Shown: piece by piece, positions 1 through 64,000 of the stretch
Numbering within the stretch: the stretch's first letter is position 1
How the letters are laid out: the number at the start of each line of letters is the position of its first letter
DNA from: Acidobacteriota bacterium
GTDB lineage: Bacteria > Acidobacteriota > Blastocatellia > UBA7656
DNA: 64,000 nt
Reading direction: 5' to 3'
Assembly: GCA_016201275.1 (NCBI GenBank)
Contig: JACQDB010000050.1
Location: 34,239-98,238, forward strand
Notes under the pieces: generated by a model
The model's database searches: none
Seen by the model: only the letters and a program-made list of their open reading frames with translations
What the model was told of the DNA's origin: nothing
Position numbers and translations under genes: made by a program

Positions 1-824
1 TTGTTGCCATCAACTGTGCCGCTATGCCTGAGCAATTGATCGAGTCGGAGCTATTCGGCCACGAAAAAGGTGCCTTTACCGGCGCTGGAAATCGTCGCCT
101 GGGCAAGTTTGAAGCGGCGCATCAAGGGACGTTCTTTTTAGATGAGATAGGAGATATGAGTCTGGTCACCCAAGCCAAGATTTTGCGAGTCATTGAAGAG
201 CGCAAATTTCAACGCCTGGGCAGTAACGAAACTCTCGCAACTGATGTGCGTATCATCAGCGCTACGAACAAGAATTTAGAGCAGGAAGTAGCCGCGCAAC
301 AATTTCGCGCCGACCTCTATTTCAGATTATGCGTGGTCTCTATCGAACTGCCTGCGCTGCGTGACAGAAGAGATGATATTGCTTATCTGGCGCAATCCTT
401 TTGCGCCAATTACGCGCTGCTGTACAAGCGCAAGGCCTCAGCTATTTCGTCACCAGCGCTGAATCTGCTTCTACAATATGACTGGCCTGGCAATGTCAGA
501 CAACTGAAAAATTGCTTGGAGCGCGCCGTTGTCCTGGCCGAAGGTGAAGAGATTACTTTAAAAGATTTACCTCAAGAAATATTATCTAAAAGCAAAACTC
601 AAAGAACTAAAGAAAGCGCATCCTCTGCGACTGATTCTTTATTTGCGTTGGAGTTTCAAGAGGCAAAAAGAGCCTTTGAGCGCTCGTATATTGAGCGTTG
701 TTTAGAGCAAACTTCCGGCAATATCACACAAGCCGCCGCCCTTTTGAAGATGCACCGCCAAAGCCTGCAACACAAGATCAAAGAGTTGGGCTTAACCAAA
801 AAGTTTATTGCTCAAGGTGAATAA
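1..824 (+). CDS. sigma-54-dependent response regulator / activator, 5' truncated by window edge
   Basis: NtrC-family transcription activator that remodels sigma-54 RNA polymerase using ATP. The reading frame is open to the window edge (VAINCAA precedes the first ATG at 24), so the Walker A part and any receiver domain lie outside. Visible parts: the GAFTGA loop that contacts sigma-54, Walker B FFLDEIGD, an arginine-finger region (FRADLYFRL), the WPGNVRQL sensor II motif, and a C-terminal Fis-type helix-turn-helix ([20 protein letters not shown]). The helix-turn-helix spacing is that of NtrC-type enhancer-binding proteins. The signal it senses cannot be told from this fragment. The last codons form the left arm of a perfect hairpin. 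Confidence 0.95.
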
Positions 825-836
825 ACTTTTTGGTTA
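793..836. terminator. 17-bp perfect hairpin spanning the stop codon, between convergent genes
   Basis: The arms 793-809 and 820-836 are exact reverse complements (17 bp) around a 10-nt loop. The TAA stop of the sigma-54 activator (822-824) sits inside the right arm. The next gene, ssb, converges from the other side, so a bidirectional terminator is likely. A long U tract after the stem is missing in both directions, so Rho-independent function is inferred from the stem only. Confidence 0.6.
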
Positions 837-844
837 GAGTGAAA

Positions 845-1282
845 TTAAAACGGTATATCGTCGTCCGAGAGATTGCCGGGCATTTCCGGCGGTGCGCTTT
901 CTCTGCTGCCAGCAGGTTTCTCTTCTCTGGGTGCGAAACTCTCGTCGCCGCCTCTTGCGCCAATAAACTGCAAGTCGCTGCATTGAACTTCTAGTGTCGT
1001 TCTCGTGTTACCATCTCTATCCTTATACTCGGACTGCGATAGCTTACCTTCGATATAAACCTGTTTGCCTTTGCTAAGATACTGATTGGCGATTTCAGCC
1101 AGCCGACGCCAAGTGGTGATGCGAAACCAGGTGGTTATATCTTGGAAATCGCCTGCTTTATCCTTTTTGCGCTCGGTAGTGGCCACCGTAAAACTACAGA
1201 CCGGTGTGCCGTCCGAAGTGTAGCGGATTTCCGGGTCGCGCCCTAGATAACCGACAATGGTGATTTTATTAAAAGATGCCAT
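845..1282 (-). CDS. ssb: single-stranded DNA-binding protein
   Basis: Binds and protects single-stranded DNA in replication, repair and recombination. At 145 aa it is slightly shorter than E. coli SSB. Residues 1-108 are the OB fold (start FNKITIVGYLGRDPEIRYT, then ITTWFRITTWRRLAE and GKQVYIEGKL). An acidic, proline-rich linker follows and ends in DDDIPF, the conserved C-terminal tip that recruits partner proteins. The ATG is preceded by an AAGGAGG-like site (cctcctt on the plus strand). It lies downstream of the bifunctional-nuclease-domain gene on the same strand with an 81-nt gap. No ribosomal protein genes rpsF or rpsR flank it, so it is outside the common rpsF-ssb-rpsR arrangement. Confidence 0.97.
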   Translation of the reverse strand: MASFNKITIVGYLGRDPEIRYTSDGTPVCSFTVATTERKKDKAGDFQDITTWFRITTWRRLAEIANQYLSKGKQVYIEGKLSQSEYKDRDGNTRTTLEVQCSDLQFIGARGGDESFAPREEKPAGSRESAPPEMPGNLSDDDIPF

Positions 1283-1363
1283 AAAGCCTCCTTATAGGTT
1301 TGGTTGTGTTAGTTCAAGGTTGTTGCTACAAAAACGAAAAGTGAAAATTGCAGAAGCGGTGAC

Positions 1364-1843
1364 TTACATTTTGTAATCACTGGCGTCATCTAACAGATCA
1401 TCAGGCCAATCATCATCGTCATCTTGTGAAGCCACTTCTTCAATGATTGAGGAGGCGGAATTATTGATGACCTCTTCATTGACATAGATCGGGCAATCGG
1501 CACGCATAGCCAGAGCAATCGCATCGCTTGGCCGCGAATCAATCAAGATGACTTCGCCATTTTTAATTAATTCGATCACTGAAAAAAAAGTATTATCAAT
1601 TAAATCGGTGATGATAATCCGTCTGACCGTCGCCCCGAATTCCATAATAATATTCTTAATCAGATCGTGCGTCATGGGACGTTGCGAAGGCAGTTTTTCA
1701 ATCTCTAAGGCGATGGCATTCGCTTCAAAAGCTCCTACCCAAATCGGTAACATGGCCTCGCCGTTGATGTCCTTGAGAATAATTATGGGCGTATTGGCTG
1801 CCGGGTCCATCATTAAACCACGAATCTTCATCTCGATTTCCAT
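1364..1843 (-). CDS. bifunctional nuclease (BFN/DUF151) domain protein
   Basis: Member of the bifunctional nuclease domain family; some members have been assigned DNase/RNase activity, and the role in bacteria is poorly defined. The domain fills residues 1-130: KIRGLMMDPAANTPIIILKD, then LPIWVGAFEANAIALEIE, then RPMTHDLI and SRPSDAIALAMRADCPIYV, the usual family blocks. The C-terminus is an acidic tail with a run of aspartates (SQDDDDDWPDDLLDD). The ORF track starts at a GTG (1846). The ATG three bases later has an AAGGA site six bases upstream and is preferred. It may be co-transcribed with ssb downstream. Confidence 0.88.
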   Translation of the reverse strand: MEIEMKIRGLMMDPAANTPIIILKDINGEAMLPIWVGAFEANAIALEIEKLPSQRPMTHDLIKNIIMEFGATVRRIIITDLIDNTFFSVIELIKNGEVILIDSRPSDAIALAMRADCPIYVNEEVINNSASSIIEEVASQDDDDDWPDDLLDDASDYKM

Positions 1844-2037
1844 CACAATTCCTTTCTACTGCGTTCAAAATTAAATCACAAACGACCGGCAAAGTCCAAA
1901 AATAAAAACCTGCAATTTGGCCTATTTTCTACAATGAAAGTGAATTTTGTAGGATAACCGCTTGACGCCTCGCTTGACAGAAGAAATTGCGACCGATTAG
2001 GATGCAAAAGCCCTTGAACGTTGGAGGAATTGGCAGG

Positions 2038-2793
2038 ATGGTTATTTCTATAGCTAATCAAAAAGGCGGAGTAGGGAAGACAACCACAGCCATCAATTTA
2101 GCAGCCGCTCTGGCCTTGGCCGGAAAAAAGGTTCTTTTAATTGATATAGACCCGCAGGGAAACAGTTCCATTACGTTTCTCAAACAGGAGGTCATAGGCA
2201 AATCCATTTACGAATTGCTGACCGAACCGGAGGTACTATATGAAGATGTCATCTATAAAACCTCGGTTCCTGACCTCGAAATTGTGCCAGCCCGCATTAA
2301 CTTGGCGAAGATTGAGAGCAAATTGATTGGCGAGTTCGACGCTCCTTTTCGATTAAAAGATAGAATTGAGGGAGTTTCTAAACGCTATGATTTTATTATC
2401 ATAGATACGCCCCCAACCCTAGGATTGATAACTGTCAATGCTCTGGTGGCCTCAAACTATTTGATCATCACCATACAACCTTCATATTTTGCTTTAGAAG
2501 GAACGGATGATCTTCTTGAAACCGTTGAGAAAATCAAAGCTCGACCTAATCCAAATCTTCAAGTGTTAGGGGTCTTGATAACCTTGAATGATAAAAGAAC
2601 TACTTTAGGTAAGGATATCAACGACCAAATTAAAAGTGTATTTGGTGAAAAGGTGTTTCACACCACGATCAGCAAGTCTGTGCGTTTGGAAGAAAGCCCG
2701 GCTTACAAAGAGTCTATTTTTAGTTTTGCGCCCAACTCCAGCGGCGCTACGGAGTACGCCAGTTTGTGTCAGGAGGTTATACAACGTGTCTAA
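2038..2793 (+). CDS. parA: chromosome partitioning ATPase ParA/Soj
   Basis: Walker-type ATPase that segregates the chromosome origin together with ParB. From the ATG at 2038 it is 251 aa and begins [17 protein letters not shown], giving the deviant Walker A motif at residues 9-16. Further family blocks are [13 protein letters not shown] (Walker A') and [13 protein letters not shown] (Walker B). The ORF track starts 17 codons earlier at a TTG, but the ATG has GGAGG ten bases upstream and gives the typical N-terminus with no extra residues. The stop overlaps the parB start by 8 nt, so the two are translationally coupled. It is not beside gidAB in this window. Confidence 0.96.
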
Positions 2794-3610
2794 AAGAGGG
2801 TTACCTACAAATTTCAAATTACGTCACGATACCCATTATGTCGAAGCCTTAACCAATCGCAGCGCCGGAGCGCCTATTGGACGGATGATTCCTATAGATA
2901 ACCTTGCGCCCAATCCCAATCAACCGCGAGTTGAAATCGGTGATCTCTCGGAATTGGTTTTATCCATACGGGAGAAAGGGGTATTAGAACCTCTTTTGGT
3001 GCGCCCCAGTGAAGTCGGGCGCTTCATGATTATCAGCGGTGAACGGCGCTACAGGGCAAGCCTGGAAGTTGGTCTGACCGAATTGCCTTGCATAGAGATG
3101 GATGTTGACGACCGTGCGGTGGCTGAAATCTCTTTGATTGAAAACCTCCAACGGAAGGATTTGAACTGCTTCGAAGAGGCTGACGGCTATAAAGCCTTGG
3201 CGGAAAAGTTTGGCTATACTCACGAAGAGATTGCCAAGAAAATCGGCAAATCACGTACTTCGATCACCGAATCCTTGGCCTTGTCGGCGATTCCCGGTGA
3301 GATTCGAGACCTATGTCGGCGCGCCGACATTTCCTCTAAATCCACGCTTTTGCAGGTGGTTAGGCAGCCGACAGTTGAGGATATGACGGACTTCGTCAGT
3401 CGTATTGCTTCGGGTGGGTTGACCAGAGACGAAGCGCGTGTCGCTCGCAAGGAGAAGATGGGGGTCCCGGTCAAGGCGAGAAGTTATGTCTATAAGTATG
3501 CAGGGAAGGGAAGAGCCTTTAATTTGGTGCTTACCTTCAAAAAGAGCAAGGTCAGTAGCGATGAAGTGCAAGCCGCTTTGAACGAGACGTTGTCTAGCCT
3601 GACGGAATAG
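2786..3610 (+). CDS. parB: chromosome partitioning protein ParB/Spo0J
   Basis: CTP-dependent DNA clamp that loads at parS and recruits ParA. The GTG at 2786 gives 274 aa and has AGGAGG nine bases upstream inside parA. The longer ORF in the track reads through parA and is not the gene. Domain order: a basic N-terminus, the ParB N-domain ([21 protein letters not shown] near residues 85-91, the CTP-binding motif; [17 protein letters not shown]), then the helix-turn-helix region ([19 protein letters not shown]). The C-terminal dimer part is short. A perfect 18-bp GC-rich palindrome lies within the gene at 3313-3330. No canonical TGTTTCACGTGAAACA parS was seen in the window. Confidence 0.96.
3313..3330. 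repeat. 18-bp perfect palindrome inside parB, first copy of a repeated GC-rich site
   Basis: The sequence ATGTCGGCGCGCCGACAT is its own reverse complement. Its 18-nt core plus flank GTCGGCGCGCCGACATTT (3315-3332) recurs exactly at 10475-10492 in an intergenic region. Position inside parB suggests a possible nonstandard parS-like site, but coding constraint or chance cannot be excluded. Confidence 0.45.
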
Positions 3611-3684
3611 GCTCAAGAAGTCGTTCGTATCATCTGGGTTAAGCCGCAGAATATCGTTTGGTGACTTGCCTCGGCGCTTCTTTG

Positions 3685-4227
3685 TTACTTCACGCTTTTC
3701 TGTTTTTCGAGTTCTGCTTTATATTTTGAAGCCAGTTTCTTGGCGAATTTGTCCAGATAAGGTCGGAAAGGTTTTAGCAGTTTCACCCGCCATCCACCCT
3801 CTTGCTCGCGCCACTTCTCAAATGATTTTTCCGTGTATAGGCGACACGCCGTTTCCAATTGGTTTTTCTTGATGCCTTTGGCAAGAGTGAAATAGTAATG
3901 CTGCGCCGCCAGCGAAAACACTACCTGCGCCAGATTCGTCTTCATCGTCATTCGCACGAAGAGATTTTGTGGGAATCGCTTTTTGGGTTTTACTACCGCC
4001 ATAGCGATTTCTGCCCAAGCCATTTGTCCGCCCATTCTGGGGTGATAAAGGGCTGGCAAGGTCTCTCGTTGAGCCTGAGATATACGCGGTTCGGTAATTT
4101 GATCTACAAAAACCACTTTGGTTAAACCGCGAAGATGTTCGCTGGGAATGATGTTTAAAGCCTTTTCGATAATGGCTTCATATTTACCAGTTTCCTGAGA
4201 CGATTTATGTTCGATTTTTACATTCAT
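3685..4227 (-). CDS. conserved-looking hypothetical protein, 180 aa
   Basis: I do not recognise this protein. It is 180 aa, without signal peptide or membrane segment. The first half is mixed (HLRGLTKVVFVDQI, then ALYHPRMGGQMAWAEIAM), suggesting a small alpha/beta domain. The second half is helical and strongly basic (KSFEKWREQEGGWRVKLLKPFRPYLDKFAKKLASKYKAELEKQK), compatible with nucleic-acid or membrane-surface binding, though this is inference. No clear ribosome binding site precedes the ATG. It lies between parB (convergent) and lpxD (upstream on the same strand, 50-nt gap), so it may be the distal gene of an lpxD transcript. Confidence 0.7.
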   Translation of the reverse strand: MNVKIEHKSSQETGKYEAIIEKALNIIPSEHLRGLTKVVFVDQITEPRISQAQRETLPALYHPRMGGQMAWAEIAMAVVKPKKRFPQNLFVRMTMKTNLAQVVFSLAAQHYYFTLAKGIKKNQLETACRLYTEKSFEKWREQEGGWRVKLLKPFRPYLDKFAKKLASKYKAELEKQKSVK

Positions 4228-4276
4228 TATTTTGTTTTAAACTGTTGTAGTAAAAGTTTTAGACTCCTTGAAGAAA

Positions 4277-5311
4277 TTAGAGTTTTACTTGAGATGTTTG
4301 CTCAATCTGTGCCACGCGCTTCTCAATTCTGCGAAGCGTTTTTAAGAGTTCCGGCAACCGCGTGATTACCGAAGAAGACTTCATCCATATTTTGTGATCC
4401 ATTGATGGAGCACCTGAAATGATTTGATTGGCTGCCACCGAATTGGCAATACCGGTTTGTGGAGTTGCCACTACGTTGTCGCCTATGGTCAAGTGACCGG
4501 CGACTCCAACTTGTCCTGCTAATATGACATTTTTTCCTATGGTCGTTGAGCCAGCCATTCCCACCTGAGCGCAGATCAAGCTGTGCTGATTGATAAGCGC
4601 GCCGTGGCCGATTTGCACCAGATTGTCTATCTTAACCCCTTTGCAGATTCGCGTCTCACCTAAAGTGGCGCGATCAATCGTGGTATTCGCGCCGACTTCC
4701 ACTTCATCTTCCAGTATGACAATTCCGGTTTGACGGATTTTATACCACGAGCCGTCATCATTTTTGGCATAGCCGAAACCGTCCGAGCCGATGACGGAAT
4801 TGCTCTGGATGACACAATGTCTGCCGATGATTGAGCCTTTGCCGATCACACTACCCGAATGAATTTGGGTATCGTCGCCGAGGTGAACGCCCTCCTGAAT
4901 TACACAATTAGACTCGATGACAACGCGATTGCCAAGGCTAACCCGTTCGCCTATGACCGTGTATGCGCCTATAGAAACTCCTTCACCAAGCGTTGTGGTA
5001 GAGGCTATGAGGGCAGACGGATGGATGCTTGGCGAAAGTGGCATCGCTGGGTAAAAAAGGTTAAGAGATTTCGCAAAGATGAGATAAGGGTTGTGATGCC
5101 GCAGCACGGCTTTCCCGAAGGAGGGGGATTGGCTATCAACAATAAGAGCCGAGGCCAGAGTCTTTTTGGCTTCATTGTGATATTTGACATTGGTGAGAAA
5201 GCTTAGTTGGCCTGCACAGGCATCTTCCAGTGTGGCGACGCCGTGGATTTCTATATTGCCATCGCCTTCCAATGTGCAGGAGAGCCTGTTGGCTACTTCA
5301 GCTAATTTCAT
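4277..5311 (-). CDS. lpxD: UDP-3-O-acylglucosamine N-acyltransferase
   Basis: Third step of lipid A synthesis: transfers a hydroxyacyl chain from acyl-carrier protein to the 2-amino group of UDP-3-O-acylglucosamine in the cytoplasm. At 344 aa the length fits the family. Residues 1-100 form the uridine-binding N-domain (EGDGNIEIHGVATLEDACAGQLSFLTN), followed by many left-handed beta-helix hexapeptides (IGAYTVIGERVSLGN and similar), the NSVIGSDGFGY and IDRATLGET blocks, and VQIGHGALINQHSLICAQVGMAGST, which holds the expected catalytic histidine. A C-terminal helix (PELLKTLRRIEKRVAQIEQ) follows. It is alone here, away from lpxA, fabZ and bamA. It shows that the host has an outer membrane. Confidence 0.95.
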   Translation of the reverse strand: MKLAEVANRLSCTLEGDGNIEIHGVATLEDACAGQLSFLTNVKYHNEAKKTLASALIVDSQSPSFGKAVLRHHNPYLIFAKSLNLFYPAMPLSPSIHPSALIASTTTLGEGVSIGAYTVIGERVSLGNRVVIESNCVIQEGVHLGDDTQIHSGSVIGKGSIIGRHCVIQSNSVIGSDGFGYAKNDDGSWYKIRQTGIVILEDEVEVGANTTIDRATLGETRICKGVKIDNLVQIGHGALINQHSLICAQVGMAGSTTIGKNVILAGQVGVAGHLTIGDNVVATPQTGIANSVAANQIISGAPSMDHKIWMKSSSVITRLPELLKTLRRIEKRVAQIEQTSQVKL

Positions 5312-5477
5312 GTGCCTATCTCTGTCAGTGTTTGCTCAAATAATGGCCAAACCAATAAATAAAAAGAGGCTTCGAGTGAAATTCCGGCTTAACAAAAGAA
5401 CCGCACTTCTAGTTTAATCTCTATTGGTAACAAAGAGTGCAGGATTCAGTCAACCTTGACAAGGAGTCTGAGAAGAA

Positions 5478-6356
5478 ATGCCTGATATAGAGAAACGATT
5501 TTTAAGCTATCTGCGCGTGGAAAAAGGGCTGTCGGTGAACACCTTGACCGCCTATCAAGCTGATCTGACAAAGCTGATGAAGTTCGCTCAGGAGCGCGAC
5601 AAAGATTTACTCTCGCTTGAGCGCGATGATATAAAGGATTTCATACAGCACCTGCACCATTCTGGACTTGAAGCCCGAAGCATCGGCAGAACCTTGGTGA
5701 CGGTTCGGAATTTGTATAAATTCTTATTGCTCGACGGCTTCTTAAAACGCGATCCCAGCGCCAATATAGAAACCCCGAAATCGTGGCAATCTTTGCCGAA
5801 GTTTCTCATTGCTGAAGAAGTCGAATGCTTATTGAACAGCCCTGACACCGACACGCCAACGGGGTTACGAGATAAAGCCATGCTCGAAGTGTTGTATGCT
5901 ACGGGGGTGAGAGTTTCAGAGTTGGTGGCTTTGAAAGTGAGTGATATTAATTTGGAAGTTGGTATTTTGACGACCTTGGGGAAGGGCAGTAAAGAACGCA
6001 CTGTGCCTGTGGGCAAAAGCGCAATCGAATGGGTAAAAAAATATCTGCCGGTACGCAGTCAAGTTTTACAGAAGAAGAGCAGTCCGCATCTCTTCATCAA
6101 TTCAAAAGGGCAACCGCTCTCCCGTTCCTTGTTCTGGAAGATCATTGTTGGCTACGGAGAGAAAGCCAAAATCGGCCACATCACGCCGCATCTTTTGCGG
6201 CATAGTTTTGCTACACATCTACTGGAAAACGGCGCGGATTTGCGTTCCGTGCAGATGATGCTAGGACATAGTGATATTTCGACAACCCAGATTTACACTC
6301 ATATTACCAACGAGAGACTTAAAGAAATTTATAAGAAGTTTCATCCTCGTGCCTGA
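5478..6356 (+). CDS. xerD: site-specific tyrosine recombinase, XerC/XerD family
   Basis: Resolves chromosome dimers at dif or a related site. At 292 aa it has the family length. The N-terminal SAM-like core-binding domain covers residues 1-85 (FLSYLRVEKGLSVNTLTAYQADL). The catalytic domain follows, with the first Arg in TGVRVSEL, the Lys in LGKGSKERTVP, HLLRHSFATH (His238, Arg241), LGHSDISTTQIYTH (His264) and Tyr273 as nucleophile. Complete catalytic residues and the SAM-like domain favour a Xer housekeeping protein over a phage integrase. XerC versus XerD cannot be decided firmly from sequence alone. An AAGGAG site lies upstream of the ATG. No dif-like 28-mer was identified nearby. Confidence 0.92.
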   Translation: MPDIEKRFLSYLRVEKGLSVNTLTAYQADLTKLMKFAQERDKDLLSLERDDIKDFIQHLHHSGLEARSIGRTLVTVRNLYKFLLLDGFLKRDPSANIETPKSWQSLPKFLIAEEVECLLNSPDTDTPTGLRDKAMLEVLYATGVRVSELVALKVSDINLEVGILTTLGKGSKERTVPVGKSAIEWVKKYLPVRSQVLQKKSSPHLFINSKGQPLSRSLFWKIIVGYGEKAKIGHITPHLLRHSFATHLLENGADLRSVQMMLGHSDISTTQIYTHITNERLKEIYKKFHPRA

Positions 6357-6398
6357 CTTCAAGTGAATTAATAGAAGTAAAATCTTTAATGTTAAATT

Positions 6399-6692
6399 TC
6401 AATATTCCAGTATTTGCGGACTTCGCGTAAACATTTCGATTAAGTAATCATGAAGGTAATTATAGAGTTGTCTTTGGAAGTCCCAGGCGAAAGCTCTGGC
6501 TTCTAATTCACGAGGCGCAAGGTGAAATTTATAGGCGTCATCGTGTAGTCCTTTCTGCTTCAGGTAAACAAACACATCAACGCCGCTGGCAACTGAGATG
6601 GCCGTCCATTCAAATAAAGGATGTTCATAACGTGCCAGTTCATGTTGAACTTGTAGCAGGTACTTTGTGCTTTTATCGCTTAGGTCAGACAT
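6399..6692 (-). CDS. small hypothetical protein, 97 aa
   Basis: I do not recognise this 97-aa protein. It is soluble and mostly helical by composition, with no cysteines, signal peptide or membrane segment. The centre reads AISVASGVDVFVYLKQKGLHDDAYKFHLAPRELEARAFAW and the C-terminus is aromatic-rich (YNYLHDYLIEMF). The ATG is preceded by an AAGGAAA site, which supports translation. It is convergent with the Xer gene and followed by no other gene on its strand. Confidence 0.6.
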   Translation of the reverse strand: MSDLSDKSTKYLLQVQHELARYEHPLFEWTAISVASGVDVFVYLKQKGLHDDAYKFHLAPRELEARAFAWDFQRQLYNYLHDYLIEMFTRSPQILEY

Positions 6693-6889
6693 TGAGGTCG
6701 TTTCCTTTCCGTGAGTTCTTGTTCAGGGTTTCGCGCCCGAAATAGTTATAACCAATGAAAGGCAAAATTGACAAAGCCGGTGTGCAGAACTAGCATACCT
6801 ATTTAGTTTCCATCGGATGAATGAAGCAGCAGGCTTTTTTCATTAGACATTCATTTCCGAGCACTTTTCAATAAGTAGAGATTAGTCCA

Positions 6890-7996
6890 ATGGCAATGAT
6901 AAATCGAGAGAGCATTCTGGCGGCCTTGAAATCAATTCTGTATCCAGCCCTTGAAAAAAATATCGTAGCGCTCAATTTAGTCCACGATGTTCAGGTTTTT
7001 GGCGACACCATAAAAATCACTGTGGTTCTACCCTCCCCTGATCCGTCGGTAAGAAAAGAGCTTGAGGAAGCGGTTGCCAACGCTGTGAAAATATTGAACC
7101 CGCTGAGTGAGGCGGAAATTTTTACTACTGTCGAAATCCCCAACGGCAAAGGCGCGAGCGACAAACAGGCGGTTCCCGGTGTGAAAAATATTGTCGCCAT
7201 CAGTTCGGGAAAAGGAGGCGTAGGAAAATCCACCGTTGCCGTCAATCTGGCGGTAGCCTTGGCGCAATGGGGCGCGAAAGTCGGACTGCTGGACACCGAT
7301 GTTTATGGGCCAAATGTTCCCATCATGATGGGCATAGATCAAGACCCAATGGTTCAAGAGCAGAAATTATTGCCGCTGGAAGCCTATGGCGTGAAAATCA
7401 TGTCCGTAGGGTTTTTAAACCGAGGCGATAAACCTGTTATCTGGCGTGGGCCTATGCTGCATACAGCGGTGCGTCAGTTTTTGTATGACGTGCTGTGGGG
7501 GGAACTCGATTACTTGATCGTGGATATGCCGCCGGGAACGGGCGACGCGCAGTTAAGTTTGGCACAACTGGTTCCCGTGCAGGGCGCAGTGCTGGTGACC
7601 ACGCCGCAAGAGGTGGCTATGGCAGATGTCCGCAAAGCTTTGAATATGTTTGAGCAGGTTCATATACCTGTGTTCGGCATTGTCGAAAATATGAGCTACT
7701 TCATTTGCGCGAATTGTTCAGAGAGGCATCATATTTTCGGTTCCGGTGGTGGCGAAGAACTGGCCAGAAAATTCAAGACCAGTTTGCTGGGGCAGATACC
7801 GCTTTCCTCTAGCGTAAGAGAAGGAGGCGATGCCGGATTGCCTATCATTATAGGATCATCAGATAGTGTGCAGGCCGAAGCCATACGCGAGATTGCGGCG
7901 AAGGTTGCGGCGAAGGTCGCCCGTGCGGCTCTGGTTGAAGCGAGTTTGCCAATTATTAATATGGGCGATGGTCGCGGCGACAGCTTTACCGTTTAA
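6890..7996 (+). CDS. mrp: Mrp/ApbC/NBP35-family iron-sulfur cluster carrier ATPase
   Basis: P-loop ATPase that binds and hands over Fe-S clusters. At 368 aa, residues 1-95 are the MIP18/DUF59-type N-domain (ALNLVHDVQVFGDTIKITVVLPSPD). The ATPase domain follows with Walker A SSGKGGVGKST near residue 105, DTDVYGPNVPIMMG, Walker B LIVDMPPGTGDAQL and TPQEVAMADVRKA. The CANCSERHHIFG stretch carries the CxxC pair that holds the bridging cluster. An IscA-type protein is encoded next, separated by a promoter, and fits a shared role in Fe-S assembly. The ATG is chosen because it gives the normal N-domain; a second ATG two codons later is also possible. Confidence 0.95.
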   Translation: MAMINRESILAALKSILYPALEKNIVALNLVHDVQVFGDTIKITVVLPSPDPSVRKELEEAVANAVKILNPLSEAEIFTTVEIPNGKGASDKQAVPGVKNIVAISSGKGGVGKSTVAVNLAVALAQWGAKVGLLDTDVYGPNVPIMMGIDQDPMVQEQKLLPLEAYGVKIMSVGFLNRGDKPVIWRGPMLHTAVRQFLYDVLWGELDYLIVDMPPGTGDAQLSLAQLVPVQGAVLVTTPQEVAMADVRKALNMFEQVHIPVFGIVENMSYFICANCSERHHIFGSGGGEELARKFKTSLLGQIPLSSSVREGGDAGLPIIIGSSDSVQAEAIREIAAKVAAKVARAALVEASLPIINMGDGRGDSFTV

Positions 7997-8008
7997 TGAT
8001 TACTTTTG

Positions 8009-8043
8009 TTGAAAAGCATCTGTGTCGTGATTATAATCACGAC
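8009..8043 (+). promoter_or_regulatory. sigma-70-type promoter with -10 box centred in a perfect 20-bp palindrome
   Basis: TTGAAA (8009-8014), a 17-nt spacer and TATAAT (8032-8037) form a near-consensus promoter for the IscA-like gene that starts at 8123. The -10 box sits inside GTCGTGATTATAATCACGAC (8024-8043), an exact palindrome. Any protein bound there would block polymerase, so this reads as an operator. A factor responsive to iron, redox state or Fe-S status is a natural guess from the gene it controls, but it is not shown by sequence. Confidence 0.7.
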
Positions 8044-8122
8044 TAACGGTATAGGCATTACCGCAAGTGGAAGGTTGACACCTTTCTGGAGATTAAACTT
8101 TTAACATAAAGAGGGATGATAA

Positions 8123-8470
8123 ATGAGCGCAACAGTACAAACAGAGATATTGCTGACCGACGCCGCTGTGAATGAAGTACGAAAATTTATGGAATCGGAA
8201 AGCGCAGGCAGCGAAGCCGGTTTACGTATTCGCGTCGTGCCGGGCGGATGCAGCGGGTTTTCTTATTCTATGCAGATTGAAGATAGTCCTCGTCAGGGCG
8301 ATGATATTCTTGAGCAGAGCGGCTTGAAAATTTTCGTTGATAAATTTTCAAGACAGTATTTGGAAGGAGTTCAAGTGGACTATGTGAACTCGGTTATGGG
8401 TTCCGGTTTCACCTTCAACAATCCCAACGCGACCGGCAGTTGTGGCTGTGGCAGTTCATTCTCTGTTTAA
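8123..8470 (+). CDS. IscA/ErpA/HesB-family A-type iron-sulfur carrier
   Basis: A-type carrier that receives and delivers Fe-S clusters. At 115 aa it has the compact family fold with three conserved cysteines: one in GGCSGF (VVPGGCSGFSYSM) and two in the C-terminal SCGCG motif (NATGSCGCGSSFSV). ILLTDAAVNEVRKFMESE at the N-terminus is also typical. It follows mrp with its own well-formed promoter and operator-like palindrome, suggesting separate regulation. The ATG is preceded by GAGGGATG. A weak hairpin follows 60 nt after the stop. Whether it is IscA, ErpA or an SufA-type carrier cannot be said from this context. Confidence 0.95.
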   Translation: MSATVQTEILLTDAAVNEVRKFMESESAGSEAGLRIRVVPGGCSGFSYSMQIEDSPRQGDDILEQSGLKIFVDKFSRQYLEGVQVDYVNSVMGSGFTFNNPNATGSCGCGSSFSV

Positions 8471-8848
8471 CCAAGAGCAGGGAATTGGCTGATCGGTTCC
8501 AGTGATACTTGAACCTAGAGTAAATACGTAAAGCCCAGCATTAGGCTTTTTCGACTGATAGTTTTACCAATTTGCATTCAGGGGTTATGCAGTTAATTCG
8601 CATCCTTGCAACTATGATTTTTGTTGTTAGTTGCCAGGCTGTGTAGCGTAGCTGTATAACCCTCATTAACTTCCAATTCAATCATTGCATTTCTTTATTT
8701 CGATAGGATGTTTCCTATTGCATTCGCCTTGAATCTTGAAGGCACTATTTCGAGTTGCCCAGGAGTCGAAGTTGCGACTTCTGACCAATCGAATGGAAGT
8801 AGTCGGTAACTTTTCTAACCAGCTAAAAAGCCAATAAAAGGAGAGTGT
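8471..8848. other. 378-nt intergenic region between the IscA-like and PuuD-like genes
   Basis: No credible ORF was found. It holds a weak terminator-like hairpin (8530-8551: AAAGCC / GGCTTT followed by T) and a long-range inverted pair, GGGTTATGCAG near 8582 against CTGTATAACCC near 8652, that would enclose about 60 nt. A short hairpin GAAGTTGCGACTTC lies near 8770. The pairs are suggestive of a structured leader or small RNA but do not match a family that I recognise. Confidence 0.4.
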
Positions 8849-9700
8849 ATGTTAGCCATGTCAAATTTTGACCTCCCGCTACTTTTGATTCAGGCAGCAC
8901 AGGAATCAAAATCAACGCTGTTCCATTTGCCCGACCATCCCCAACCTTATGTGCAGATACTGCTCATGTGGTTACATTTTCTTGCCGGCATCACTTGGAT
9001 CGGAATGCTGTACTTCTTCAATCTGGTTAATGTGAATTTAATGAAGGTGCTGGATGGGCCAACCAAAGGCAAGGTGATTCCTCAATTGATGCCCCGCGTT
9101 CTCTGGTGGTTTCGCTGGGGGGCAGTGATTACGGTTCTGGTCGGACTTACCTACTATGCCATGTATATGTTGTCACCAAATGTGCGAGATGCTAATGAAG
9201 GGCTTGCCAAGCTAGGCTCAAGTTCTCATGCCAATACTTGGATGATACTGTTAGTATGGCTTGTGATTTTGGTGTTAGCGTTTACCATAGGCTTTTTTGT
9301 CGTGCGGAAAGTTGACAACGGCTGGACGGTCGCAGCAATTATGGGAGTAGTTTTTACCTTGATGGCGATAGCTATCGTCAAATGGTTGGATTCCTCTTTG
9401 TCCTTCCACGTCAATGGCCATTTCGTCAGCTATGCAAGTAACAATAGAGTCTTTTCAATCGGCATAGGCGGAGCCTTGGGCATCATTATGCTTCTCAATG
9501 TATGGGGAGTAATCTGGCCGAATCAAAAACGCATTATCGCTTGGACCTACAATAATGCAGAGCAGGGAACTGCTATACCGGCTGAAAGCGCCAAACTCGC
9601 AAGACAGGCATTTCTGGCTTCGCGTATGAATTTCTGGCTTTCCATCCCTATGCTGTTTTTGATGGCGGCATCTCAATACTTTCCGGCCTTTGGCCGATAA
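8849..9700 (+). CDS. PuuD-like membrane protein (urate hydroxylase N-terminal domain type)
   Basis: Resembles the membrane domain of PuuD urate hydroxylase, which in full-length enzymes is followed by a cytochrome c domain. Here the 283-aa protein ends after the membrane part and no CxxCH motif is present, so electron transfer would need a separate cytochrome. About seven hydrophobic segments are visible, with family-like sequence LMWLHFLAGITWIGMLYFFNLVNVNLMK and PRVLWWFRWGAVITVLVGLTYYAMYM. The histidine in WLHFLAGITWIG could ligate heme or metal. An AAGGAGAG site fixes the ATG at 8849. No purine-degradation genes lie nearby, so urate as substrate is uncertain. The peroxiredoxin gene follows after 59 nt. 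Confidence 0.75.
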   Translation: MLAMSNFDLPLLLIQAAQESKSTLFHLPDHPQPYVQILLMWLHFLAGITWIGMLYFFNLVNVNLMKVLDGPTKGKVIPQLMPRVLWWFRWGAVITVLVGLTYYAMYMLSPNVRDANEGLAKLGSSSHANTWMILLVWLVILVLAFTIGFFVVRKVDNGWTVAAIMGVVFTLMAIAIVKWLDSSLSFHVNGHFVSYASNNRVFSIGIGGALGIIMLLNVWGVIWPNQKRIIAWTYNNAEQGTAIPAESAKLARQAFLASRMNFWLSIPMLFLMAASQYFPAFGR

Positions 9701-9759
9701 ATTGATGGGGGCAGTAAGCTTCACCTTATCGTTCTTCCCCATTTGTAATAGGAGTACAT

Positions 9760-10299
9760 ATGCGAAATAGAAATTTTCTCGGGGTTTTTGCCAGCGTCTT
9801 TTTAGTGGCTTTGATGTTTATCTTGGTCACGGCAGCACCGCCAGAGACAGGCAAACCGGCACCGCAATTCCAACTGATGAGTCAGGAGGGCAAGTCCGTT
9901 AATCTCAAGGATTTTCGTGGCAAATGGGTGGTCTTATATTTCTACCCGAAAGATTTTACCTCCGGTTGTACGGTTGAAGCGAAGAACTTTCAAAGGGATA
10001 TTGCCAGCTATGAAAAAGCCAAAGCGGTAATCTTGGGCGTCAGCATAGACAGTGTGGACTCCCATAAAAGCTTCTGCGCCAAAGAGGGCTTGAATTTCAA
10101 GCTGCTGGCTGACACTGATGCCAAAGTCTCCGAGATGTATGATTCCCTGAAGGATTACAACGGCAATAAGCTATCAGCGCGAAACACCTTCATTATTGAC
10201 CCGAAAGGGAAAATCGCCAAAGCTTTTATCGGCGTAAAACCTGCAGGTCACAGCGAAGAGGTGTTGGCCGCTCTAGCCGAATTGCAGAAGTCAAAATAG
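9760..10299 (+). CDS. exported peroxiredoxin, BCP/PrxQ type
   Basis: Thiol peroxidase that reduces peroxides. The 179-aa protein starts with a signal-like segment (FLGVFASVFLVALMFILVTAAPP), so it probably works in the periplasm or as a membrane-tethered protein, unlike cytosolic Bcp. The catalytic block is FYPKDFTSGCTVEAKNFQ with the peroxidatic Cys. The PrxQ-type resolving Cys normally five residues further on is replaced in this block (Val-Glu-Ala-Lys), so another cysteine (HKSFCAKEG) or an external thiol may resolve. An AGGAG site precedes the ATG. It follows the PuuD-like gene closely; a peroxide-producing oxidase upstream would make functional sense but is inference. A hairpin terminator follows. 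Confidence 0.92.
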   Translation: MRNRNFLGVFASVFLVALMFILVTAAPPETGKPAPQFQLMSQEGKSVNLKDFRGKWVVLYFYPKDFTSGCTVEAKNFQRDIASYEKAKAVILGVSIDSVDSHKSFCAKEGLNFKLLADTDAKVSEMYDSLKDYNGNKLSARNTFIIDPKGKIAKAFIGVKPAGHSEEVLAALAELQKSK

Positions 10300-10317
10300 C
10301 TATGCTTCCAGCTTGGT

Positions 10318-10366
10318 AGTAAAAAGCCAAATGCCAAACGCTATGCTAATGGGTTTGGCTTTTACT
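10318..10366 (+). terminator. probable intrinsic terminator after the peroxiredoxin gene
   Basis: Arms AGTAAAAAGCCAAA (10318-10331) and TTTGGCTTTTACT (10354-10366) pair over 13 bp with one bulged A. The stem ends in TTTT with further T-rich sequence. It sits 18 nt after the stop. Confidence 0.6.
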
Positions 10367-10474
10367 ATTTATAGCGGAAATTTGCTTGTCGGCAGCCGCC
10401 GCAGCCTTTTTAGCTGTTGGTAAGTCTTTTTATCTAGTTGTTTAAGCCCGGGCATTTGAAGTAACTTAGTAAAC

Positions 10475-10492
10475 GTCGGCGCGCCGACATTT
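10475..10492. repeat. second copy of the GTCGGCGCGCCGAC palindrome, upstream of ygfZ
   Basis: GTCGGCGCGCCGACATTT is identical over 18 nt to the copy in parB (3315-3332). Here it is intergenic, 45 nt before the ygfZ start, where an operator or partition-protein site would be possible. The 14-bp core is a perfect palindrome. Confidence 0.5.
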
Positions 10493-10536
10493 AGTGACTT
10501 TGCCAGAGAAGGGAAGAAGAAGTAGAAGGTGGAAAA

Positions 10537-11628
10537 ATGGAAGAGTTAAGCAAAAGAACTGCATTATTTGAAGTTGAGAAAGAGTTGGGAGCCGAGTTTG
10601 CCGATTTCTTTGGCTGGCAGATGCCCTTAAACTTTACAGACCCCAATCAAGAAGCCCTACAGGTAAGAGAGAATGTTGGCATCTGTGATCTGACCTTCGC
10701 TGGTGCTTTACGCATAACCGGTTCTGAGGCCACAGCGTTTTTGCAGGGGCTGGTCAGCAACGATGTAAAAGCGTTGCGTCAAGGAAAGGAAATGCGTGCA
10801 GCCTTTTTGACAGGGCACGGGAAGGTGAGAGCTTTTTGCATTATTCTTGGGCTTGAGAATGGCTACTTGATTGTCAATGATCCGCAGACTCACGAAAAAG
10901 TCTTGCAGTACGTTTTCCCCTTTTCTTATGCAGGAGATTTTCAGGTGGAAGATGTGTCGGAGCAGTTCCAACTGTTAACTCTACAAGGAAAAAATTCTCT
11001 ACTGGTGTTGAAAGAAGCTTCCTTCGAGCCGGTGCCGCAATTGAATGAATTCGATTGGGTTGAAACCTTAATGGCTGGCACCAAAGTATGGGTGATGAAG
11101 CATTCACGCACCGGCGAGCAAGGCTATGACCTATTGGTTCAGCAATCTGCGCTTGCCGATGTCTGGGATTTTCTTCTACTGAAAGGCAAGTATCATCAGC
11201 TTCTCCCTTATGGCTTGATGGCGCAAAATATTCTTCGCCTTGAGGCCGCCCTGCCGGTTTACGGCATAGATATTGACGAAAGTAATATGTTGCTGGAGTC
11301 TGGACTTGAAAATGTTGTTAGTATGACCAAAGGGTGTTATACAGGGCAGGAGGCTGTAGCTATGGCGACTTATAGAGGCCACGTCAGTAAAAAATTATCC
11401 CTGCTGGCCTTCCCTGAAAATCGTTCTATCAAGCCGGGCGCTAAAGTATTTTCTAAGGGGAAAGAGGTTGGCACGATTACTAGCGTTGCATATTCGGCGA
11501 CGTTCAAGAAACTCCTAGCTTTATCCTGCATTAAATACGGCTTCTTTGAATCTGGAACTTCAGTTGAAGTAGAATCTGAGCCGCAGATGCTTTTAGGTGA
11601 AATTGTTAAACCATATTTAAATGATTGA
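10537..11628 (+). CDS. ygfZ: YgfZ/GcvT-family folate-binding protein
   Basis: Folate-dependent protein that supports maturation or repair of Fe-S enzymes. The 363-aa chain looks like a glycine-cleavage T protein at the N-terminus (FADFFGWQMPLNFTDPNQEALQVRENVGICDLTFAGALRITGSEATAFLQGLVSNDV) but carries the YgfZ signature KGCYTGQE near residue 266, with the conserved cysteine. The C-terminal barrel domain follows (KLSLLAFPENRSIKPGAKVFSKGKEVGTITS). No gcvH or gcvP genes lie beside it, which also argues for YgfZ. GAAGGTGG precedes the ATG. An 18-nt repeated palindrome lies in the upstream region. Confidence 0.88.
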   Translation: MEELSKRTALFEVEKELGAEFADFFGWQMPLNFTDPNQEALQVRENVGICDLTFAGALRITGSEATAFLQGLVSNDVKALRQGKEMRAAFLTGHGKVRAFCIILGLENGYLIVNDPQTHEKVLQYVFPFSYAGDFQVEDVSEQFQLLTLQGKNSLLVLKEASFEPVPQLNEFDWVETLMAGTKVWVMKHSRTGEQGYDLLVQQSALADVWDFLLLKGKYHQLLPYGLMAQNILRLEAALPVYGIDIDESNMLLESGLENVVSMTKGCYTGQEAVAMATYRGHVSKKLSLLAFPENRSIKPGAKVFSKGKEVGTITSVAYSATFKKLLALSCIKYGFFESGTSVEVESEPQMLLGEIVKPYLND

Positions 11629-11682
11629 TTTGCGTGGAATAGTTAAGGTGATTTAGGAGAAGAGTTCAAGCTGGACTTGATG

Positions 11683-12492
11683 TCAGGAGAAGAGCGAAGG
11701 CTGGACGATCAAGGAAGTTGGATCAACTATTTTTAGATTTAGAAGTCGCTTGAAATCGTTGCTGCTGGTCGGTGAGTGACCTTGATAGTGATTGTTAAAA
11801 TAGCCATAAATCGTAGAGGTCTTTTGCGCCAGAATTTGAAAAGCCTCTGACCATTGCGCCAACTCTTTGGTGCGATCCAGTTGGATTCGACTGAAGTCCG
11901 TCAATTCCCTGGGGCCAAGCCAGCGTGTATAAACGAACGGCGCTTGCAGATTTTCTACCAGTTGAAAAAGAACTTGCCTGCTGACCCATTTCCCATCCGC
12001 TAAAGTCAACGCCACATGGTTTTCGTGCAATTCGGAAACCATAGCCTCTGTGAACCACTTCGGGTCGCGGAACTCTATCGCAAATTGAAAGTTTTCCGGC
12101 AGAAGTTTTAGAAATTTTCGTAAAGATTGTATCTCTGTGGGAGAAAAATCGGGCGGCAGTTGGATTAAAATACAAGCCAGTTTTTCCCGCAACAAAAGCA
12201 TACGTTGCAAAAAGCTTTCCAGACAGGTTTGGCTATCTCGCAAGCGGTTTTTGTGCGTGATCTCTGAAGGCAGTTTGACGGAAAAAGAGAATCCTACAGG
12301 GGTTCTATCGTACCAGCCTCGAACTGAATTTTCGGCGGGAATGGCGTAAAATGTCGAGTCAATTTCGACCGTATCAAAGACCTTCGCATAGAGCGAGAGC
12401 ATATCCTTTGATGAGGTTTTGTGTGGATAAAACGAGCCTACCCAGCCCTCATAATTCCACCCTTGCGTGCCGATGTGAATCGTTGTGGCCAT
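11683..12492 (-). CDS. DUF72 family protein (YecE-like TIM-barrel)
   Basis: Member of the DUF72/YecE family, a TIM-barrel-like group of unknown biochemical function. The 269-aa protein shows typical blocks: IHIGTQGWNYEGWVGSFYPH at the N-terminus, VEIDSTFYAIPAENSVRGWYDRTPVGFSFSVKLPSEITH, LACILIQLPPDFSPTE, FAIEFRDPKWF and YGYFNNHYQGHSPTSSNDF. No signal peptide. It converges on ygfZ and lies downstream of an unknown gene on the same strand. Function is not assigned by sequence; one cannot tell the substrate. Confidence 0.92.
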   Translation of the reverse strand: MATTIHIGTQGWNYEGWVGSFYPHKTSSKDMLSLYAKVFDTVEIDSTFYAIPAENSVRGWYDRTPVGFSFSVKLPSEITHKNRLRDSQTCLESFLQRMLLLREKLACILIQLPPDFSPTEIQSLRKFLKLLPENFQFAIEFRDPKWFTEAMVSELHENHVALTLADGKWVSRQVLFQLVENLQAPFVYTRWLGPRELTDFSRIQLDRTKELAQWSEAFQILAQKTSTIYGYFNNHYQGHSPTSSNDFKRLLNLKIVDPTSLIVQPSLFS

Positions 12493-12544
12493 AAATCATT
12501 TATGAGAGAGCCAAGCGAAAACTTTATAGGCCAAGTGGCGGCGC

Positions 12545-12916
12545 TCAACTCGCCGCCTGTGGGGTTTTCCAATAGCGGCTTTCATAGTATTGCTTGATAA
12601 AATCAATTCCCTCTTTGAACATCTCTTTGATGGATTTTTCATCGAGGTCGCCGCCTGAAACGTCAAAGTTGCCGCCTTCTGTCGGTTTAATGGTGATGCC
12701 GCCTTTGGGCGTGATAAATTCAATCAAGCCATCCCAACGCGATTCATCCATCACCACGATGTGTTGCTCGCCGCCGAAGGCATAAACTTTATCATCGCCG
12801 GCTTTCACATAAGACACCCCGTGTTCCTGCCATAGCCAATCTATCAACTCACGCAACTCCGTCAGTTGTTTGCTGAATGCGCCTTTGAATTCTGTCGGAC
12901 TTGCAGCCATAGACAT
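12545..12916 (-). CDS. hypothetical protein, 123 aa
   Basis: I do not recognise this family. The 123-aa protein is soluble and acidic, without signal peptide. It begins with a helix (TELRELIDWLWQEHGV), then a beta-rich stretch (KVYAFGGEQHIVVMDESRWDGLIEFITPKGGITIKPTEGGNFDVSGGDL), and ends with a helix (SIKEMFKEGIDFIKQYYE). This order resembles small ligand- or peptide-binding domains, but no function is claimed. A GGAGAGAT site precedes the start; a second ATG two codons on is possible. It lies just upstream of the DUF72 gene, 52 nt apart. Confidence 0.65.
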   Translation of the reverse strand: MSMAASPTEFKGAFSKQLTELRELIDWLWQEHGVSYVKAGDDKVYAFGGEQHIVVMDESRWDGLIEFITPKGGITIKPTEGGNFDVSGGDLDEKSIKEMFKEGIDFIKQYYESRYWKTPQAAS

Positions 12917-13002
12917 AGTTATCTCTCCGTGTCGGATATTCTCAAAGTCAAAACTACTTCAGGGTCAAGGTCGAACCAACTGTTCGACGTTCAATGAACC
13001 GA

Positions 13003-13218
13003 TCAGCCACGCCCTTCCCAGCCTATCTGTTTTAATTTTCCGTTCTCGACAATTACCGGAACCGTCGGGTCGCCATCAGAAAAGCCGAACATCTCTTTGC
13101 GATACTCCAGATTATCCTGAGCATTGCGATCATCAAAGGCTATGCCTTTTTGGGTGTAATACTCCCTGGCTTTGGCGCAATGTGGACAACCTGGCTTCGT
13201 ATAAATTATTACGCTCAT
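13003..13218 (-). CDS. glutaredoxin-like protein
   Basis: Short thiol-disulfide oxidoreductase of the thioredoxin fold. From the ATG at 13218 (CAGGAG nine bases upstream) it is 71 aa, and begins MSVIIYTKPGCPHCAKAREYY with the CPHC redox pair. TVPVIVENGKLKQIGWEGRG at the C-terminus carries the cis-proline (TVP) that contacts glutathione or substrate. The ORF track extends 24 codons further upstream, into sequence without a binding site. Members of a related glutaredoxin-like group use selenocysteine at the first active-site position; here a normal TGC/TGT cysteine is present. It is a stand-alone gene facing the rpiA promoter region. Confidence 0.85.
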   Translation of the reverse strand: MSVIIYTKPGCPHCAKAREYYTQKGIAFDDRNAQDNLEYRKEMFGFSDGDPTVPVIVENGKLKQIGWEGRG

Positions 13219-13403
13219 GATCAAAATCTCCTGAACCTTTATATAAAGTTTCCACTTGGCAAGTGTAACAGAGCCGGTTTTCACTGCCAAGTTTTCCCCG
13301 CATTTGCTGAATGGATTTGAAAGACTCGAATTTCAATGCTATGTTGTGCGTCGGTCGTCATCGTTTCGGGAAAGTTCATTCAATAAAATCAAAGCCATTC
13401 GAT

Positions 13404-14099
13404 ATGGAAAAGAATCGAGATGCGATAAAAAAACACGCCGCGCAAAAAGCTGTAGAATTTGTTTGTGACGGCCAATTGGTAGGCTTAGGAACCGGGTCAA
13501 CGACTTGGTTTGCCTTGCAAGCATTAGGAACAAAGGTTCAGCAAGGGCTACGCATACAAGGTGTGGCGACCTCTTTACAGAGCGAAAAGATCGCGCAAGA
13601 TTTGGGCATTCCGTTGACCACCCTCAATGACATAGAAAAGTTGGATGTATCCATTGATGGGGCGGATGAGGTGAACCCTGATTTCCACATGATCAAAGGC
13701 GGTGGCGGCGCTTTGACGCGCGAGAAGTTGGTCGCGCTTTCGGCTACTCAACGCATCTTTGTGATAGATGCACACAAGCAGGTTGTTCGCTTAGGCGAAG
13801 GGTTTGCGGTGCCTGTAGAAGTTCTTCCTTTCGCTTGGAAGAAGACCGTCGGTTTGTTGGCCGCGTTGGGCTGTGAGCCACGCCTCCGCGAACGGCACGA
13901 CCGGGCATTTGAGACTGATAACGGAAATTACATCGTGGATTGTCGGTTTGCTGGTATAGATGAAGTCGCCCAACTAGAGAGGCGATTAAAACTGTTGCCG
14001 GGGGTAGTGGAAAGCGGTCTCTTTGTGGGGCTGTGTGATGTTCTGATCATCGGTTCTGACAACGATGTAGAGGTTCGATACTGCAAGGCCAAACCCTGA
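13404..14099 (+). CDS. rpiA: ribose-5-phosphate isomerase A
   Basis: Interconverts ribose 5-phosphate and ribulose 5-phosphate in the pentose phosphate pathway. The ATG at 13404 gives 231 aa, the family length; the ORF-track start 31 codons upstream would add a cysteine- and arginine-rich tail not seen in the family. Active-site blocks: GLGTGSTTWFALQAL (phosphate binding), SIDGADEVNPDFHMIKGGGGALTREK (catalytic Asp and Glu region), and VEVLPFAWKKT. The Shine-Dalgarno sequence is weak. No other sugar-phosphate genes adjoin it. Confidence 0.95.
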   Translation: MEKNRDAIKKHAAQKAVEFVCDGQLVGLGTGSTTWFALQALGTKVQQGLRIQGVATSLQSEKIAQDLGIPLTTLNDIEKLDVSIDGADEVNPDFHMIKGGGGALTREKLVALSATQRIFVIDAHKQVVRLGEGFAVPVEVLPFAWKKTVGLLAALGCEPRLRERHDRAFETDNGNYIVDCRFAGIDEVAQLERRLKLLPGVVESGLFVGLCDVLIIGSDNDVEVRYCKAKP

Positions 14100-14291
14100 A
14101 AAGCGGTTTTCCAATGGGGGCAATTGACGGTTAGGCGAGAAACAAAGGCAGCCCATTGAGGCAGTGGTACGGATAACTTTCAAATACGACTTGAGACTGG
14201 AGAAAAGCCCAGCAAAAGACAACGCCAAGTAAAAGAAAGTGCATTGATGAGCATATCTTTGCGACTACGCTACTGAAAAGGAGGAAACCTT

Positions 14292-14693
14292 ATGAACTAT
14301 CGCAGCACCACGCAAAAGGTTTTGCTGGGAATCTTGTGCATTTTCGCGGTTCCGTCTATGGCTGAAACCCCCAAGGTTACCCCGCTTATGACCAGAGAGT
14401 TGACTGGTTTGCCAAGCAAGGAAGCCGTGATGCTCACGGTGGAGTATCCGCCGGGCGTTTCATCCAGCAAACACAGGCATAACGCGCACACCTTCGTCTA
14501 TGTCTTGGAAGGTTCCATCATCATGCAGGTCGAAGGCGGGGCAGCCGTGACTTTGGGACCTGGCCAGACGTTTTATGAATCACCCGATGATGTCCATACG
14601 GTCTCAAAGAATGCGAGCGATTCTCAACCAGCTAAGTTTCTAGTCTTTTTTGTGAAGAACAAGGATGCTCCGGCATTAATCCCTGTGAAATAA
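14292..14693 (+). CDS. secreted cupin-domain protein
   Basis: Small cupin of 133 aa with an N-terminal signal peptide (VLLGILCIFAVPSMAE), so it is probably periplasmic. The beta-barrel shows the first cupin motif in GVSSSKHRHNAHTFVYVLEGSIIMQVEGG (His, His, His, Glu metal ligands) and the second in GPGQTFYESPDDVHTVSKN. Metal binding is therefore likely; substrate is unknown. Single-domain cupins of this type act as dioxygenases or simply bind small molecules. A strong AAAAGGAGG site precedes the ATG. The IS1-family element lies 141 nt downstream. Confidence 0.85.
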   Translation: MNYRSTTQKVLLGILCIFAVPSMAETPKVTPLMTRELTGLPSKEAVMLTVEYPPGVSSSKHRHNAHTFVYVLEGSIIMQVEGGAAVTLGPGQTFYESPDDVHTVSKNASDSQPAKFLVFFVKNKDAPALIPVK

Positions 14694-14883
14694 AGCGTGC
14701 CAGCAATGACAAGAGGATGCACGGCTCGACGCGAAGGCCAGAGCAGGAAGAGAGTGTGGCTTCTTATCAAGCAATGGCGGTAGTGCGAAAAAAGTAGGGA
14801 TCGACCAGCAACCAACTGCGCTAGTTTAGCTCCGGGTAGTGGTTCAATCTGGTGAGGCAAGCGAGATTATAGCGATGAAGAAA

Positions 14884-15336
14884 TCAGCGCAAACCAATCT
14901 CGTGCATCACCTCGGATTTTGAGAATGACAAAGTCTTTCGCACAAACCGCGCCAGCCGTTGCCGCAAGGTATTGTTCCAGCGCTCGACGTGTGCCGTCTG
15001 GCCACTCTGTTTGCCCACTGCCGTGTGTTGCTCATCGGGGATCACCTGCTGATAGGCTTGCCAAAAATCGCTGTAACAATGGCCGCTGCGGTAAGCTTCG
15101 GGAATCTGCTCCCAAAGCTTGCGGCAACTGGCCTTACTGCGGTCGCCAATTACATAGGCGACAACCTGTCGAGTCAGCCGACACAAGGCAATCCAAACCC
15201 AGCGTTTGTTGGTTTTTTTCAACACCAATGACCACAATTCATCCAATTCCAAGGTCGTTTGTTCAGCCTCATCCGGCGCGGGCTGGCGCAATGTCTGCGT
15301 CAAGGGCGGCAAGCTCAAGTCTTTTTTTTTAGCCAA
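14884..15336 (-). CDS. insB: IS1-family transposase, InsB part (DDE domain)
   Basis: Catalytic half of the IS1 transposase, normally made as an InsA-InsB fusion by -1 frameshifting. The 150-aa frame starts at a TTG just upstream of the A run. It has the IS1 DDE residues in order: LELDELWSLV with the first Asp, GHCYSDFWQAYQQVIP with the second, and HVERWNNTLRQRLARFVRKTLSFSKS with the Glu. No stop or deletion interrupts it, so the element could still be active. The internal TTG is probably not used as an independent start. Confidence 0.92.
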   Translation of the reverse strand: MAKKKDLSLPPLTQTLRQPAPDEAEQTTLELDELWSLVLKKTNKRWVWIALCRLTRQVVAYVIGDRSKASCRKLWEQIPEAYRSGHCYSDFWQAYQQVIPDEQHTAVGKQSGQTAHVERWNNTLRQRLARFVRKTLSFSKSEVMHEIGLR

Positions 15337-15578
15337 CCGCTAACGGTGTTGCGAGCCACGCCGAAGGTGCGTGTCAGGCCGCGCAGAGAAGAGCGTTCTT
15401 CGTAAGCGCGCAGAATCTCTTCACGCTCGGCTTCGCTATAGCCCAGCGCCTGCGGATTGTCACGACGGCTACGGTTGCAGTCTTTACCGTGATAGCGTTG
15501 TTTGCCATTGCGGGTCAGCCCGTTGCGAAGCAGATTCTCACTCCCGCAATGACAGCATTTAATCGTGATCGTAACCAT
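15315..15578 (-). CDS. insA: IS1-family InsA, zinc-finger and helix-turn-helix protein
   Basis: DNA-binding N-terminal part of the IS1 transposase; alone it can act as a repressor of transposition. The 87-aa product has the zinc-finger pair CCHCGSENLLRNGLTRNGKQRYHGKDC and a helix-turn-helix (EEILRAYEERSSLRGLTRTFGVARNTVSGWLKK). It ends nine codons into the frameshift region, where slipping back one base on the A9 run continues into InsB. It begins 17 nt inside the right terminal repeat. Confidence 0.92.
   Translation of the reverse strand: MVTITIKCCHCGSENLLRNGLTRNGKQRYHGKDCNRSRRDNPQALGYSEAEREEILRAYEERSSLRGLTRTFGVARNTVSGWLKKKT
15322..15330 (-). promoter_or_regulatory. programmed -1 frameshift site (A9 run) of the IS1 transposase
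   Basis: On the coding strand the insA frame reads CTA AAA AAA AAG ACT TGA while the insB frame reads GCT AAA AAA AAA GAC. The two differ by -1 across nine As, so a -1 slip joins them. IS1 elements are known to use an A-rich -1 shift. Confidence 0.8.
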
Positions 15579-15617
15579 AGGTTGAGGCTACCACCCTCAC
15601 CCTTTTGAGCTACTACC

Positions 15618-16211
15618 GAAGGATGAAAGGCATGGCCGGGTGCGATGAAAAGTGAGACTCAGTTTCGGACAATGGTTTGATAAACCGTTTTCGCCCATGC
15701 GAGCTGGCAGCCCTGAAAGGGCGCTATTCAATAGTCCAGTCCAACGGGCTGGGGACGCACGAGCCAGTAATTTCCAGCCCTGAAAGGGCGTCATCGTTGA
15801 CCGCGTGAGGCCGTATTGCGCCCTTGCAGGGCTAGTCTTTGGGCCTGAAAAAACGAATGTCCTACCGGGAGAGCAATTGCGCCCTTGCAGGGCTGGTCTT
15901 TGGGACGGCCTCTTGCTTGGCGCGCTGCACCAAGCTATTGAATAGCGCCCTTTCAGGGCTGGGAAAAGGAAGTTTTTTTTGAGGGAGTCCCACTTTTCAT
16001 CGCACCCGGCATCGCCAATGAGGGTGACTGTGGCTTTTGCAATAAACTCGGTTGTGTTATGGTTTCACGGTGAATCAGACGAGCGACCATCATTTGTGTA
16101 GTCACCTAACACAACCGTCTCGGATTGCTCAAGCGGAACCTTTGCGCTCGCTCTACAGCAGTTGAGTTCAACTTAATTCCCCTTTCAGAAATGCGGCAGA
16201 GTGGAACACTA
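15618..16211. other. 594-nt gene-free stretch between IS1 and the pyruvyl transferase gene
   Basis: Apart from the nested inverted-repeat element (15635-16010) it holds an 11-bp perfect inverted repeat, CGGTTGTGTTA at 16049-16059 and TAACACAACCG at 16107-16117, which may form a hairpin in the leader of the next gene. I see no coding potential of its own and no obvious promoter. Confidence 0.5.
15635..16010. repeat. nested inverted-repeat element, about 376 bp, MITE-like
   Basis: Outer arms of 26 bp, GCCGGGTGCGATGAAAAGTG followed by A/G GACTC (15635-15660) and its reverse complement (15985-16010), match at 25 of 26. Inner arms of 27 bp, CAGCCCTGAAAGGGCGCTAT plus TCAATAG (15708-15734), match the reverse complement at 15935-15961 exactly. 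A third copy of the core CAGCCCTGAAAGGGCG lies at 15775-15790. Two 29-nt direct repeats (15815-15843 and 15876-15904, 28 of 29 identical) carry the related core GCGCCCTTGCAGGGCT in the opposite sense. All five cores are imperfect palindromes. No ORF is present. It may be a non-autonomous transposable element or a REP-type hairpin cluster. No clear target duplication was found. Confidence 0.8.
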
Positions 16212-17588
16212 ATGAAAGACCATGAGTGGCAGATCGGATTGTTTGGCACCTTCGATGTCGAAAACTATGGCGATCTGCTTTTCCCACTGATCGCCGAGAA
16301 GGAATTGAGCGAACGATTAGGCAAGGTGAATCTTCGGCGATTCTCTTACCATGCCAAAACGACACCCGACTGGCCCTATATAGTCACCTCGTTGACCCAA
16401 CTGCCAGAGATTGCTGCCACGCTCGACGCCATACTCATTGGCGGCGGGTTCATTGTTCGCTTTGACAAAGACATCGCTCCCGGATACGGTTCGCCGACAC
16501 CGATGATTCATCACCCTACAGGCTACTGGTTATCCCCCGCCTTAATCGCTTTGCAGCACAGCATTCCACTGATTTGGAGTGCGCCGGGTATGCACTGCAA
16601 CGACATTCCTGCTTGGGCTGAACCGCTGATGGAATTGGCGCTTACCAACAGTCGCTACGTAACGGTGCGCGACGAGCCATCGCAGGCGGCGCTAGCTCGA
16701 TTCGCCAAACGCGACCAAATCGCTGTGATGCCTGACACCGGCTTTGGCATTTCCCGTTTGCTTAATGAGCGACAGCCCTCAGCCGAATTCCGTCGCCTGC
16801 GAAACGACATCGGGTTGAGCGATCCCTACATCATCGTCCAGTCCACTGGCTATCTAAGCTCCTTCCTGGGCTTCGTCAAGCAGCATTCTCGTCGGCTGAA
16901 AAATATTCGTTTCCTGGTGCTGCCTATGGCACCTGTACTTGGCGAACACGAAGCGATTTTGGGCAATGACCTGCCTGGGCAAGTCCGCTTACCCGTCTGG
17001 CCGCATCCACTGCTGCTGGCGGAGTTCATTAGTCAGGCGGCGGCGGTCGTCGGTTACAGCTATCATCTGGCGATCACCGCGCTTGCGTGTGGCGTACCCG
17101 TATTCTATGGGGCTGACCTCTCCGTCGGAAAATACACCGCACTGTCGGGCTTCGAGACCATTTATCCTCTGCCGGAAGCGAGTGCGCTGAACTCCAATGA
17201 TTTCCTGCAACGCCTGGGAAAAACCCTGCCCGAACCTTTAGCCCTTGCCGCCCGCAATCAGTTAGCCACGCACTGGGATCGCGTCGCCGCCGAAATCACT
17301 TCTGGAGCCACCGACACACAACCGGCTGTCAACCGCTTCTGGCAAGCGCTGCCGGGTCTGCTGGAGAGCGCTGCGACGGGCCGGGAATCAATACCTCACC
17401 CGTCGGCTGCCGAAAACGCCGAGCCGCAGGGGCGTATTACCGAGTTGGCTACCCTGCTGAGACAGGCGCACACGGAGATCGTAGTGCGGGATGAGCGTAT
17501 TGCTTTACTCCATAATTCACCGTCAATGAAAGTCACAGCCCCGCTGCGGTTCCTGATGCGAAAGATGAAACGCTTGGTGGGAAAATAG
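16212..17588 (+). CDS. polysaccharide pyruvyl transferase family protein
   Basis: Probably adds a pyruvyl ketal to a surface glycan, or is a related GT-B-like enzyme. The ATG at 16212 gives 458 aa; the longer ORF-track start lacks support. Family blocks: IGLFGTFDVENYGDLLFPLIAEKEL at the N-terminus, AILIGGGFIVRFD, PLIWSAPGMHCNDIP, SRYVTVRDEPSQAAL, AVMPDTGFGISRLL, and VVGYSYHLAITALACGVPVFYGADLSVGKYTALSGF. The last 70 residues form a helical tail (ITELATLLRQAHTEIVVRDERIALLHNS) resembling the coiled regions attached to glycosyltransferases. A broken 2OG oxygenase gene follows after 9 nt, so the two once formed an operon. Flanking IS and repeats suggest a transferred glycan locus. Confidence 0.85.
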   Translation: MKDHEWQIGLFGTFDVENYGDLLFPLIAEKELSERLGKVNLRRFSYHAKTTPDWPYIVTSLTQLPEIAATLDAILIGGGFIVRFDKDIAPGYGSPTPMIHHPTGYWLSPALIALQHSIPLIWSAPGMHCNDIPAWAEPLMELALTNSRYVTVRDEPSQAALARFAKRDQIAVMPDTGFGISRLLNERQPSAEFRRLRNDIGLSDPYIIVQSTGYLSSFLGFVKQHSRRLKNIRFLVLPMAPVLGEHEAILGNDLPGQVRLPVWPHPLLLAEFISQAAAVVGYSYHLAITALACGVPVFYGADLSVGKYTALSGFETIYPLPEASALNSNDFLQRLGKTLPEPLALAARNQLATHWDRVAAEITSGATDTQPAVNRFWQALPGLLESAATGRESIPHPSAAENAEPQGRITELATLLRQAHTEIVVRDERIALLHNSPSMKVTAPLRFLMRKMKRLVGK

Positions 17589-17597
17589 AGGCAGTAG

Positions 17598-18417
17598 ATG
17601 ATAGACTTCGCGCAAATCACAAAACAACCGTTGCAAACTCAGCCGTTTGTTTGGGGCGTGGTCAGCAACCTATTTTTACCGCAAGACGCAGCCGCCTTAG
17701 CCACTTCTTTTCCCTCTGATCAGTTCAAAACCGTTAGCGGCTACGGTGGCGAGAAAGACTATGAATATGAGGCGCGCCCACTGATTGCAATGGGAGCCAA
17801 CTCGATAGCTTATCCTGAAAAATTGAGCGCAGCGTGGTTAGAATTAGCGCACGATTTTCTCTCGCCGGAATATCGCGAGGTAATGTCAAAGCTGACCGGA
17901 TGCGATTTAACTGCCGTGCCGATAGAGGCGAATGTTTTCCACTATGGGCCTGGGGCGTGTCTTGGTCCGCACCCTGACCTAGCTGATAAACTGGTTACCC
18001 AAGTAATCTATTTCAATCCGTTCTGGGGCCGAGAAGATGGCGGCTGCCTGACCATTTTGCGCTCCGCCGATCCCGCAGACATCTGTGCCGAAATCCCCCC
18101 CTCGTTGGCAGTTCCGTCGTGCTGGTGCGTTCAGAAAACTCTTGGCACGCGGTCTCGCGTGTCCGTAAGAACTGCCGCACCTCGCGGCGTAGCCTGACGC
18201 TTACCTTCTATCGCCCCGGTTCCGTTAGTTCAATGTGGCCGCCTCATGACCTCCCACTGCTACACGACTTTGATTTGCCTGCCGAGGATATTCAGACGCA
18301 CGGTTTAACTACCTCATGGGCGCGCTGGCGGAACAGGATTACAACGTGGAGGACTTAATACGGATCATCAGCGAGGAGAGGCTCTGGGGTGGTAAGCGGT
18401 TCCTAAAGGGTGAATAA
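17598..18417 (+). pseudogene. 2OG-Fe(II) oxygenase-like gene with two frameshifts
   Basis: Reads as one protein only after two frame changes. Segment 1 (from 17598) holds FHYGPGACLGPHPDLADKLVTQVIYFNPFWGREDGGCLTIL with the HxD iron ligands. It leaves frame at a C7 run near 18095-18101, where one extra C would continue as LVGSSVVLVRSENSWHAVSRVR, which supplies the second iron-binding His and the Arg. A second shift near 18290-18300 leads to FNYLMGALAEQDYNVEDLIRIISEERLWGGKRFLKGE and a stop at 18417. All segments read as one coherent protein, so decay is recent or these are assembly errors. The product would hydroxylate a protein or glycan substrate. It follows the pyruvyl transferase gene directly. 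Confidence 0.82.
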
Positions 18418-18598
18418 TCAAAGTGCCGGGATAAGGGCTTGGCTCAATGGTTTGCCAAATCCCAACTCTGTATGGCGGGTTAATTCTCTTCTTTTGAGCA
18501 AAACACAACTGTCGAGTTGGTTACCTTCATCCGGCCAACTTCATAAACAATCGGTAGGTTCCGAGTGACGTAGAAGGTTCCTACTCAGGAGAAGTGAC

Positions 18599-18907
18599 GT
18601 GGACGACTTGCAATGGCGCGAAGGACTTTTTGAGAGCTTTGATAAACTGGTGGAAATTGAAGTCTGCAAACAGAAATCTCTAGTGCCGGAAAACAACAAA
18701 ATTCTGCGCGGCTTTCAATATCTGAAAACCGACACTATTTCTGTAGGTGACTACTGTTGGAACGGCGATTGTGTGAATTGCCAAATCTGGTATGAGGCCG
18801 ACGCCGGGGAAATCAAAGGCGCGCTGGCCTGCAAAATGTATGTCCGCGAAGGACTCGTCATCTCCGCTTTAAGCGCCGAACTGCAAGAAGATTTGTTCGG
18901 GGATTAA
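18599..18907 (+). CDS. hypothetical protein, 102 aa, cysteine-bearing
   Basis: I do not recognise this protein. It starts at a GTG with CAGGAGA about seven bases upstream, a good initiation context. The 102-aa chain has no signal or membrane segment. The centre has KTDTISVGDYCWNGDCVNCQIWYEADAGEIKGALACKMYVREGLVISALSAEL, where Cx4CxxC and a later Cys may bind metal or a cofactor. The second half looks like alternating beta strands. It is alone on its strand; no neighbour hints at its job. Confidence 0.65.
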   Translation: MDDLQWREGLFESFDKLVEIEVCKQKSLVPENNKILRGFQYLKTDTISVGDYCWNGDCVNCQIWYEADAGEIKGALACKMYVREGLVISALSAELQEDLFGD

Positions 18908-19080
18908 TCGTTGCAGGCGATTCGTCCGGGGCTTCGCCGGAACCGAATTTCCGATGCAGAATATTTTTGACGCTCTGGGATTTGGCGCGAAGGTTCTCTA
19001 AAGGTTGTATGCCATAGCGATGTACAACGCAATATGTTGAGGTCATGCGCGAAAGCAACGGGAGCGCTAGGTTTTTCGCT

Positions 19081-19719
19081 TCAAGCTTTCGATTTGAAAA
19101 CATAGCGATGAATCATATCGCTTAGGGCGTCTATGGCGCGCTCTTTATCGAAGTCGCAAAACCCTGTGATGTAGTCCTGCGATAAATCAAAGACCACTCG
19201 ATGTACGATAAAGGCAGCGGCGTCCGGCTCAACCTCCCAAGTTAAATTGGCCTTCTTCGCCAGCGCAATCAACTCGCGCAGTTTGGAGATGGAGCGCTGC
19301 ATAATCGCTTTGCGACGTTCGGCAAATTCCGCATCCTTCATCACCATTTCGTGGATCGCCCGCTGTATGCCTAAAAAAATTCCTTTGTCATCCAGAGCGC
19401 TGGCCACCGAATGCCGTATATTGGCGCGCACATCGGAATCGAAGAGATGCTCAGGGCCTATGCTCTCGAAAATGTTTTTGGAAATCTCGTCGGCCAGGCG
19501 GTCAAAGATGACCAGCAGCAATTGGCGCTTGTCTTGAAAATAGGTATAAAAAGAACCGACGCTGACGCCAGCGGCGGCGGCTATATCGTTCGAGGTCGTC
19601 TTTTCGTAACCGCGCTGTTGGATAAGGGAGATCGCCGCTTGAATGATCTTTTCTTTCGTCTGTTTGCTGCGGGCTTGCTTGGGTGCTGATGATTGATTTG
19701 CCGTCAAGGAATCGGCCAT
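19081..19719 (-). CDS. TetR/AcrR family transcriptional regulator
   Basis: One-component repressor. From the ATG at 19719 it is 212 aa. The ORF-track start four codons earlier contains the GGAGGAA site that serves this ATG. Residues 15-65 are the TetR DNA-binding domain (TKEKIIQAAISLIQQRGYEKTTSNDIAAAAGVSVGSFYTYFQDKRQLLLVIFDRL). The rest is the helical ligand domain (EPDAAAFIVHRVVFDLSQDYITGF). It faces no obvious divergent target: the next gene, mqnE, is on the same strand and separated by a terminator. The ligand and target genes are unknown. Confidence 0.95.
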   Translation of the reverse strand: MADSLTANQSSAPKQARSKQTKEKIIQAAISLIQQRGYEKTTSNDIAAAAGVSVGSFYTYFQDKRQLLLVIFDRLADEISKNIFESIGPEHLFDSDVRANIRHSVASALDDKGIFLGIQRAIHEMVMKDAEFAERRKAIMQRSISKLRELIALAKKANLTWEVEPDAAAFIVHRVVFDLSQDYITGFCDFDKERAIDALSDMIHRYVFKSKA

Positions 19720-19849
19720 GCCTTCCTCCATTTCATTGAATTAAAATTTACTATATCAGCTAAACCGTTGCGGCGTCATGCACAACCAATAGGCTGATCG
19801 TGAAGTCGCAAGATGGCATAACCGCTACCAGCACTTTTGTCCGTAAAAA

Positions 19850-19890
19850 AAAGAGAGACTCTTTACCCCTTCAAAGAATCTCTCTTTTTA
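19850..19890 (-). terminator. intrinsic terminator downstream of mqnE
   Basis: Arms 19850-19864 (AAAGAGAGACTCTTT) and 19873-19887 (AAAGAATCTCTCTTT) pair at 14 of 15 positions around an 8-nt loop. On the minus strand the stem is followed by an eight-T run, so it ends the mqnE transcript, 60 nt past its stop. The plus side also has T-rich sequence. Confidence 0.85.
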
Positions 19891-19950
19891 CTTTAAGTTT
19901 ACTTTTACTTCAAGTCTTACGGTTAAACAAGCTTCGAGGCTTTCGGCCTT

Positions 19951-21102
19951 TTAATTCAGAATTGGCAAAGGTTGTGAGATCACCTTCGATGGCGGAAGGC
20001 GGCGGTCTAAGGGAATCGGATTATAAAGCGTGTCGCGTTCAATGGGAATTCTGCCTGCGCCTTTAATCAATTCTTCAATGCCCGATTTAGTCAGATGATT
20101 CTCATTGCCTTCCGCTAAATATGATTCCATCAACGTCCCGCCGTCGTTGATCGTGCCATCCAAATCGTCGGCTCCGAAACGCAGCGCCACTTGAGCGATA
20201 TTTTTTCCCAGCATCACCCAATAGGCTTTGATGTGCGGGACATTATCCAAAAGCAAACGCGAGACGGCTATGGTTTTCAAGCTGTCAATTGCCGACGGGC
20301 CGGGAAGGTGCGCCAGATCGGTGCCCTGTGGATGAAAGGCCAGCGGGATAAAACACATGAAGCCTTTGGTCTTGTCCTGCAAGGTTCTGAGTTGAAGCAG
20401 ATGATCTACACGGTCTTCGATGGATTCGATGTGACCATAGAGCATGGTGGCGTTGGTCTTGAGGCCTTGACCATGAACTTTTTCGGAAAGCTCAAGCCAG
20501 CGTTCCCCGGAAGTTTTATGGGCGCAAATTTTACTCCGCGTCGGCTCACCTAAAATCTCCGCGCCGCCACCCGGGCAACTATCCAGCCCTGCTGCAATCA
20601 GTCCTTGAATCACCTCTTCATCGCTCAAGCGACAAATGCGCGTCAGGTGATCAAGCTCGACCATAGTAAAGGCTTTCAAGTGCATATCGGGAAAATGGCG
20701 TTTCAATTCGCTCAACAACGAAGTGTAATAATCGAATTGCAAGCGCGGATGCAGACCGCCAACGATATGCAATTCACGAGCGCCTTCCTGATAAGCTCTG
20801 GCGGCAATCTCTACACATTCTTCTACAGACCATTCGTAGGCTTCCGGGTGACGAACGCGGCGATAGAAGCCGCAGAAGGCGCAATCGGAAACACAGACGT
20901 TGGTATAGTTCAGGTGGCGATTGACATTGTAAAAGGTAAAATCACCGTTCATTCGCTCACGCACTCGATTCGCCATCGCGCCAAGGGCGATCAAGTCAGC
21001 GCTTGCAAATAGCGACACGCCATCTTCAAACGAAAGGCGCTCGCCATCTTCAACCTTGGCGGCTATCGCTTTCAATTCGGCTGGAAAAAAACTCGCTTGC
21101 AT
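19951..21102 (-). CDS. mqnE: aminofutalosine synthase, radical SAM
   Basis: Second step of the futalosine route to menaquinone: joins S-adenosylmethionine-derived deoxyadenosine to 3-[(1-carboxyvinyl)oxy]benzoate, giving aminofutalosine. The radical SAM cluster motif [13 protein letters not shown] (CxxxCxxC) lies near residue 70, preceded by [14 protein letters not shown]. Other blocks: [30 protein letters not shown] and [12 protein letters not shown], and [13 protein letters not shown]. The sequence fits MqnE better than MqnC or CofH, but the three are close relatives. The ORF-track ATG is four codons upstream; the second ATG has a GGGAGA site and is preferred. Neither mqnA nor mqnC adjoins it. 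A hairpin-rich leader lies upstream and a strong terminator downstream. Confidence 0.9.
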
Positions 21103-21165
21103 AGATTCTCCCATCGTTCTTTTATAGCCGTTTCCCTATGGATTCGACTTTTCGCTCCGGGTTTG

Positions 21166-21227
21166 CTTGGCGTTACTTTGGGCTTTGCGTGAGAGAGGTT
21201 CTCGCAAAGGCGTAACGTAACGCCAAG
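21166..21227. repeat. long hairpin upstream of mqnE
   Basis: CTTGGCGTTAC (21166-21176) and GTAACGCCAAG (21217-21227) are exact inverted repeats of 11 bp. A second pair, CTTTGCG and CGCAAAG, lies inside and would extend the stem after a bulge. It is 64 nt upstream of the mqnE start, so it may be in the leader or end an upstream transcript; no T run follows. Confidence 0.55.
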
Positions 21228-21372
21228 ATTGGACTCAACTGCAATTTGCTATAAGGCTTTCAAACCCACTCGATTCGATTATACAAAGCGCCAGCGGCGC
21301 GACCAAATCTGACCAAAGAAAATAATTTGCGATGCGCTTCTTGCCCATCTTTTCGCCTTCTCAGGCGTTCGA

Positions 21373-22491
21373 TCATTTGCCCGATTTTGCCAGCACGACG
21401 ATCAACGCTATGACGGCGATAATCGCCAACACGAAGAAAAATATTTTCCAGAAACTATAAGGTCGCTCGCCTTGTACGACGCCGGTGCGGGCGTTCACCA
21501 TCACTTGATAAACTTTTTGATTGAAGCGGTACGCCCCCAGATAAATCGGCAGCAATATGTGTTTGAAGGTGATGCCGGAATAATGCGTTTGAATCTCCTG
21601 GACTCGTTGTTCATCGCCGCCTATGTCACGACGAACATCGCTGTCAATTACTCCGGCCATCATGTGTTTGGCTTCTTCAAAGCCCTCGGCGATTTCCACT
21701 TCATAGCGTTGCGCTTTGAAGCCCGACAGAAACGCCGGGTCATACGGTTTGAGGCTCTGCAAATCCCAACCGCCCAGAGCTTGCAGGCGCGCTTTATTCA
21801 CCGATTTCGTAGCCGTGATAATCAGATCATCGAACCAGCGCTCGACTTCGCCAGAAGCCGCATACCAACGAGTCCTCTGCACCTGTCTGGTCTTTTGCAC
21901 GGTGTTGCCTTGCGCGTCGGTTTCGTTATACCACTCGGTTTCATAATAATGCTCGCCGCGCTCGCCGCGATAATAGCTGAGGGTGTTGGCATCATAGGTC
22001 CAATGCGGCAGGTATATACCGTTGACGCCTTCCCGATAAGCCATCTTCTTCAAGGCATTGGGCGCAAACCAACGCGACGACAGCCATTGTTTGATCGCGG
22101 CGTCGGCCTGTTGGCGCGACAGGGAAAACGGCAGTATCGCTTCCGGCGCGACCAACGGATCGGCGGCTTGCGGCTGGGCGACTATAGGAGTGCCGCAGAA
22201 CGAACATTCACCGGCGACTTCCGGTGGCGTGAAGGTCACGGTCGCGCCGCAACTGCTGCATTTGACTTCTAAAGCATTGGCCGCCAGCGTTGCCAGTTGC
22301 CCTGCGGCAGCGTGCAGATACTCTTCATACGAGCGTTCGACGATTTCCGCGCTGCTCTGCGGTATGGTTTCGGCGCGACCGCAATACGGGCAGGTGAGCG
22401 TGCCATCCTGCGGCTCGAACACCAACTCTGCGCCGCATCCGGGGCAGACATAACGATGAACTTTTTCACCTGGCTTGCTGGCTTCCGACAT
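21373..22491 (-). CDS. zinc-ribbon membrane-anchored protein, 372 aa
   Basis: Two zinc ribbons open the protein: VCPGCGAELVFEPQDGTLTCPYCGRAE (residues 15-41) and VKCSSCGATVTFTPPEVAGECSFCGTPIV. A long middle domain follows (LPFSLSRQQADAAIKQWLSSRWFAPNALKK, GIYLPHWTYDANTLSYYRGERGEHYYETEWY, GGWDLQSLKPYDPAFLSGFKAQRYEVEIAEGF). The chain ends in one membrane helix (IFFFVLAIIAVIALIVVLAKSGK). This arrangement matches a widespread group of ribbon-containing proteins that databases sometimes label helicase- or TFIIB-like by the ribbon alone; no helicase motif is present. Function is unknown. It is downstream of the ribbon-helix-helix gene, but a hairpin separates them. Confidence 0.8.
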   Translation of the reverse strand: MSEASKPGEKVHRYVCPGCGAELVFEPQDGTLTCPYCGRAETIPQSSAEIVERSYEEYLHAAAGQLATLAANALEVKCSSCGATVTFTPPEVAGECSFCGTPIVAQPQAADPLVAPEAILPFSLSRQQADAAIKQWLSSRWFAPNALKKMAYREGVNGIYLPHWTYDANTLSYYRGERGEHYYETEWYNETDAQGNTVQKTRQVQRTRWYAASGEVERWFDDLIITATKSVNKARLQALGGWDLQSLKPYDPAFLSGFKAQRYEVEIAEGFEEAKHMMAGVIDSDVRRDIGGDEQRVQEIQTHYSGITFKHILLPIYLGAYRFNQKVYQVMVNARTGVVQGERPYSFWKIFFFVLAIIAVIALIVVLAKSGK

Positions 22492-22583
22492 ATTTCGACC
22501 TCGCTGAACAGGTTAGTGATTGGTAACAGAGCCAAGCATTATACTCGGAAAGCTTTGCGCCGCAACCGAAATCCCCAACAGGC

Positions 22584-22631
22584 AAAAGCCCGGATTACGG
22601 GTCAATTAAATGACCGATAATTCGGGCTTTT
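22584..22631. terminator. hairpin terminator between the RHH and zinc-ribbon genes
   Basis: AAAAGCCCGGATTACGGGTCA (22584-22604) and the sequence ending TTCGGGCTTTT (22611-22631) pair at 18 of 21 positions, with nine paired bases at the base. On the minus strand the stem ends in TTTTG, which suits termination after the ribbon-helix-helix gene. Confidence 0.65.
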
Positions 22632-22689
22632 ATTTTGTTCCAATGCCAGTCTTGCGTATGTGCATTGGCTCTTTGGCTATGATGACGAA

Positions 22690-23121
22690 CTATTCGCCTG
22701 AGTGAACGATGCTTTTTAATTCGGAACGCAGGCGCTCGATCTCTTCAATCTTTTGCGCGATGCTGTCAAACAAGGCGGCTTGCTCCTTGATGCCTTCCCC
22801 AATTAAAAAGGCGGCGGATTCCGAACGGCTCTTGAAGATACCCGATTGCACCAGCGCATCGAGCCGTCGCAGCGATTCATCGTTGACGCGAACCATGACC
22901 ACATGATCTCTGGATGACAGGGCGGATTCAATCGCCTTGCTGATTGACTCGGTGGCTTTGTTGACCACCTCTCCGGTTTTCGATGCCACATCTTTGACCG
23001 TCGAAGCTATATCATCAAAAGTCGTATTTGAGCGGCTCTCCTTGTTCTCCATTTTTCTGATGGTTACATCTTCATTCTTGGCTGTTTTCTCCTCAATGAT
23101 CACATCTCCAGGCGTACTCAT
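22690..23121 (-). CDS. ribbon-helix-helix domain protein with helical linker
   Basis: The 143-aa protein carries a ribbon-helix-helix fold in its C-terminal half: DHVVMVRVNDESLRRLDALVQSGIFKSRSESAAFLIGEGIKEQ, followed by a coiled-coil (AALFDSIAQKIEEIERLRSELKSIV). The N-terminal 65 residues are polar and predicted disordered to helical (FDDIASTVKDVASKTGEVVNKATESISKAIESAL), a periodic pattern like that of stress-associated amphipathic helices. The ATG has AAGGAG nine bases upstream. RHH proteins are usually small repressors, so it may regulate itself or nearby genes; no toxin partner was found next to it. Confidence 0.75.
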   Translation of the reverse strand: MSTPGDVIIEEKTAKNEDVTIRKMENKESRSNTTFDDIASTVKDVASKTGEVVNKATESISKAIESALSSRDHVVMVRVNDESLRRLDALVQSGIFKSRSESAAFLIGEGIKEQAALFDSIAQKIEEIERLRSELKSIVHSGE

Positions 23122-23319
23122 AGAAAATATCTCCTTTCAATCCCTCCTTACGGTCTGTACTGTAACCGCCTTACGGGAAGGTGGTAAAAAGTTTCTCGCC
23201 TAACTAGATGAAATTGTGACTCAACATCTTCCTGATTCGCAAGGCTTTGAGGTAGAGTTGAAGCTCGTAAGCAACTAGCGCAACTCAAGAAAATATTTCA
23301 ACGCAGAGGTAGCAAGGTC

Positions 23320-24705
23320 ATGGCGGAAACGAAAAACCTACCCCTTTCTAAAGGAAATCCGGGCATTTCCGTAGCCTTGGTGCGAAAGTTATTGCATCGT
23401 AATGCGCGTTCAGCCGTGGGAAAAATTTTTTCCAAAGCTTATCCAGTAGAAGTTGCTCGCATCATCTCGGCGCTCGGTGGTTTTGAACGACAGCAGGCGT
23501 TTTTCATCCTTCAAGAAGAATGCGAAGCGGCGCACATTGCCAGCGTCATCAGCGAAATGGCCAGCGATGACAGCAGCGCTTTGCTGGATAAAATCGAGCC
23601 GAAACAGATCGCTCATCTCTTGAGCGAACTGCCTGCCGATGACGCGACCTTGTTGACTTCGCGTCTGCCAGAGGCAAAAGCGAAACAGGTGTTGGCCTTG
23701 ATGGAGAGGCAGAGCGCCGCCGAAGTGCGTGAGTTGTTGGAACACGAAGAGCGCACTGCGGGGCGTATTATGACGCCGCATTTTTTCGCGCTTGAAGAAG
23801 AGGTCACGGTCTCGGAAGCCATCGCCGCTTTGCAAAGGCGCTCCGATGAACTGGAGATGATTTTTTATGTTTATGTGGTGGACAAGCGCAATCATCTGAT
23901 TGGCGTCGTCAGTTTGCGAAAGCTATTGACCACACCTTCGACTACGCAACTCAGACGCGTCATGGAACCAGAGGTCATCAGCGCACGCACCGACGACGAG
24001 CAGGAAGAAGTGGCGCGTCTGGTGGCCGAGTACAATTTATTGGCGCTGCCGATTTGCGATGAAGAAGACAAACTCGTAGGCATCGTCACCGTTGATGATG
24101 TGCTGGACGTGGTGCAGGAAGAGGTTGCCGAAGATTTGTTGGCACTGGCCGGAGTCACCGCCGAAGAACAGATCGGCACCAAACCCAGCCGCTCTTTGCG
24201 CCTACGTGCGCCCTGGCTGGTGGTCAATCTAATCACCGCTTTCATTGCTACATTTGTCATCAGTCGCTTTCAAGGAACCTTGGATTCAATGACCTTTCTC
24301 TCTCCGTTGATGTCCATACCGATGGGGATGGGCGGCAATGCCGCCACCCAAACCGTCACGGTTGTAGTTCGCGGCTTGGCGATGAATCAAGCGTCAAGTT
24401 TGAGTCGGGCAACCTTAAAGGAGATTTTCGTTGGCGTCGGCAATGGCCTAATCAACGGGATCATCAGTGTCGTCGTGGTGGCCATCGCCTCGAAAAGATT
24501 GATGCTGGGGGTTGTGTTAGGCATGGCAATGCTTATTAATTTAGTGGTCGCCGGACTTGCCGGTATATTGATTCCGACGGGGTTGAAACGTCTGGGCATT
24601 GATCCGGCAATTTCTTCTACCGTGTTCGTGACGACTTGCACGGATGTCTTTGGAGCCGCCTCGTTTTTGGGAATTGCCACCTTGCTGGCGGCGTATTTGA
24701 AATGA
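23320..24705 (+). CDS. mgtE: MgtE-family magnesium transporter
   Basis: Mg2+-gated channel/transporter of the inner membrane. The 461-aa protein has the full MgtE layout: an N-domain of helical repeats (residues 30-140: DDSSALLDKIEPKQIAHLLSELPADDATLLTSRLPEAKAKQVLALM), two CBS domains (HEERTAGRIMTPHFFALEEEVTVSEAIAALQRR and RVMEPEVISARTDDEQEEVARLV), and five membrane helices from about residue 300, including the pore-region block SIPMGMGGNAATQTVTVVVRGLA. No riboswitch was recognised upstream (about 200 nt checked by eye). A large inverted repeat follows the stop and lies between it and the convergent cupredoxin gene. Confidence 0.95.
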   Translation: MAETKNLPLSKGNPGISVALVRKLLHRNARSAVGKIFSKAYPVEVARIISALGGFERQQAFFILQEECEAAHIASVISEMASDDSSALLDKIEPKQIAHLLSELPADDATLLTSRLPEAKAKQVLALMERQSAAEVRELLEHEERTAGRIMTPHFFALEEEVTVSEAIAALQRRSDELEMIFYVYVVDKRNHLIGVVSLRKLLTTPSTTQLRRVMEPEVISARTDDEQEEVARLVAEYNLLALPICDEEDKLVGIVTVDDVLDVVQEEVAEDLLALAGVTAEEQIGTKPSRSLRLRAPWLVVNLITAFIATFVISRFQGTLDSMTFLSPLMSIPMGMGGNAATQTVTVVVRGLAMNQASSLSRATLKEIFVGVGNGLINGIISVVVVAIASKRLMLGVVLGMAMLINLVVAGLAGILIPTGLKRLGIDPAISSTVFVTTCTDVFGAASFLGIATLLAAYLK

Positions 24706-24713
24706 TCTCGAAG

Positions 24714-24780
24714 TTTGCAGATGCGCCTTCACCTGGGAGCTTGGGTCAAGCCATCCGCCAGGTGAAAGCGCATCTGCAAA
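24714..24780. repeat. 23-bp-stem hairpin between convergent genes
   Basis: Arms 24714-24736 (TTTGCAGATGCGCCTTCACC plus TGG) and 24758-24780 pair at 22 of 23 positions. The 21-nt loop contains a smaller stem (GCTTG / CAAGC). It fills nearly all of the 96-nt gap after mgtE. No U tract follows, so it looks more like a REP-type or processed hairpin than a standard terminator, though it could stop both transcripts. Confidence 0.75.
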
Positions 24781-24801
24781 CCATTCCGCCAAGCCTTGGG
24801 C

Positions 24802-26229
24802 TTACAAAAGTCTTCGGAAAATATTGAAGCCGATGACGAAGCGGCTGGGCTGCAAACCCAGGTTGCTGGAATTGTAGCGACTCGTGGTGGTCGTTTGCGT
24901 ATTGGAAAAAGTGAGCGCAAAGGCGTGACGGCCTAAGCGTTTTTCTATGCCAAAGCCGATTTCCGGTTCGCTGCGATTCTTGAAACCGAGGAGCTTGCCG
25001 TTTTGAAATTCGGCCAGCACCTCGCCTAGTTTGAAACCGACTCGCGGGGTGAATTCAAACAGCAGAGAGGTGCTGGGTCGTATGCGCGCATTCACGCCGA
25101 AGCCGAAAGAGCCGGTGTGTTGACCGAGGCGGAAATCTTCAACGATCTTGCTGTTGCCGGGAAATTGCACAGGGTTCGGATTAAACCGACTGTTGCCGTT
25201 GGCATTGAAATGTATAGCGGGGGAAAAGAAGACGTTGACGTATTGGGTGATGCTGCGCGCCATCATTACCTGCACATTATAGTTGTAATTCTCGGTAAAG
25301 TTGTCGTCGCCTTCTATGCTGTTATAGATGGACAGCGCGATAGGCGATTTCCCGGCTTGGTCCAGCAAGTGATAGCCGAAACCGAGTTCGATGGTTTTAC
25401 ATAAACCTTGCCGATCACAAACCGGTGAGCGCGAGACCTTGCCATATAAACGGTCGGTGAAGCCATAGGAAAAACCGAGCGAGGAGACCGAGAAGCTGTC
25501 CAAGCCGAAAAGGTCTTTTGCCACGTCGCTGAACTTCTGTGTCTGAGGATTTATGGCTTCGGAAAAGCGATGTGAAAAATGCACGTTCAAACTGTGGCGC
25601 GGCACGCGCTTGGGCGTAGGCACATTGATCAGTTGATAATCATACGGCTCGCTCGTCCAATGCGGCTTGCTGTCGTCTTTGGCCAAGGTGGTGGCTTCGG
25701 CTTTGTCCACCGGCGCGGGACGGGCGCTGTCGGCGCGGGCAAAAGTTTTCGCGTTGGTGTCTATGCGTAAGCGTTCGCCGTTGGCTTCGACATAGACGAC
25801 GCCCGGCGCATCGGCGTCAAACGAAACTTGCATAGCGGATGCCGATTCGCGCACGGCTTTGGTGACGATTAATTCGCCAGCCATGTCCGGGTGACCATCG
25901 CCACAAAAGACCGAACAGAAGAAGGTGAATTTGCCTTCTTTGTCAGCGACGAATTCGATGGTTTCGGTCGTCCCCTTTTTCACTTTTCGATCAATGCCAA
26001 ATTCGCTGAGGCCGATGCCGTGATCTACGTCAACCGAGGTGACCAGGAGTTTCACCTGGTCGCCTTGGTGAACGGTGATTTTGCCAGGCTCGAACTTGAA
26101 TTTTTTCGCGGTGATCTTTACGACCACCTGCGCCGGAGCCTCGCCTGCGGGTCGGGTCAGGCCGAGGGCTGCGCCGGCGCTTAGAAACCAGAGTAGAACG
26201 GCTATTGAGAGGATTGTTGTTTTTTTCAT
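24802..26229 (-). CDS. CuA-type cupredoxin fused to a probable outer-membrane beta-barrel domain
   Basis: The 475-aa exported protein has two unlike parts. After a signal peptide (ILSIAVLLWFLSAGAALG), residues 33-125 form a cupredoxin with the CuA ligand set of cytochrome oxidase subunit II or N2O reductase: His70 (VDVDHGIGL), then CSVFCGDGHPDM with Cys105, Cys109, His113 and Met116. A linker (residues 130-200) rich in Ala and Asp follows. Residues 210-475 are beta-rich, resembling DUF5777-type barrel proteins (LNVHFSHRFSEAIN, LGFSYGFTDRLYGKVSRSP, ELGFGYHLL, FGFGVNARIRPSTSLLFEFTPRVGF), and end in an aromatic-rich stretch (RFVIGFNIFRRLL). No oxidase genes adjoin it. Fusion of an electron-carrying copper site to a barrel is unusual. 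Confidence 0.75.
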   Translation of the reverse strand: MKKTTILSIAVLLWFLSAGAALGLTRPAGEAPAQVVVKITAKKFKFEPGKITVHQGDQVKLLVTSVDVDHGIGLSEFGIDRKVKKGTTETIEFVADKEGKFTFFCSVFCGDGHPDMAGELIVTKAVRESASAMQVSFDADAPGVVYVEANGERLRIDTNAKTFARADSARPAPVDKAEATTLAKDDSKPHWTSEPYDYQLINVPTPKRVPRHSLNVHFSHRFSEAINPQTQKFSDVAKDLFGLDSFSVSSLGFSYGFTDRLYGKVSRSPVCDRQGLCKTIELGFGYHLLDQAGKSPIALSIYNSIEGDDNFTENYNYNVQVMMARSITQYVNVFFSPAIHFNANGNSRFNPNPVQFPGNSKIVEDFRLGQHTGSFGFGVNARIRPSTSLLFEFTPRVGFKLGEVLAEFQNGKLLGFKNRSEPEIGFGIEKRLGRHAFALTFSNTQTTTTSRYNSSNLGLQPSRFVIGFNIFRRLL

Positions 26230-26421
26230 TCGTGTCTCCCTGATGCGGAATGGTTATTTGACTCAGAAGCATTGGACAGACCTGCACGAGTCAAAGTCTG
26301 CAAAGCTGGTGAATTTATTCTATTGGACAACTGCCTGTGATTCTTTTGCTGTGACCAGAACCGCAAAGAATGTAGCGTTATCTTGACGCGATAGCAACGG
26401 GGCAAGAACCTTTCTCCTGCC

Positions 26422-28488
26422 CTACTCGATTAATCTCTCGGCAAGCTCCGCAGGCGTGTTGACGGGGGACAGACAGGTATAGTTGCGACACACATAAACC
26501 GTCGGCTGATCCTCAATCGCAGACTTTTCCGCCAGCAGTTTTATGGTTTCACCGGCTGACGAGTCATTGGCTTCAGCGGCGGCAAGGACTTTGTTGGGGA
26601 GGAAGCGCGCATAAATTTCTTCGATGAATAAACGCACTTCATGCGCCTCAAGGCTGCCGATAATGGCAATCTCTTTAGGCTCGGAGAGATAAAAATCCAG
26701 AGCGCAGAGCATGAAGCCGAAGGCATTGGGATAACGGCTCAGAAACGGTTGGGCCACGCGCAAAATTGCTAGCGCGCAGCTTTGATATTTGCTGTCGGCG
26801 GTCAACAGGCTGATTTTTTGCAAAGCCAGCGCCGCCACCGAATTGCCCGACGGAATGGCATTGTCGAAATAATCTTTGGTGCGCGTAATCAACGCTTCAT
26901 GGTCTTTCGATGTGAAGAAGAAGCCTTGCTCCTGGTCATCCCAGAATTGTTCGATCATGGTGTCGGCAAGGGTGCGCGCTGCGGTGAAATACTTCACTTC
27001 AAACGTCGCTTCATAGACCGCCAGCAATCCTTCTATGAGGAACGCATAATCTTCGACATAGCCATTCAGTTTCGCCTGCCCGTCTTTGCAGGTTCTCAAC
27101 AAGCGCCCGTCTTTGCATGAATTCGCCAAGAGAAAATCGGCGTTGCGTTGCGCCACCAGGCGATAATCATCGCGCCCCAGAATATTCGCTGCTTCGGCAA
27201 ATGCTGTCAGCATCAAGCCATTCCAGGCGGTGAGAATTTTGTTGTCCAGTAAGGGACGTAGGCGATGTTCACGAACATAAAACAGCTTCTTTCTGCCGCC
27301 GCTTAAAATTTGCTTCAAGGCTTCGATAGTCAGGTTCTTGCGCTCGGCGAAACTGTCCAGGTTATGCGGCGAGTTGAGGATGGATTGGCCGTGTTCAAAA
27401 TTGCCGGTCTCGGTGATGTCGTAAAACTCGCAGAAGATTTCCCCGTCTTCGCCGCCGAGAATCTCCAGCACTTCAGCTTTGGTCCAGACGTAAAACTTGC
27501 CTTCTTCGCCTTCGCTGTCGGCGTCTTCGGATGAGTAAAAGCCCCCGGCGCGGTCGGTCAAATCGCGCATAACGTATTCAAGTATCTCTTCGGCAACGCG
27601 GCGGTACAGTGGACGTTTGGTCGCCTGATAAGCTTGCAGATAAACGCGCGCCAACAGGGCGTTGTCATACAACATTTTTTCAAAGTGCGGAACCAGCCAG
27701 TAATTATCTACCGAATAGCGCGCAAAGCCACCGCCCAAGTGATCGTACATACCGCCATTCGCCATGCGATGCAGTGTCACCTCGACCATGTGCAGGGCTT
27801 CGGGCGTGTTGGTGCGCTGCACATAGCGCAACAGAAACATCAGCGCCATCGAAGGCGGAAATTTCGGCGCACGACCAAAGCCGCCATAAGTTTTATCGAA
27901 CCCGGCCAAGAGCGCCGCATACGCTTGATTGAAAACTTCGCTGGTCAATATTTCATCCGAGGGCGTGAAGCGATTGGTCTTCTGCAATTCAGCGGTAATG
28001 GCGTCGGCGCTGCTGGTCACCTCGTCACGTTTGGTTTGATAGGCTTCGGCCATAGCCAGCAAAACACGCGGAAAACCGGGCATTCCTTGACGATCAACCG
28101 GCGGAAAATAGGTGCCGCCATAATACGGTTTGAGATCAGGAGTTAAAAAAACCGTCATCGGCCAACCGCCATGTCCGGTCAACATCTGCACGGCATTCAT
28201 ATAAATTGCGTCTATGTCGGGGCGCTCTTCGCGGTCAACTTTGATGCACACGAAATTTTCATTCATGACCTGCGCTATCGCTTCATTCTCGAACGATTCA
28301 CCCTCCATGACGTGGCACCAATGACAGGCCGCATAGCCCACTGAAAGCAGTATCGGTTTATCTTCTTGCCGCGATTTTTCTAAGGCCTCGTCGCCCCAGG
28401 GATACCAATCAACAGGATTGTGCGCGTGTTGAATCAGGTAGGGACTGGTTTCGTGAATTAAATGGTTAGTGAATTTGTGTTCGCTCAT
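26422..28488 (-). CDS. thioredoxin-domain protein of the YyaL/DUF255 (SPATA20-like) family
   Basis: Large cytosolic protein (688 aa) of a conserved family whose biochemical role is not settled. Residues 1-165 are the thioredoxin-like DUF255 domain: [54 protein letters not shown], with the CxxC pair (CHWC). The remainder resembles an (alpha/alpha)6 barrel of glycosidase or epimerase type: [58 protein letters not shown] and [16 protein letters not shown]. The C-terminus has a [10 protein letters not shown] motif. The gene stands alone, with 276 nt upstream that include a strong hairpin. Confidence 0.9.
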
Positions 28489-28682
28489 TATCGCCCTCGG
28501 CTGAAAAATGTCAGACAGGAAAAACTATAATGCGCCGATGAGGAATTGTAAAAAACGAAAAGGGAAGAACCATCCGTTATATGACAATTAGAAGATCGTC
28601 GTTCACCACTGGCGGCGAGGGGAAAGAGAATTTTTGGCGAAGCCAAGCGGCTTGGTGACTGGGCGCGACTTTGGTGGTTGAT

Positions 28683-28721
28683 TTTGCCTGGCGGCTTGCT
28701 CACGCCAAGCCGCCAGGCAAA
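28683..28721. repeat. 16-bp perfect hairpin, REP-like
   Basis: TTTGCCTGGCGGCTTG (28683-28698) and its exact reverse complement (28706-28721) enclose a 7-nt loop. A smaller pair CCAAGCGGCTTGG lies just before it (near 28643-28655). It sits 44 nt past the end of the gene at 28765-29736 on the minus strand. No long T run follows, so terminator function is uncertain. Confidence 0.7.
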
Positions 28722-28764
28722 CGCCCGGCGTGAACTTCGTGGTGAAGTGAATTCGTTGTTGAGG

Positions 28765-29736
28765 CTACGGATTTACCCGCGCCGTGAAATTGGTCTTGAC
28801 GTAGCGCCCTTCAACATCAGTGCCGACGCCGGTGCAGGTGATGCGTCCCTGCCAATCGGCTTGGCTGCTGCCGCGCATCTCTACGCTGACCGTGAAACTC
28901 ATAGAACCGCTAGACCCCAGCCGCTGATAAAACGGCACGACTTCGCTATGCGAAATGCCGCTTTGCGAATGCGTCAATAAATTCAAGCGTTCCCAGCGCA
29001 CCACTCGACCTTCGTGCTGCTGCATATTGAAGGTCAAATCATAACGCACCCCGGTATCGGTGCGAAACGAACGCAGGCGCACCAGATTCAGATTCACCGC
29101 GCCATTGCCAGCAGGCGCAAGCTCGGCCAGTTCGTCGTTGCGGTTGGCGCGATTCGTTGCAACTTGCGGCTTGGTAGCACGCGGCGCGGAGTGCGTAGCC
29201 GGTTGAGTTGTCGGCGGCGCTGGCGGCAACGCTGGCGGATTTTTCGACGAGCGCACAGGCGTTGGAACGGTGGCTGCTTCGGCTTCGCCCAAAGGTTGCG
29301 GCGGTTCTGTGGTCGGCGCTTGGTTGCTTGGTTTGGCTTCCGGCAAGGTCACAGTTACGCCGGGCTTCTCGGCTCCGCTGTTGCGTTGAGCGGCTTTTTC
29401 TTGAGCGTCGGAAGCCGCGCTCTCGCTGGCTTCGACAAAATCCTGAGCCGCCTGCGGAGTTTGAAAATAGGGACTGGAATCAACGGCGGCGATTTCTGTG
29501 ATTCGCTGCGCTGACGTTTTGCGAGTGGGAATGGTTCTGGCAAAAATGAATAGCGACACCAGTGCGATTACCACAGCAAAGGCGGTTAGACGAAGCGCCT
29601 TGCGACTGAGCTTGAAGCGGGCGAAACGGCTCAAACCCGAAACTTCCGCCGCGACGGTTTGCAGGATTGCGCCATCAAATTCGCAATAAGAAAATTCATC
29701 GGAGTAATCCAAAGTGCAAACCGGACAGTGTTTCAT
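28765..29736 (-). CDS. membrane protein with N-terminal zinc-binding motif and Pro/Ala-rich linker
   Basis: I do not recognise the family. The start at 29736 is chosen because GAGGAGG lies seven bases upstream and it puts a CxxC motif at the N-terminus (MKHCPVCTLDYSDEFSYCEFDG); the ORF-track start is 70 codons earlier in low-support sequence. The 323-aa protein then has one membrane helix (LRLTAFAVVIALVSLFIFA, residues 47-65), a disordered linker rich in Pro, Ala, Thr and Ser, and a C-terminal beta-rich domain (LVRLRSFRTDTGVRYDLTFNMQQHEGRVVRWERLNLLTHSQSG). The outer part is probably periplasmic. Proteins of this layout are often envelope-associated. Function is unknown. Confidence 0.7.
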   Translation of the reverse strand: MKHCPVCTLDYSDEFSYCEFDGAILQTVAAEVSGLSRFARFKLSRKALRLTAFAVVIALVSLFIFARTIPTRKTSAQRITEIAAVDSSPYFQTPQAAQDFVEASESAASDAQEKAAQRNSGAEKPGVTVTLPEAKPSNQAPTTEPPQPLGEAEAATVPTPVRSSKNPPALPPAPPTTQPATHSAPRATKPQVATNRANRNDELAELAPAGNGAVNLNLVRLRSFRTDTGVRYDLTFNMQQHEGRVVRWERLNLLTHSQSGISHSEVVPFYQRLGSSGSMSFTVSVEMRGSSQADWQGRITCTGVGTDVEGRYVKTNFTARVNP

Positions 29737-30011
29737 CTCTTGCCTCCTCGCCCCATCTGGTCTTTTTGCGTAGTGGATGTTCTCAGAAATTAAATGAACT
29801 TCCTGAAACTGGATGCGTTTGCCTTCCTCGAAAGTTGCCAATAAAGTTCTGCTTCCTGCGCCGCACAGCGGTGGAGACCGTAGCGGCAATCTGAGCGAAA
29901 TTTTTATGGTCGTGACGACGGTTGATGGTGCCTTATCCGTGACCAACAGTGGCGACGGACGCAGAGGAAGTTTATTGCAGTTCGACAGAATTCTCGGTTA
30001 TCCTTAGCACG

Positions 30012-30596
30012 ATGCAAAATTATCTGAATCTATCCAGACAACCGTACACCAATCGCCGACTATTTTGGTTCAGCTTGGCGATACTGTTCACCGTTGGCCT
30101 GATTTTCGCCTTCTGGACGGTCAATCAAAAAGCCGACGTGGTTGCCGCTATCAACAGCACGCGCCAGCAAATTGAAAGCACCCAGACCAACGTAAAACTG
30201 TTGCAGGAAAAGAAGACCGCCACGGTCGCGGTCGCGCCGCAGACGGTGTTGACCGACGAGCAAAAATATCAACTGGCCTCGGCGCGGCTACTGATCGCTC
30301 GCAAAAGTTTTTCCTGGAACGGTCTGTTGAGCGATATTGAAAAACACATCCCCAAAGACGTTCGCCTGTTAAGCATAAAAATCGGCGAAGGTAGCAAAGG
30401 CTTGGCGACAGGAGCTATTGCCATCGAACTGGCGGCTGCCGGAAAAACCGCCGGACAGATGACCGAGATGATGGCCGATCTAGAAAAATCGGGTGGCCTT
30501 TTCCGCGTTGATCAGGCGCAACAACAAGCGCCTTTGGAAGGCGGCGATGTGCCGTTTTCGTTCAACCTGATTTATCAACCCGGAGGTGGCGACTAA
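30012..30596 (+). CDS. pilN: PilN/GspL-C-like pilus or secretion assembly protein
   Basis: Bitopic inner-membrane protein like PilN of type IV pili, which links the cytoplasmic PilM ring to PilO. From the ATG at 30012 it is 194 aa: a short cytoplasmic N-terminus (MQNYLNLSRQPYTNRRLFWF), one membrane helix (FSLAILFTVGLIFAFWTV), a coiled-coil (INSTRQQIESTQTNVKLLQEK) and a ferredoxin-like periplasmic domain (SWNGLLSDIEKHIPKDVRLLSIKIG). LNL near the N-terminus fits the PilM-binding INLLP region of PilN. The ORF-track start is 21 codons earlier and has no ribosome site. It heads a four-gene operon: stop and next start overlap by one base. PilM is not encoded in this window. Confidence 0.8.
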   Translation: MQNYLNLSRQPYTNRRLFWFSLAILFTVGLIFAFWTVNQKADVVAAINSTRQQIESTQTNVKLLQEKKTATVAVAPQTVLTDEQKYQLASARLLIARKSFSWNGLLSDIEKHIPKDVRLLSIKIGEGSKGLATGAIAIELAAAGKTAGQMTEMMADLEKSGGLFRVDQAQQQAPLEGGDVPFSFNLIYQPGGGD

Positions 30597-31318
30597 TGGC
30601 TATACAGGTGAAAGAGCGTGCCGTTGCGGCTCACGCGACGCCACGAAAAAAAGCCGCACGGCTATTGGGCATGAGCGTCGCGGAATTGATTGCTGCGACC
30701 GTGGTGGTATTGTTTTGCATTTTTGCTTTCGCCTATTTCATGACTGCGATCAGTCCGCTGCGTTCCGAGTTGAGTCTGCAACAGAAACAACTGGACACCT
30801 TGAAGCAGACCGAAAAAGAGTTACTGACCGCGAGTCGGAAACCGCCTGAAGCGCCTGTGGATGCGGGCAAAGAGGCGCTGGCTTCGCTGGAAACTTTCAA
30901 AAGCTCAAGGCTGAGACCGCTGTCGGTTGGTCGCATCGCGCTGATCAATGATTTGAACGCGCTTGCCAAAAAGCACAGTGTGCAATTGACTACGGGCATA
31001 GATATGAGTATGGACAGAGCCGAAGCGCAACTGGCAGGCGATAAGAAAGGCACTAAGGTAGTGAAGAAGGACAGCAACCTGCAAAGCGTCTTTCCGAATT
31101 TGAAAATTCGTTTTACGGTTGCCGGTGATTATGCCAAGCTCCGAGGCTTTATCAGCGACCTGGAAGCCAACAAACAATTCATCACCATAGAAGCCTTAAA
31201 TATACAGACGATTCGGGAATCCGAAGGCGGTGGGCGCAAAGGTCGGCAAGCGGTGGTTTCCGGAATCAGCCTGGCAATTGAATTGACCGCATACTTTTAT
31301 CCACAGAACGGGAATTAA
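30596..31318 (+). CDS. pilO: PilO/GspM-like pilus assembly protein
   Basis: Inner-membrane partner of PilN. The 240-aa protein has a basic cytoplasmic N-terminus, one membrane helix (LIAATVVVLFCIFAFAYFM, residues 31-49), a coiled-coil (LRSELSLQQKQLDTLKQTEKELLTASR) and a ferredoxin-like periplasmic domain (RIALINDLNALAKKHSVQLTTGIDM, VFPNLKIRFTVAGDYAKLRGFISDLEANKQFITIEALNIQ). That last stretch is the usual PilO signature shape. The start overlaps the previous stop (TAATG), so expression is coupled to pilN. Confidence 0.8.
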   Translation: MAIQVKERAVAAHATPRKKAARLLGMSVAELIAATVVVLFCIFAFAYFMTAISPLRSELSLQQKQLDTLKQTEKELLTASRKPPEAPVDAGKEALASLETFKSSRLRPLSVGRIALINDLNALAKKHSVQLTTGIDMSMDRAEAQLAGDKKGTKVVKKDSNLQSVFPNLKIRFTVAGDYAKLRGFISDLEANKQFITIEALNIQTIRESEGGGRKGRQAVVSGISLAIELTAYFYPQNGN

Positions 31319-31327
31319 GAAACAGCG

Positions 31328-32194
31328 ATGGCAAAGACATCACCGGAAAAAAAACGAGCGATCATGCTGGCCTTTGTGGGCGGACTGTTGCTGCTGATAC
31401 TGGCTTATCAATTCTATTTCAGTGGCCCGACGCCTAGACCTTCACTGCAAGCCAATCGCAATCAACCCGCCGCGAATGCCAAGAGCGCGCCAACGGTTCA
31501 AACTCCAGAGGCTGCCGAGAAATTAGCGGCTAATCAAACCACAGCGCCTATGAATCAGGAAGAGGCGATGAAGGCTATGCTCGAAGATATGACGCCTCTG
31601 AATGTCAGTTACAGCCCGAAGGGCGGCGATGCAACGGTCAGCCCTCGCGGTAATATATTTGAATATTATGTACCGCCGCCACCACCGCCAGGTCCGCCAA
31701 CACCGCCGCCGCCGATTTCTCTGTTAGGGGTGTCGCCGCAAAGCGCCACTGCAGGGACGCCGCGCTCGTTCACCTTGACGATTTATGGTAAAGCCTTTCC
31801 CGCCGACGCGGTTATTTTTATGGACGGCAGCGAAAGGCCGACCAATCGCGTCAACGAGACGACGCTGACCACCGAAATGAAGGCCGCCGATTATGCTTCG
31901 CCGCGCAATTCAACCGTCGAAGTGAAGTCGCGCTCCGATCAAACGCATCTCTTCTCGAATCAGCAAACCTTTGTGGCAGTGCCAGCGCCGGAACCGCCTT
32001 TCAAGTTCATCGGGCTGCTCGGCGATCAGGCGATTTTTGAAATCAATAACACCAAAGAGTATGTGCGCCTGCGTGTCGGCGGCACGATTCAAGGCGTCTG
32101 GCGCATTGATGCCATCAGCACGCAGGCGGTGGAGGTGACCCACACGCAATTTGACATCAAAAAAAATGTGCCTCTACAAGACAAAGGACGGTAG
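31328..32194 (+). CDS. PilP-like pilus/secretion protein with proline tract and IPT/TIG-like domain
   Basis: Position after PilO and the C-terminal domain suggest a PilP/GspC-like link between inner and outer membrane parts. The 288-aa protein has a membrane helix at residues 13-30 (IMLAFVGGLLLLILAYQFYF), a flexible region, a tract of prolines (PPPPPPGPPTPPPP), an IPT/TIG-like Ig fold (LLGVSPQSATAGTPRSFTLTIYGKAFPADAVIFMDGSERPTN) and a C-terminal HR-like domain (PPFKFIGLLGDQAIFEINNTKEYVRLRVGGTIQGVWRIDAISTQAVEV). The C-terminal domain is the part that resembles PilP or GspC. The inserted IPT/TIG-like domain is uncommon for PilP. It starts 9 nt after pilO. Confidence 0.65.
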   Translation: MAKTSPEKKRAIMLAFVGGLLLLILAYQFYFSGPTPRPSLQANRNQPAANAKSAPTVQTPEAAEKLAANQTTAPMNQEEAMKAMLEDMTPLNVSYSPKGGDATVSPRGNIFEYYVPPPPPPGPPTPPPPISLLGVSPQSATAGTPRSFTLTIYGKAFPADAVIFMDGSERPTNRVNETTLTTEMKAADYASPRNSTVEVKSRSDQTHLFSNQQTFVAVPAPEPPFKFIGLLGDQAIFEINNTKEYVRLRVGGTIQGVWRIDAISTQAVEVTHTQFDIKKNVPLQDKGR

Positions 32195-32200
32195 TAAATT

Positions 32201-33157
32201 ATGGTGAGCAAAATTGCTGATCAAGCGCGCTGCCCTGTTGCATCAACGAAGGGAGAACCGCGCCGACAAGCGGCTAATGAAGGCGGCTGGGCCTTGTTGA
32301 GTTTAATTCTGGCGCTGGCGATTATGGGCATTGTGCTGGCTTCTTCCGTGCAGCCCAATTATCAATTGTCTGTGCAGCGCGAAAAAGAGGACGAGTTGAT
32401 GTATCGCGGCCAACAGATGGCCGAAGGCATAGTGCGCTGGTATAACAACGGCCATTTGAATTTCAATACGCCAATTAATTTGGGCGTTCCTCCGGCTTAC
32501 GGATATTTGAAAGAATTGAAGAAGCTGAGGGAAGGCATCACCATCAATTTGAAAGAGATCAAATTCGTTCGCCCGTCGGCGACGCTCGACCCTTTTGATG
32601 GTGAGGAGTGGGAGCCGGTTTATGCGCGTGACCCGCGCCTTATGCCGTTCCTGCAAGCTTGGGCGGCGGAGACCGGCGGCATCATTCCGCAAACCTGGAT
32701 GGTGATTGCCGGGCCACCAGCCAGAATTCAACTGGTGAAGCCGGGGAGCAAACCCGGAACCATAGGAGGATTCGGGCAGTCGGGAAGCGGCGGTTCGAGT
32801 GGCACAACCGGCAGCGGCGGCTCCAGCGGTACAACCAGAAGTGGCGGTTCGTCGAATCCACCCTCCGGCGGCACTGTCGGTCAACCGCACCCCAATCCCG
32901 GCCAGACTCTCGACGATGATGACGATGATGACGATGATGATGACGACACCACAAATGATCCCTTGGCGCATCTGTTCAGCAGCGGCAAGACCGGCAATCT
33001 GCCCATCGTTGGCGTTGCGCCCAGACGCAAAGGCCCAACCGTGCGAGCCTTGTATGGCTTGACGAAGTATGAAGATTGGGTGTTTATCTATCTCCCGCCG
33101 GTGCGAACGAATATTCCCGGCGGTCAGGGACAACCTAATCTGCGTATCAATCAATAA
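32201..33157 (+). CDS. pseudopilin-like protein with Gly/Ser repeat and poly-Asp tract
   Basis: N-terminal hydrophobic segment GGWALLSLILALAIMGIVLASS (residues 28-49) followed by QLSVQREKEDELMYRGQQMAEGIVRWY reads like a pseudopilin or type II secretion minor pilin, although the usual Glu at mature position 5 is not evident. The mid-region LMPFLQAWAAETGGIIPQTWMVIAGPP fits. Residues 189-215 are a Gly/Ser/Thr repeat (GSGGSSGTTGSGGSSGTTRSGGSS), and residues 238-249 are twelve consecutive Asp (32912-32947), which could bind calcium. The last 60 residues resume a folded stretch. It is the last gene of the pil-like operon and is followed by a terminator. Confidence 0.7.
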   Translation: MVSKIADQARCPVASTKGEPRRQAANEGGWALLSLILALAIMGIVLASSVQPNYQLSVQREKEDELMYRGQQMAEGIVRWYNNGHLNFNTPINLGVPPAYGYLKELKKLREGITINLKEIKFVRPSATLDPFDGEEWEPVYARDPRLMPFLQAWAAETGGIIPQTWMVIAGPPARIQLVKPGSKPGTIGGFGQSGSGGSSGTTGSGGSSGTTRSGGSSNPPSGGTVGQPHPNPGQTLDDDDDDDDDDDDTTNDPLAHLFSSGKTGNLPIVGVAPRRKGPTVRALYGLTKYEDWVFIYLPPVRTNIPGGQGQPNLRINQ

Positions 33158-33194
33158 TTCGTCAAAGCCTGAATCGCCAAAGTAAATCTATGAG

Positions 33195-33218
33195 GCGGGA
33201 GTTTCTCTCCCGCTTTTT
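33195..33218 (+). terminator. intrinsic terminator of the pil-like operon
   Basis: GCGGGAG (33195-33201), a 5-nt loop, CTCCCGC (33207-33213) and a five-T run. It lies 38 nt after the pseudopilin stop. Confidence 0.9.
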
Positions 33219-33347
33219 CCATTTCAAAAGCGGTCACCCGATTTTTTCTTTGTCAACTTTTGCATTACACTTCAAATGTTTTACCCGACTGCAATTCAAA
33301 TTCAAGAGAAGCGGAATAACGATTGACTCCGATTCATAAGGGAAAAA

Positions 33348-34901
33348 ATGGACAAGCTGAGAAACGACAAAGGCGACGAGGCAGGGGGGAGTGAAGCAAC
33401 TTCTGAGACCGCGAATTCTGTGGCGCTGGCCGACGAGTCTGCTACGGAATTGATACGCGGCGTCGGGCTGAAAAGCGCCACCACTTTGAACATGATTGAT
33501 ATGATAGGCGTCGGCCCTTTCATCACCATCCCGCTGATTATTGCCGCGATGGGCGGCCCGCAAGCCATGCTCGGTTGGATATTCGGCGCGGTGTTGGTGA
33601 TCTGCGATGGTTTGGTGTGGGCGGAATTGGGCGCGGCGATGCCCGGTTCAGGCGGCTCTTATCGTTACCTCAGAGAAATTTATGGAGCCAACAAACTCGG
33701 TCGCCTGATGTCGTTTTTATTTATCTGGCAATTGACCTTCAGCGCCCCGCTCTCCATCGCCTCCGGCAGCATAGGATTGTCGCAATACGCCAGCTACATA
33801 TGGCCTGTGCTGGGCAACACCTTCGCGGTTCACGAGACCAAATTGCAAATCCCTGTGCTGGGAACCATGTCGGCTAGTTTCCTGTTGACCGCCGGAACCT
33901 TTGTGGCTATGGGAACCTGCATCGTCGCGGTCTTCTTGCTCTATCGCCGCATCACCATCATCAGCAAACTGTCGGGCTTCCTGTGGGTCGGGGTGATTCT
34001 CACCGTGCTATGGGTGATCGTCTCTGGCGTCACGCATTTCGACAGCGCCAAGGCGTTCGATTTTCCGCCCGAGGCGTTCAAACTTTCACCGGCTTTCTTC
34101 ACAGGCTTGGGCGCGGCGATGCTCATTTCGGTCTATGATTACTGGGGTTATTACAACGTCTGCTTTTTTGGCGGCGAAGTCAAAGACCCCGGGCGGACGA
34201 TTCCACGCGCCGTGATTTATTCCATCCTGGCAGTCGCGGCGATCTATATAGTGATGAACATCAGCATACTGGGCGTTATCCCTTGGCGCGAACTGGCCGA
34301 CACCGCCAAGCCGGAAAATCTTGATGCGCGACGCTACATCGTTTCAGTTTTTATGGAGCGACTGTATGGGCATTGGGCTGGCGTGATCGCCACGGTGTTG
34401 ATTATGTGGACAGCCTTTGCTTCGGTCTTCTCGTTATTGCTGGGCTATTCGCGTGTGCCGTATGCGGCGGCGCTCGACGGCAACTACTTCAAGATTTTTT
34501 CCCGCGTTCATGCCAAACACAAATTTCCTTACGTCTCGCTGTTGATTATGGGCGGCGTGGCGACCTTGTTTTGTCTGCTGCGGCTTGCCGATGTAATTGC
34601 CGCGCTGGTGGTCATACGCATACTGGTGCAATTTCTGGCGCAGACCATCGGCGTCATCGTCCTGCGAATTCGCCGCCCTGAAATGCCCAGACCCTTCAAG
34701 ATGTGGCTCTATCCGTTGCCGTCGTTATTGGCCTTCGCGGGGTTTGTCTATGTGTTAATTTCGCGGCAGAATTTTCAGAAAGAGATTAAATACGCCGTGG
34801 TGTTAATCGTCGTCGGTTTGATTATCTATTTCATACGCTCGGCCAAACGCGGCGAATGGCCGTTTCACAAAGCGCAAGTTGAAAAGGTGGTCGCGGATTA
34901 A
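33348..34901 (+). CDS. APC-superfamily amino acid permease
   Basis: Inner-membrane amino acid transporter of the APC superfamily, 517 aa with about twelve hydrophobic helices. The first helix block (KSATTLNMIDMIGVGPFITIPLIIAAMGGPQAMLGWIFGAVLVICDGLVWAELGAAMPGSGGSYRYLREIYG) has the GxG substrate-binding turn of helix 1 and the conserved PGSGGSY loop. FGGEVKDPGRTIPRAVIYSI in the centre is also a family block. The N-terminal 25 residues are charged and cytoplasmic. The substrate cannot be named; neutral or cationic amino acids are both possible. It follows the pil-like operon behind its own gap of 190 nt. Confidence 0.92.
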   Translation: MDKLRNDKGDEAGGSEATSETANSVALADESATELIRGVGLKSATTLNMIDMIGVGPFITIPLIIAAMGGPQAMLGWIFGAVLVICDGLVWAELGAAMPGSGGSYRYLREIYGANKLGRLMSFLFIWQLTFSAPLSIASGSIGLSQYASYIWPVLGNTFAVHETKLQIPVLGTMSASFLLTAGTFVAMGTCIVAVFLLYRRITIISKLSGFLWVGVILTVLWVIVSGVTHFDSAKAFDFPPEAFKLSPAFFTGLGAAMLISVYDYWGYYNVCFFGGEVKDPGRTIPRAVIYSILAVAAIYIVMNISILGVIPWRELADTAKPENLDARRYIVSVFMERLYGHWAGVIATVLIMWTAFASVFSLLLGYSRVPYAAALDGNYFKIFSRVHAKHKFPYVSLLIMGGVATLFCLLRLADVIAALVVIRILVQFLAQTIGVIVLRIRRPEMPRPFKMWLYPLPSLLAFAGFVYVLISRQNFQKEIKYAVVLIVVGLIIYFIRSAKRGEWPFHKAQVEKVVAD

Positions 34902-35006
34902 TCGTTGAGGAGCGCAGGGCTTGCCCGTCGTAACTTGTTGTTTGCTTATTTCGTTCAATGGGTGATGGCTCGCCCAGCCTGATTCCTTGAGGAGGACGCT
35001 TTCGTG

Positions 35007-37676
35007 ATGAATCGCTTTGCAGCAAAAATACTCGCTCTCTATTTGGTTTTCTCTTTGCTTTCGCTTGCGCCTATGCGCTCGCTGCGCGCCAAAGCGGATT
35101 CGCTGCCTGCCGAAGATAGAGGCGCGATAGCTCTAGGGCAGGCGATCAAGCGCTTGGGAACTATTGCCAGCATCCTGCATACTGGCGCGCATCCTGATGA
35201 TGAAGACAGCGGCTTGCTGGCGACGATGGCGCGTGGCCGACAGGCGCGTACCGCTTATTTGGCTTTGACTCGCGGCGATGGCGGCCAGAATTTGATTGGC
35301 GCGGAATTGTACGAAGCTCTGGGCGTCATTCGCACTGAAGAATTGCTGGCAGCGCGCCGCCTCGACGGGGCGACGCAATACTTCACTCGCGCTTTTGATT
35401 TCGGCTTCAGCAAATCCCGCGACGAGGCTTTAACGAAATGGCCTCAAGAAGAATTGCTGCGCGACATGGTGCGCGTCATACGCACCTTTCGCCCGCTGGT
35501 AATAGTGCCAGTCTTCACAGGCACCACAAGTGATGGACATGGTCATCATCAGGCTTCGGGTTACTTAACACCGATTGCCTATCGTGATGCCGCTGATCCT
35601 CGGCGTTTTCCTGAACAGCTTGCCGAAGGCTTGAAGCCCTGGAAAGCGAAAAAACTTTTTCTGCGCTCCGGCGACTTTCAACAACCACGCACCGAACCTT
35701 CGAAAGAACCTGGCGTCATCTCTATCAACACTGGCGCATACGATGCGTTGTTAGGTCGCAGCTATTACGAAATAGCGATTCAAGGCCGCAGCCAGCACCG
35801 CTCGCAAGATCAAGGCGCGATAGAATTGAAAGGGCCACGCTATTCGTTTTATCAAGTCGCCGATAGCTCCGTTGGCGTGAACGACAACCCGCAAGACCTC
35901 TTCGATGGCATAGACATTTCATTGCTCGGCATAGCCGATTTCGCTGGCAAGGCGGCGGCGAAATTGAAGCCGGAGTTAGCCGAAGTGCAAAAGGCCGCCG
36001 ATGAAGCGGAGCAGGCGTTCAAGCCGTTAGCGACGGCAAGCCTCACGCCGATAATCGCTCGCGGCTTGAAGAAACTCCGCCAGATACGCGCTGCGTTAGC
36101 CGCTTTCGGCTTGAGCGAAGTCGAATTTTATGACACCGATTTTCTCTTGAACATCAAAGAACATGATTTTGAAGAGGCGCTGGCACAAGCCGAAGGCGTG
36201 GTGATTGATTGTCTGAGCGATGATGAAGTCGTCACACCCGGTCAAACCTTCAAAGTTGGCGTAAGTGTTTTTGTAAACGGTAGGGAATCGGCAACCGCCG
36301 CGCCAACCACTTTGCTGACTCCCAAAGGTTGGCTCGTCGAAGCGCAGAAAAACGCGCAAAAACCCAATGAAAACCGCCTCGCCGGTCAATTGAATTTCAA
36401 CGTCACGGTTGCTAAAGACGAAGAGCCGACGCAACCTTATTGGCTCAAGAATCCCCGCAAAGGCGATATGTTTGTGCCGGGCAGCGGCGGCACGGGCATT
36501 GAACCAGTAGCGCCGCCAACGGTCATTGCCGAAGTCAAAATGGAAATCGCAGGGCAAGAAGTTACGCTCCACAAAGCCGCGCAATATCGTTTTGCCGATA
36601 AAGCGTTGGGCGAAGTCCGCCGAGATTTGAAAATCGCTCCGGCAGTAGCGGTCAATGTTGCGCCGAATTTGATCGTCGTTCCGCTGTCAACAACTCCTGT
36701 GGAACGCGAAGTGAATGTTTCGCTAACCAACAATCTCAAAAGCGGCGCGAAAGGTCGCGTGAAACTCGACGCGCCGAAGGCTTGGGCGGTCACGCCTGCA
36801 TCTGTGGATTTCACTTTGCAGCGCGAAGGCGAACGCGCCACCTTCGCGTTCAAAATTAAGGCTGCACCGAATGCGACGGAAGCAGAAAAAAATCTTACGG
36901 CGGTTGCAACGCTTGAGGGCAGGGAATTCAAACAAGGCGATCAGGTGTTGAGCTATACGCATATCGAGCCGCGCTTTTTATATCGTCCTTCAACGGTTCG
37001 CGCCTTAGCGCTTGATGTAAAAGTCGCGGCGAATTTACACGTCGGTTGGATCGAAGGCGCGGGCGATGATTTCGCCAATGCGCTCGCTCGTCTAGGCGTT
37101 CAGGTTCACACCATTGATGCGAATGAATTGGCGACCGGCGACCTCAGCCGTTTTGATACCATCGTCACCGGCATACGGGTGTATGAAGTGCGCCCCGATG
37201 TGGTTGCCAATAATCAACGCCTGCTCGATTATGTGAAGAACGGCGGCACCTTGGTTGTGCAATACAACAAGAACGAATATGCCAGAGGCAACTTCGCGCC
37301 CTTTCCAATCAAGATGCCCGAACGAGGCTTTGAGCGTGTGACGGACGAGAATGCTGTGGTGACGATTCTTGCGCCATCGCAGCCGCTGTTTAACGCGCCG
37401 AATAAAATCACCGAACGCGATTTCGCTGGCTGGGGACAGGAGCGCGGCGCGTATTTTCTGACCGAATGGGATTCGCATTTTATCCCTTTGATGGCTTGTC
37501 ACGATCAAGGCGAAGCAGATAAAAAAGGCGGTGAAGTGATCGCCGAATACGGGCGCGGTTTGTATGTCTATACGGCGTATGCGTGGTTCCGGCAATTGCC
37601 CAACGGCGTGCCGGGCGCGTACCGCTTGATCGCCAATCTGGTGAGTTTGCCGAAGACTCGCGGCGTTCAGAAATGA
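35007..37676 (+). CDS. exported PIG-L (LmbE-like) family deacetylase, 889 aa
   Basis: Zinc hydrolase of the PIG-L/LmbE superfamily, which typically removes an acetyl group from N-acetylglucosaminyl compounds. After a signal peptide (ILALYLVFSLLSLAPMRSLRAKA) the catalytic domain lies at residues 40-240: TGAHPDDEDSG, TRGDGGQNLIGAELYEALGVIRTEEL and DGHGHHQASG, where AHPDDE and HxxHH give the metal site. The remaining 600 residues are beta-rich, with Ig-like or NEW3-like stretches (VNVSLTNNLKSGAKGRVKLDAPKAWAVTP) and a glutaminase-like end domain (DTIVTGIRVYEVRPDVVANNQRLLDYVKNGGTLVVQYNKN). A GTG three bases upstream is an alternative start. Substrate is unknown. Confidence 0.9.
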   Translation: MNRFAAKILALYLVFSLLSLAPMRSLRAKADSLPAEDRGAIALGQAIKRLGTIASILHTGAHPDDEDSGLLATMARGRQARTAYLALTRGDGGQNLIGAELYEALGVIRTEELLAARRLDGATQYFTRAFDFGFSKSRDEALTKWPQEELLRDMVRVIRTFRPLVIVPVFTGTTSDGHGHHQASGYLTPIAYRDAADPRRFPEQLAEGLKPWKAKKLFLRSGDFQQPRTEPSKEPGVISINTGAYDALLGRSYYEIAIQGRSQHRSQDQGAIELKGPRYSFYQVADSSVGVNDNPQDLFDGIDISLLGIADFAGKAAAKLKPELAEVQKAADEAEQAFKPLATASLTPIIARGLKKLRQIRAALAAFGLSEVEFYDTDFLLNIKEHDFEEALAQAEGVVIDCLSDDEVVTPGQTFKVGVSVFVNGRESATAAPTTLLTPKGWLVEAQKNAQKPNENRLAGQLNFNVTVAKDEEPTQPYWLKNPRKGDMFVPGSGGTGIEPVAPPTVIAEVKMEIAGQEVTLHKAAQYRFADKALGEVRRDLKIAPAVAVNVAPNLIVVPLSTTPVEREVNVSLTNNLKSGAKGRVKLDAPKAWAVTPASVDFTLQREGERATFAFKIKAAPNATEAEKNLTAVATLEGREFKQGDQVLSYTHIEPRFLYRPSTVRALALDVKVAANLHVGWIEGAGDDFANALARLGVQVHTIDANELATGDLSRFDTIVTGIRVYEVRPDVVANNQRLLDYVKNGGTLVVQYNKNEYARGNFAPFPIKMPERGFERVTDENAVVTILAPSQPLFNAPNKITERDFAGWGQERGAYFLTEWDSHFIPLMACHDQGEADKKGGEVIAEYGRGLYVYTAYAWFRQLPNGVPGAYRLIANLVSLPKTRGVQK

Positions 37677-37742
37677 AGAAGGGCGGGAAAATCAAATATG
37701 AATTGCGAAGGATTACCTTGACCAGATTGAGCAAACGGCTTG

Positions 37743-37856
37743 TACGGGCGACCTTCTGTGGTCGCCCCTTCTTCTGCAAGGATAGATTGCCAGCAACGAC
37801 GATTGATTCAAATATTCGTGAGTTTCAACAGAGGCGACCACAGAGGGTCGCCCGTA
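37743..37856. repeat. inverted pair of palindromic units (BIME-like)
   Basis: TACGGGCGACCTTCTGTGGTCGCC (37743-37766) matches the reverse complement of 37833-37856 at 23 of 24 positions. Each unit is itself a hairpin (GGCGACC TTCTG T GGTCGCC). The two enclose 66 bp. It lies in the 253-nt gap between the convergent PIG-L and 37930-38430 genes, the usual place for REP/BIME elements. Confidence 0.75.
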
Positions 37857-37929
37857 TAGGGCCGCTGAAGCGTTCACACAAACTCAAATGGTTTGATGAC
37901 GTTTGCTCAGTTGGTTATTCAAGGTTCGA

Positions 37930-38430
37930 CTATTTGATTAACACCGGTTTGATTTCCGTGAAGACCAGATCGGTGGTGACCATCACCTGTTCGACGAGCG
38001 CCTTGAATTCTTCTAAATCAAGATTGCGAATCTTCTGTTCGGTTCGCACAAACAGATCGTCATCATTGTCAAAGCCAATCTTCATGAAATCTTTTTCGTG
38101 ATTGATTTTTAATAGCTTGAACAGCAAGGCTTCAGACGATTTCATATCTTTGCGATTTGCCATGACCACGGCGATTACCACTATGCCTTCGTTAGTGGCA
38201 ACCAACGCTTCATAATTTTTCAAGGCATTGCTGCTCAACTTCAGCACCCAGACATTCTCTCCGGCTTGTCGGTATTCGTAACCCGACTGCTTCAAAAACT
38301 GCGCTACCTTTGCCGAAGCTTGTGCCGTCGTCGCTTGTGCAATTGGCGTCGCCTGCATAGTCGAAGGTTGCAGCACGAATAGGCACAGCAAGGCCATTCC
38401 GATAATGCTTCGCTTAAAATTTTTTCCCAT
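37930..38430 (-). CDS. secreted hypothetical protein, 166 aa
   Basis: I do not assign a function. The protein has a signal peptide (SIIGMALLCLFVLQPSTMQATP) and a mature region of about 135 residues with an alternating alpha/beta pattern (VAQFLKQSGYEYRQAGENVWVLKLSSNALKNYEALVATNEGIVVIAVVMANRKDM, then ALLFKLLKINHEKDFMKIGFDNDDDLFVRTEQKIRNLDLEEFKALVEQVM). That order resembles the small YbjN/Tir-chaperone-like fold, known from sensing or chaperone proteins, but this is only a shape resemblance. The N-terminus is probably cleaved after a TMQA site. It stands alone on its strand. Confidence 0.65.
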   Translation of the reverse strand: MGKNFKRSIIGMALLCLFVLQPSTMQATPIAQATTAQASAKVAQFLKQSGYEYRQAGENVWVLKLSSNALKNYEALVATNEGIVVIAVVMANRKDMKSSEALLFKLLKINHEKDFMKIGFDNDDDLFVRTEQKIRNLDLEEFKALVEQVMVTTDLVFTEIKPVLIK

Positions 38431-38602
38431 GATTTCCCCCGTGTGAAGCTACAGCGTACACGATAATTTTTTCGTAGGATAATCGAAATGCGCTTTTGCA
38501 ACAGGACTTTTCCAAATCCAGCCGCACAGGTTGACGCTGCCTCGAACCGTTGTTTACTCTTTGATATTCGATTACCCGCAAGGCTACGAAAAGGAACCAA
38601 CT

Positions 38603-40156
38603 ATGCTACCTCCATTTGTTAATGAACCGCTCACCGATTTTTCCCATGACCACAACGCTGCGATATTGCGCGAAGCCATCGCTCAGGCCGAAGCCCAGCT
38701 AGGCCGCGAATACCCTGTAATTATAGGGGGAAAACGCTACACCACGGGCGATATGCTGGCCTCGCCAAACCCCTCGAACTTCGCGGAAGTCATCGGTCTG
38801 GTGCACAAAGCCGACATCGCCCTTGCCGACAAAGCTTTGGACGAAGCGACGAAAACTTTTCACGAATGGAAGCGTGTAGCGCCCGAAGTGCGCGCTCGTT
38901 ATCTGCTCAAAGTCGCGGCCATAATGCGGCGGAAAAAAGCCGAGTTGACGGCGTGGATGATTTTGGAAGTCGGCAAGTCCTGGGCGGAGGCCGACGCCGA
39001 TGTTGCCGAGGCGATTGACTTCAGCGATTTCTATGCACGCGAGATGATTCGTTACAGTCAGGAACAACCGTTGACGCCTATGCCGGGCGAGCAGAACAAT
39101 CTTTATTACATACCGCTAGGCGTTGGCGTCGTAGTGCCGCCGTGGAATTTTCCGTTGGCGATTATGGCGGGGATGACGCTGGCTGCTGTGGTCACCGGCA
39201 ACACTGTGGTGTTGAAGCCGTCGAGCGACAGCCCGATTATTGCGGCAAAATTCGTAGAGCTTCTGGAGGAAGCGGGATTGCCGCCCGGCGTCGTGAATTT
39301 CGTACCCGGCAGCGGCGGACGCATAGGCGATTATTTAGTAGGCAATGCGCGCACCCGTTTTATCGCTTTTACTGGCTCGAAAGAAGTCGGCCTGCACATC
39401 AATGAACTCGCGGCGAAGACCGCTGAAGGGCAATTGTGGATTAAGCGCGTGGTCGCAGAAATGGGCGGCAAAGACACGATTATTATTGATGAAACCGCAG
39501 ATTTGAATGCGGCCATTGAGGGCGCGGTCGCTTCGGCCTTCGGATTTTCCGGGCAGAAATGCTCGGCCTGCTCGCGCTTGGTTGTCGTCGAAGCGGTTTA
39601 TGATGAAGTGGTCAAGCAGGTCGCCGAGCGCGCCGCGAAAATCAAAGTAGGGCAGGTGAAAGAGCCGGAAAATTGGATGGGGCCAGTAGCCAGCAAGAGC
39701 GCTTATGAATCCATCATGAATTATGTAGAGGTCGGTAAAGGGGAAGGCCATACGCTCACCGGCGGCGCTCACGTTGCCGGTTTGGAAAATGGCTGGTTCA
39801 TCCAACCGACGGTGATAGGCGAAGTTGATCCACAGGCGCGCATCTCGCAGGAAGAGATTTTCGGCCCGGTGCTGGCGACCTTCAAGGCGAAAGATTTCGC
39901 TGCGGCGTTGGCGATTGCCAACAACACCCAATTCGGTTTGACCGGCGCACTCTATTCCAACCATCGCCAACGCCTGGAGCAAGCGCGCTATGATTTTCAC
40001 GTTGGCAATCTGTATTTGAATCGCAAATGCACCGGCGCGTATGTAGATGTGCATCCCTTCGGCGGCTTCAATATGTCAGGCACCGACTCGAAAGCCGGTG
40101 GCCGCGATTATCTGTTATTGTTTATGCAAGCGAAAACGGTTTCGGAAAAACTCTGA
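38603..40156 (+). CDS. rocA: L-glutamate gamma-semialdehyde (P5C) dehydrogenase
   Basis: Oxidises delta-1-pyrroline-5-carboxylate to glutamate with NAD, the last step of proline breakdown. The ATG at 38603 (AAAGGAACC upstream) gives 517 aa, the size of the RocA-type enzyme; the ORF-track start 24 codons earlier is not supported. Family blocks: KRYTTGDMLASPNPSN, YIPLGVGVVVPPWNFPLAIMAGMT, FTGSKEVGLHINE, AEMGGKDTIIID with the catalytic Glu of aldehyde dehydrogenases, and GFSGQKCSACSRLVV with the catalytic Cys. PruA-type proline dehydrogenase is not fused or adjacent. A DNA methyltransferase gene starts 12 nt later but is unrelated. Confidence 0.92.
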   Translation: MLPPFVNEPLTDFSHDHNAAILREAIAQAEAQLGREYPVIIGGKRYTTGDMLASPNPSNFAEVIGLVHKADIALADKALDEATKTFHEWKRVAPEVRARYLLKVAAIMRRKKAELTAWMILEVGKSWAEADADVAEAIDFSDFYAREMIRYSQEQPLTPMPGEQNNLYYIPLGVGVVVPPWNFPLAIMAGMTLAAVVTGNTVVLKPSSDSPIIAAKFVELLEEAGLPPGVVNFVPGSGGRIGDYLVGNARTRFIAFTGSKEVGLHINELAAKTAEGQLWIKRVVAEMGGKDTIIIDETADLNAAIEGAVASAFGFSGQKCSACSRLVVVEAVYDEVVKQVAERAAKIKVGQVKEPENWMGPVASKSAYESIMNYVEVGKGEGHTLTGGAHVAGLENGWFIQPTVIGEVDPQARISQEEIFGPVLATFKAKDFAAALAIANNTQFGLTGALYSNHRQRLEQARYDFHVGNLYLNRKCTGAYVDVHPFGGFNMSGTDSKAGGRDYLLLFMQAKTVSEKL

Positions 40157-40168
40157 AGCGATCTGAAG

Positions 40169-41227
40169 ATGACTATGGTAGAAAAAGAAATCGCCACAAA
40201 TGAATATACGGACACACGGAAGCTTCCTTTTTGGAACGAAATTGTTTGCGGCGAAAGCTCGGAATTGCTCAAACAAATTCCCGACGCAAGCGTTGACTTG
40301 GTGATTACCTCTCCGCCTTATTTCAAACAACGAGACTATGGCGCTGGCTTGGGCAATGAACAGTTGCCGGCAGAGTATCTGGCTAGCCTCTTACCGATTT
40401 TTCAGGAATGTGTGCGCGTCGTGAAAACGACAGGAAACATCGTCTTTAACCTTGGCGATAAATATGATGACAGCAGCTTATTGTTAATGCCCTATCGTTT
40501 TGCCATCGCGGCAACTGAGCAGTGCGGAGTCCGGCTGGTGAACAACATTACCTGGGTCAAATCGAACCCTACGCCGCGTCAATTTAAGAGACGCCTAGTG
40601 AGCAGTACCGAGCCGTTTTTTCATTTCGTAAAAACAGATGATTATGCCTATTACCTCGATGAATTTTTGAAAGACGAAGCGGTGAAAGCCAACGGTGGCA
40701 ACAAGGCAAGTGACAAAGTGGGAAAATCGTACTTTGCGCTAATCGAAAAATCGGAATTGCTGTCTGAGCAAAAACATCAAGCGCGACTGGCTTTGCAGCA
40801 GGTAATCGAAGAAGTCAAGCGCGGCGAAATTCAGGGCTTCCGCATGAAGATTCGTGGGCTTCATTCTGAACCCTTTGGCGGACAAGAGGGTGGCAGGAAA
40901 ATTCAGATGGAGCGCAACGGCTTCACGATTATTCGGATTTATGGCCATCCCATGAAGCGCGATGTGTTGACCACGCCAGTTGAATCGTTGAAGAGTTGTC
41001 CGCATCCGGCAATCTATCCAACTCAGGTTGTCGAAGAATTTTTACGGTTGCTTACGAAGCCCAATGACATTGTGTTGGATCCATTTGTTGGCTCTGGTTC
41101 CACCGCAGTTGCGGCCTATAAAACCAATCGGGTTTACATAGGCTTCGACCTTAACCCTGATTATTGTGACTATGCGCGCAGCCGGATTCGCAACACCACC
41201 TATCAAACTTCATTTCTGGATGAGTAA
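40169..41227 (+). CDS. site-specific DNA methyltransferase, probable N4-cytosine type
   Basis: Modification enzyme of a restriction-modification pair. The 352-aa protein carries catalytic motif IV near the N-terminus (ITSPPYFKQRDYG, residues 46-58) and the AdoMet motif I near the C-terminus (VLDPFVGSGSTAVAA, residues 302-316), the permuted order seen in the beta group. SPPY in motif IV favours N4-cytosine over N6-adenine, which more often has DPPY. IYPTQVVEEFLRLLTKPND lies just before motif I. The recognition site cannot be read from sequence. The following gene overlaps its stop (TAATG) and encodes the partner nuclease. Confidence 0.9.
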   Translation: MTMVEKEIATNEYTDTRKLPFWNEIVCGESSELLKQIPDASVDLVITSPPYFKQRDYGAGLGNEQLPAEYLASLLPIFQECVRVVKTTGNIVFNLGDKYDDSSLLLMPYRFAIAATEQCGVRLVNNITWVKSNPTPRQFKRRLVSSTEPFFHFVKTDDYAYYLDEFLKDEAVKANGGNKASDKVGKSYFALIEKSELLSEQKHQARLALQQVIEEVKRGEIQGFRMKIRGLHSEPFGGQEGGRKIQMERNGFTIIRIYGHPMKRDVLTTPVESLKSCPHPAIYPTQVVEEFLRLLTKPNDIVLDPFVGSGSTAVAAYKTNRVYIGFDLNPDYCDYARSRIRNTTYQTSFLDE

Positions 41228-42354
41228 TGGAGAAATCTGCCGAGAGCATCTTCCCGGATGCTTATGAGAAAGCCAAGAGGAATTCTCTTGAATCGTTGTT
41301 AGCGGGGCTTTCGACTGAGCAAGTGGAGGGTCTGAAAACTATCGTGAAATATGCGCCAGCGCAGAAGGCCGTACTGGGGGCGTTGTTGACCTCGATTGCT
41401 TACAAACTCTTCGCGCCCACGCAGGACATTCGCTTTCACAAGAAAGATCTGCCGAATGGTTATTCAGGGAGAACTTTCGATACGCGATACACAACGCCTT
41501 TTTTACAGGAAAAATTTTCGCTGTTTGCCATGACGGAAAGTTCATGGCTTACCCGCTCGCTTGAACAACCCCATCCCTTTACGCTGGATTTTCCCGGAAA
41601 GATACGCAGCCAGGAATTGAAAACCGCCTTCCTTTACTTGTTGGATCAATTGCAAACTAAAAATATCGCGGCAAAATTATTGCCAGCCTTACTGGCCTTG
41701 ATGATAGACGCCTCTGCTGAAGATGAAAATTCTTTTCTGCCTGAAGAGAGGATTGAAGAACTGACGATAAACCGGATTGTGGAAGCGGTTGATCAACATC
41801 TCTATCATCGTTACTCGGTGAGTGGCGCGGCGCGCCTTCCAGTGCTGGTAATTTATGCGGTTTACCAATTGTTGCTACAGGATGTCAAACGCTACGAAGG
41901 CAAACGGCTCGCGCCTCTTGGCCTGCATACCACTGCTGATTTACGCTCCCAAGCCTTGGGGGACATTGAAATTTTACACGCTGACAATAGCGGTTTTGAA
42001 GCCATCGAGATTAAACACCGAAAGCCGATAACTGCCGCGATGATTGGCTTGGTGTATCGAAAAATCAAGCACGCAAAACTCACCCGCTACTACATTCTCA
42101 CCACCAATGAACCGAATGTAGAAGATAGTTCGGCGGTTCAAGATATACTGTTGGACTTGAGGAAAAAGCATCCTTGTCAGATTATCGTCAACGGGGTTCT
42201 GCCAACGCTTAAATACTATTTGCGCTTGCTGCGAAGGCCCGAAGCTTTTGTGGCGGTTTACAGCAAATGTTTGCAAGATGAATTTCAACGCGCCAGCGGC
42301 ATCAAGAAAGAACACTTGAAAATCTGGAGCGAGATTTGGGCTCTATACGGCTGA
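41227..42354 (+). CDS. putative type II restriction endonuclease, PD-(D/E)xK, possibly SacI-like
   Basis: Overlaps the methyltransferase stop by one base. The 375-aa chain has a candidate nuclease core in LGDIEILHADNSGFEAIEIKHRKP, with Asp246 and Glu261-Ile-Lys263 in the spacing of PD-(D/E)xK enzymes. Other marked stretches are RFHKKDLPNGYSGRTFDTRYTTPFLQEKF and TESSWLTRSLEQPHPFTLDF, which I associate with the SacI-type restriction enzyme family, at moderate confidence and from memory. The last 47 codons before the tail are duplicated exactly at 43080-43220 (see repeat). The C-terminal five residues (ALYG) come from sequence specific to this copy. Confidence 0.65.
   Translation: MEKSAESIFPDAYEKAKRNSLESLLAGLSTEQVEGLKTIVKYAPAQKAVLGALLTSIAYKLFAPTQDIRFHKKDLPNGYSGRTFDTRYTTPFLQEKFSLFAMTESSWLTRSLEQPHPFTLDFPGKIRSQELKTAFLYLLDQLQTKNIAAKLLPALLALMIDASAEDENSFLPEERIEELTINRIVEAVDQHLYHRYSVSGAARLPVLVIYAVYQLLLQDVKRYEGKRLAPLGLHTTADLRSQALGDIEILHADNSGFEAIEIKHRKPITAAMIGLVYRKIKHAKLTRYYILTTNEPNVEDSSAVQDILLDLRKKHPCQIIVNGVLPTLKYYLRLLRRPEAFVAVYSKCLQDEFQRASGIKKEHLKIWSEIWALYG
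42199..42339 (+). repeat. 141-bp direct repeat, copy 1, 3' end of the nuclease gene
   Basis: This segment of the nuclease gene (codons for LPTLKYYLRLLRRPEAFVAV through KIWSEIW) is identical to 43080-43220. The two copies are 881 bp apart, and parDE lies between them. Confidence 0.97.
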
Positions 42355-42433
42355 GTCTTTTCGATTTGCTTTGGCATAAGTTGACATATGTTGCCAACTT
42401 GATATGATCGCTTTGGAAGGAGTTTAGACGAGT

Positions 42434-42706
42434 ATGCCAACCATTAATATTTCCTTGAATGAAGGTTTGAAAACATTTGTCGAACAGCGCATTAGTAAAT
42501 CCGGCTATAGCACGGCCAGCGAATATTTCCGTGAGTTGGTGCGCGCCGATCAAAAGCGCGATGCCGAAACTCGCCTCGAGGCGCTTCTTTTAGAAGGCAT
42601 CGAAAGCGGAGAGCCGACCGCCATGACGCCTGCGGATTGGAATGATATTCGCAAAGAAGTGAAACGTCGGGCAACCCAGCGCAAAAAAGAAAAGGCGAAA
42701 AAGTGA
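42434..42706 (+). CDS. parD: type II antitoxin, ParD family
   Basis: Antitoxin of a parDE pair. The 90-aa protein has an N-terminal ribbon-helix-helix (MPTINISLNEGLKTFVEQRISKSGYSTASEYFRELVRADQ) for DNA binding and dimerisation, then a C-terminal toxin-binding tail that ends in a lysine-rich stretch (RKKEKAKK). ParD proteins normally bind their own promoter. AAGGAG lies 12 bases before the ATG. It overlaps parE by four bases (GTGA). It sits between two copies of a 141-bp repeat. Confidence 0.9.
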   Translation: MPTINISLNEGLKTFVEQRISKSGYSTASEYFRELVRADQKRDAETRLEALLLEGIESGEPTAMTPADWNDIRKEVKRRATQRKKEKAKK

Positions 42707-43005
42707 GCGAGGTCTTGAAGCGCCCAGCAGCCAAGCAAGACGTAATCGAGCAAGCTGACTATCTTGCCCAAGACAGCCTCGAAGCGGCGTATGAGTTTTT
42801 GGTTGCCACCGAGGAAACCTTTCTACAGCTTTCGCGTTTTCCCAAAATCGGCAAAAAGAAAATGAGGAGTAAGGCCTTTACCTCTGTCCGACAGTTTCCG
42901 GTTAAGGGCTTTGAACAACACCTGATCTTTTACCGACCGATTAAAGGTGGCATTGAAATTCTTCGCGTGCTGCACAGTGCGCGAGACTTTGAGCAGATTT
43001 TATAG
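42703..43005 (+). CDS. parE: type II toxin, ParE/RelE family
   Basis: Toxin of the pair, 100 aa, starting at a GTG that overlaps the parD stop. The ParE fold is visible as RPAAKQDVIEQADYLAQDSLEAAYEFLVATEETFLQLSRFPKIGKKKM, then VRQFPVKGFEQHLIFYRPIKGGIEILRVLHSARDFEQIL, the normal strand order with the arginine/aromatic end block. ParE toxins usually poison DNA gyrase; RelE-like relatives cleave mRNA, and the two cannot be separated by motif alone. The system may stabilise the restriction-modification island. Confidence 0.9.
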   Translation: MSEVLKRPAAKQDVIEQADYLAQDSLEAAYEFLVATEETFLQLSRFPKIGKKKMRSKAFTSVRQFPVKGFEQHLIFYRPIKGGIEILRVLHSARDFEQIL

Positions 43006-43007
43006 GT

Positions 43008-43271
43008 TTGATGGAGGGAGCAAAAATCCTTACGCCCAGAGTAGCGAGGAATGAGTATGGCAAGCGCATCTATACTCTACTGCCAACGCTTAAATACTAT
43101 TTGCGCTTGCTGCGAAGGCCCGAAGCTTTTGTGGCGGTTTACAGCAAATGTTTGCAAGATGAATTTCAACGCGCCAGCGGCATCAAGAAAGAACACTTGA
43201 AAATCTGGAGCGAGATTTGGAACCCACAGCGACCAAACCTGCCGAGAGTCAATCTCAGGCGCAGCCCTTGA
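43008..43271 (+). pseudogene. chimeric fragment: duplicated nuclease C-terminus
   Basis: An 87-codon frame begins at a TTG three bases after the parE stop. Codons 25-71 (LPTLKYYLRL ... IWSEIW) are the exact duplicate of the nuclease end. The first 24 codons and last 16 (NPQRPNLPRVNLRRSP) come from flanking sequence in an unintended frame, the latter being the TPR gene read in another frame. It is best read as a recombination scar and not a functional gene. Confidence 0.75.
43080..43220 (+). repeat. 141-bp direct repeat, copy 2, abutting the TPR gene
   Basis: Identical to 42199-42339. Copy 2 is joined at 43221 to AACCCACAGCG, the first codons of the TPR gene after its TTG. The TTG itself (43217-43219) belongs to the repeat. 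Confidence 0.97.
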
Positions 43272-44989
43272 CTAGCCAAGCCAACCCTCGATTCATTATC
43301 CCCGGCGATGTCAATGTTCGCATCGAATCGGATGTTCGCCTCTTTGTTGTGATGGCGGCGATCAACATCGCTGGCTTCGATTATGAGGCCAACGGGCAAC
43401 CGTTGTCCGCGCCGCGCACCGCTTTGCGGAAAGACCTGGCGAAAAAAATTGAGGCTTCTTTGAAAGCAAAACTCGCCGCCTATTACCAGGCGCACCGACG
43501 CCCTGGCATTGATGAAGCGGTGGACGCCTCGCGTTATGCGGCGCTCAGTTTTTTGATGACTCAGCCGCCATCGTTTTCGGTCTATGAAAGCGAGCGCAAT
43601 CGTGTGCCGGAAGATTTGCGACCGCTGCTGACCTTCATTCCTCTCTTGCAGGAGTTCTATATTAAAAGCGGCATCAAAGATTTATTGCCCACCTACACCG
43701 CTTTTTCGGATTCTTATGCGGCGCTTTATCGTCGCCCGATTGGTGAAATGATTTATGCGGTGCTGGAGTATTTTCATCTGCGCCCGGAAACCATCATCAA
43801 CATGAAGCCGCTGGTGATTTCGTCAACCGATGTCGGCGGCGGCAAGGTGAAGAAAGAGACGACGGTAGCGCGCACTCGTTCGCGGCAAGTCTATGTCATT
43901 CCCGACCCTTTTTCAGTGATGGGCAGCGCCTTTGCGCGTGACGATTTTCTCAATCAAAAAGATGATTTGCTGTCGCGTCGAGTCGGGGATGATTACATTG
44001 TTTCGATAGGCCCACCGGCCAAGACCACCAATCTGGAAGCGGTGTTGAATACGCTGGTTCGCTTCGTGCTTGATCCTTTGATTGAGCGCAAATTGAAATC
44101 CACCATCGAATACAAAGACCAGATTTTGAAGACCGTGCGAAGCGTGCCGACCGCGAACAAAGAGTTTCAGATCAGCGTCTATCAAGTGGTGCGCGAATCA
44201 TTGGCGCGTGCCGCAGAAGCCCGTTTGAAGCGCCTGCAAGCGCCGCCCAGTCCTCCCCATACGCGCACGGCTGCCGACGATGAAGCGACCTATGAACTGG
44301 CGCAGGATTATTTGCGCGGCGCGGTGCTGGCGTTTCATTTTTATGAGCAGTTGGAAGGACTGGAAAAAGTCGGCATCGGCATAGAAGATTTTTACGACCA
44401 GATGCTGGCGACCCTCAAATTTGACCGCGAAGAAAAACGCGCCAGTGAATTTGAACCGATAGTTGCCAAGGTCTCGCTGGCGAGAAAAAAATCCGGCGAG
44501 GCGAATGCCAATTCAAGCGCCGATCCGTTTGTCGGCACTCTCACCAAAAAGATTCTCGATGCCGATGACTTGATTCGTCAGAAGCTTTTGGTCGAGGCGC
44601 GTGCCATGCTCGAAGAGGTGCTGGCCGTCGAGCCAAACAATGCGCGTGCGCTTTATGGCATGGCGCGAGTGGTCAGTCAATCGCCTAGTGCCGCCGAAGC
44701 CGATCCCAAAGCCGAAGAGAACGACAAGATTCAAGCCCAACATGACCGCTTTCAAACGGCGATCAAACTCTATCGTAAGGCCATCGAAAACGCTTCGCCC
44801 GATTCGGAAAAATGGTTAATGCAATGGAGCTATGTGTATATAGGCCGTATTCTCGATTTTCAGGAATTCCGACAGGATGCGGTCAACGAATACGAGAAAG
44901 CCATTGCTTTAGGCGAGGGCATCCCCAACGGCGCTTACAAAGAAGCGGTTGATGGCAAACAGAAACCTTACGGGCAAAAAGCGCCGTGA
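43217..44989 (+). CDS. TPR-containing protein, N-terminus probably lost
   Basis: The 590-aa reading frame ends with TPR repeats (residues 470-585: DLIRQKLLVEARAMLEEVLAVEPNNARALYGMARVV, then RFQTAIKLYRKAIENASPDSEKWLMQWSYVYIGRILDFQEFRQDAVNEYEKAIALGE). The first part (ANPRFIIPGDVNVRIESDVRLFVVMAAINIAGFDYEANGQPLSAPRTALRKDLAKKIEASLKAKL) is not recognised. The start is a TTG inside the 141-bp repeat, with GGAG six bases upstream. The first residues (EPTATKPAESQSQAQPLTSQ) look like a linker after a signal peptide, so the original secretion signal and start were probably replaced by the insertion. Whether the truncated protein is expressed is open. Confidence 0.75.
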   Translation: MEPTATKPAESQSQAQPLTSQANPRFIIPGDVNVRIESDVRLFVVMAAINIAGFDYEANGQPLSAPRTALRKDLAKKIEASLKAKLAAYYQAHRRPGIDEAVDASRYAALSFLMTQPPSFSVYESERNRVPEDLRPLLTFIPLLQEFYIKSGIKDLLPTYTAFSDSYAALYRRPIGEMIYAVLEYFHLRPETIINMKPLVISSTDVGGGKVKKETTVARTRSRQVYVIPDPFSVMGSAFARDDFLNQKDDLLSRRVGDDYIVSIGPPAKTTNLEAVLNTLVRFVLDPLIERKLKSTIEYKDQILKTVRSVPTANKEFQISVYQVVRESLARAAEARLKRLQAPPSPPHTRTAADDEATYELAQDYLRGAVLAFHFYEQLEGLEKVGIGIEDFYDQMLATLKFDREEKRASEFEPIVAKVSLARKKSGEANANSSADPFVGTLTKKILDADDLIRQKLLVEARAMLEEVLAVEPNNARALYGMARVVSQSPSAAEADPKAEENDKIQAQHDRFQTAIKLYRKAIENASPDSEKWLMQWSYVYIGRILDFQEFRQDAVNEYEKAIALGEGIPNGAYKEAVDGKQKPYGQKAP

Positions 44990-45046
44990 GCGCAAGGCGC
45001 AAGCACTGCTTACGACGATAAGCGGAAGGGCAGAGCCTTAGCTGAA

Positions 45047-45098
45047 GTTGTGAGTCGGAAAAGAAATTCTGAAAAGAATGAATTTTCCGGCTCCCAAC
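45047..45098 (+). terminator. hairpin after the TPR gene
   Basis: Arms 45047-45062 and 45083-45098 pair at 14 of 16 positions around a 20-nt loop. It lies 58 nt after the stop of the TPR gene. No U run follows, so terminator activity is tentative. Confidence 0.4.
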
Positions 45099-45182
45099 TC
45101 TTGACTCCACTCCATCGCCCTACTATCATCACTGCCAAGCACTTGGGAAAATAAGAATCAACACTGCCCATAGCGTCGGAAG

Positions 45183-45224
45183 AATCCTCACTAGATTTTT
45201 GTATCACAATCCTCACCAGATTTT
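45183..45224 (+). promoter_or_regulatory. 17-nt direct repeat upstream of the 45253 gene
   Basis: AATCCTCACTAGATTTT (45183-45199) and AATCCTCACCAGATTTT (45208-45224) match at 16 of 17 and are 25 bp apart, so on nearly opposite faces of the helix. They end 28 nt before the start of the downstream gene. They could be operator half-sites or a simple local duplication. Confidence 0.45.
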
Positions 45225-45252
45225 GAATTCAATAAAGCGAGGTGGAAAAACT

Positions 45253-45723
45253 ATGTCAGTTAGCTTGCAAGCGAGCGGCTCTGAAGATATTCGTGTAACC
45301 GCAGGAGAACGCCTGGTGTTGCGGGTGCGCGCTTTCGACCCGGCAGGGATCGGCAAAATATTCGTTCAATGTTTTCAGTTCAGTACGGCTAGCACTAATA
45401 AAGTTAAACTGGCCTATGGCCAGTTGCTGATCCCGATTGAAGAGAGTTTCCTGCACGAAGAGTACGAAATTTATATAGATATTCCCATCAATGCCGCCTA
45501 TGGAAAGTGGGGCATTCAAACTATCGAGTTCACCAACGGACGCGGCTACAAAACCTCTTTCTACAGAGGGCAAAGCAAATTCGATAACATTCTTTTCGAT
45601 GTTGTCGCGCCGCCGACGAAAGAAGATGAGTTGTTGAAATTCAACGGCATCGAAATCGCCGGTTGCGTCGAAGGCCGCCCTATGGTCGCCGATAAGCGAG
45701 AAGCATTTCATAAGTCGCCTTAA
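45253..45723 (+). CDS. hypothetical beta-rich protein, 156 aa
   Basis: The start at 45253 has GAGGTGG upstream and gives MSVSLQASGSEDIRVTAGERLVLRVRAFDP; the ORF-track start lies 18 codons earlier. The chain has no signal peptide and alternates strands throughout (GIGKIFVQCFQFSTAST, FLHEEYEIYIDIPINAAYGKWGIQTIEFTNGRGYKTSFYRGQSKFDNILFDVVAP), consistent with an Ig-like or beta-sandwich fold. I do not recognise the family. The 3' end overlaps the convergent FHA-protease gene by 44 nt, so the two transcripts could form antisense RNA. Confidence 0.65.
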   Translation: MSVSLQASGSEDIRVTAGERLVLRVRAFDPAGIGKIFVQCFQFSTASTNKVKLAYGQLLIPIEESFLHEEYEIYIDIPINAAYGKWGIQTIEFTNGRGYKTSFYRGQSKFDNILFDVVAPPTKEDELLKFNGIEIAGCVEGRPMVADKREAFHKSP

Positions 45724-47260
45724 TCGGTACGCCGAAATTGGAACCACCGAAACTCTGCTCGCCGTCTATGGTGGTGAGGATCGCCGAATTGATGGCGATG
45801 ACTTTGCCATCACGGTTAAACATAGGGCTGCCCGAACCGCCTTCGGTAGTTTGCGCGCTGTGGACGATTTTGCCGGGCAGCGCATCGGTGATATTGCCGG
45901 TCGTGGTCAAAGGGCGAATCAAGCCGCGACCGGCCAAGCCTATCGCCACATCTTCCGCAGAGGTGCCGTGCTGCTTCATGATTTCTCTGCGTATGCTCTC
46001 GTCGTCTATGCGTTGTAATAATCCGTCAACGCCGGTCGGATAGCCAAGCAAGACCACCGGCGCACCGATAAGTCCGCTGGGGTCTTCGTTGCTCAAGGGC
46101 AGTTCGGGCAAGGCTGCATCGCCTTGCTCGAAACTGCACAAGGCGATGTCGTAGCGGTCAGAAGTCAGCGCTTCTTTCAAGGCGAACTGTTTTTTGATGG
46201 CTGGAAAAAAGGCTACGAAGCGGTCGAGTTGCGGACGAAAGCCGTTGCCTTGCCCCATAATCAATTGCGCGATGTTATCGGTAGCCCAAGGGCGCACAAT
46301 GTGCCGGTTGGTAGCGATCAAGCCTTGTTTGATGACAAAGCCTGTGCCGGAATAATCAATCTGCACGGGAGGGCCTGCCCCATCAACCGAGGCGAGCAGA
46401 TTGCCGCTCTTATCCACAGGCGTGCCGTTGGCTCCGTCGGCTGATTCATAGCGCAGCAGCTTGCCCGTGCCGCGTTCCGCAAACGTGTAGCTGCCGACAA
46501 TCAGGCAGACGCCCGGCGCATATTGTTCGGTGATTTTCTGGGTGAACTGCCGCGATTGTTCGGTGACATCTTGAAGCTGTTGCAATTTGTCCTGCTGAAT
46601 TTTAATCAGCTCCTGATCTTTTTGTCGCAGCGCGGCGGCCTCTTCGGCCTGTTTCCTGAGCAGTTCGATCTGACTGGTGTTGCGATGCAGGATTAAAAAA
46701 TTCGAGAAGATGATTGCCACTAACGCCAGCACGATAATGGTGAACGCGGCCAAGCCGAAGAGCTTGGCTTTTTTCGGCACCTCAGCCCACAAACTGGCCG
46801 ACAACTCTTTGACAAACAGCGTCGCCGTCAACGGATGAACCGGTTGCGTAGCCGGAGAGGTTTGTGCGGCTTCGGCGACGCGGTTTTGCTGGCGCACTAA
46901 ACTTGCCGTAGAAAAATTTTCCGGCATGATTTGAAACAGAAAACTGGCGCTCGACAAACCTTGTCCGAAGTGCAAGGTGTCGCCATCGCGCAGTTCATAA
47001 CCGGTAGGGCTGTCTTCGGGAACCTCGCCGTTGATGTTGAATTCGAGGAAGTCGCTTTTGTAGCGCGGCATCAACGTCAAGGTGCCATCATCTTCGGAAT
47101 AGATGTCGGCGATGAGTCCGGCAGGGAGACTGCCGCCCTCTTCCGGCACTAGCATCAAGTCGAAATGCTCGTCGCTGCCTATGGTGACGTGCTCCTGTTT
47201 GAAGATTCGGGTTTTGCCTTTTTCCGTGCCGGAAAGATAGACGAACATCAGCCGCGTCAT
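45680..47260 (-). CDS. FHA-domain, membrane-anchored trypsin-like serine protease
   Basis: The 526-aa protein has an N-terminal FHA-like domain (residues 1-115: TEKGKTRIFKQEHVTIGSDEHFDLMLVP, GYELRDGDTLHFGQG), one membrane helix (FGLAAFTIIVLALVAIIFSNFLIL, residues 168-191), a coiled-coil (LRKQAEEAAALRQKDQELIKIQQDKLQQLQDVTEQ) and a HtrA-like trypsin fold. The triad is His320 (ATNRHIV), Asp371 (SDRYDIAL) and Ser476 in EGGSGSP. FHA domains bind phosphothreonine, so a cytoplasmic phospho-signal may control a periplasmic protease. No PDZ domain is present. It is next to signalling genes, but a matching kinase gene is not in the window. A convergent small gene overlaps its 3' end. Confidence 0.85.
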   Translation of the reverse strand: MTRLMFVYLSGTEKGKTRIFKQEHVTIGSDEHFDLMLVPEEGGSLPAGLIADIYSEDDGTLTLMPRYKSDFLEFNINGEVPEDSPTGYELRDGDTLHFGQGLSSASFLFQIMPENFSTASLVRQQNRVAEAAQTSPATQPVHPLTATLFVKELSASLWAEVPKKAKLFGLAAFTIIVLALVAIIFSNFLILHRNTSQIELLRKQAEEAAALRQKDQELIKIQQDKLQQLQDVTEQSRQFTQKITEQYAPGVCLIVGSYTFAERGTGKLLRYESADGANGTPVDKSGNLLASVDGAGPPVQIDYSGTGFVIKQGLIATNRHIVRPWATDNIAQLIMGQGNGFRPQLDRFVAFFPAIKKQFALKEALTSDRYDIALCSFEQGDAALPELPLSNEDPSGLIGAPVVLLGYPTGVDGLLQRIDDESIRREIMKQHGTSAEDVAIGLAGRGLIRPLTTTGNITDALPGKIVHSAQTTEGGSGSPMFNRDGKVIAINSAILTTIDGEQSFGGSNFGVPIKATYEMLLAYRRP

Positions 47261-47492
47261 AGAATGTTTATCCTCACCTCTGCAATCTTATCATCGTCAA
47301 AACTGAAAGCGCAAAGTTGCTCTTGCTGTGCCACTCGTGCATAATTATGAAGCTGGTCACACAGCTTTTTCGCCATCGCTTAACGGACTGAAGAGCGCAA
47401 GATTTCCTGCGCCAACGGTTCTCTCAACGAACTTTGCCGAATCTGTTACGCTCATTCGGTGCAAAACTAATTCTGCTTTCGGGTACTGAAAT

Positions 47493-48704
47493 ATGAAAAC
47501 GCATTCGATGACCACCTACGCAAAAAAGATGTTTGTGATTTTGGTTGCAGGGTTCTGCCTGCTCTGGCTGACTGCGCCGCTGCTCGCGCAGGATAAAAAG
47601 GCTGACAAGAAGGACGACAAGAAAAAGTTTATCGAACCGTATATCGTTAAGCGTCTGACTCAAAACATCAGCCTGTACTCGTTAGGCACGCTGTCGCCGG
47701 ACCACAAGCGCCTCGCTTTCGTTGCCGCCAAAGAAGGACGCACGCCCAACCTGTACATCATGACGCTCGAAGATTTTTCGATCAGCCCACCGCTCACCAG
47801 TTTGAAATGGGGCGCGACCGAGCCGCAATGGTCGCCCGATGGTGCTGGGCTGGCCTTTGCCGGATTCGGTGACACCGGCAATTTCGCCGACATCTATGTG
47901 GTGGATATTAAAACCGCCAATCTTCGCAGACTCACGGCAAATAATTTCAGCGATAAAGAGCCGGTCTTTACGCCAGATGGCAAGCGCCTGCTCTACACCA
48001 CAGACCAGAGTCCGCTCGAAGATGCGGCGTTTGGCATTCTGCACATCGCGGCGATTCCCGTCGCCGGAGGCAAAGGCGAATACTTCACAGAGGACGAAAC
48101 CTCTTCGGTACATCCGCAGATTGCCACGGATGGCAAAAGTATGTATCTGGTCAAAGTCGCTGAACAGAGCGGCAGACACTCGCTCTGGCAATATGATTTG
48201 AACGGCAAGCCTCTGCGCGACCTCACCGAAGAAAAATTTGCCCGCATCCACAAGGTGATATTTCATCCGACCAATCACACCGCTATCGTGTGGGCGCAGA
48301 TGCAGGCCGAACAGCAGGACAATATTTACATACTGGATTTGCAGAGCGGCGCAGTGCAAGATTTGCCGGAACCCGATTTGCCGAAACACTCACCGGCACT
48401 TTCTCCGAACGGTTTGTTGATTGCATTCATAGCGCCTGCTGAAGGGGGCAATCAATTGTATCTTTACGAGGCAACGACCGGACAAATTCAACAACTGACC
48501 GGCAAGGGAAGCAACGCTTATACGCCGGTGTTTGTGACGGATGAAAAGATTATGTTCGGCTCGAACCGTGATGGCTGGATTCAACAGACCACGGAACAGG
48601 TGTCGAAAAACAAGGCGATGATTACCGAAGAGGTGAAGAATGACCGCGAGATTTATCTCATCAATCTGACGCAAAAAACCGCAGATGAGAAGAAGAAGAA
48701 ATAG
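47493..48704 (+). CDS. TolB-like beta-propeller protein, exported
   Basis: Secreted 403-aa protein with signal peptide (IFVILVAGFCLLWLTAPLLAQ type, near residues 8-30) and a charged linker (DKKADKKDDKKKF). The remainder is a six-bladed WD40/TolB-like propeller built from repeated blocks such as LGTLSPDHKRLAFVAAKEGRTPNLYIMTLED, EPQWSPDGAGLAFAGFGDTGNFADIYVVDI, EPVFTPDGKRLLYTTDQ, VHPQIATDGKSMYLV, and SPALSPNGLLIAFIAPA. Such propellers act as protein scaffolds or peptidase partners. There is no catalytic peptidase domain here. It lies between the FHA protease gene and the pseudo-caspase operon, on the opposite strand to both. Confidence 0.8.
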   Translation: MKTHSMTTYAKKMFVILVAGFCLLWLTAPLLAQDKKADKKDDKKKFIEPYIVKRLTQNISLYSLGTLSPDHKRLAFVAAKEGRTPNLYIMTLEDFSISPPLTSLKWGATEPQWSPDGAGLAFAGFGDTGNFADIYVVDIKTANLRRLTANNFSDKEPVFTPDGKRLLYTTDQSPLEDAAFGILHIAAIPVAGGKGEYFTEDETSSVHPQIATDGKSMYLVKVAEQSGRHSLWQYDLNGKPLRDLTEEKFARIHKVIFHPTNHTAIVWAQMQAEQQDNIYILDLQSGAVQDLPEPDLPKHSPALSPNGLLIAFIAPAEGGNQLYLYEATTGQIQQLTGKGSNAYTPVFVTDEKIMFGSNRDGWIQQTTEQVSKNKAMITEEVKNDREIYLINLTQKTADEKKKK

Positions 48705-48792
48705 ATATGACGAGCCTGGAACATAATAAATTTCTGGCAATCGCCAACTAACGGCTTGGAACACGAAAACAAAATGCACCAGACGGTGATTT

Positions 48793-51120
48793 CTATTGCC
48801 GGTTTCGTAGTTCCTTCGCTTTTTGATATTCCTTATTGGCTTCTTCGCGCAAGCCTTGACTGTAGAGTGCGTGGCCGAGTTTCGTGTGCAGCGCATCATC
48901 GAAAGGTCTGGCGGCGATGGCTTGGCGATATGCTTCCGTGGCTTGCGGCCATTTGTTCTGCGCGAAATATTCATCGCCAATAGCGATAAAGATGGCAGCA
49001 TTTTTTGCGTCGAGTGCGGCGGCCTTTTCAAACTCGGCGAGCGCCGCGTCATTCTTTTGTGCGCGATAAAGTAAGCCTAAATTGTAATGCGGCGCAGCGT
49101 AGTTGGCGTCCAACTCGGAAGCATTTTTGAAGGCGCGTTCGGCTTTCCAGTTATCGAGTTTTCCGACATAAACAATGCCCAGAGCGTTCTCCGTCGCCGC
49201 CGTTTTCGCCAGTATTAACAGGGCTTTTTCCGCTTCATCATAAAATTGCAGAGAGATTAATGCGGCTGTGGCGCTCAACTTTTCTAGCCCTGCAATCTCT
49301 GATTTTTCCGGGGTCAGGGTTCTGGCTTTTGCTAAAATCTGTCCGGCGCGTTTGAAATCTTCAACCTTGTCGGCAATGTTATCGCTGCGAACATCGGCGC
49401 TCAAAGTCTCTTTGCCAGCGGTGAATAAAGCTTCGGCTAAACGAGGTTTCAAGCGCGCCGCCGCCGCACTCAAGGCCGCTTGCTGCGTCATCTGTTGATA
49501 AATATCCCAAGCGCTTTGGCCTCGCGGTTCAATTAATCTGCCGCTCGTGATCGCGGCTTCAAAATCCAGCAACAGCGGCGACGGCGCAGGCGCAGAGACA
49601 TTGACCGGAATCGCCGCCGACATATTTTCGGTTGGCGGATTGGCATTGGTCGTTGCTATGACTGCGATAGATGGCGGGACTGGCTGCGGCTTCACAGGCG
49701 CAGGCGCGGCGTTCATCTCTGTTTTGATTCCCGTCGGGCTACCGGCTTTGGTTGCAGGATTCGGCGGCGGCGGTTGACCGTGGCGCGTAGCTGGCAACTT
49801 ATTAGCAGGTGGTTTCGGTGGCTTGAGAGTTGATGCTGCGACATTTTTTCGACTCGGGGCGGGCGCTTTGGCAACCTCAACAGGCGGGGTTTCCGGCGTG
49901 GCAATTTTTACTGCTTCAATTTTATTTGCCGGTGCGAGAGGCGGAGTTGAGGCAGTGGCAGGCGCAGTTTTTTGGGCTTCAGGAGGGGTGGGCGTCAAGG
50001 TTTCCGTAGTGCCTGCGGACGCTATGAGTTGTCTATTCTTCGCGCCTTCCACGACTACAGATTCGGCTTTTGTTGCTGATTGATTTGGCGCATTGGTCGC
50101 GGCTATGGCTGGCGTTGGCTTGGTCGCGCTTGCCTCATTTGGTGTTGCATTGACCGATGGTGCGGCGCTTTGTTGAGCCACGGATGAGGTCGTACTCGAC
50201 TTGGGAGGAGAAGCCATTTGAGCCGCCGATTGGTTGCGCGGTTCAATCGGTGTGCGGCTTGCCGCAAGCGCAGAATTTTTCGTTGCCAGGACAAATTGGG
50301 CGAGCGTAGTGCCGGCCTTCATCGGATGTTGTTTCTTCGAGGTGGTTTTTGAGAGTTGCGTAGAGATGGCCGCAAACAATTCTTCGGCGTTGGTCGCGCC
50401 ATCGGCATTGGTGTCTATGCCGCCGTTGAGCGCTTCCAACAAGCTGTTGGTAAAGGCTCCGTGTGAATTCCACTTCTGGCCTTCACGGGAATATTCGCCG
50501 AAACTGCTTGCCAGCATAGTCGCTATGCCGCCGCGCCACTGCGACAGTTGGTTGAAAGCCGAGGTGAAAATTTTTGTCGGTTGGTCGCCAACGATCTCGG
50601 CATCGAAAAACTCGCGGCGAACTGCATCCGCGATAATCAATATGCGCCCGGCTTTGACGCGACGGCTGATCGCATAACTCAATTCGCGCAGTGATACGCC
50701 GGTCGAGTAGGGCAGTTTGGCGTCCGAATCATAAGCCAGTAAGTAAGCTTCGCCATATTCACTTTCCGTAATTCCATGACCGGAAAAGTAAATCGTCACG
50801 GTGTCGTTTTCGGTTGCCGAACGCGCCAGCCAATCGCCCACCGCTGCCTTGATGGCTTCGGCGGTGGCCTGTTGATTGACCAGCAGACGCACATTGTCGC
50901 CGCATACTTTTTTCATGGCAGCAGCGAAGTCCAGCGCGTCGCGGTCGGCAAATAATAGTTGTTGATTTCCCGGCAGCCGTGGATAACGGGCGATGCCGAT
51001 GACGACGGCAAAAGTTTTTGCGGTGGTCGCATCGCTTTGCGCGAAGCCGTTGCCGACGGTCAGTGCCACCAACAGGGAAATGAAAATGGTAAGGCAGAGG
51101 CAGCGAATAATTTGCGGCAT
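48793..51120 (-). CDS. caspase-fold (C14-like) protein with TPR repeats, catalytic Cys replaced
   Basis: From the ATG at 51120 the 775-aa protein has a signal peptide (CLCLTIFISLLVALTVGNGFAQ). Residues 35-275 are a caspase-like domain: KTFAVVIGIARYP, TVTIYFSGHGITESEYGEAYLLAYD with His115, then ILIIADAVRREF where the usual DAC(R/F) nucleophile position is Val167 (GTT), and SSFGEYSREGQKWNSHGAFTNSLLEALNGG. The Cys is thus missing. A Pro/Ala/Thr-rich linker covers residues 290-530 and TPR repeats close the protein (AERAFKNASELDANYAAPHYNLGLLYRAQKNDAALAEFEKAAALDAKNAAIFIAIGDEYF). It is downstream of STAS and RsbW-like genes in the same direction. Confidence 0.85.
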   Translation of the reverse strand: MPQIIRCLCLTIFISLLVALTVGNGFAQSDATTAKTFAVVIGIARYPRLPGNQQLLFADRDALDFAAAMKKVCGDNVRLLVNQQATAEAIKAAVGDWLARSATENDTVTIYFSGHGITESEYGEAYLLAYDSDAKLPYSTGVSLRELSYAISRRVKAGRILIIADAVRREFFDAEIVGDQPTKIFTSAFNQLSQWRGGIATMLASSFGEYSREGQKWNSHGAFTNSLLEALNGGIDTNADGATNAEELFAAISTQLSKTTSKKQHPMKAGTTLAQFVLATKNSALAASRTPIEPRNQSAAQMASPPKSSTTSSVAQQSAAPSVNATPNEASATKPTPAIAATNAPNQSATKAESVVVEGAKNRQLIASAGTTETLTPTPPEAQKTAPATASTPPLAPANKIEAVKIATPETPPVEVAKAPAPSRKNVAASTLKPPKPPANKLPATRHGQPPPPNPATKAGSPTGIKTEMNAAPAPVKPQPVPPSIAVIATTNANPPTENMSAAIPVNVSAPAPSPLLLDFEAAITSGRLIEPRGQSAWDIYQQMTQQAALSAAAARLKPRLAEALFTAGKETLSADVRSDNIADKVEDFKRAGQILAKARTLTPEKSEIAGLEKLSATAALISLQFYDEAEKALLILAKTAATENALGIVYVGKLDNWKAERAFKNASELDANYAAPHYNLGLLYRAQKNDAALAEFEKAAALDAKNAAIFIAIGDEYFAQNKWPQATEAYRQAIAARPFDDALHTKLGHALYSQGLREEANKEYQKAKELRNRQ

Positions 51121-51196
51121 GATACTTCTCAGAAAAAATGGCGCAGGCTTTCCTGCAAAAGCTCGCGCCATTTGAAACCGAAGCGGATTGACCAAT

Positions 51197-51544
51197 TTAT
51201 TTGAAGCTCGTTAAAGCGGCGTCTTCGCTTTCATGAATTTCAAAAACGGTAAGCAATTTAGTGATTGCCAGCAGGTCTTGAATCTTTTTGGTTAAATTGA
51301 GGAGTTTTAATTGTCCTCCGTTTTTATTGGTGGTCGAATAAGAACTGACCAGTTCGCCGATGCCGGAACTATCCACATAAGAAACGTCGCCGAGGTTGAG
51401 CAGAATTTTTTTCTTACCGTTATCCAGCAGTTGACGCACGGCCTCGCGCAATTGCACGCTGCCTTCGCCAATGGTGACCTTTCCCGAAAGGTCGAGGATG
51501 GTTACCTCGCCGACTTCGCGAGTGGTGATGTTGAGTTGAGCCAT
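51197..51544 (-). CDS. STAS-domain anti-sigma factor antagonist (SpoIIAA/RsbV-like)
   Basis: Small (115 aa) STAS protein of a partner-switching pair. [82 protein letters not shown] contains the conserved DSSG near residue 57, where the phosphorylated Ser resides. It would bind and inhibit the kinase encoded just upstream. The RsbW-like gene ends 21 nt before it and the pseudo-caspase gene starts 76 nt after, so the three probably share one transcript. The regulated sigma factor is not in the window. Confidence 0.93.
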
Positions 51545-51565
51545 TTGAATTCTCCTTTAAAAGAC

Positions 51566-51988
51566 TTATTGATGTGGGCGCTTCCGTTTGGTTAAACGCA
51601 CGACGCTGCCGCCTTCAGGATGCGTGGAACGCCCGACTTCATCCATAAAAGCACGCATATAAAAAATCCCACGGCCACTGGGTTTCAACAGGTTATCGGC
51701 ATCGGTTGGATCCGGCAATTGTTCCAGATCGAAGCCCGCGCCACGGTCGCGCACGAAGATGGATAAGGCTTCGGATTCGATGACGAATTTGACTTCCACC
51801 GATTTGTCCGAGGCGTGTTTGTTGCCGTGAGTAATGGCATTGATGACGGCTTCATGAACGGCCAGTTCAATCCAGTTGGCATCATCTTCTGCAAAACCCA
51901 TTTTGGCGGCAACGCTTTTTACGACAGAACTGACCAGATCAACAAATTCCAGTTTGCTTTCGATGGATAGCTCCAAAGTCTCCGTCAT
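51566..51988 (-). CDS. RsbW/SpoIIAB-like serine-protein kinase, anti-sigma factor
   Basis: GHKL ATPase-type kinase of a partner-switching module, 140 aa. From the ATG at 51988 (AAGGAAGG ten bases upstream; the ORF-track GTG is three codons earlier and too close to that site) it has the N box ANWIELAVHEAVINAITHGNK with the Glu-Asn-type block, the G1 box VRDRGAGFDLEQLPDPTD and the G2 box SGRGIFYMRAFMDEVGRS. It would phosphorylate the STAS partner encoded downstream and may sequester a sigma factor. A divergent aroA lies 78 nt away; the space between could hold promoters for both. Confidence 0.93.
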   Translation of the reverse strand: MTETLELSIESKLEFVDLVSSVVKSVAAKMGFAEDDANWIELAVHEAVINAITHGNKHASDKSVEVKFVIESEALSIFVRDRGAGFDLEQLPDPTDADNLLKPSGRGIFYMRAFMDEVGRSTHPEGGSVVRLTKRKRPHQ

Positions 51989-52066
51989 GTAATGCACGCC
52001 TTCCTTATAATTTTCAAACTAGGGTAGTCATGAAGCGCGTCTTTGTGTAACATAGCCAAAGTTACG

Positions 52067-53404
52067 ATGTCAAGAAACATGAGAATCCGAGGCCCTTCCC
52101 GCGTCACCGGCGCGCTGCACGTACCCGGCGATAAATCCATTTCCCATCGCGTCGCTATGTTAGCATCCATCGCTTACGGCAGCACCACGATCAGTGGATT
52201 TGCCTCAAGCGCCGATTGCCACGCGACGCTCGATTGCGTGCGTCGTTTAGGCATAGATGCCGAAAATGCTAACGGAAAAATTATGATTCACGGTCACGGG
52301 TTGCGCGGCTATCAAGCGCAGGTGCAGCCGGTGAAATTGTTTGTCGGCAACTCTGGCTCGACCATACGTATGCTCGGCGGCATACTCGCCGGTCAACACT
52401 TGGTGTCGGAAGTGGATGGCGATGCCAGCATACGCCGTCGCCCTATGGCGCGCATCGTGGAACCGCTCACCTTGATGGGCGCAACGATCAACGGACGGGA
52501 AGGGAACTTTGCGCCGCTCACCATTCGCGGCTCGCGTTTGCGGGCGATTGATTATCACAGCAAAGTCGCCAGCGCTCAGGTCAAGAGTTGCGTGTTGTTT
52601 GCCGGATTATTTGCCGAGGGCATCACGACGGTCACCGAACCGGCGCAATCGCGCAATCATTCCGAGTTGATGTTGCAGGAATTCGGCGCACGGCTTGAAC
52701 TTGACGACGAAGCGGATGTGCATCGCTATCGTATTGAAGGCGGCACGGAATTAACCGCAGTTGATTATGTGGTGCCGGGTGATGTCTCTTCGGCGGCGTT
52801 TTTCATGGCGGCGGCAACGGTACTGCCGGACTCAAACCTGCGAATTGACGGCGTGAATTTGAACCCTACACGCACGGCCTTCATCGAGGTGTTGAAGGAC
52901 TTGGGCGCGACTATTCAAAGAGAGAATGTCACGACGAAACACTTTGAACCCATAGGCGATTTGCACATCAGCAGCCGCCAATTGAAGAGCGAGAAAGGCG
53001 GGCTGATTTTATCTGGCAACATCATTCCGAACCTCATTGATGAAATTCCCATACTGGCCATCGTCGGTACACAAGTCGAAGGTCGTTTGGAGGTGCGCGA
53101 CGCCAGAGAGCTACGCATCAAAGAGAGCGACCGCATCAAGACCGTCGCCGCAGGCATCCGGGCGATGGGCGGCGAGATCGAAGAATTTGAAGACGGCTTT
53201 GCGGTAACAGGACCACAGCAATTAAGCGGCGGACGCATTGAAACAGCGGGTGACCATCGCATCGCTATGGCCTTCAGCATCGCCGGATTACTTGCCGCAG
53301 GTGAAACCGAAATCATCGGCGCAGATTGTGCCGAAGTCTCTTTTCCAGAATTTTACGAATTACTTTCGACCGTCACCGGCGGCAGTGTAATAGCGGACTC
53401 TTGA
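52067..53404 (+). CDS. aroA: 3-phosphoshikimate 1-carboxyvinyltransferase (EPSP synthase)
   Basis: Penultimate-branch enzyme of the shikimate pathway: adds the enolpyruvyl group of PEP to shikimate 3-phosphate. With the ATG at 52067 it is 445 aa. Blocks: VPGDKSISHRVAMLASIAYGSTTI (substrate-binding Lys and Arg), FVGNSGSTIRMLGGILAGQ, DASIRRRPMARIVEPLTLMGA, SAQVKSCVLFAGLFAEG, and ELRIKESDRIKTVAAGIRAMGGEIEEFEDGF. The short LAGQH sequence after the GSTIRML block resembles class II enzymes, but classification is tentative. The start is uncertain: a second ATG lies four codons on and a TTG eight codons upstream. Another shikimate gene, aroK, is 3.3 kb away. Confidence 0.96.
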   Translation: MSRNMRIRGPSRVTGALHVPGDKSISHRVAMLASIAYGSTTISGFASSADCHATLDCVRRLGIDAENANGKIMIHGHGLRGYQAQVQPVKLFVGNSGSTIRMLGGILAGQHLVSEVDGDASIRRRPMARIVEPLTLMGATINGREGNFAPLTIRGSRLRAIDYHSKVASAQVKSCVLFAGLFAEGITTVTEPAQSRNHSELMLQEFGARLELDDEADVHRYRIEGGTELTAVDYVVPGDVSSAAFFMAAATVLPDSNLRIDGVNLNPTRTAFIEVLKDLGATIQRENVTTKHFEPIGDLHISSRQLKSEKGGLILSGNIIPNLIDEIPILAIVGTQVEGRLEVRDARELRIKESDRIKTVAAGIRAMGGEIEEFEDGFAVTGPQQLSGGRIETAGDHRIAMAFSIAGLLAAGETEIIGADCAEVSFPEFYELLSTVTGGSVIADS

Positions 53405-53444
53405 TGACATTAAATTTGAAAATACCCAATGAAACCGGGCGTTT

Positions 53445-54866
53445 TTACTCTTTCCCGGTTTGTGAACAAGTGGCCTGTTGCGACCCGCCTTCGACGGCAT
53501 AACCGGCGTTGATCCAGCCTTGCGTGCAGCCTACGATGTTATAGAGTTGGGCGAATCCCTGGCGTGCCAGAACGCTGCTCGCCGCGCTTGAGCGGTAGCC
53601 GCCAGCGCATATCACTGCGGTTGGCTGGCTCTTGTCAAATTGTTTGGCCTGTTCTTTCAGGTGATTCAAAGGCACATTCAAGGCGCTCGGAACATGGCCG
53701 GTTTGATATTCCGCTGGTCGCCGTACATCTATAATCTGCAAAGCTTTTTTCTCTTCCAGCAAATGCTGCAGTTCATCCGGAGGCATCTGCGCGATGGTGG
53801 CGATTGGGAAACCGGCTTCACTCCACGTTTGCATACCGCCGCCCAAATAGCCTTTAACATTTTCGATGCCAACGCGGGCCAAGCGCATCACTGCTTCATC
53901 CACTCCCGCTAGGTCTTCGGCGACCAGGATAATCGGCGCATCCAGAGCCAGCAAACTTCCCGCCCACGAGGCAAATTGTCCGCTCAAGCCGATATTCAAA
54001 GCTCCTGAAACGTGACCCGCACCAAAGGCCGCCGCCGGACGCACATCTAAAACTACATACCCTTGTTGTGAAAGATCGAACACCTCTTGTGCTTTTAATT
54101 CGGCAGGTCTAGGCAATTCCTCAAGCGCCGTCGCTCCGCTTCTGTTCATTTCCGCATCGTGCGAAAAATAGGCCGGAGCTTCGGGTAAATCTGTGGTCAT
54201 CATTTCGACGAAGGCCGCTTTAGGCATAGGCTTGAGCGCATAATTGAAGCGCCGCTGCTCGCCTATCGTTGACCAGGTTTCTTTGGCAATATTGCGTCCG
54301 CACATCGAACCCGCGCCGTGTGCCGGATAGACTTCAACGCTGTCATCGAGCTTGAGAATTTTTTCATTCAGGGAGTCGTACAACATAGCCGCCATCTGCT
54401 CGGCGGTGAAACCTTTGGAGCCGACCAGATCGGGACGCCCAACATCGCCTATGAAGAGCGTGTCGCCGGTCAGCAGTTTCTGCGGCTGTTGGGAAACCTC
54501 CGTATCTATAACGACAATCGAGATACCTTCCGGCGTGTGACCGGGAGTTTCAAGGAATCGCAAAATGACTGTGCCGATAGTGATTTCCTCGCCTTCTTTG
54601 ACGGGCAAATGGGGAAAGGTCGCACCCGCCCGATGCCCGAAGACGATTTGCGCGCCAGTGCGGCGCGCCAACTCTCGATGCCCGCTGACGAAATCGGCAT
54701 GGAGATGCGTTTCGATAATGTATTTGATGGTTAAATCTTGCGCCTCTGCTTCGGCGATATATTGATCCACATCGCGTTGTGGATCAACCACTACAGCCTC
54801 GCCAGCCGAGCCGATCAAATACGAAGCGTGCGCCAGACAGCCTAGATAAAATTGTTTGAAGTACAT
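53445..54866 (-). CDS. MBL-fold hydrolase with two rhodanese domains (persulfide dioxygenase-like)
   Basis: Three-part 473-aa protein for sulfur detoxification. Residues 1-225 are a metallo-beta-lactamase fold (ETHLHADFVSGH, HTPEGISIVV, GDTLFIGDVGRPDL, HGAGSMCG) of the ETHE1 persulfide dioxygenase type. Two rhodanese domains follow. The first lacks a Cys in its active loop (APIILVAEDLAGVDEA). The second has it in VICAGGYRSSAASSVL. This matches the CstB or BLH-type layout, in which the dioxygenase oxidises persulfide and the rhodanese moves sulfane sulfur. GGAGGAA precedes the ATG. It is the last gene of a three-gene set divergent from an arsR regulator. Confidence 0.9.
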   Translation of the reverse strand: MYFKQFYLGCLAHASYLIGSAGEAVVVDPQRDVDQYIAEAEAQDLTIKYIIETHLHADFVSGHRELARRTGAQIVFGHRAGATFPHLPVKEGEEITIGTVILRFLETPGHTPEGISIVVIDTEVSQQPQKLLTGDTLFIGDVGRPDLVGSKGFTAEQMAAMLYDSLNEKILKLDDSVEVYPAHGAGSMCGRNIAKETWSTIGEQRRFNYALKPMPKAAFVEMMTTDLPEAPAYFSHDAEMNRSGATALEELPRPAELKAQEVFDLSQQGYVVLDVRPAAAFGAGHVSGALNIGLSGQFASWAGSLLALDAPIILVAEDLAGVDEAVMRLARVGIENVKGYLGGGMQTWSEAGFPIATIAQMPPDELQHLLEEKKALQIIDVRRPAEYQTGHVPSALNVPLNHLKEQAKQFDKSQPTAVICAGGYRSSAASSVLARQGFAQLYNIVGCTQGWINAGYAVEGGSQQATCSQTGKE

Positions 54867-54892
54867 ACGGTGAGTTCCTCCGGGAAATAAAA

Positions 54893-55657
54893 TCAGAGCA
54901 ACGCCTGATAGTTTTTGGCGGCTAGGAAAAGCGCTACGACGATCACAAAAACCGCGAACGCTTTGCGTAAACTCGCAGGCGAAACTTTGTGTGAAAGCGA
55001 GGTGCCAGCGAAGGCTCCCAGTACCGCTACGACGGTTAGCAGCGCGGTCATGCGTAAGTCAAATCTGGCCTGACTCCAATGCCCAACTAAGGCGGCGGCG
55101 CTGTTGATGGTGATGACGAGCAAAGAAGTGCCTATCGCATCTTTCATCGTCAAGCCGCCAAAAAACAGCAAGGCAGGCACTACCAGAAACCCGCCGCCTA
55201 CGCCTAAGAATCCGGTCAATAGCCCAACGCTCAATCCGGCAAGCATGGTTTTCCAGAAGCCGCCGCGAGTTGCGCTGAGGGTTTCTTCACCCAACTGTTT
55301 TTTGACGATCATCAGCAAGGCGACCACCAGCATCAGCGCGGCAAAAGAGAGCAATAACGCCGCCGGTGAAAGCAGCGGCGTGAGCTTGGAACCGAAAGCG
55401 GCTCCGAGAATTCCCCAGGCCCCGAAGCGCGTGCCAACTTTCCAGTCCACCACTCCATGTTGGTGGTGCATCCAAGTGCCAATCAAACTGGTCGCGCCGA
55501 CGATGGCCAGCGACATCGCCACCGCTTGATGCGGCTCGACGCCGACAACATAAACCAGCATAGGCACGGTCAGTATAGAGCCGCCGCCGCCCATCAACCC
55601 CAGAGAGATGCCTATGCACGCACTCAAAATAATTCCGCCAATCAGATGCAAGTCCAA
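54893..55657 (-). CDS. TauE/SafE-family sulfite or organosulfur exporter
   Basis: Eight-helix inner-membrane protein of the TauE/SafE superfamily, likely exporting sulfite or sulfonates. The likely start is a TTG at 55657 with AAGGAG five bases before it; the ORF-track start adds an arginine-rich region not related to the family. It would be 254 aa. Typical blocks: HLIGGIILSACIGISLGLMGGGGSILTVPMLVYVVGVEPHQAVAMSLAIVGATSLIGTW, and GGFLVVPALLFFGGLTMKDAIGTSLLVITINSAAALVGH. The start is 2 nt after the rhodanese-DUF2892 stop, so translation is probably coupled. It fits with the sulfur detoxification genes on both sides. Confidence 0.9.
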   Translation of the reverse strand: MDLHLIGGIILSACIGISLGLMGGGGSILTVPMLVYVVGVEPHQAVAMSLAIVGATSLIGTWMHHQHGVVDWKVGTRFGAWGILGAAFGSKLTPLLSPAALLLSFAALMLVVALLMIVKKQLGEETLSATRGGFWKTMLAGLSVGLLTGFLGVGGGFLVVPALLFFGGLTMKDAIGTSLLVITINSAAALVGHWSQARFDLRMTALLTVVAVLGAFAGTSLSHKVSPASLRKAFAVFVIVVALFLAAKNYQALL

Positions 55658-55659
55658 GT

Positions 55660-56220
55660 TTACTCCTTTGTCGTGGCGCTTTCTATGGGACAGTGAGACA
55701 GATGCAATGGGCGATTCCAAGGCAATCGCGAAAGCATCATGGCCATTGCACAAGAGTCGGTGAGCGCGGCAAAAATTAATCCTGCGCCGACAAATGCCGA
55801 AAGCCATATAAAGCCTGCGCCCACCCACAAACTGAGCAGGACGCCTAGCAAGACCAGCGCTCCGGCCACCAAGCGCACCTGACGCTCCAAGGCCCAAGGC
55901 GGATTGGCTTCGCGTTCAACTGCAAAGCCTTTAGCCTGCCAATCCGTGACGCCACCTTGAACATTGATGACATTTTGAAAGCCCATCTGCAAGAGTTGTT
56001 GCTGCGCTTGCAGCGAGCGCCTGCCACTTCGACAAACCACATACAGCGTCTGTGAACGGTTCCAGTCTTTGGCCGTCTTGCTGACCTGACCGAGCGGAAC
56101 CCATAGCGCTCCGGGGATGCGCCCGGCAGCGAATTCAGGATACTCCCGTACATCAATCAAGGAACCTTCCGTACCCGCTATCAGGCGTTCTCGTAACTCC
56201 ATAACGTCGCAATTTTTCAT
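55660..56220 (-). CDS. rhodanese domain fused to DUF2892 membrane domain (YgaP-like)
   Basis: The 186-aa protein has an N-terminal rhodanese domain (residues 7-100: GTEGSLIDVREYPEFAAGRIPGALWVPLGQV, LYVVCRSGRRSLQAQQQL with the active Cys, and GFQNVINVQGGVTDWQAKGFAVER), followed by a DUF2892 pair of membrane helices (VRLVAGALVLLGVLLSLWVGAGFIWLSAFVGAGLIFAALTDSCAMAMMLSRLPWN). This is the YgaP layout, a membrane-bound sulfurtransferase. It heads the sulfur operon and its start faces the ArsR gene, so it is probably repressed by it. The exporter gene follows at 2 nt. Confidence 0.92.
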   Translation of the reverse strand: MKNCDVMELRERLIAGTEGSLIDVREYPEFAAGRIPGALWVPLGQVSKTAKDWNRSQTLYVVCRSGRRSLQAQQQLLQMGFQNVINVQGGVTDWQAKGFAVEREANPPWALERQVRLVAGALVLLGVLLSLWVGAGFIWLSAFVGAGLIFAALTDSCAMAMMLSRLPWNRPLHLSHCPIESATTKE

Positions 56221-56274
56221 ATCACAAAACCTCTTAATCGTTAATCTCCTTCATTGGTATCATAAAACCTCTTG

Positions 56275-56303
56275 TTGACTATATTACTATATGGTAATAT
56301 AAA
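56275..56303 (+). promoter_or_regulatory. arsR promoter with dyad operator filling the -35/-10 spacer
   Basis: TTGACT (56275-56280), 17 nt, then TATAAA (56298-56303) form a near-consensus promoter for the ArsR gene at 56334. The spacer holds TATATTAC-TATATG-GTAATATA (56280-56301), an 8-bp inverted repeat with a 6-bp centre. It also lies in the gap shared with the divergent rhodanese operon, so one regulator could control both. The size and AT-rich dyad are like sites of persulfide-sensing ArsR proteins. Confidence 0.75.
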
Positions 56304-56333
56304 AATCGTGTCAAGGAGAGAGAGGGGAAGCCG

Positions 56334-56681
56334 ATGAAAAAACAGCATAGAGAATTGTCAGATGAAGCCTTGGAGTTAATCGCGGCGCGGTTTCGTGTAT
56401 TGGCCGAGCCGATGCGCTTGAAGATATTGAATGCGTTAGGCGAGGTGGAGTTGAATGTCAATGAGATTGTCGAAGCCACCGGCAGTGGCCAGGCGAATAT
56501 CTCTAAGCACTTGGGCATACTGTTCAACGAAGGGCTGGTGGCGCGGCGCAAAGAAGGGTTGAATACATATTATTCGGTCGCCGATAAACAAATTTTTGCG
56601 CTGTGCGAGAATGTCTGCGCCAGCGTAGATGAACATCTGGCCACCAAACAGAGAGCCTTCAAGCGCGGGGCGACGAAATAA
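56334..56681 (+). CDS. ArsR-family repressor, likely sulfide/persulfide responsive
   Basis: Winged-helix repressor, 115 aa. The DNA-binding part is LIAARFRVLAEPMRLKILNALGEVELNVNEIVEATGSGQANISKHLGILFNEGLVARRKEGLNTYYSVADKQI. The C-terminal helix has the single Cys pair site FALCENVCASVDEHL, with two cysteines three residues apart; persulfide-sensing relatives (BigR, SqrR) use two cysteines in other positions, so the chemistry is inferred only. Its gene is divergent from a sulfurtransferase operon and its promoter holds a strong operator candidate. The ATG is preceded by GAGGGGAA. Regulation of the adjacent sulfur operon is the natural hypothesis. Confidence 0.88.
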   Translation: MKKQHRELSDEALELIAARFRVLAEPMRLKILNALGEVELNVNEIVEATGSGQANISKHLGILFNEGLVARRKEGLNTYYSVADKQIFALCENVCASVDEHLATKQRAFKRGATK

Positions 56682-56692
56682 ATCTTCACGTT

Positions 56693-57211
56693 ATGCAAGA
56701 GTCAAAGGTTGAAAGCCTGAATACCGCGACCATATTTTTAGTTGGCTTTATGGGCGCGGGAAAGACCACCGTAGGCAAAGCGCTCGCCCAAATTTTGCAT
56801 CGCCGATTCCTTGATCTGGATGAAGTGATTGAAGAGAAGGCAGGGCAAACTGTCAGGGAAATTTTTGCCGAATTTGGCGAAGCTCATTTTCGTCAACTGG
56901 AACGCCAAGCCATACAATCTTGTAGCGCCTGGCGTGATACGGTTATCGCTTTAGGCGGCGGCGCTTATGTAGCTGCAGAGAATCGCGCCGCGCTGCGGGA
57001 CATTGGTCAGACGGTGTGGTTGGATTGCCCTCTCGACCTCTGTTTTGCCAGAGTCGCAAATGACCGTGCGCGACCTCTGGCGACTACGCAAGAAGAGATG
57101 CAGGCGTTGTTGGCGAAGCGTTTGCCAGCTTACGCGCAAGCCGATTTGCATATACCCGTCGCAGGTAAAAACGCTGAACAGATTGCCTTGGAAATCATCG
57201 CTATGCTGTGA
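56693..57211 (+). CDS. aroK: shikimate kinase
   Basis: Phosphorylates shikimate with ATP in aromatic amino acid synthesis. The 172-aa protein shows Walker A GFMGAGKTTVGKAL, LDEVIEEKAGQTVREIFAEFGEAHFRQLE (substrate-binding Asp and Arg), and GGGAYVAAENRAAL, plus RPLATTQEEMQALLAKRLPAYAQAD with the lid Arg. It begins 11 nt after the arsR stop and may be read from the arsR promoter. This is a strange operon for a housekeeping enzyme. The stop lies 1 nt from the convergent S66 gene end. Confidence 0.94.
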   Translation: MQESKVESLNTATIFLVGFMGAGKTTVGKALAQILHRRFLDLDEVIEEKAGQTVREIFAEFGEAHFRQLERQAIQSCSAWRDTVIALGGGAYVAAENRAALRDIGQTVWLDCPLDLCFARVANDRARPLATTQEEMQALLAKRLPAYAQADLHIPVAGKNAEQIALEIIAML

Positions 57212-57212
57212 T

Positions 57213-58259
57213 TCAGATAACCCCTGATTCATTGATCTCTAACGTCCCTTGGTCCGCATTAAGGGTGGCTTTCACTCCCAAAGGTAAAGTCAACTGGTCA
57301 TTGGTATGGCCTATGGTGAGGCCGTATAAAACCGGAATCTTCAAGCCCCCTAAGATATTGTCCAGAACTTCACCTAGCGAATAGGGAGAAGCAAACGAGG
57401 GCTTGAAATCTCGCGGTCGGCAATCGGCGCATTCTCCGAAAACGAGACCTGCGGCGCTGTCGAGTTTTCCCGCCAGTCGCAATTGCGTCAGCATACGGTC
57501 AATGCTGTAGGGTTGTTCATCCACGTCTTCAATGAAGAGAATTTTGCCGCGTGTATCCATTTCAAATTCGGTGCCCATCAGAGCCGTAATCAAGGAAAGA
57601 TTGCCGCCGATAAGTTGACCGCTGGCTGTGCCGCTTCTGATGGTTCGCAAATGATGTTCCGGTCGCAAGGCATTGCCTTCCGCAGGGTTGGTCAAAAGGC
57701 CTATGGGTTTGGCTTCAAAAAGCGCTTTGTGAAAAGCGGCCTGCGTATATTCGGTGTAAGCCGAAATGGCGACGGGGCCGTGAAAGGTAACGACTCCGGC
57801 GCGTTGGTGAATTGCCAGATGAAGCGCGGTGATGTCGCTATAGCCCAGAAAGATTTTCGCATTCCTGCGGATCAACGAATAATCCAGGCGATCCAGCAGA
57901 TGCGCGGAACCGTAGCCGCCGCGAACCGCAAAGATGGCCTCCACGGTTTTATCGCTGAACAAGGCGTGCAGGTCATCGAGGCGCGCATTGATAGAAGTTG
58001 AATAATTGACCGAACGCCTGCCGACCTGGTTGCCCATCTTGACCTGTAGGCCAAAATACTTGAGGGTTTTGGCTGCCAGTGCCAAACGGTCTGGGTCTAT
58101 GACTTCGGTGCTGGGGGTAATCAAGCCCACGGTGTGGCCGCGTTGCAGCGCTTTCGGTTTGAGCAAGTCTCTGGTCTGCATAAAGGAATTTCCTGATGCG
58201 GAAGTGAAGGGAAAGGTCATCGCCGCGCCTGCTGCGGCAAGAAAAGTTCTACGGTTCAT
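57213..58259 (-). CDS. LD-carboxypeptidase, S66 family, with Tat-like signal
   Basis: Murein tetrapeptide LD-carboxypeptidase or related microcin-type peptidase. The start at 58259 gives MNRRTFLAAAGAAMTFPFTSASG, a twin-arginine-like signal; the ORF track extends 50 codons upstream. The 348-aa protein contains the S66 blocks: HTVGLITPSTEV, EAIFAVRGGYGSAHLLDRLDY with the nucleophile Ser, TFHGPVAIS, SLITALMGTEFEMDTRGKILFIEDVDEQPYSIDRMLTQLRLAGKLDSAAGLVFGEC with the Glu, and GLTIGHTNDQLTLPLG with the His. The Tat-like signal implies a periplasmic location; classic LdcA is cytoplasmic, so this form may trim murein or import peptides outside. Confidence 0.85.
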   Translation of the reverse strand: MNRRTFLAAAGAAMTFPFTSASGNSFMQTRDLLKPKALQRGHTVGLITPSTEVIDPDRLALAAKTLKYFGLQVKMGNQVGRRSVNYSTSINARLDDLHALFSDKTVEAIFAVRGGYGSAHLLDRLDYSLIRRNAKIFLGYSDITALHLAIHQRAGVVTFHGPVAISAYTEYTQAAFHKALFEAKPIGLLTNPAEGNALRPEHHLRTIRSGTASGQLIGGNLSLITALMGTEFEMDTRGKILFIEDVDEQPYSIDRMLTQLRLAGKLDSAAGLVFGECADCRPRDFKPSFASPYSLGEVLDNILGGLKIPVLYGLTIGHTNDQLTLPLGVKATLNADQGTLEINESGVI

Positions 58260-58421
58260 CAAGTTCGCGTGTAAGAATTTGCCGCTCATCGTTTGTCGGG
58301 AAAAGAAATTTTCTAACTCCACTTGGCCAACGCACCCAATAAAATTTTCAGAGCGAAAGCATACCGTTTTCATACTGCAATCGCCAGCGAGCAAAAAGCT
58401 ATGACGCACGCCGTTGGTGCT

Positions 58422-60341
58422 TCATTGCTCAATTTTTTTCAGCATACAACGAGGTTCGACCAGTATGGTCTTGAAAGAAGATAAGCGCACAAGGCCGGGC
58501 TTGGCGCGTGGTGGCTTGGTGATAAATTTCTTTTGCGTGTAATGCACAGCCACTTTGTTCTGCGCTTTGGCCTGTGAAAAGTAAGCGGCGATTTCAGCGG
58601 CCTCCTGTATGACTTTTGCAGGAATCTCTTGCCGACTTGGATTGCGAACGACGACGTGAGAACCGGGATAATCGGCGGCGTGCATCCACAAATCCTGCGA
58701 ACCGGCCAGGCGAAAAGTAATCGTGTCGTTCTCTTTGTCGTTTTTTCCGACGACGATTTCAAAACCGTAGGAAGCGAGGAAGCGCCTGCCCAGACGTTGC
58801 TTATTCGCCTTCTTCGCAGGGGCATTTCGAGTGGCGGCTTGCGGTTTGATGCCTAATAAAATTTCCGCAGCGGATTTGATTTCCTCTATCTGAGGCGCGC
58901 TTAAATCTTCATCAAAGCGTTGGCGTAGAGCGCTTAATTTTTCCAGTTTAGGTTTGAGAGCAGCTTCGAGTTCGGCAATGGCTAAAAGGGCGCGACGGGC
59001 TTTTTGAGAGCGCGTAAAAAATTGAGTAGCGGCCTGCGGCAAGGTCATGTTGTTGCCCAGTTCAATTTCAATCCACGATTGTTCCGGGTCGTAATAATCA
59101 ATCACCAAGGCCTTCGTACCTCGCATACGCGCAGTATTGAAATTGGCCAATAACAGGTCGCCGAATTTTTTGAAGCGTTCCGGGTCTTCATACTTGTGGC
59201 GGTCGGTTTCTAGCGCTTCAAGGAGATTCGTTTTTTTGCGAATCTCTTCGTGTACAAACCGGTGCACCTCTTGGCGTTGGCGCTGCAACTGCAAAACGTG
59301 TTGGCGAATTTGGGCGTAGCAAAACGCAGCATCTGATAACGATTTTAATTCATACCCTGCTAGTTCGGTTTTAGAGTTCGCCGATTGAAATTCTGTGAGT
59401 TCAGCTTCGGAGTTTGCTGCTTGAAATTCTGTTGGCTTGGTTTCAGGGTTCGCCGATTGAAACGCTGTTGGCTTGAGTAACTTGATTTGATTTTTGGCGA
59501 TTTGATTTTTGGCGGACTGTAGAGGGAAGTGCGAAAGCTGCAAATCGGTTTTCAAGTTGACGATATTGGGGATGATGCTTTCACCAATCGCCACGGTCAA
59601 TTGGTCACTGCCGATTGGTAAATAACGGCGTTTTGCGCCAACCTGTTCAATTGGGAAACGCCAGAAGAGCAAGGGCTGAGGGCGGTTTGTGAGCAGGTCA
59701 GTGGTCAGCGCTTGTAAAGCTTCTTTGGGCGTTGCCGACTGACAGCGTGCGAGAAATTCTTTTTCCAGTTGCGGACTGAACACGGCTTGATGGTTGAAAA
59801 ACCGTTCAAGAATTTCTGGCTCTGAAATATCTTCCGGCAGTTCTTTCACTAGGCGTTGCAAATCGAAAGCGGGTTTCGGCATTTGAAACTGGTCGCCGAA
59901 GCGCAGGGTCTTGTTGCCGCGAGTATTGAGCGATGCTTCTACGACATGATGTTCGTCGAGCAGAAAGGCATTGGCAGTTCGACCGGTGAAATAACCCACC
60001 AAGGTTTGATGAATCGTTCGGCCTTCGGCTTCGACCTTTTCAAATTCTAAACACACGATACGCTCAAGCGCAGGTTTTTGCAGGTCGAGTAAGCGTGCGC
60101 CCACCAACTCTTTTTTTACAGTAGTGAGGAATGGATGAGCATCGTTGAGAGTTACCTTGGCCGACTTTTCCAAATAAAGCGCTGGCCAGGACGGATCGAA
60201 GGAAACGCGCAACAGCCTGTCATCAGGCAGTCGAAAATCTAACAACAAATCCGCATCGGTCAGGGAAATCTTCGCTAATTTTCGCTTGAGTAAAAGAGGA
60301 CGGACTTCCTCTACTAGCGCCGAAAGATAAAAATTATCCAT
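58422..60341 (-). CDS. rqcH: NFACT-family protein (RqcH/Rqc2-like, formerly fibronectin-binding)
   Basis: Ribosome quality-control factor that adds alanine tails to stalled nascent chains on 50S subunits in bacteria. The 639-aa protein has NFACT-N (residues 1-240: MDNFYLSALVEEVRPLLLKRKLAKISLTDADLLLDFRLPDDRLLRVSFDPSWPALYLEK), a helical coiled-coil middle (AFCYAQIRQHVLQLQRQRQEVHRFVHEEIRKKTNLLEALETDRHKYEDPERFKKFGDLLLAN) and an NFACT-R end (FASYGFEIVVGKNDKENDTITFRLAGSQDLWMHAADYPGSHVVVRNPSRQE). Residues 294-329 contain three 12-aa tandem repeats, an insertion in the linker. A terminator of the RDD gene lies just upstream. Confidence 0.92.
   Translation of the reverse strand: MDNFYLSALVEEVRPLLLKRKLAKISLTDADLLLDFRLPDDRLLRVSFDPSWPALYLEKSAKVTLNDAHPFLTTVKKELVGARLLDLQKPALERIVCLEFEKVEAEGRTIHQTLVGYFTGRTANAFLLDEHHVVEASLNTRGNKTLRFGDQFQMPKPAFDLQRLVKELPEDISEPEILERFFNHQAVFSPQLEKEFLARCQSATPKEALQALTTDLLTNRPQPLLFWRFPIEQVGAKRRYLPIGSDQLTVAIGESIIPNIVNLKTDLQLSHFPLQSAKNQIAKNQIKLLKPTAFQSANPETKPTEFQAANSEAELTEFQSANSKTELAGYELKSLSDAAFCYAQIRQHVLQLQRQRQEVHRFVHEEIRKKTNLLEALETDRHKYEDPERFKKFGDLLLANFNTARMRGTKALVIDYYDPEQSWIEIELGNNMTLPQAATQFFTRSQKARRALLAIAELEAALKPKLEKLSALRQRFDEDLSAPQIEEIKSAAEILLGIKPQAATRNAPAKKANKQRLGRRFLASYGFEIVVGKNDKENDTITFRLAGSQDLWMHAADYPGSHVVVRNPSRQEIPAKVIQEAAEIAAYFSQAKAQNKVAVHYTQKKFITKPPRAKPGLVRLSSFKTILVEPRCMLKKIEQ
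59355..59462 (-). repeat. three 36-bp tandem repeats coding 12-aa units in the NFACT gene
   Basis: The coded units are FQSANPETKPTE, FQAANSEAELTE and FQSANSKTELAG. The shared start of each is visible on the plus strand as TGAAA after (T/C)G(C/T)(C/T)G(A/C)T at 36-bp spacing. It lies in the hinge between the NFACT-N and coiled-coil parts and is in frame. Confidence 0.85.
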
Positions 60342-60397
60342 ACCGCTATCTTAATCAAGCGGTCGCCAAACGGCTATGCGTAGATGCTTCACGACAT

Positions 60398-60430
60398 GAA
60401 AAATGCCTTCCCGAAGGAAGGCCATTTTTC
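60398..60430 (-). terminator. intrinsic terminator after the RDD gene
   Basis: GAAAAATGCCTTCC and GGAAGGCCATTTTTC form a 14-bp stem with one bulge and a CGAA-type loop. On the minus strand the stem ends in TTTTTC, and it lies 43 nt after the RDD gene stop. Confidence 0.8.
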
Positions 60431-60472
60431 TGAGATGGGGAAAACCGGAAGGCGGCAAGTTCTTAGCGCGGT

Positions 60473-61693
60473 TCAAAAATCTTTGACCACCATCGTCCCG
60501 GAAAGCTTATCGTGCCAACTGCGACGCTGCGGATCGAGGGTTATCCAGAAGAAGCCTGCAAAGGCGGGAACCACGGAAAGAAAATAGCCCAAGGTTCTCA
60601 ACAAGACGATCTGTATAGAAGGTCTTTGGTTATTGAGCGCGTCTATGATGTGCGAATTGGCTGCCATCATACCGATGGTTTTTCCACAAAGAACCTGTGT
60701 AAGCATTAAATAAAAAATGGCGATCAAACTGACCAGAACGCCTGAAGCCAGTAAGGTATCAGCCGCAAGAAAACTGCCGCTGATCAGTTTCATCAAGATG
60801 AAGAACGGCGTACAACTAATTCCTATGACGGCGAAATCTATGGTGTTGATGAGAATGTGCGTGAACAGGTCTGGGCTTTCGGCCAGGCTCATGCTTTTGT
60901 GTAATTCGCGGTCAACCTTTTCGACTTCGGCATCCAGATAATCCAGATAAACATCTTCATCAATCAAGCGAATCGGCTCGACAGGTTTTTCTATGAAGGT
61001 TGCTTCGGCCACCCCTGGCGGTCTCAGCGGCGAGACCACTTCACGTTGAGCGGGTTGTGCGACCGGCGGTTTTCGGGTGACCGGAATCGGCAGCGTTTCC
61101 GTTTGCTCATCGGCTCTGATGACCGGAGGTTGCAAGACTCTGGCCGTGGCTTCACGATCTACGGCCAGCGCGGTTGCGGCTGTGGTTGAGCGCAGCGGTT
61201 CGATGCGGGGAAGCGAGGCGCGCATGGCGTTTTCGCTGGCGCGTTTGACGCGACTCAAAGCTCTTTCGACCACACGGTGATTATCGGCGTGTTTTAAGGT
61301 TGGGGAAGCCTCTTCATCTTGAGCCAAGTCATTCGAGGGATGCAGCGTTTTCACAGTGCCAAAGCCGTTATGTGGGCTGGCGGGAGATGGCGTGTCACGG
61401 CTCACTGAGAGCGAGCCGGAATCAGCGACACCTTCACCTCTAGACGAAAACTCCGAATTTTTGAGCGCTTCCTTTTGCGCTTTGATCGCGCGAACCTTTT
61501 CATTCAATTCGACACGCCAAGCCGGAAGGGGCGGTTTTGACGGTTCTTTAACTTCTGCCATTCTCTGCTTATAGGGGAATTCTAACAACTGCGATTGCGA
61601 GGTTCTCTGTGTTTGTTTTACAGCCCGTTGCCCACATTTTAGACAAACTGAAAGCTTGCCCGGATAGTCATACCCACAAGATGTACATCTCAT
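60473..61693 (-). CDS. zinc-ribbon and RDD-domain membrane protein
   Basis: The 406-aa protein has an N-terminal zinc-ribbon (MRCTSCGYDYPGKLSVCLKCGQRA), a long disordered middle rich in Pro, Ser and Thr (residues 45-250), and a C-terminal RDD membrane domain of about three helices (LFTHILINTIDFAVIGISCTPFFILMKL, LASGVLVSLIAIFYLMLTQVLCGKTIGMMAANSHIID, VLLRTLGYFLSVVPAFAGFFWI) with ARG/ASP features of the family. RDD proteins are transport- or envelope-linked, function unknown. The ATG is preceded by no clear site. A terminator follows and recA lies upstream on the same strand. Confidence 0.8.
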   Translation of the reverse strand: MRCTSCGYDYPGKLSVCLKCGQRAVKQTQRTSQSQLLEFPYKQRMAEVKEPSKPPLPAWRVELNEKVRAIKAQKEALKNSEFSSRGEGVADSGSLSVSRDTPSPASPHNGFGTVKTLHPSNDLAQDEEASPTLKHADNHRVVERALSRVKRASENAMRASLPRIEPLRSTTAATALAVDREATARVLQPPVIRADEQTETLPIPVTRKPPVAQPAQREVVSPLRPPGVAEATFIEKPVEPIRLIDEDVYLDYLDAEVEKVDRELHKSMSLAESPDLFTHILINTIDFAVIGISCTPFFILMKLISGSFLAADTLLASGVLVSLIAIFYLMLTQVLCGKTIGMMAANSHIIDALNNQRPSIQIVLLRTLGYFLSVVPAFAGFFWITLDPQRRSWHDKLSGTMVVKDF

Positions 61694-61832
61694 AACTTTT
61701 TTCTACCTCAATTCCAATTGGGGCATCCTGACTATCGCGGCGGATAGTATCAAAAATGGTTCCGCGAGGTCAACCTAAATGTTGAGGTTGAATGAAATCT
61801 TATAGCAAGATGATGGGCTTTTCCGGTCTCGC

Positions 61833-61900
61833 AAAAAAAATAGAAGAAAGGCCCAAGGCGCAGGTTCACAAAAACTTTCCGTTTTGGTAAAGCCTGCGCC
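61833..61900 (-). terminator. probable terminator of recA
   Basis: On the minus strand GGCGCAGG and CCTGCGCC (61893-61900 and 61857-61864 on the plus strand) form an 8-bp stem with a 28-nt loop that could pair further. About 17 nt downstream is an eight-T run (61833-61840). The distance from stem to T run is longer than usual, so the call is tentative. Confidence 0.45.
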
Positions 61901-61920
61901 CTGAGTAACGCTGTCCAGTC

Positions 61921-63000
61921 TTACTCTTTGGTCGAAGCTTTGCGGCTTGACCCGGTGGCGACTGTCGGTTGGCCTGCCAGACTCTCCAGATTGAGCGAAG
62001 ATAGCGGCAAGCCCAGCGCTTTGCGAACCTCGGTTTCGATACGCCCGGAAATATCTGGGTCGTTCTTCAACAGGGTTTTGACATTCTCTCGGCCTTGTCC
62101 CAGGCGTTCGCCCTGAAAGCTGAACCACGCGCCGCTCTTTTCGACGATCTTATGTTGAACGGCCAAATCCAACAGGTCGCCTTCTTTCGATATGCCTTCG
62201 CCATACATGATGTCGAATTCGACTTCCTTGAACGGCGGCGCGACTTTATTTTTGACCACTTTGATTTTGGTGCGATTGCCAACGATATTTTCGCTGTCTT
62301 TAATCGCCCCTATGCGACGTATGTCGAGACGGATCGAAGCATAAAACTTCAAGGCCCTGCCGCCGGTCGTCGTTTCCGGACTTCCAAACATCACCCCTAT
62401 TTTATCGCGTATCTGATTGATGAAGATCAGACAGGTGTTGGAGCGCGATACGACTGCCGTCAATTTTCGCAGCGCCTGCGACATCAAACGTGCCTGCAAG
62501 CCCATGTGCGAATCGCCCATATCGCCGTCCAGTTCGGCTCGGGGAACCAGCGCGGCGACCGAATCTACGACCAGCACATCTATGCCGTTGGAGCGCACCA
62601 GCGCCTCGACGATTTCCAAAGCCTGTTCCCCGGAATCGGGTTGTGAAATAAATAGATTGTCTATGTCCACGCCGAGTTTATGCGCGTACTGAGCATCCAT
62701 AGCGTGTTCGGCGTCCACATAAGCGGCGATGCCTCCGGCCTTTTGTGCCTGCGACACGATGTGTAAAGCCAAGGTGGTTTTGCCGCCGGATTCCGGCCCG
62801 TAAATTTCGACGATGCGGCCACGCGGAACTCCGCCAACGCCTAAAGCGGCGTCCAGACTGATGCAGGTGGTAGAGATTGCCGGGACATCCTCGACCCGCT
62901 TTTCGCCCAAGCGCATGATTGAGCCTTTGCCAAAATTCTTTTCAATAGTTGCGATAGCCGCGTCAATGGCGCGGCTGCGTTCTGTGCGTTCATCTGCCAT
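61921..63000 (-). CDS. recA: RecA recombinase
   Basis: Homologous recombination and SOS-response ATPase. The ATG at 63000 gives 359 aa (the ORF track adds 57 codons upstream). Blocks: [54 protein letters not shown] with Walker [24 protein letters not shown]-type motif ([19 protein letters not shown]), [15 protein letters not shown] with Walker B, and the [57 protein letters not shown] loop-2 region. The C-terminus is normal length for bacterial RecA. An AAGGAAC site lies upstream. No recX follows. A LexA-type operator was not identified in the upstream gap. Confidence 0.97.
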
Positions 63001-63362
63001 GTTGTGTGTGTGTTCCTTTCTGGGTTTTCTTAAAATTGTCTGCAAAGTATAGCACACACCGGCGTTCCTCACTAAAGCAAATTGAGGAAGCACGAGCGCG
63101 GGTTTTGCGTCCCGACAAACGCTTGAGGTTGCCGCCCCGAGCCGCGAAATCAGGCCGAAAAAGAAGGCCATTGCAAGGCAACCTTCAGCGTAAATTGAGG
63201 CTCCAAGCGACAGCGCGAAGGCGGCAGGGAATTTGACAGAATGCGAAAAAATAAATGAAACAAAAGAAAAAGCGTAGCGTTAAAAGGGCGCAAGGCGTCC
63301 TGCGAGGGGCGCTGGAATAAAAACAAAACCACCAGGATTTTGGTAGAGGAAGGGATGGAAAT
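63001..63362. other. 362-nt gap between divergent recA and a small unknown gene
   Basis: No ORF with support is visible. A minus-strand TATACT lies about 50 nt before the recA start and could be its -10 box; I do not see a matching -35 or a clear LexA box. A stretch with many G-rich and AG-rich segments lies near 63100-63330. Confidence 0.4.
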
Positions 63363-63743
63363 ATGAAAAGAAGAATACCGTCGAGACAAGATATTATTCA
63401 GCAAAACGCCGAGAAAAAGACTGTTGCCACCCTTGATCCCAATGAATTGAAAGCCGTGGTTCGTGACGGCCTTTCGATGATGACTTTGAAGGATCGAGAG
63501 GAGTTCATACAAGTCTTGGAGGCCGAAATGAAGCGCCTGCACTTAGACCTGCGAGCGTATCTGATTCCCTTGGGGATTCCCGGAAGAACCACCGAAGAAT
63601 TGACGCCAACGGAAGTCGGTCACCTGATTCGTTTCCTGAAAATCAATGTTCCACCGGCCATGAAAGCCGTCGAACGGGCGTTGTCCACTTATCACGTCTT
63701 TGCCGCTACGATTGGCGACGCAGGCCGCAAACTGGCAGCTTAG
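63363..63743 (+). CDS. hypothetical protein, 126 aa
   Basis: I do not recognise this family. The ATG is preceded by AGGGATGG at good spacing. The 126-aa protein is polar, helical and without signal peptide. Stretches such as KAVVRDGLSMMTLKDREEFIQVLEAEMKRLHLDLRAYLIPLGIPGRTTEELTPTEVGHLIRFLKINVPPAMKAVERALSTYHVFA suggest a compact helical bundle. It stands alone, divergent from recA, and ends at a strong terminator. Confidence 0.7.
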   Translation: MKRRIPSRQDIIQQNAEKKTVATLDPNELKAVVRDGLSMMTLKDREEFIQVLEAEMKRLHLDLRAYLIPLGIPGRTTEELTPTEVGHLIRFLKINVPPAMKAVERALSTYHVFAATIGDAGRKLAA

Positions 63744-63766
63744 TCGTGAGTTTCAAACTTTACCGG

Positions 63767-63806
63767 AGAGCGTGAAGAAAACTTTTCTTCACGCTCTTTG
63801 TTGTTT
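63767..63806 (+). terminator. strong hairpin terminator after the 126-aa gene
   Basis: AGAGCGTGAAGAAAA (63767-63781) and TTTTCTTCACGCTCT (63783-63797) are exact complements of 15 bp; the tip is a tight loop. TTTGTTGTTT follows. It is 24 nt after the stop. Confidence 0.9.
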
Positions 63807-63876
63807 ACCGCGAATTTTATTTCCGCCAGATGGTAACGACCACCTCGCTTTATTTGCTGAGAAGCTGTTTTAAAAG

Positions 63877-64000
63877 TTAGCCAGGAGCTAGGCGTCTGAG
63901 CCTCAGACGAGTCATCGCGATATAGATCAATGCTTCACTCGATGATGTCTGTCGCTCGTAGTCCTTACTCAAGCGCCGACAGAAACTCAGCCACGCAAAG
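63877..64000 (-). CDS. IS5-family transposase, C-terminal fragment at window edge
   Basis: The last 40 codons read FAWLSFCRRLSKDYERQTSSSEALIYIAMTRLRLRRLAPG and a stop at 63877; the gene continues beyond 64000. RRLSKDYE followed by SEALIYIAMTRLRLRRL is the end block of IS5-type DDE transposases. The sequence GAGAAGCTGTTTTAAAAGTTAG near 63858-63879 resembles the left end of such elements, so an insertion boundary is probable at about 63858. The element itself is otherwise outside the window, so completeness is unknown. Confidence 0.75.
   Translation of the reverse strand, partial: FAWLSFCRRLSKDYERQTSSSEALIYIAMTRLRLRRLAPG

Follow-up and report, generated by a model that had tools for sequence, protein, structure and literature searches.

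The locus described here lies in a window of 64,000 nucleotides (the whole stretch of DNA analysed) from a member of the Blastocatellia (Acidobacteriota), and raises the question of whether a partner-switching kinase and antagonist pair and a caspase-fold protein devoid of its catalytic cysteine belong to one signalling system. The original prediction placed an RsbW-like kinase, a STAS antagonist and a secreted caspase-TPR protein in a single operon, coupled to a sigma-factor switch. The three genes do share one direction, on the minus strand, and the predicted gaps of 21 and 76 nt were confirmed by the ORF coordinates (Table 1), the kinase ORF as listed extending to 51997 by the use of an upstream GTG. 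The three domain types named at the outset were likewise recovered with Pfam as HATPase_c_2, STAS and Peptidase_C14 (PF00656; 58.1 bits against a cut-off of 21.4, 1.3e-15), the latter with TPR at the C-terminus.

Table 1. Features of the locus, in window coordinates
Feature	Position	Strand	Basis or remark
aroA (EPSP synthase, named from sequence), divergent from the pair	52043..53404	+	class-wide neighbour of HATPase
RsbW/SpoIIAB-like HATPase_c_2 serine kinase, 140 aa	51569..51988	-	Pfam PF13581 4.7e-29
STAS anti-anti-sigma-type protein, 115 aa, DSSG phospho-acceptor motif	51197..51544	-	Pfam STAS 1.8e-16, TIGR00377
GC-rich hairpin and T-run, terminator- or attenuator-like, between STAS stop and C14-TPR start codon	51131..51179	-	
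Exported (predicted) pseudo-orthocaspase-TPR protein, 775 aa, ATG at 51120	48793..51120	-	Pfam Peptidase_C14 and TPR
Predicted signal peptide, residues 1-28, ...NGFAQ/S (slash, cleavage)	51037..51120	-	read from alignment
C14 caspase-fold domain, residues about 34-290	50251..51021	-	Pfam, alignment, AlphaFold2 model
Pro/Ala-rich linker, residues 291-505, low conservation	49606..50250	-	ortholog identity
TPR half, residues 506-775, all helical	48796..49605	-	Pfam TPR_11 4.3e-14, AlphaFold2

The C14-TPR protein keeps His115 in the motif SGHG, and Val167 occupies the nucleophile position within IADAVRRE; the replacement of the catalytic Cys had thus been read correctly, and alignment with C14 members agrees with it. 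The AlphaFold2 model of the C14 domain was of moderate quality (pLDDT 69, pTM 0.75), and its best PDB structure matches were caspases, metacaspases and MALT1; a PDB search by sequence profile gave no match. The TPR half was modelled confidently, with 14 helices and a pLDDT of 90.7. A signal-peptide-like N-terminus with an Ala-Gln cleavage-like site was read from the alignment in all seven orthologs of the host's family, and the HATPase and STAS proteins carry no signal peptide. A Cys elsewhere in the domain might have served as a stand-in nucleophile, and none is conserved: the sole Cys of the mature caspase domain (in KKVCGDN) is common to just one of the six other orthologs and is therefore no substitute. 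With a C14/p20 fold domain, a substitution in the His-Cys dyad and Val167 in place of the Cys nucleophile of an active C14 peptidase, this protein can be classed as a pseudo-orthocaspase. That kind, told apart from metacaspases by the absence of a p10 domain, is already known; a His-Val dyad is unusual for it.

Each of the six other genomes of the family (seven genomes in five genera) has a full-length ortholog, and these read V, V, V, M, V and I at the nucleophile position, within ADA[VMI]R[RQK][DE]; as the Cys is absent from 7/7, a sequencing error is excluded. His115 is invariant among the seven, in GHG or, in one ortholog, GHA. We gathered C14 domains from 98 genomes of the class. Among the matches listed, 154 aligned rows had both His and Cys, the only complete rows without Cys being those of the family orthologs, and the 148 other distinct C14 domains all had both residues. 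In a FastTree phylogeny of 155 distinct domains, the seven Cys-less orthologs formed one clade (support 1.0), the sisters of which were four C14-TPR paralogs with the motif ADACH[SA]G[KR] (support for the joint clade, 0.996). Within the family, this Cys-bearing sister group was found in G002 and G003 only; the genome of the window, which has four other C14 proteins, did not yield it. Elsewhere in the phylum, the nearest relatives, at 30-34% identity, carry the Cys where this position aligns, and the flanking stretches that were read showed no HATPase or STAS. A query of genome contigs with the alignment returned four named relatives, from Blastocatellia metagenome assemblies, and a single-protein query of the same contigs gave no match. 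These comparisons indicate a single loss of the Cys in descent from a Cys-bearing C14-TPR ancestor rather than a local mutation. Another candidate Cys-less relative, L228, was rejected as a misalignment, its actual reading being IDACHAG. During the survey, dense single-contig clusters of many C14 caspase-domain genes were noticed in two relatives from the class (G056:C105 and G016:C51).

Despite the loss of the Cys, the C14 domain is, as judged from substitution patterns, still under purifying selection. In the closest pair of orthologs (G006/G004), Nei-Gojobori dN/dS was about 0.07 in the C14 domain, 0.11 in the TPR half and 0.26 in the linker, rough values because dS is near saturation; ortholog identities were 43-52%, 56-61% and 15-29%, respectively. 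Of the earlier suggestion that the inactive caspase fold acts as a scaffold, a conserved and selected fold can be upheld; the scaffold role itself we only infer.

The HATPase gene has an ortholog in 96 of the 98 genomes of the class. STAS adjoined HATPase in each of 30 loci read, with aroA divergent beside HATPase in most of them, and the residues of the HATPase N, G1 and G2 boxes, as well as the DSSG motif of STAS, were invariant in 30/30. The gene following STAS varied by family: C14-TPR occurred there only in the host's family, several other families had a homolog of another TPR protein of the window (ORF 43217-44989), and others had unrelated genes. The synteny suggested as a check was found in the host's family, where all seven genomes, from five genera and with proteins about 45% identical, have the three genes in this order; elsewhere in the class the pair stands without the caspase gene. 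The pair beside aroA thus occurs throughout the class and, on gene content, predates the caspase gene next to it. As to other genes of the window, the TPR protein at 43217-44989 (+), about 6 kb from the STAS gene and on the opposite strand, lacks a clear signal peptide, and Pfam calls no domain in the N-terminal half; its homologs in several class families, directly behind the STAS gene, have signal-peptide-like starts. The product of 45680-47260 (-), weakly similar to MarP/HtrA proteases, combines a transmembrane stretch with a trypsin-like domain at its C-terminus; in G002, too, its gene lies near C14-TPR.

By its HATPase_c_2 domain with N, G1 and G2 boxes, the kinase falls among RsbW/SpoIIAB-type kinases, although it scored under both equivalog cut-offs (RsbW, 80.5 against 145; SpoIIAB, 69.4 against 135), and STAS passed the cut-off of TIGR00377 (78.4 bits against 53.45) as an anti-sigma factor antagonist. 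The DSSG serine and the intact boxes liken the pair to RsbV/RsbW and SpoIIAA/SpoIIAB, and are also common to the non-canonical switches HmpUVW of Nostoc and RbaVW of Rhodobacter (PMC8256260). Unlike in RsbV/RsbW and SpoIIAA/SpoIIAB, neither a sigma factor nor a phosphatase is linked to the pair: eight SpoIIE/PP2C phosphatase matches (PF07228) were found in the genome, none of them on the contig of the window. The genome yielded no SigB/F/G sigma factor over the family cut-off, and a 245-aa sigma candidate scored best as FliA/WhiG-like, also below cut-off. To call even the pair by itself a 'sigma-factor switch' is therefore a guess, and partner switches for which no sigma target is known have been described (PMC8256260). 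The proposed coupling of the caspase-fold protein to such a switch found no support, given a pair that is class-wide without the caspase, a hairpin in between, a caspase that is probably exported and the lack of SigB/F/G.

The 76-nt gap contained, in all seven family genomes, a GC-rich hairpin followed by a T-run, with energies from -18.8 to -30.4 kcal/mol and an end 13-22 nt before the ATG of C14-TPR. Five core pairs (GGCGC/GCGCC) were invariant and the loop varied freely; covariation of the outer stem was weak, because the outer stem hardly varies. The T-run was reduced to TTT in three of the seven. A hairpin model (R1) gave 42.9 bits here, against 23.8 at the runner-up among distinct sites of the 6.8 Mb genome (150 of 1,621 candidates scored), and Rfam had no match for the hairpin locus. 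The exact stem motif occurred at one to three places per genome, the C14 locus being among them in 4/7; with so few places, a stereotyped terminator used throughout the genome does not account for the conserved stem. The hairpin looks like a terminator of the HATPase-STAS pair that has been kept in place. Gaps free of terminators, which a three-gene operon calls for, are thus not seen here if the hairpin terminates as its form suggests, and the placing of all three genes in one operon has become doubtful for the third. It should be noted that the hairpin lies so near the ATG that a promoter between the two is hardly possible; the third gene would therefore be served by read-through or by an upstream promoter, so that attenuation may apply. 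As a separate observation, three near-identical palindrome-like elements of 42-43 nt, AAGGGCGCAAT...GCGGTCA...GCGCCCTT, form a small repeat family on different contigs (G000:C83:7426-7468, C101:47765-47806 and C112:2702-2743; L240, L247 and L249).

We consider it most probable (about 0.66) that the locus consists of two adjacent units. One would be the bicistronic HATPase-STAS module, which is old, found throughout the class and oriented divergently to aroA; its kinase presumably phosphorylates the STAS Ser, and the module would end at its own intrinsic terminator. The other, restricted to the host's family, would encode an exported protein in which a flexible Pro/Ala linker joins the inactive caspase fold to helical TPR, and which probably serves as a periplasmic binding scaffold without catalysis; we infer that the two units are independent. 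Against this, the gene order kept over five genera at such protein divergence could reflect a functional link, the hairpins with only TTT may leak and some C14-TPR transcription probably has to pass through the hairpin. A single leaky operon, in which the hairpin as an attenuator lowers or gates expression of the exported protein relative to the switch pair, and this protein serves the partner switch as an output or as an accessory on the envelope side, would fit the order in 7/7 genomes, the conserved hairpin core so close to the ATG with a motif rare elsewhere in the genomes, and the exported TPR proteins of another type that several other families have close behind STAS. We nevertheless regard it as unlikely: the pair is found throughout the class without the caspase gene, in some other families STAS is likewise followed by a strong terminator-like hairpin, beyond which unrelated genes lie, and exported TPR proteins are commonplace in these genomes. 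The missing Shine-Dalgarno sequence before C14-TPR gives no clue and was rejected as a special signal, since 16 of 30 genes in the window lack one likewise. That the conserved RNA hairpin gates the exported dead caspase per partner-switch transcript, and so ties an intracellular switch to an envelope scaffold, is a bolder proposal and an improbable one.

Two further explanations concern the caspase-fold domain itself. By analogy with dead caspase homologs in animals, it might regulate catalytic C14-TPR paralogs; published surveys have suggested this kind of function for inactive caspase homologs (PMC3501461) and the sister clade does consist of Cys-bearing C14-TPR proteins, yet among the seven family genomes these sisters were found only in G002 and G003, and we hold this role to be very improbable. 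We give still less credence to residual hydrolysis by means of another nucleophilic residue: an invariant His115 is unexpected for a useless site, but V, M or I in 7/7 provide no nucleophile and the domain has no conserved Cys elsewhere.

Pseudo-orthocaspases were defined by Klemencic et al. in 2019, with 90% of them in Alphaproteobacteria and Cyanobacteria (PMC6426788); the word 'Acidobacteria' is absent from the text of that paper. The protein described here resembles them in its C14 p20 fold, a dyad that is not intact, active ancestry and TPR C-terminal to the domain, as occurs in the FS-dyad pseudo-orthocaspases of Rhizobiales (PMC6426788). It differs in the loss of the Cys only (His-Val/Met/Ile), in its signal-peptide-like N-terminus and long Pro/Ala linker, and in its Blastocatellia host. 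SyOC, the pseudo-orthocaspase of Synechocystis, has a tested phenotype, its deletion leading to higher oxidative-stress tolerance; it differs in its Tyr-Gly dyad and cyanobacterial origin, and its abstract mentions no partner-switch link (PMC7889975). Caspase-fold genes beside signalling genes, some with sigma factors, were reported among the predicted metacaspase operons of Asplund-Samuelsson et al. (2012), whose bacterial profile was built from dyad-keeping sequences (PMC3501461); unlike in those operons, a hairpin stands between the genes here. Going by these comparisons, what is new is the His-Val/Met/Ile dyad, the host and the predicted export signal.

The locus illustrates that a conserved neighbourhood can mimic a new signalling operon, where a probable terminator and the class-wide age difference say otherwise. 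If it were true after all, a hairpin-gated tie of a kinase-antagonist switch to an envelope scaffold would be an arrangement so far undescribed. For the Blastocatellia, the family provides a clear-cut example from nature of a caspase fold in which a single loss of the nucleophile was followed by continued selection, in a host outside the Alphaproteobacteria and Cyanobacteria, and with Cys-bearing sister proteins at hand for comparison with the Cys-less clade.
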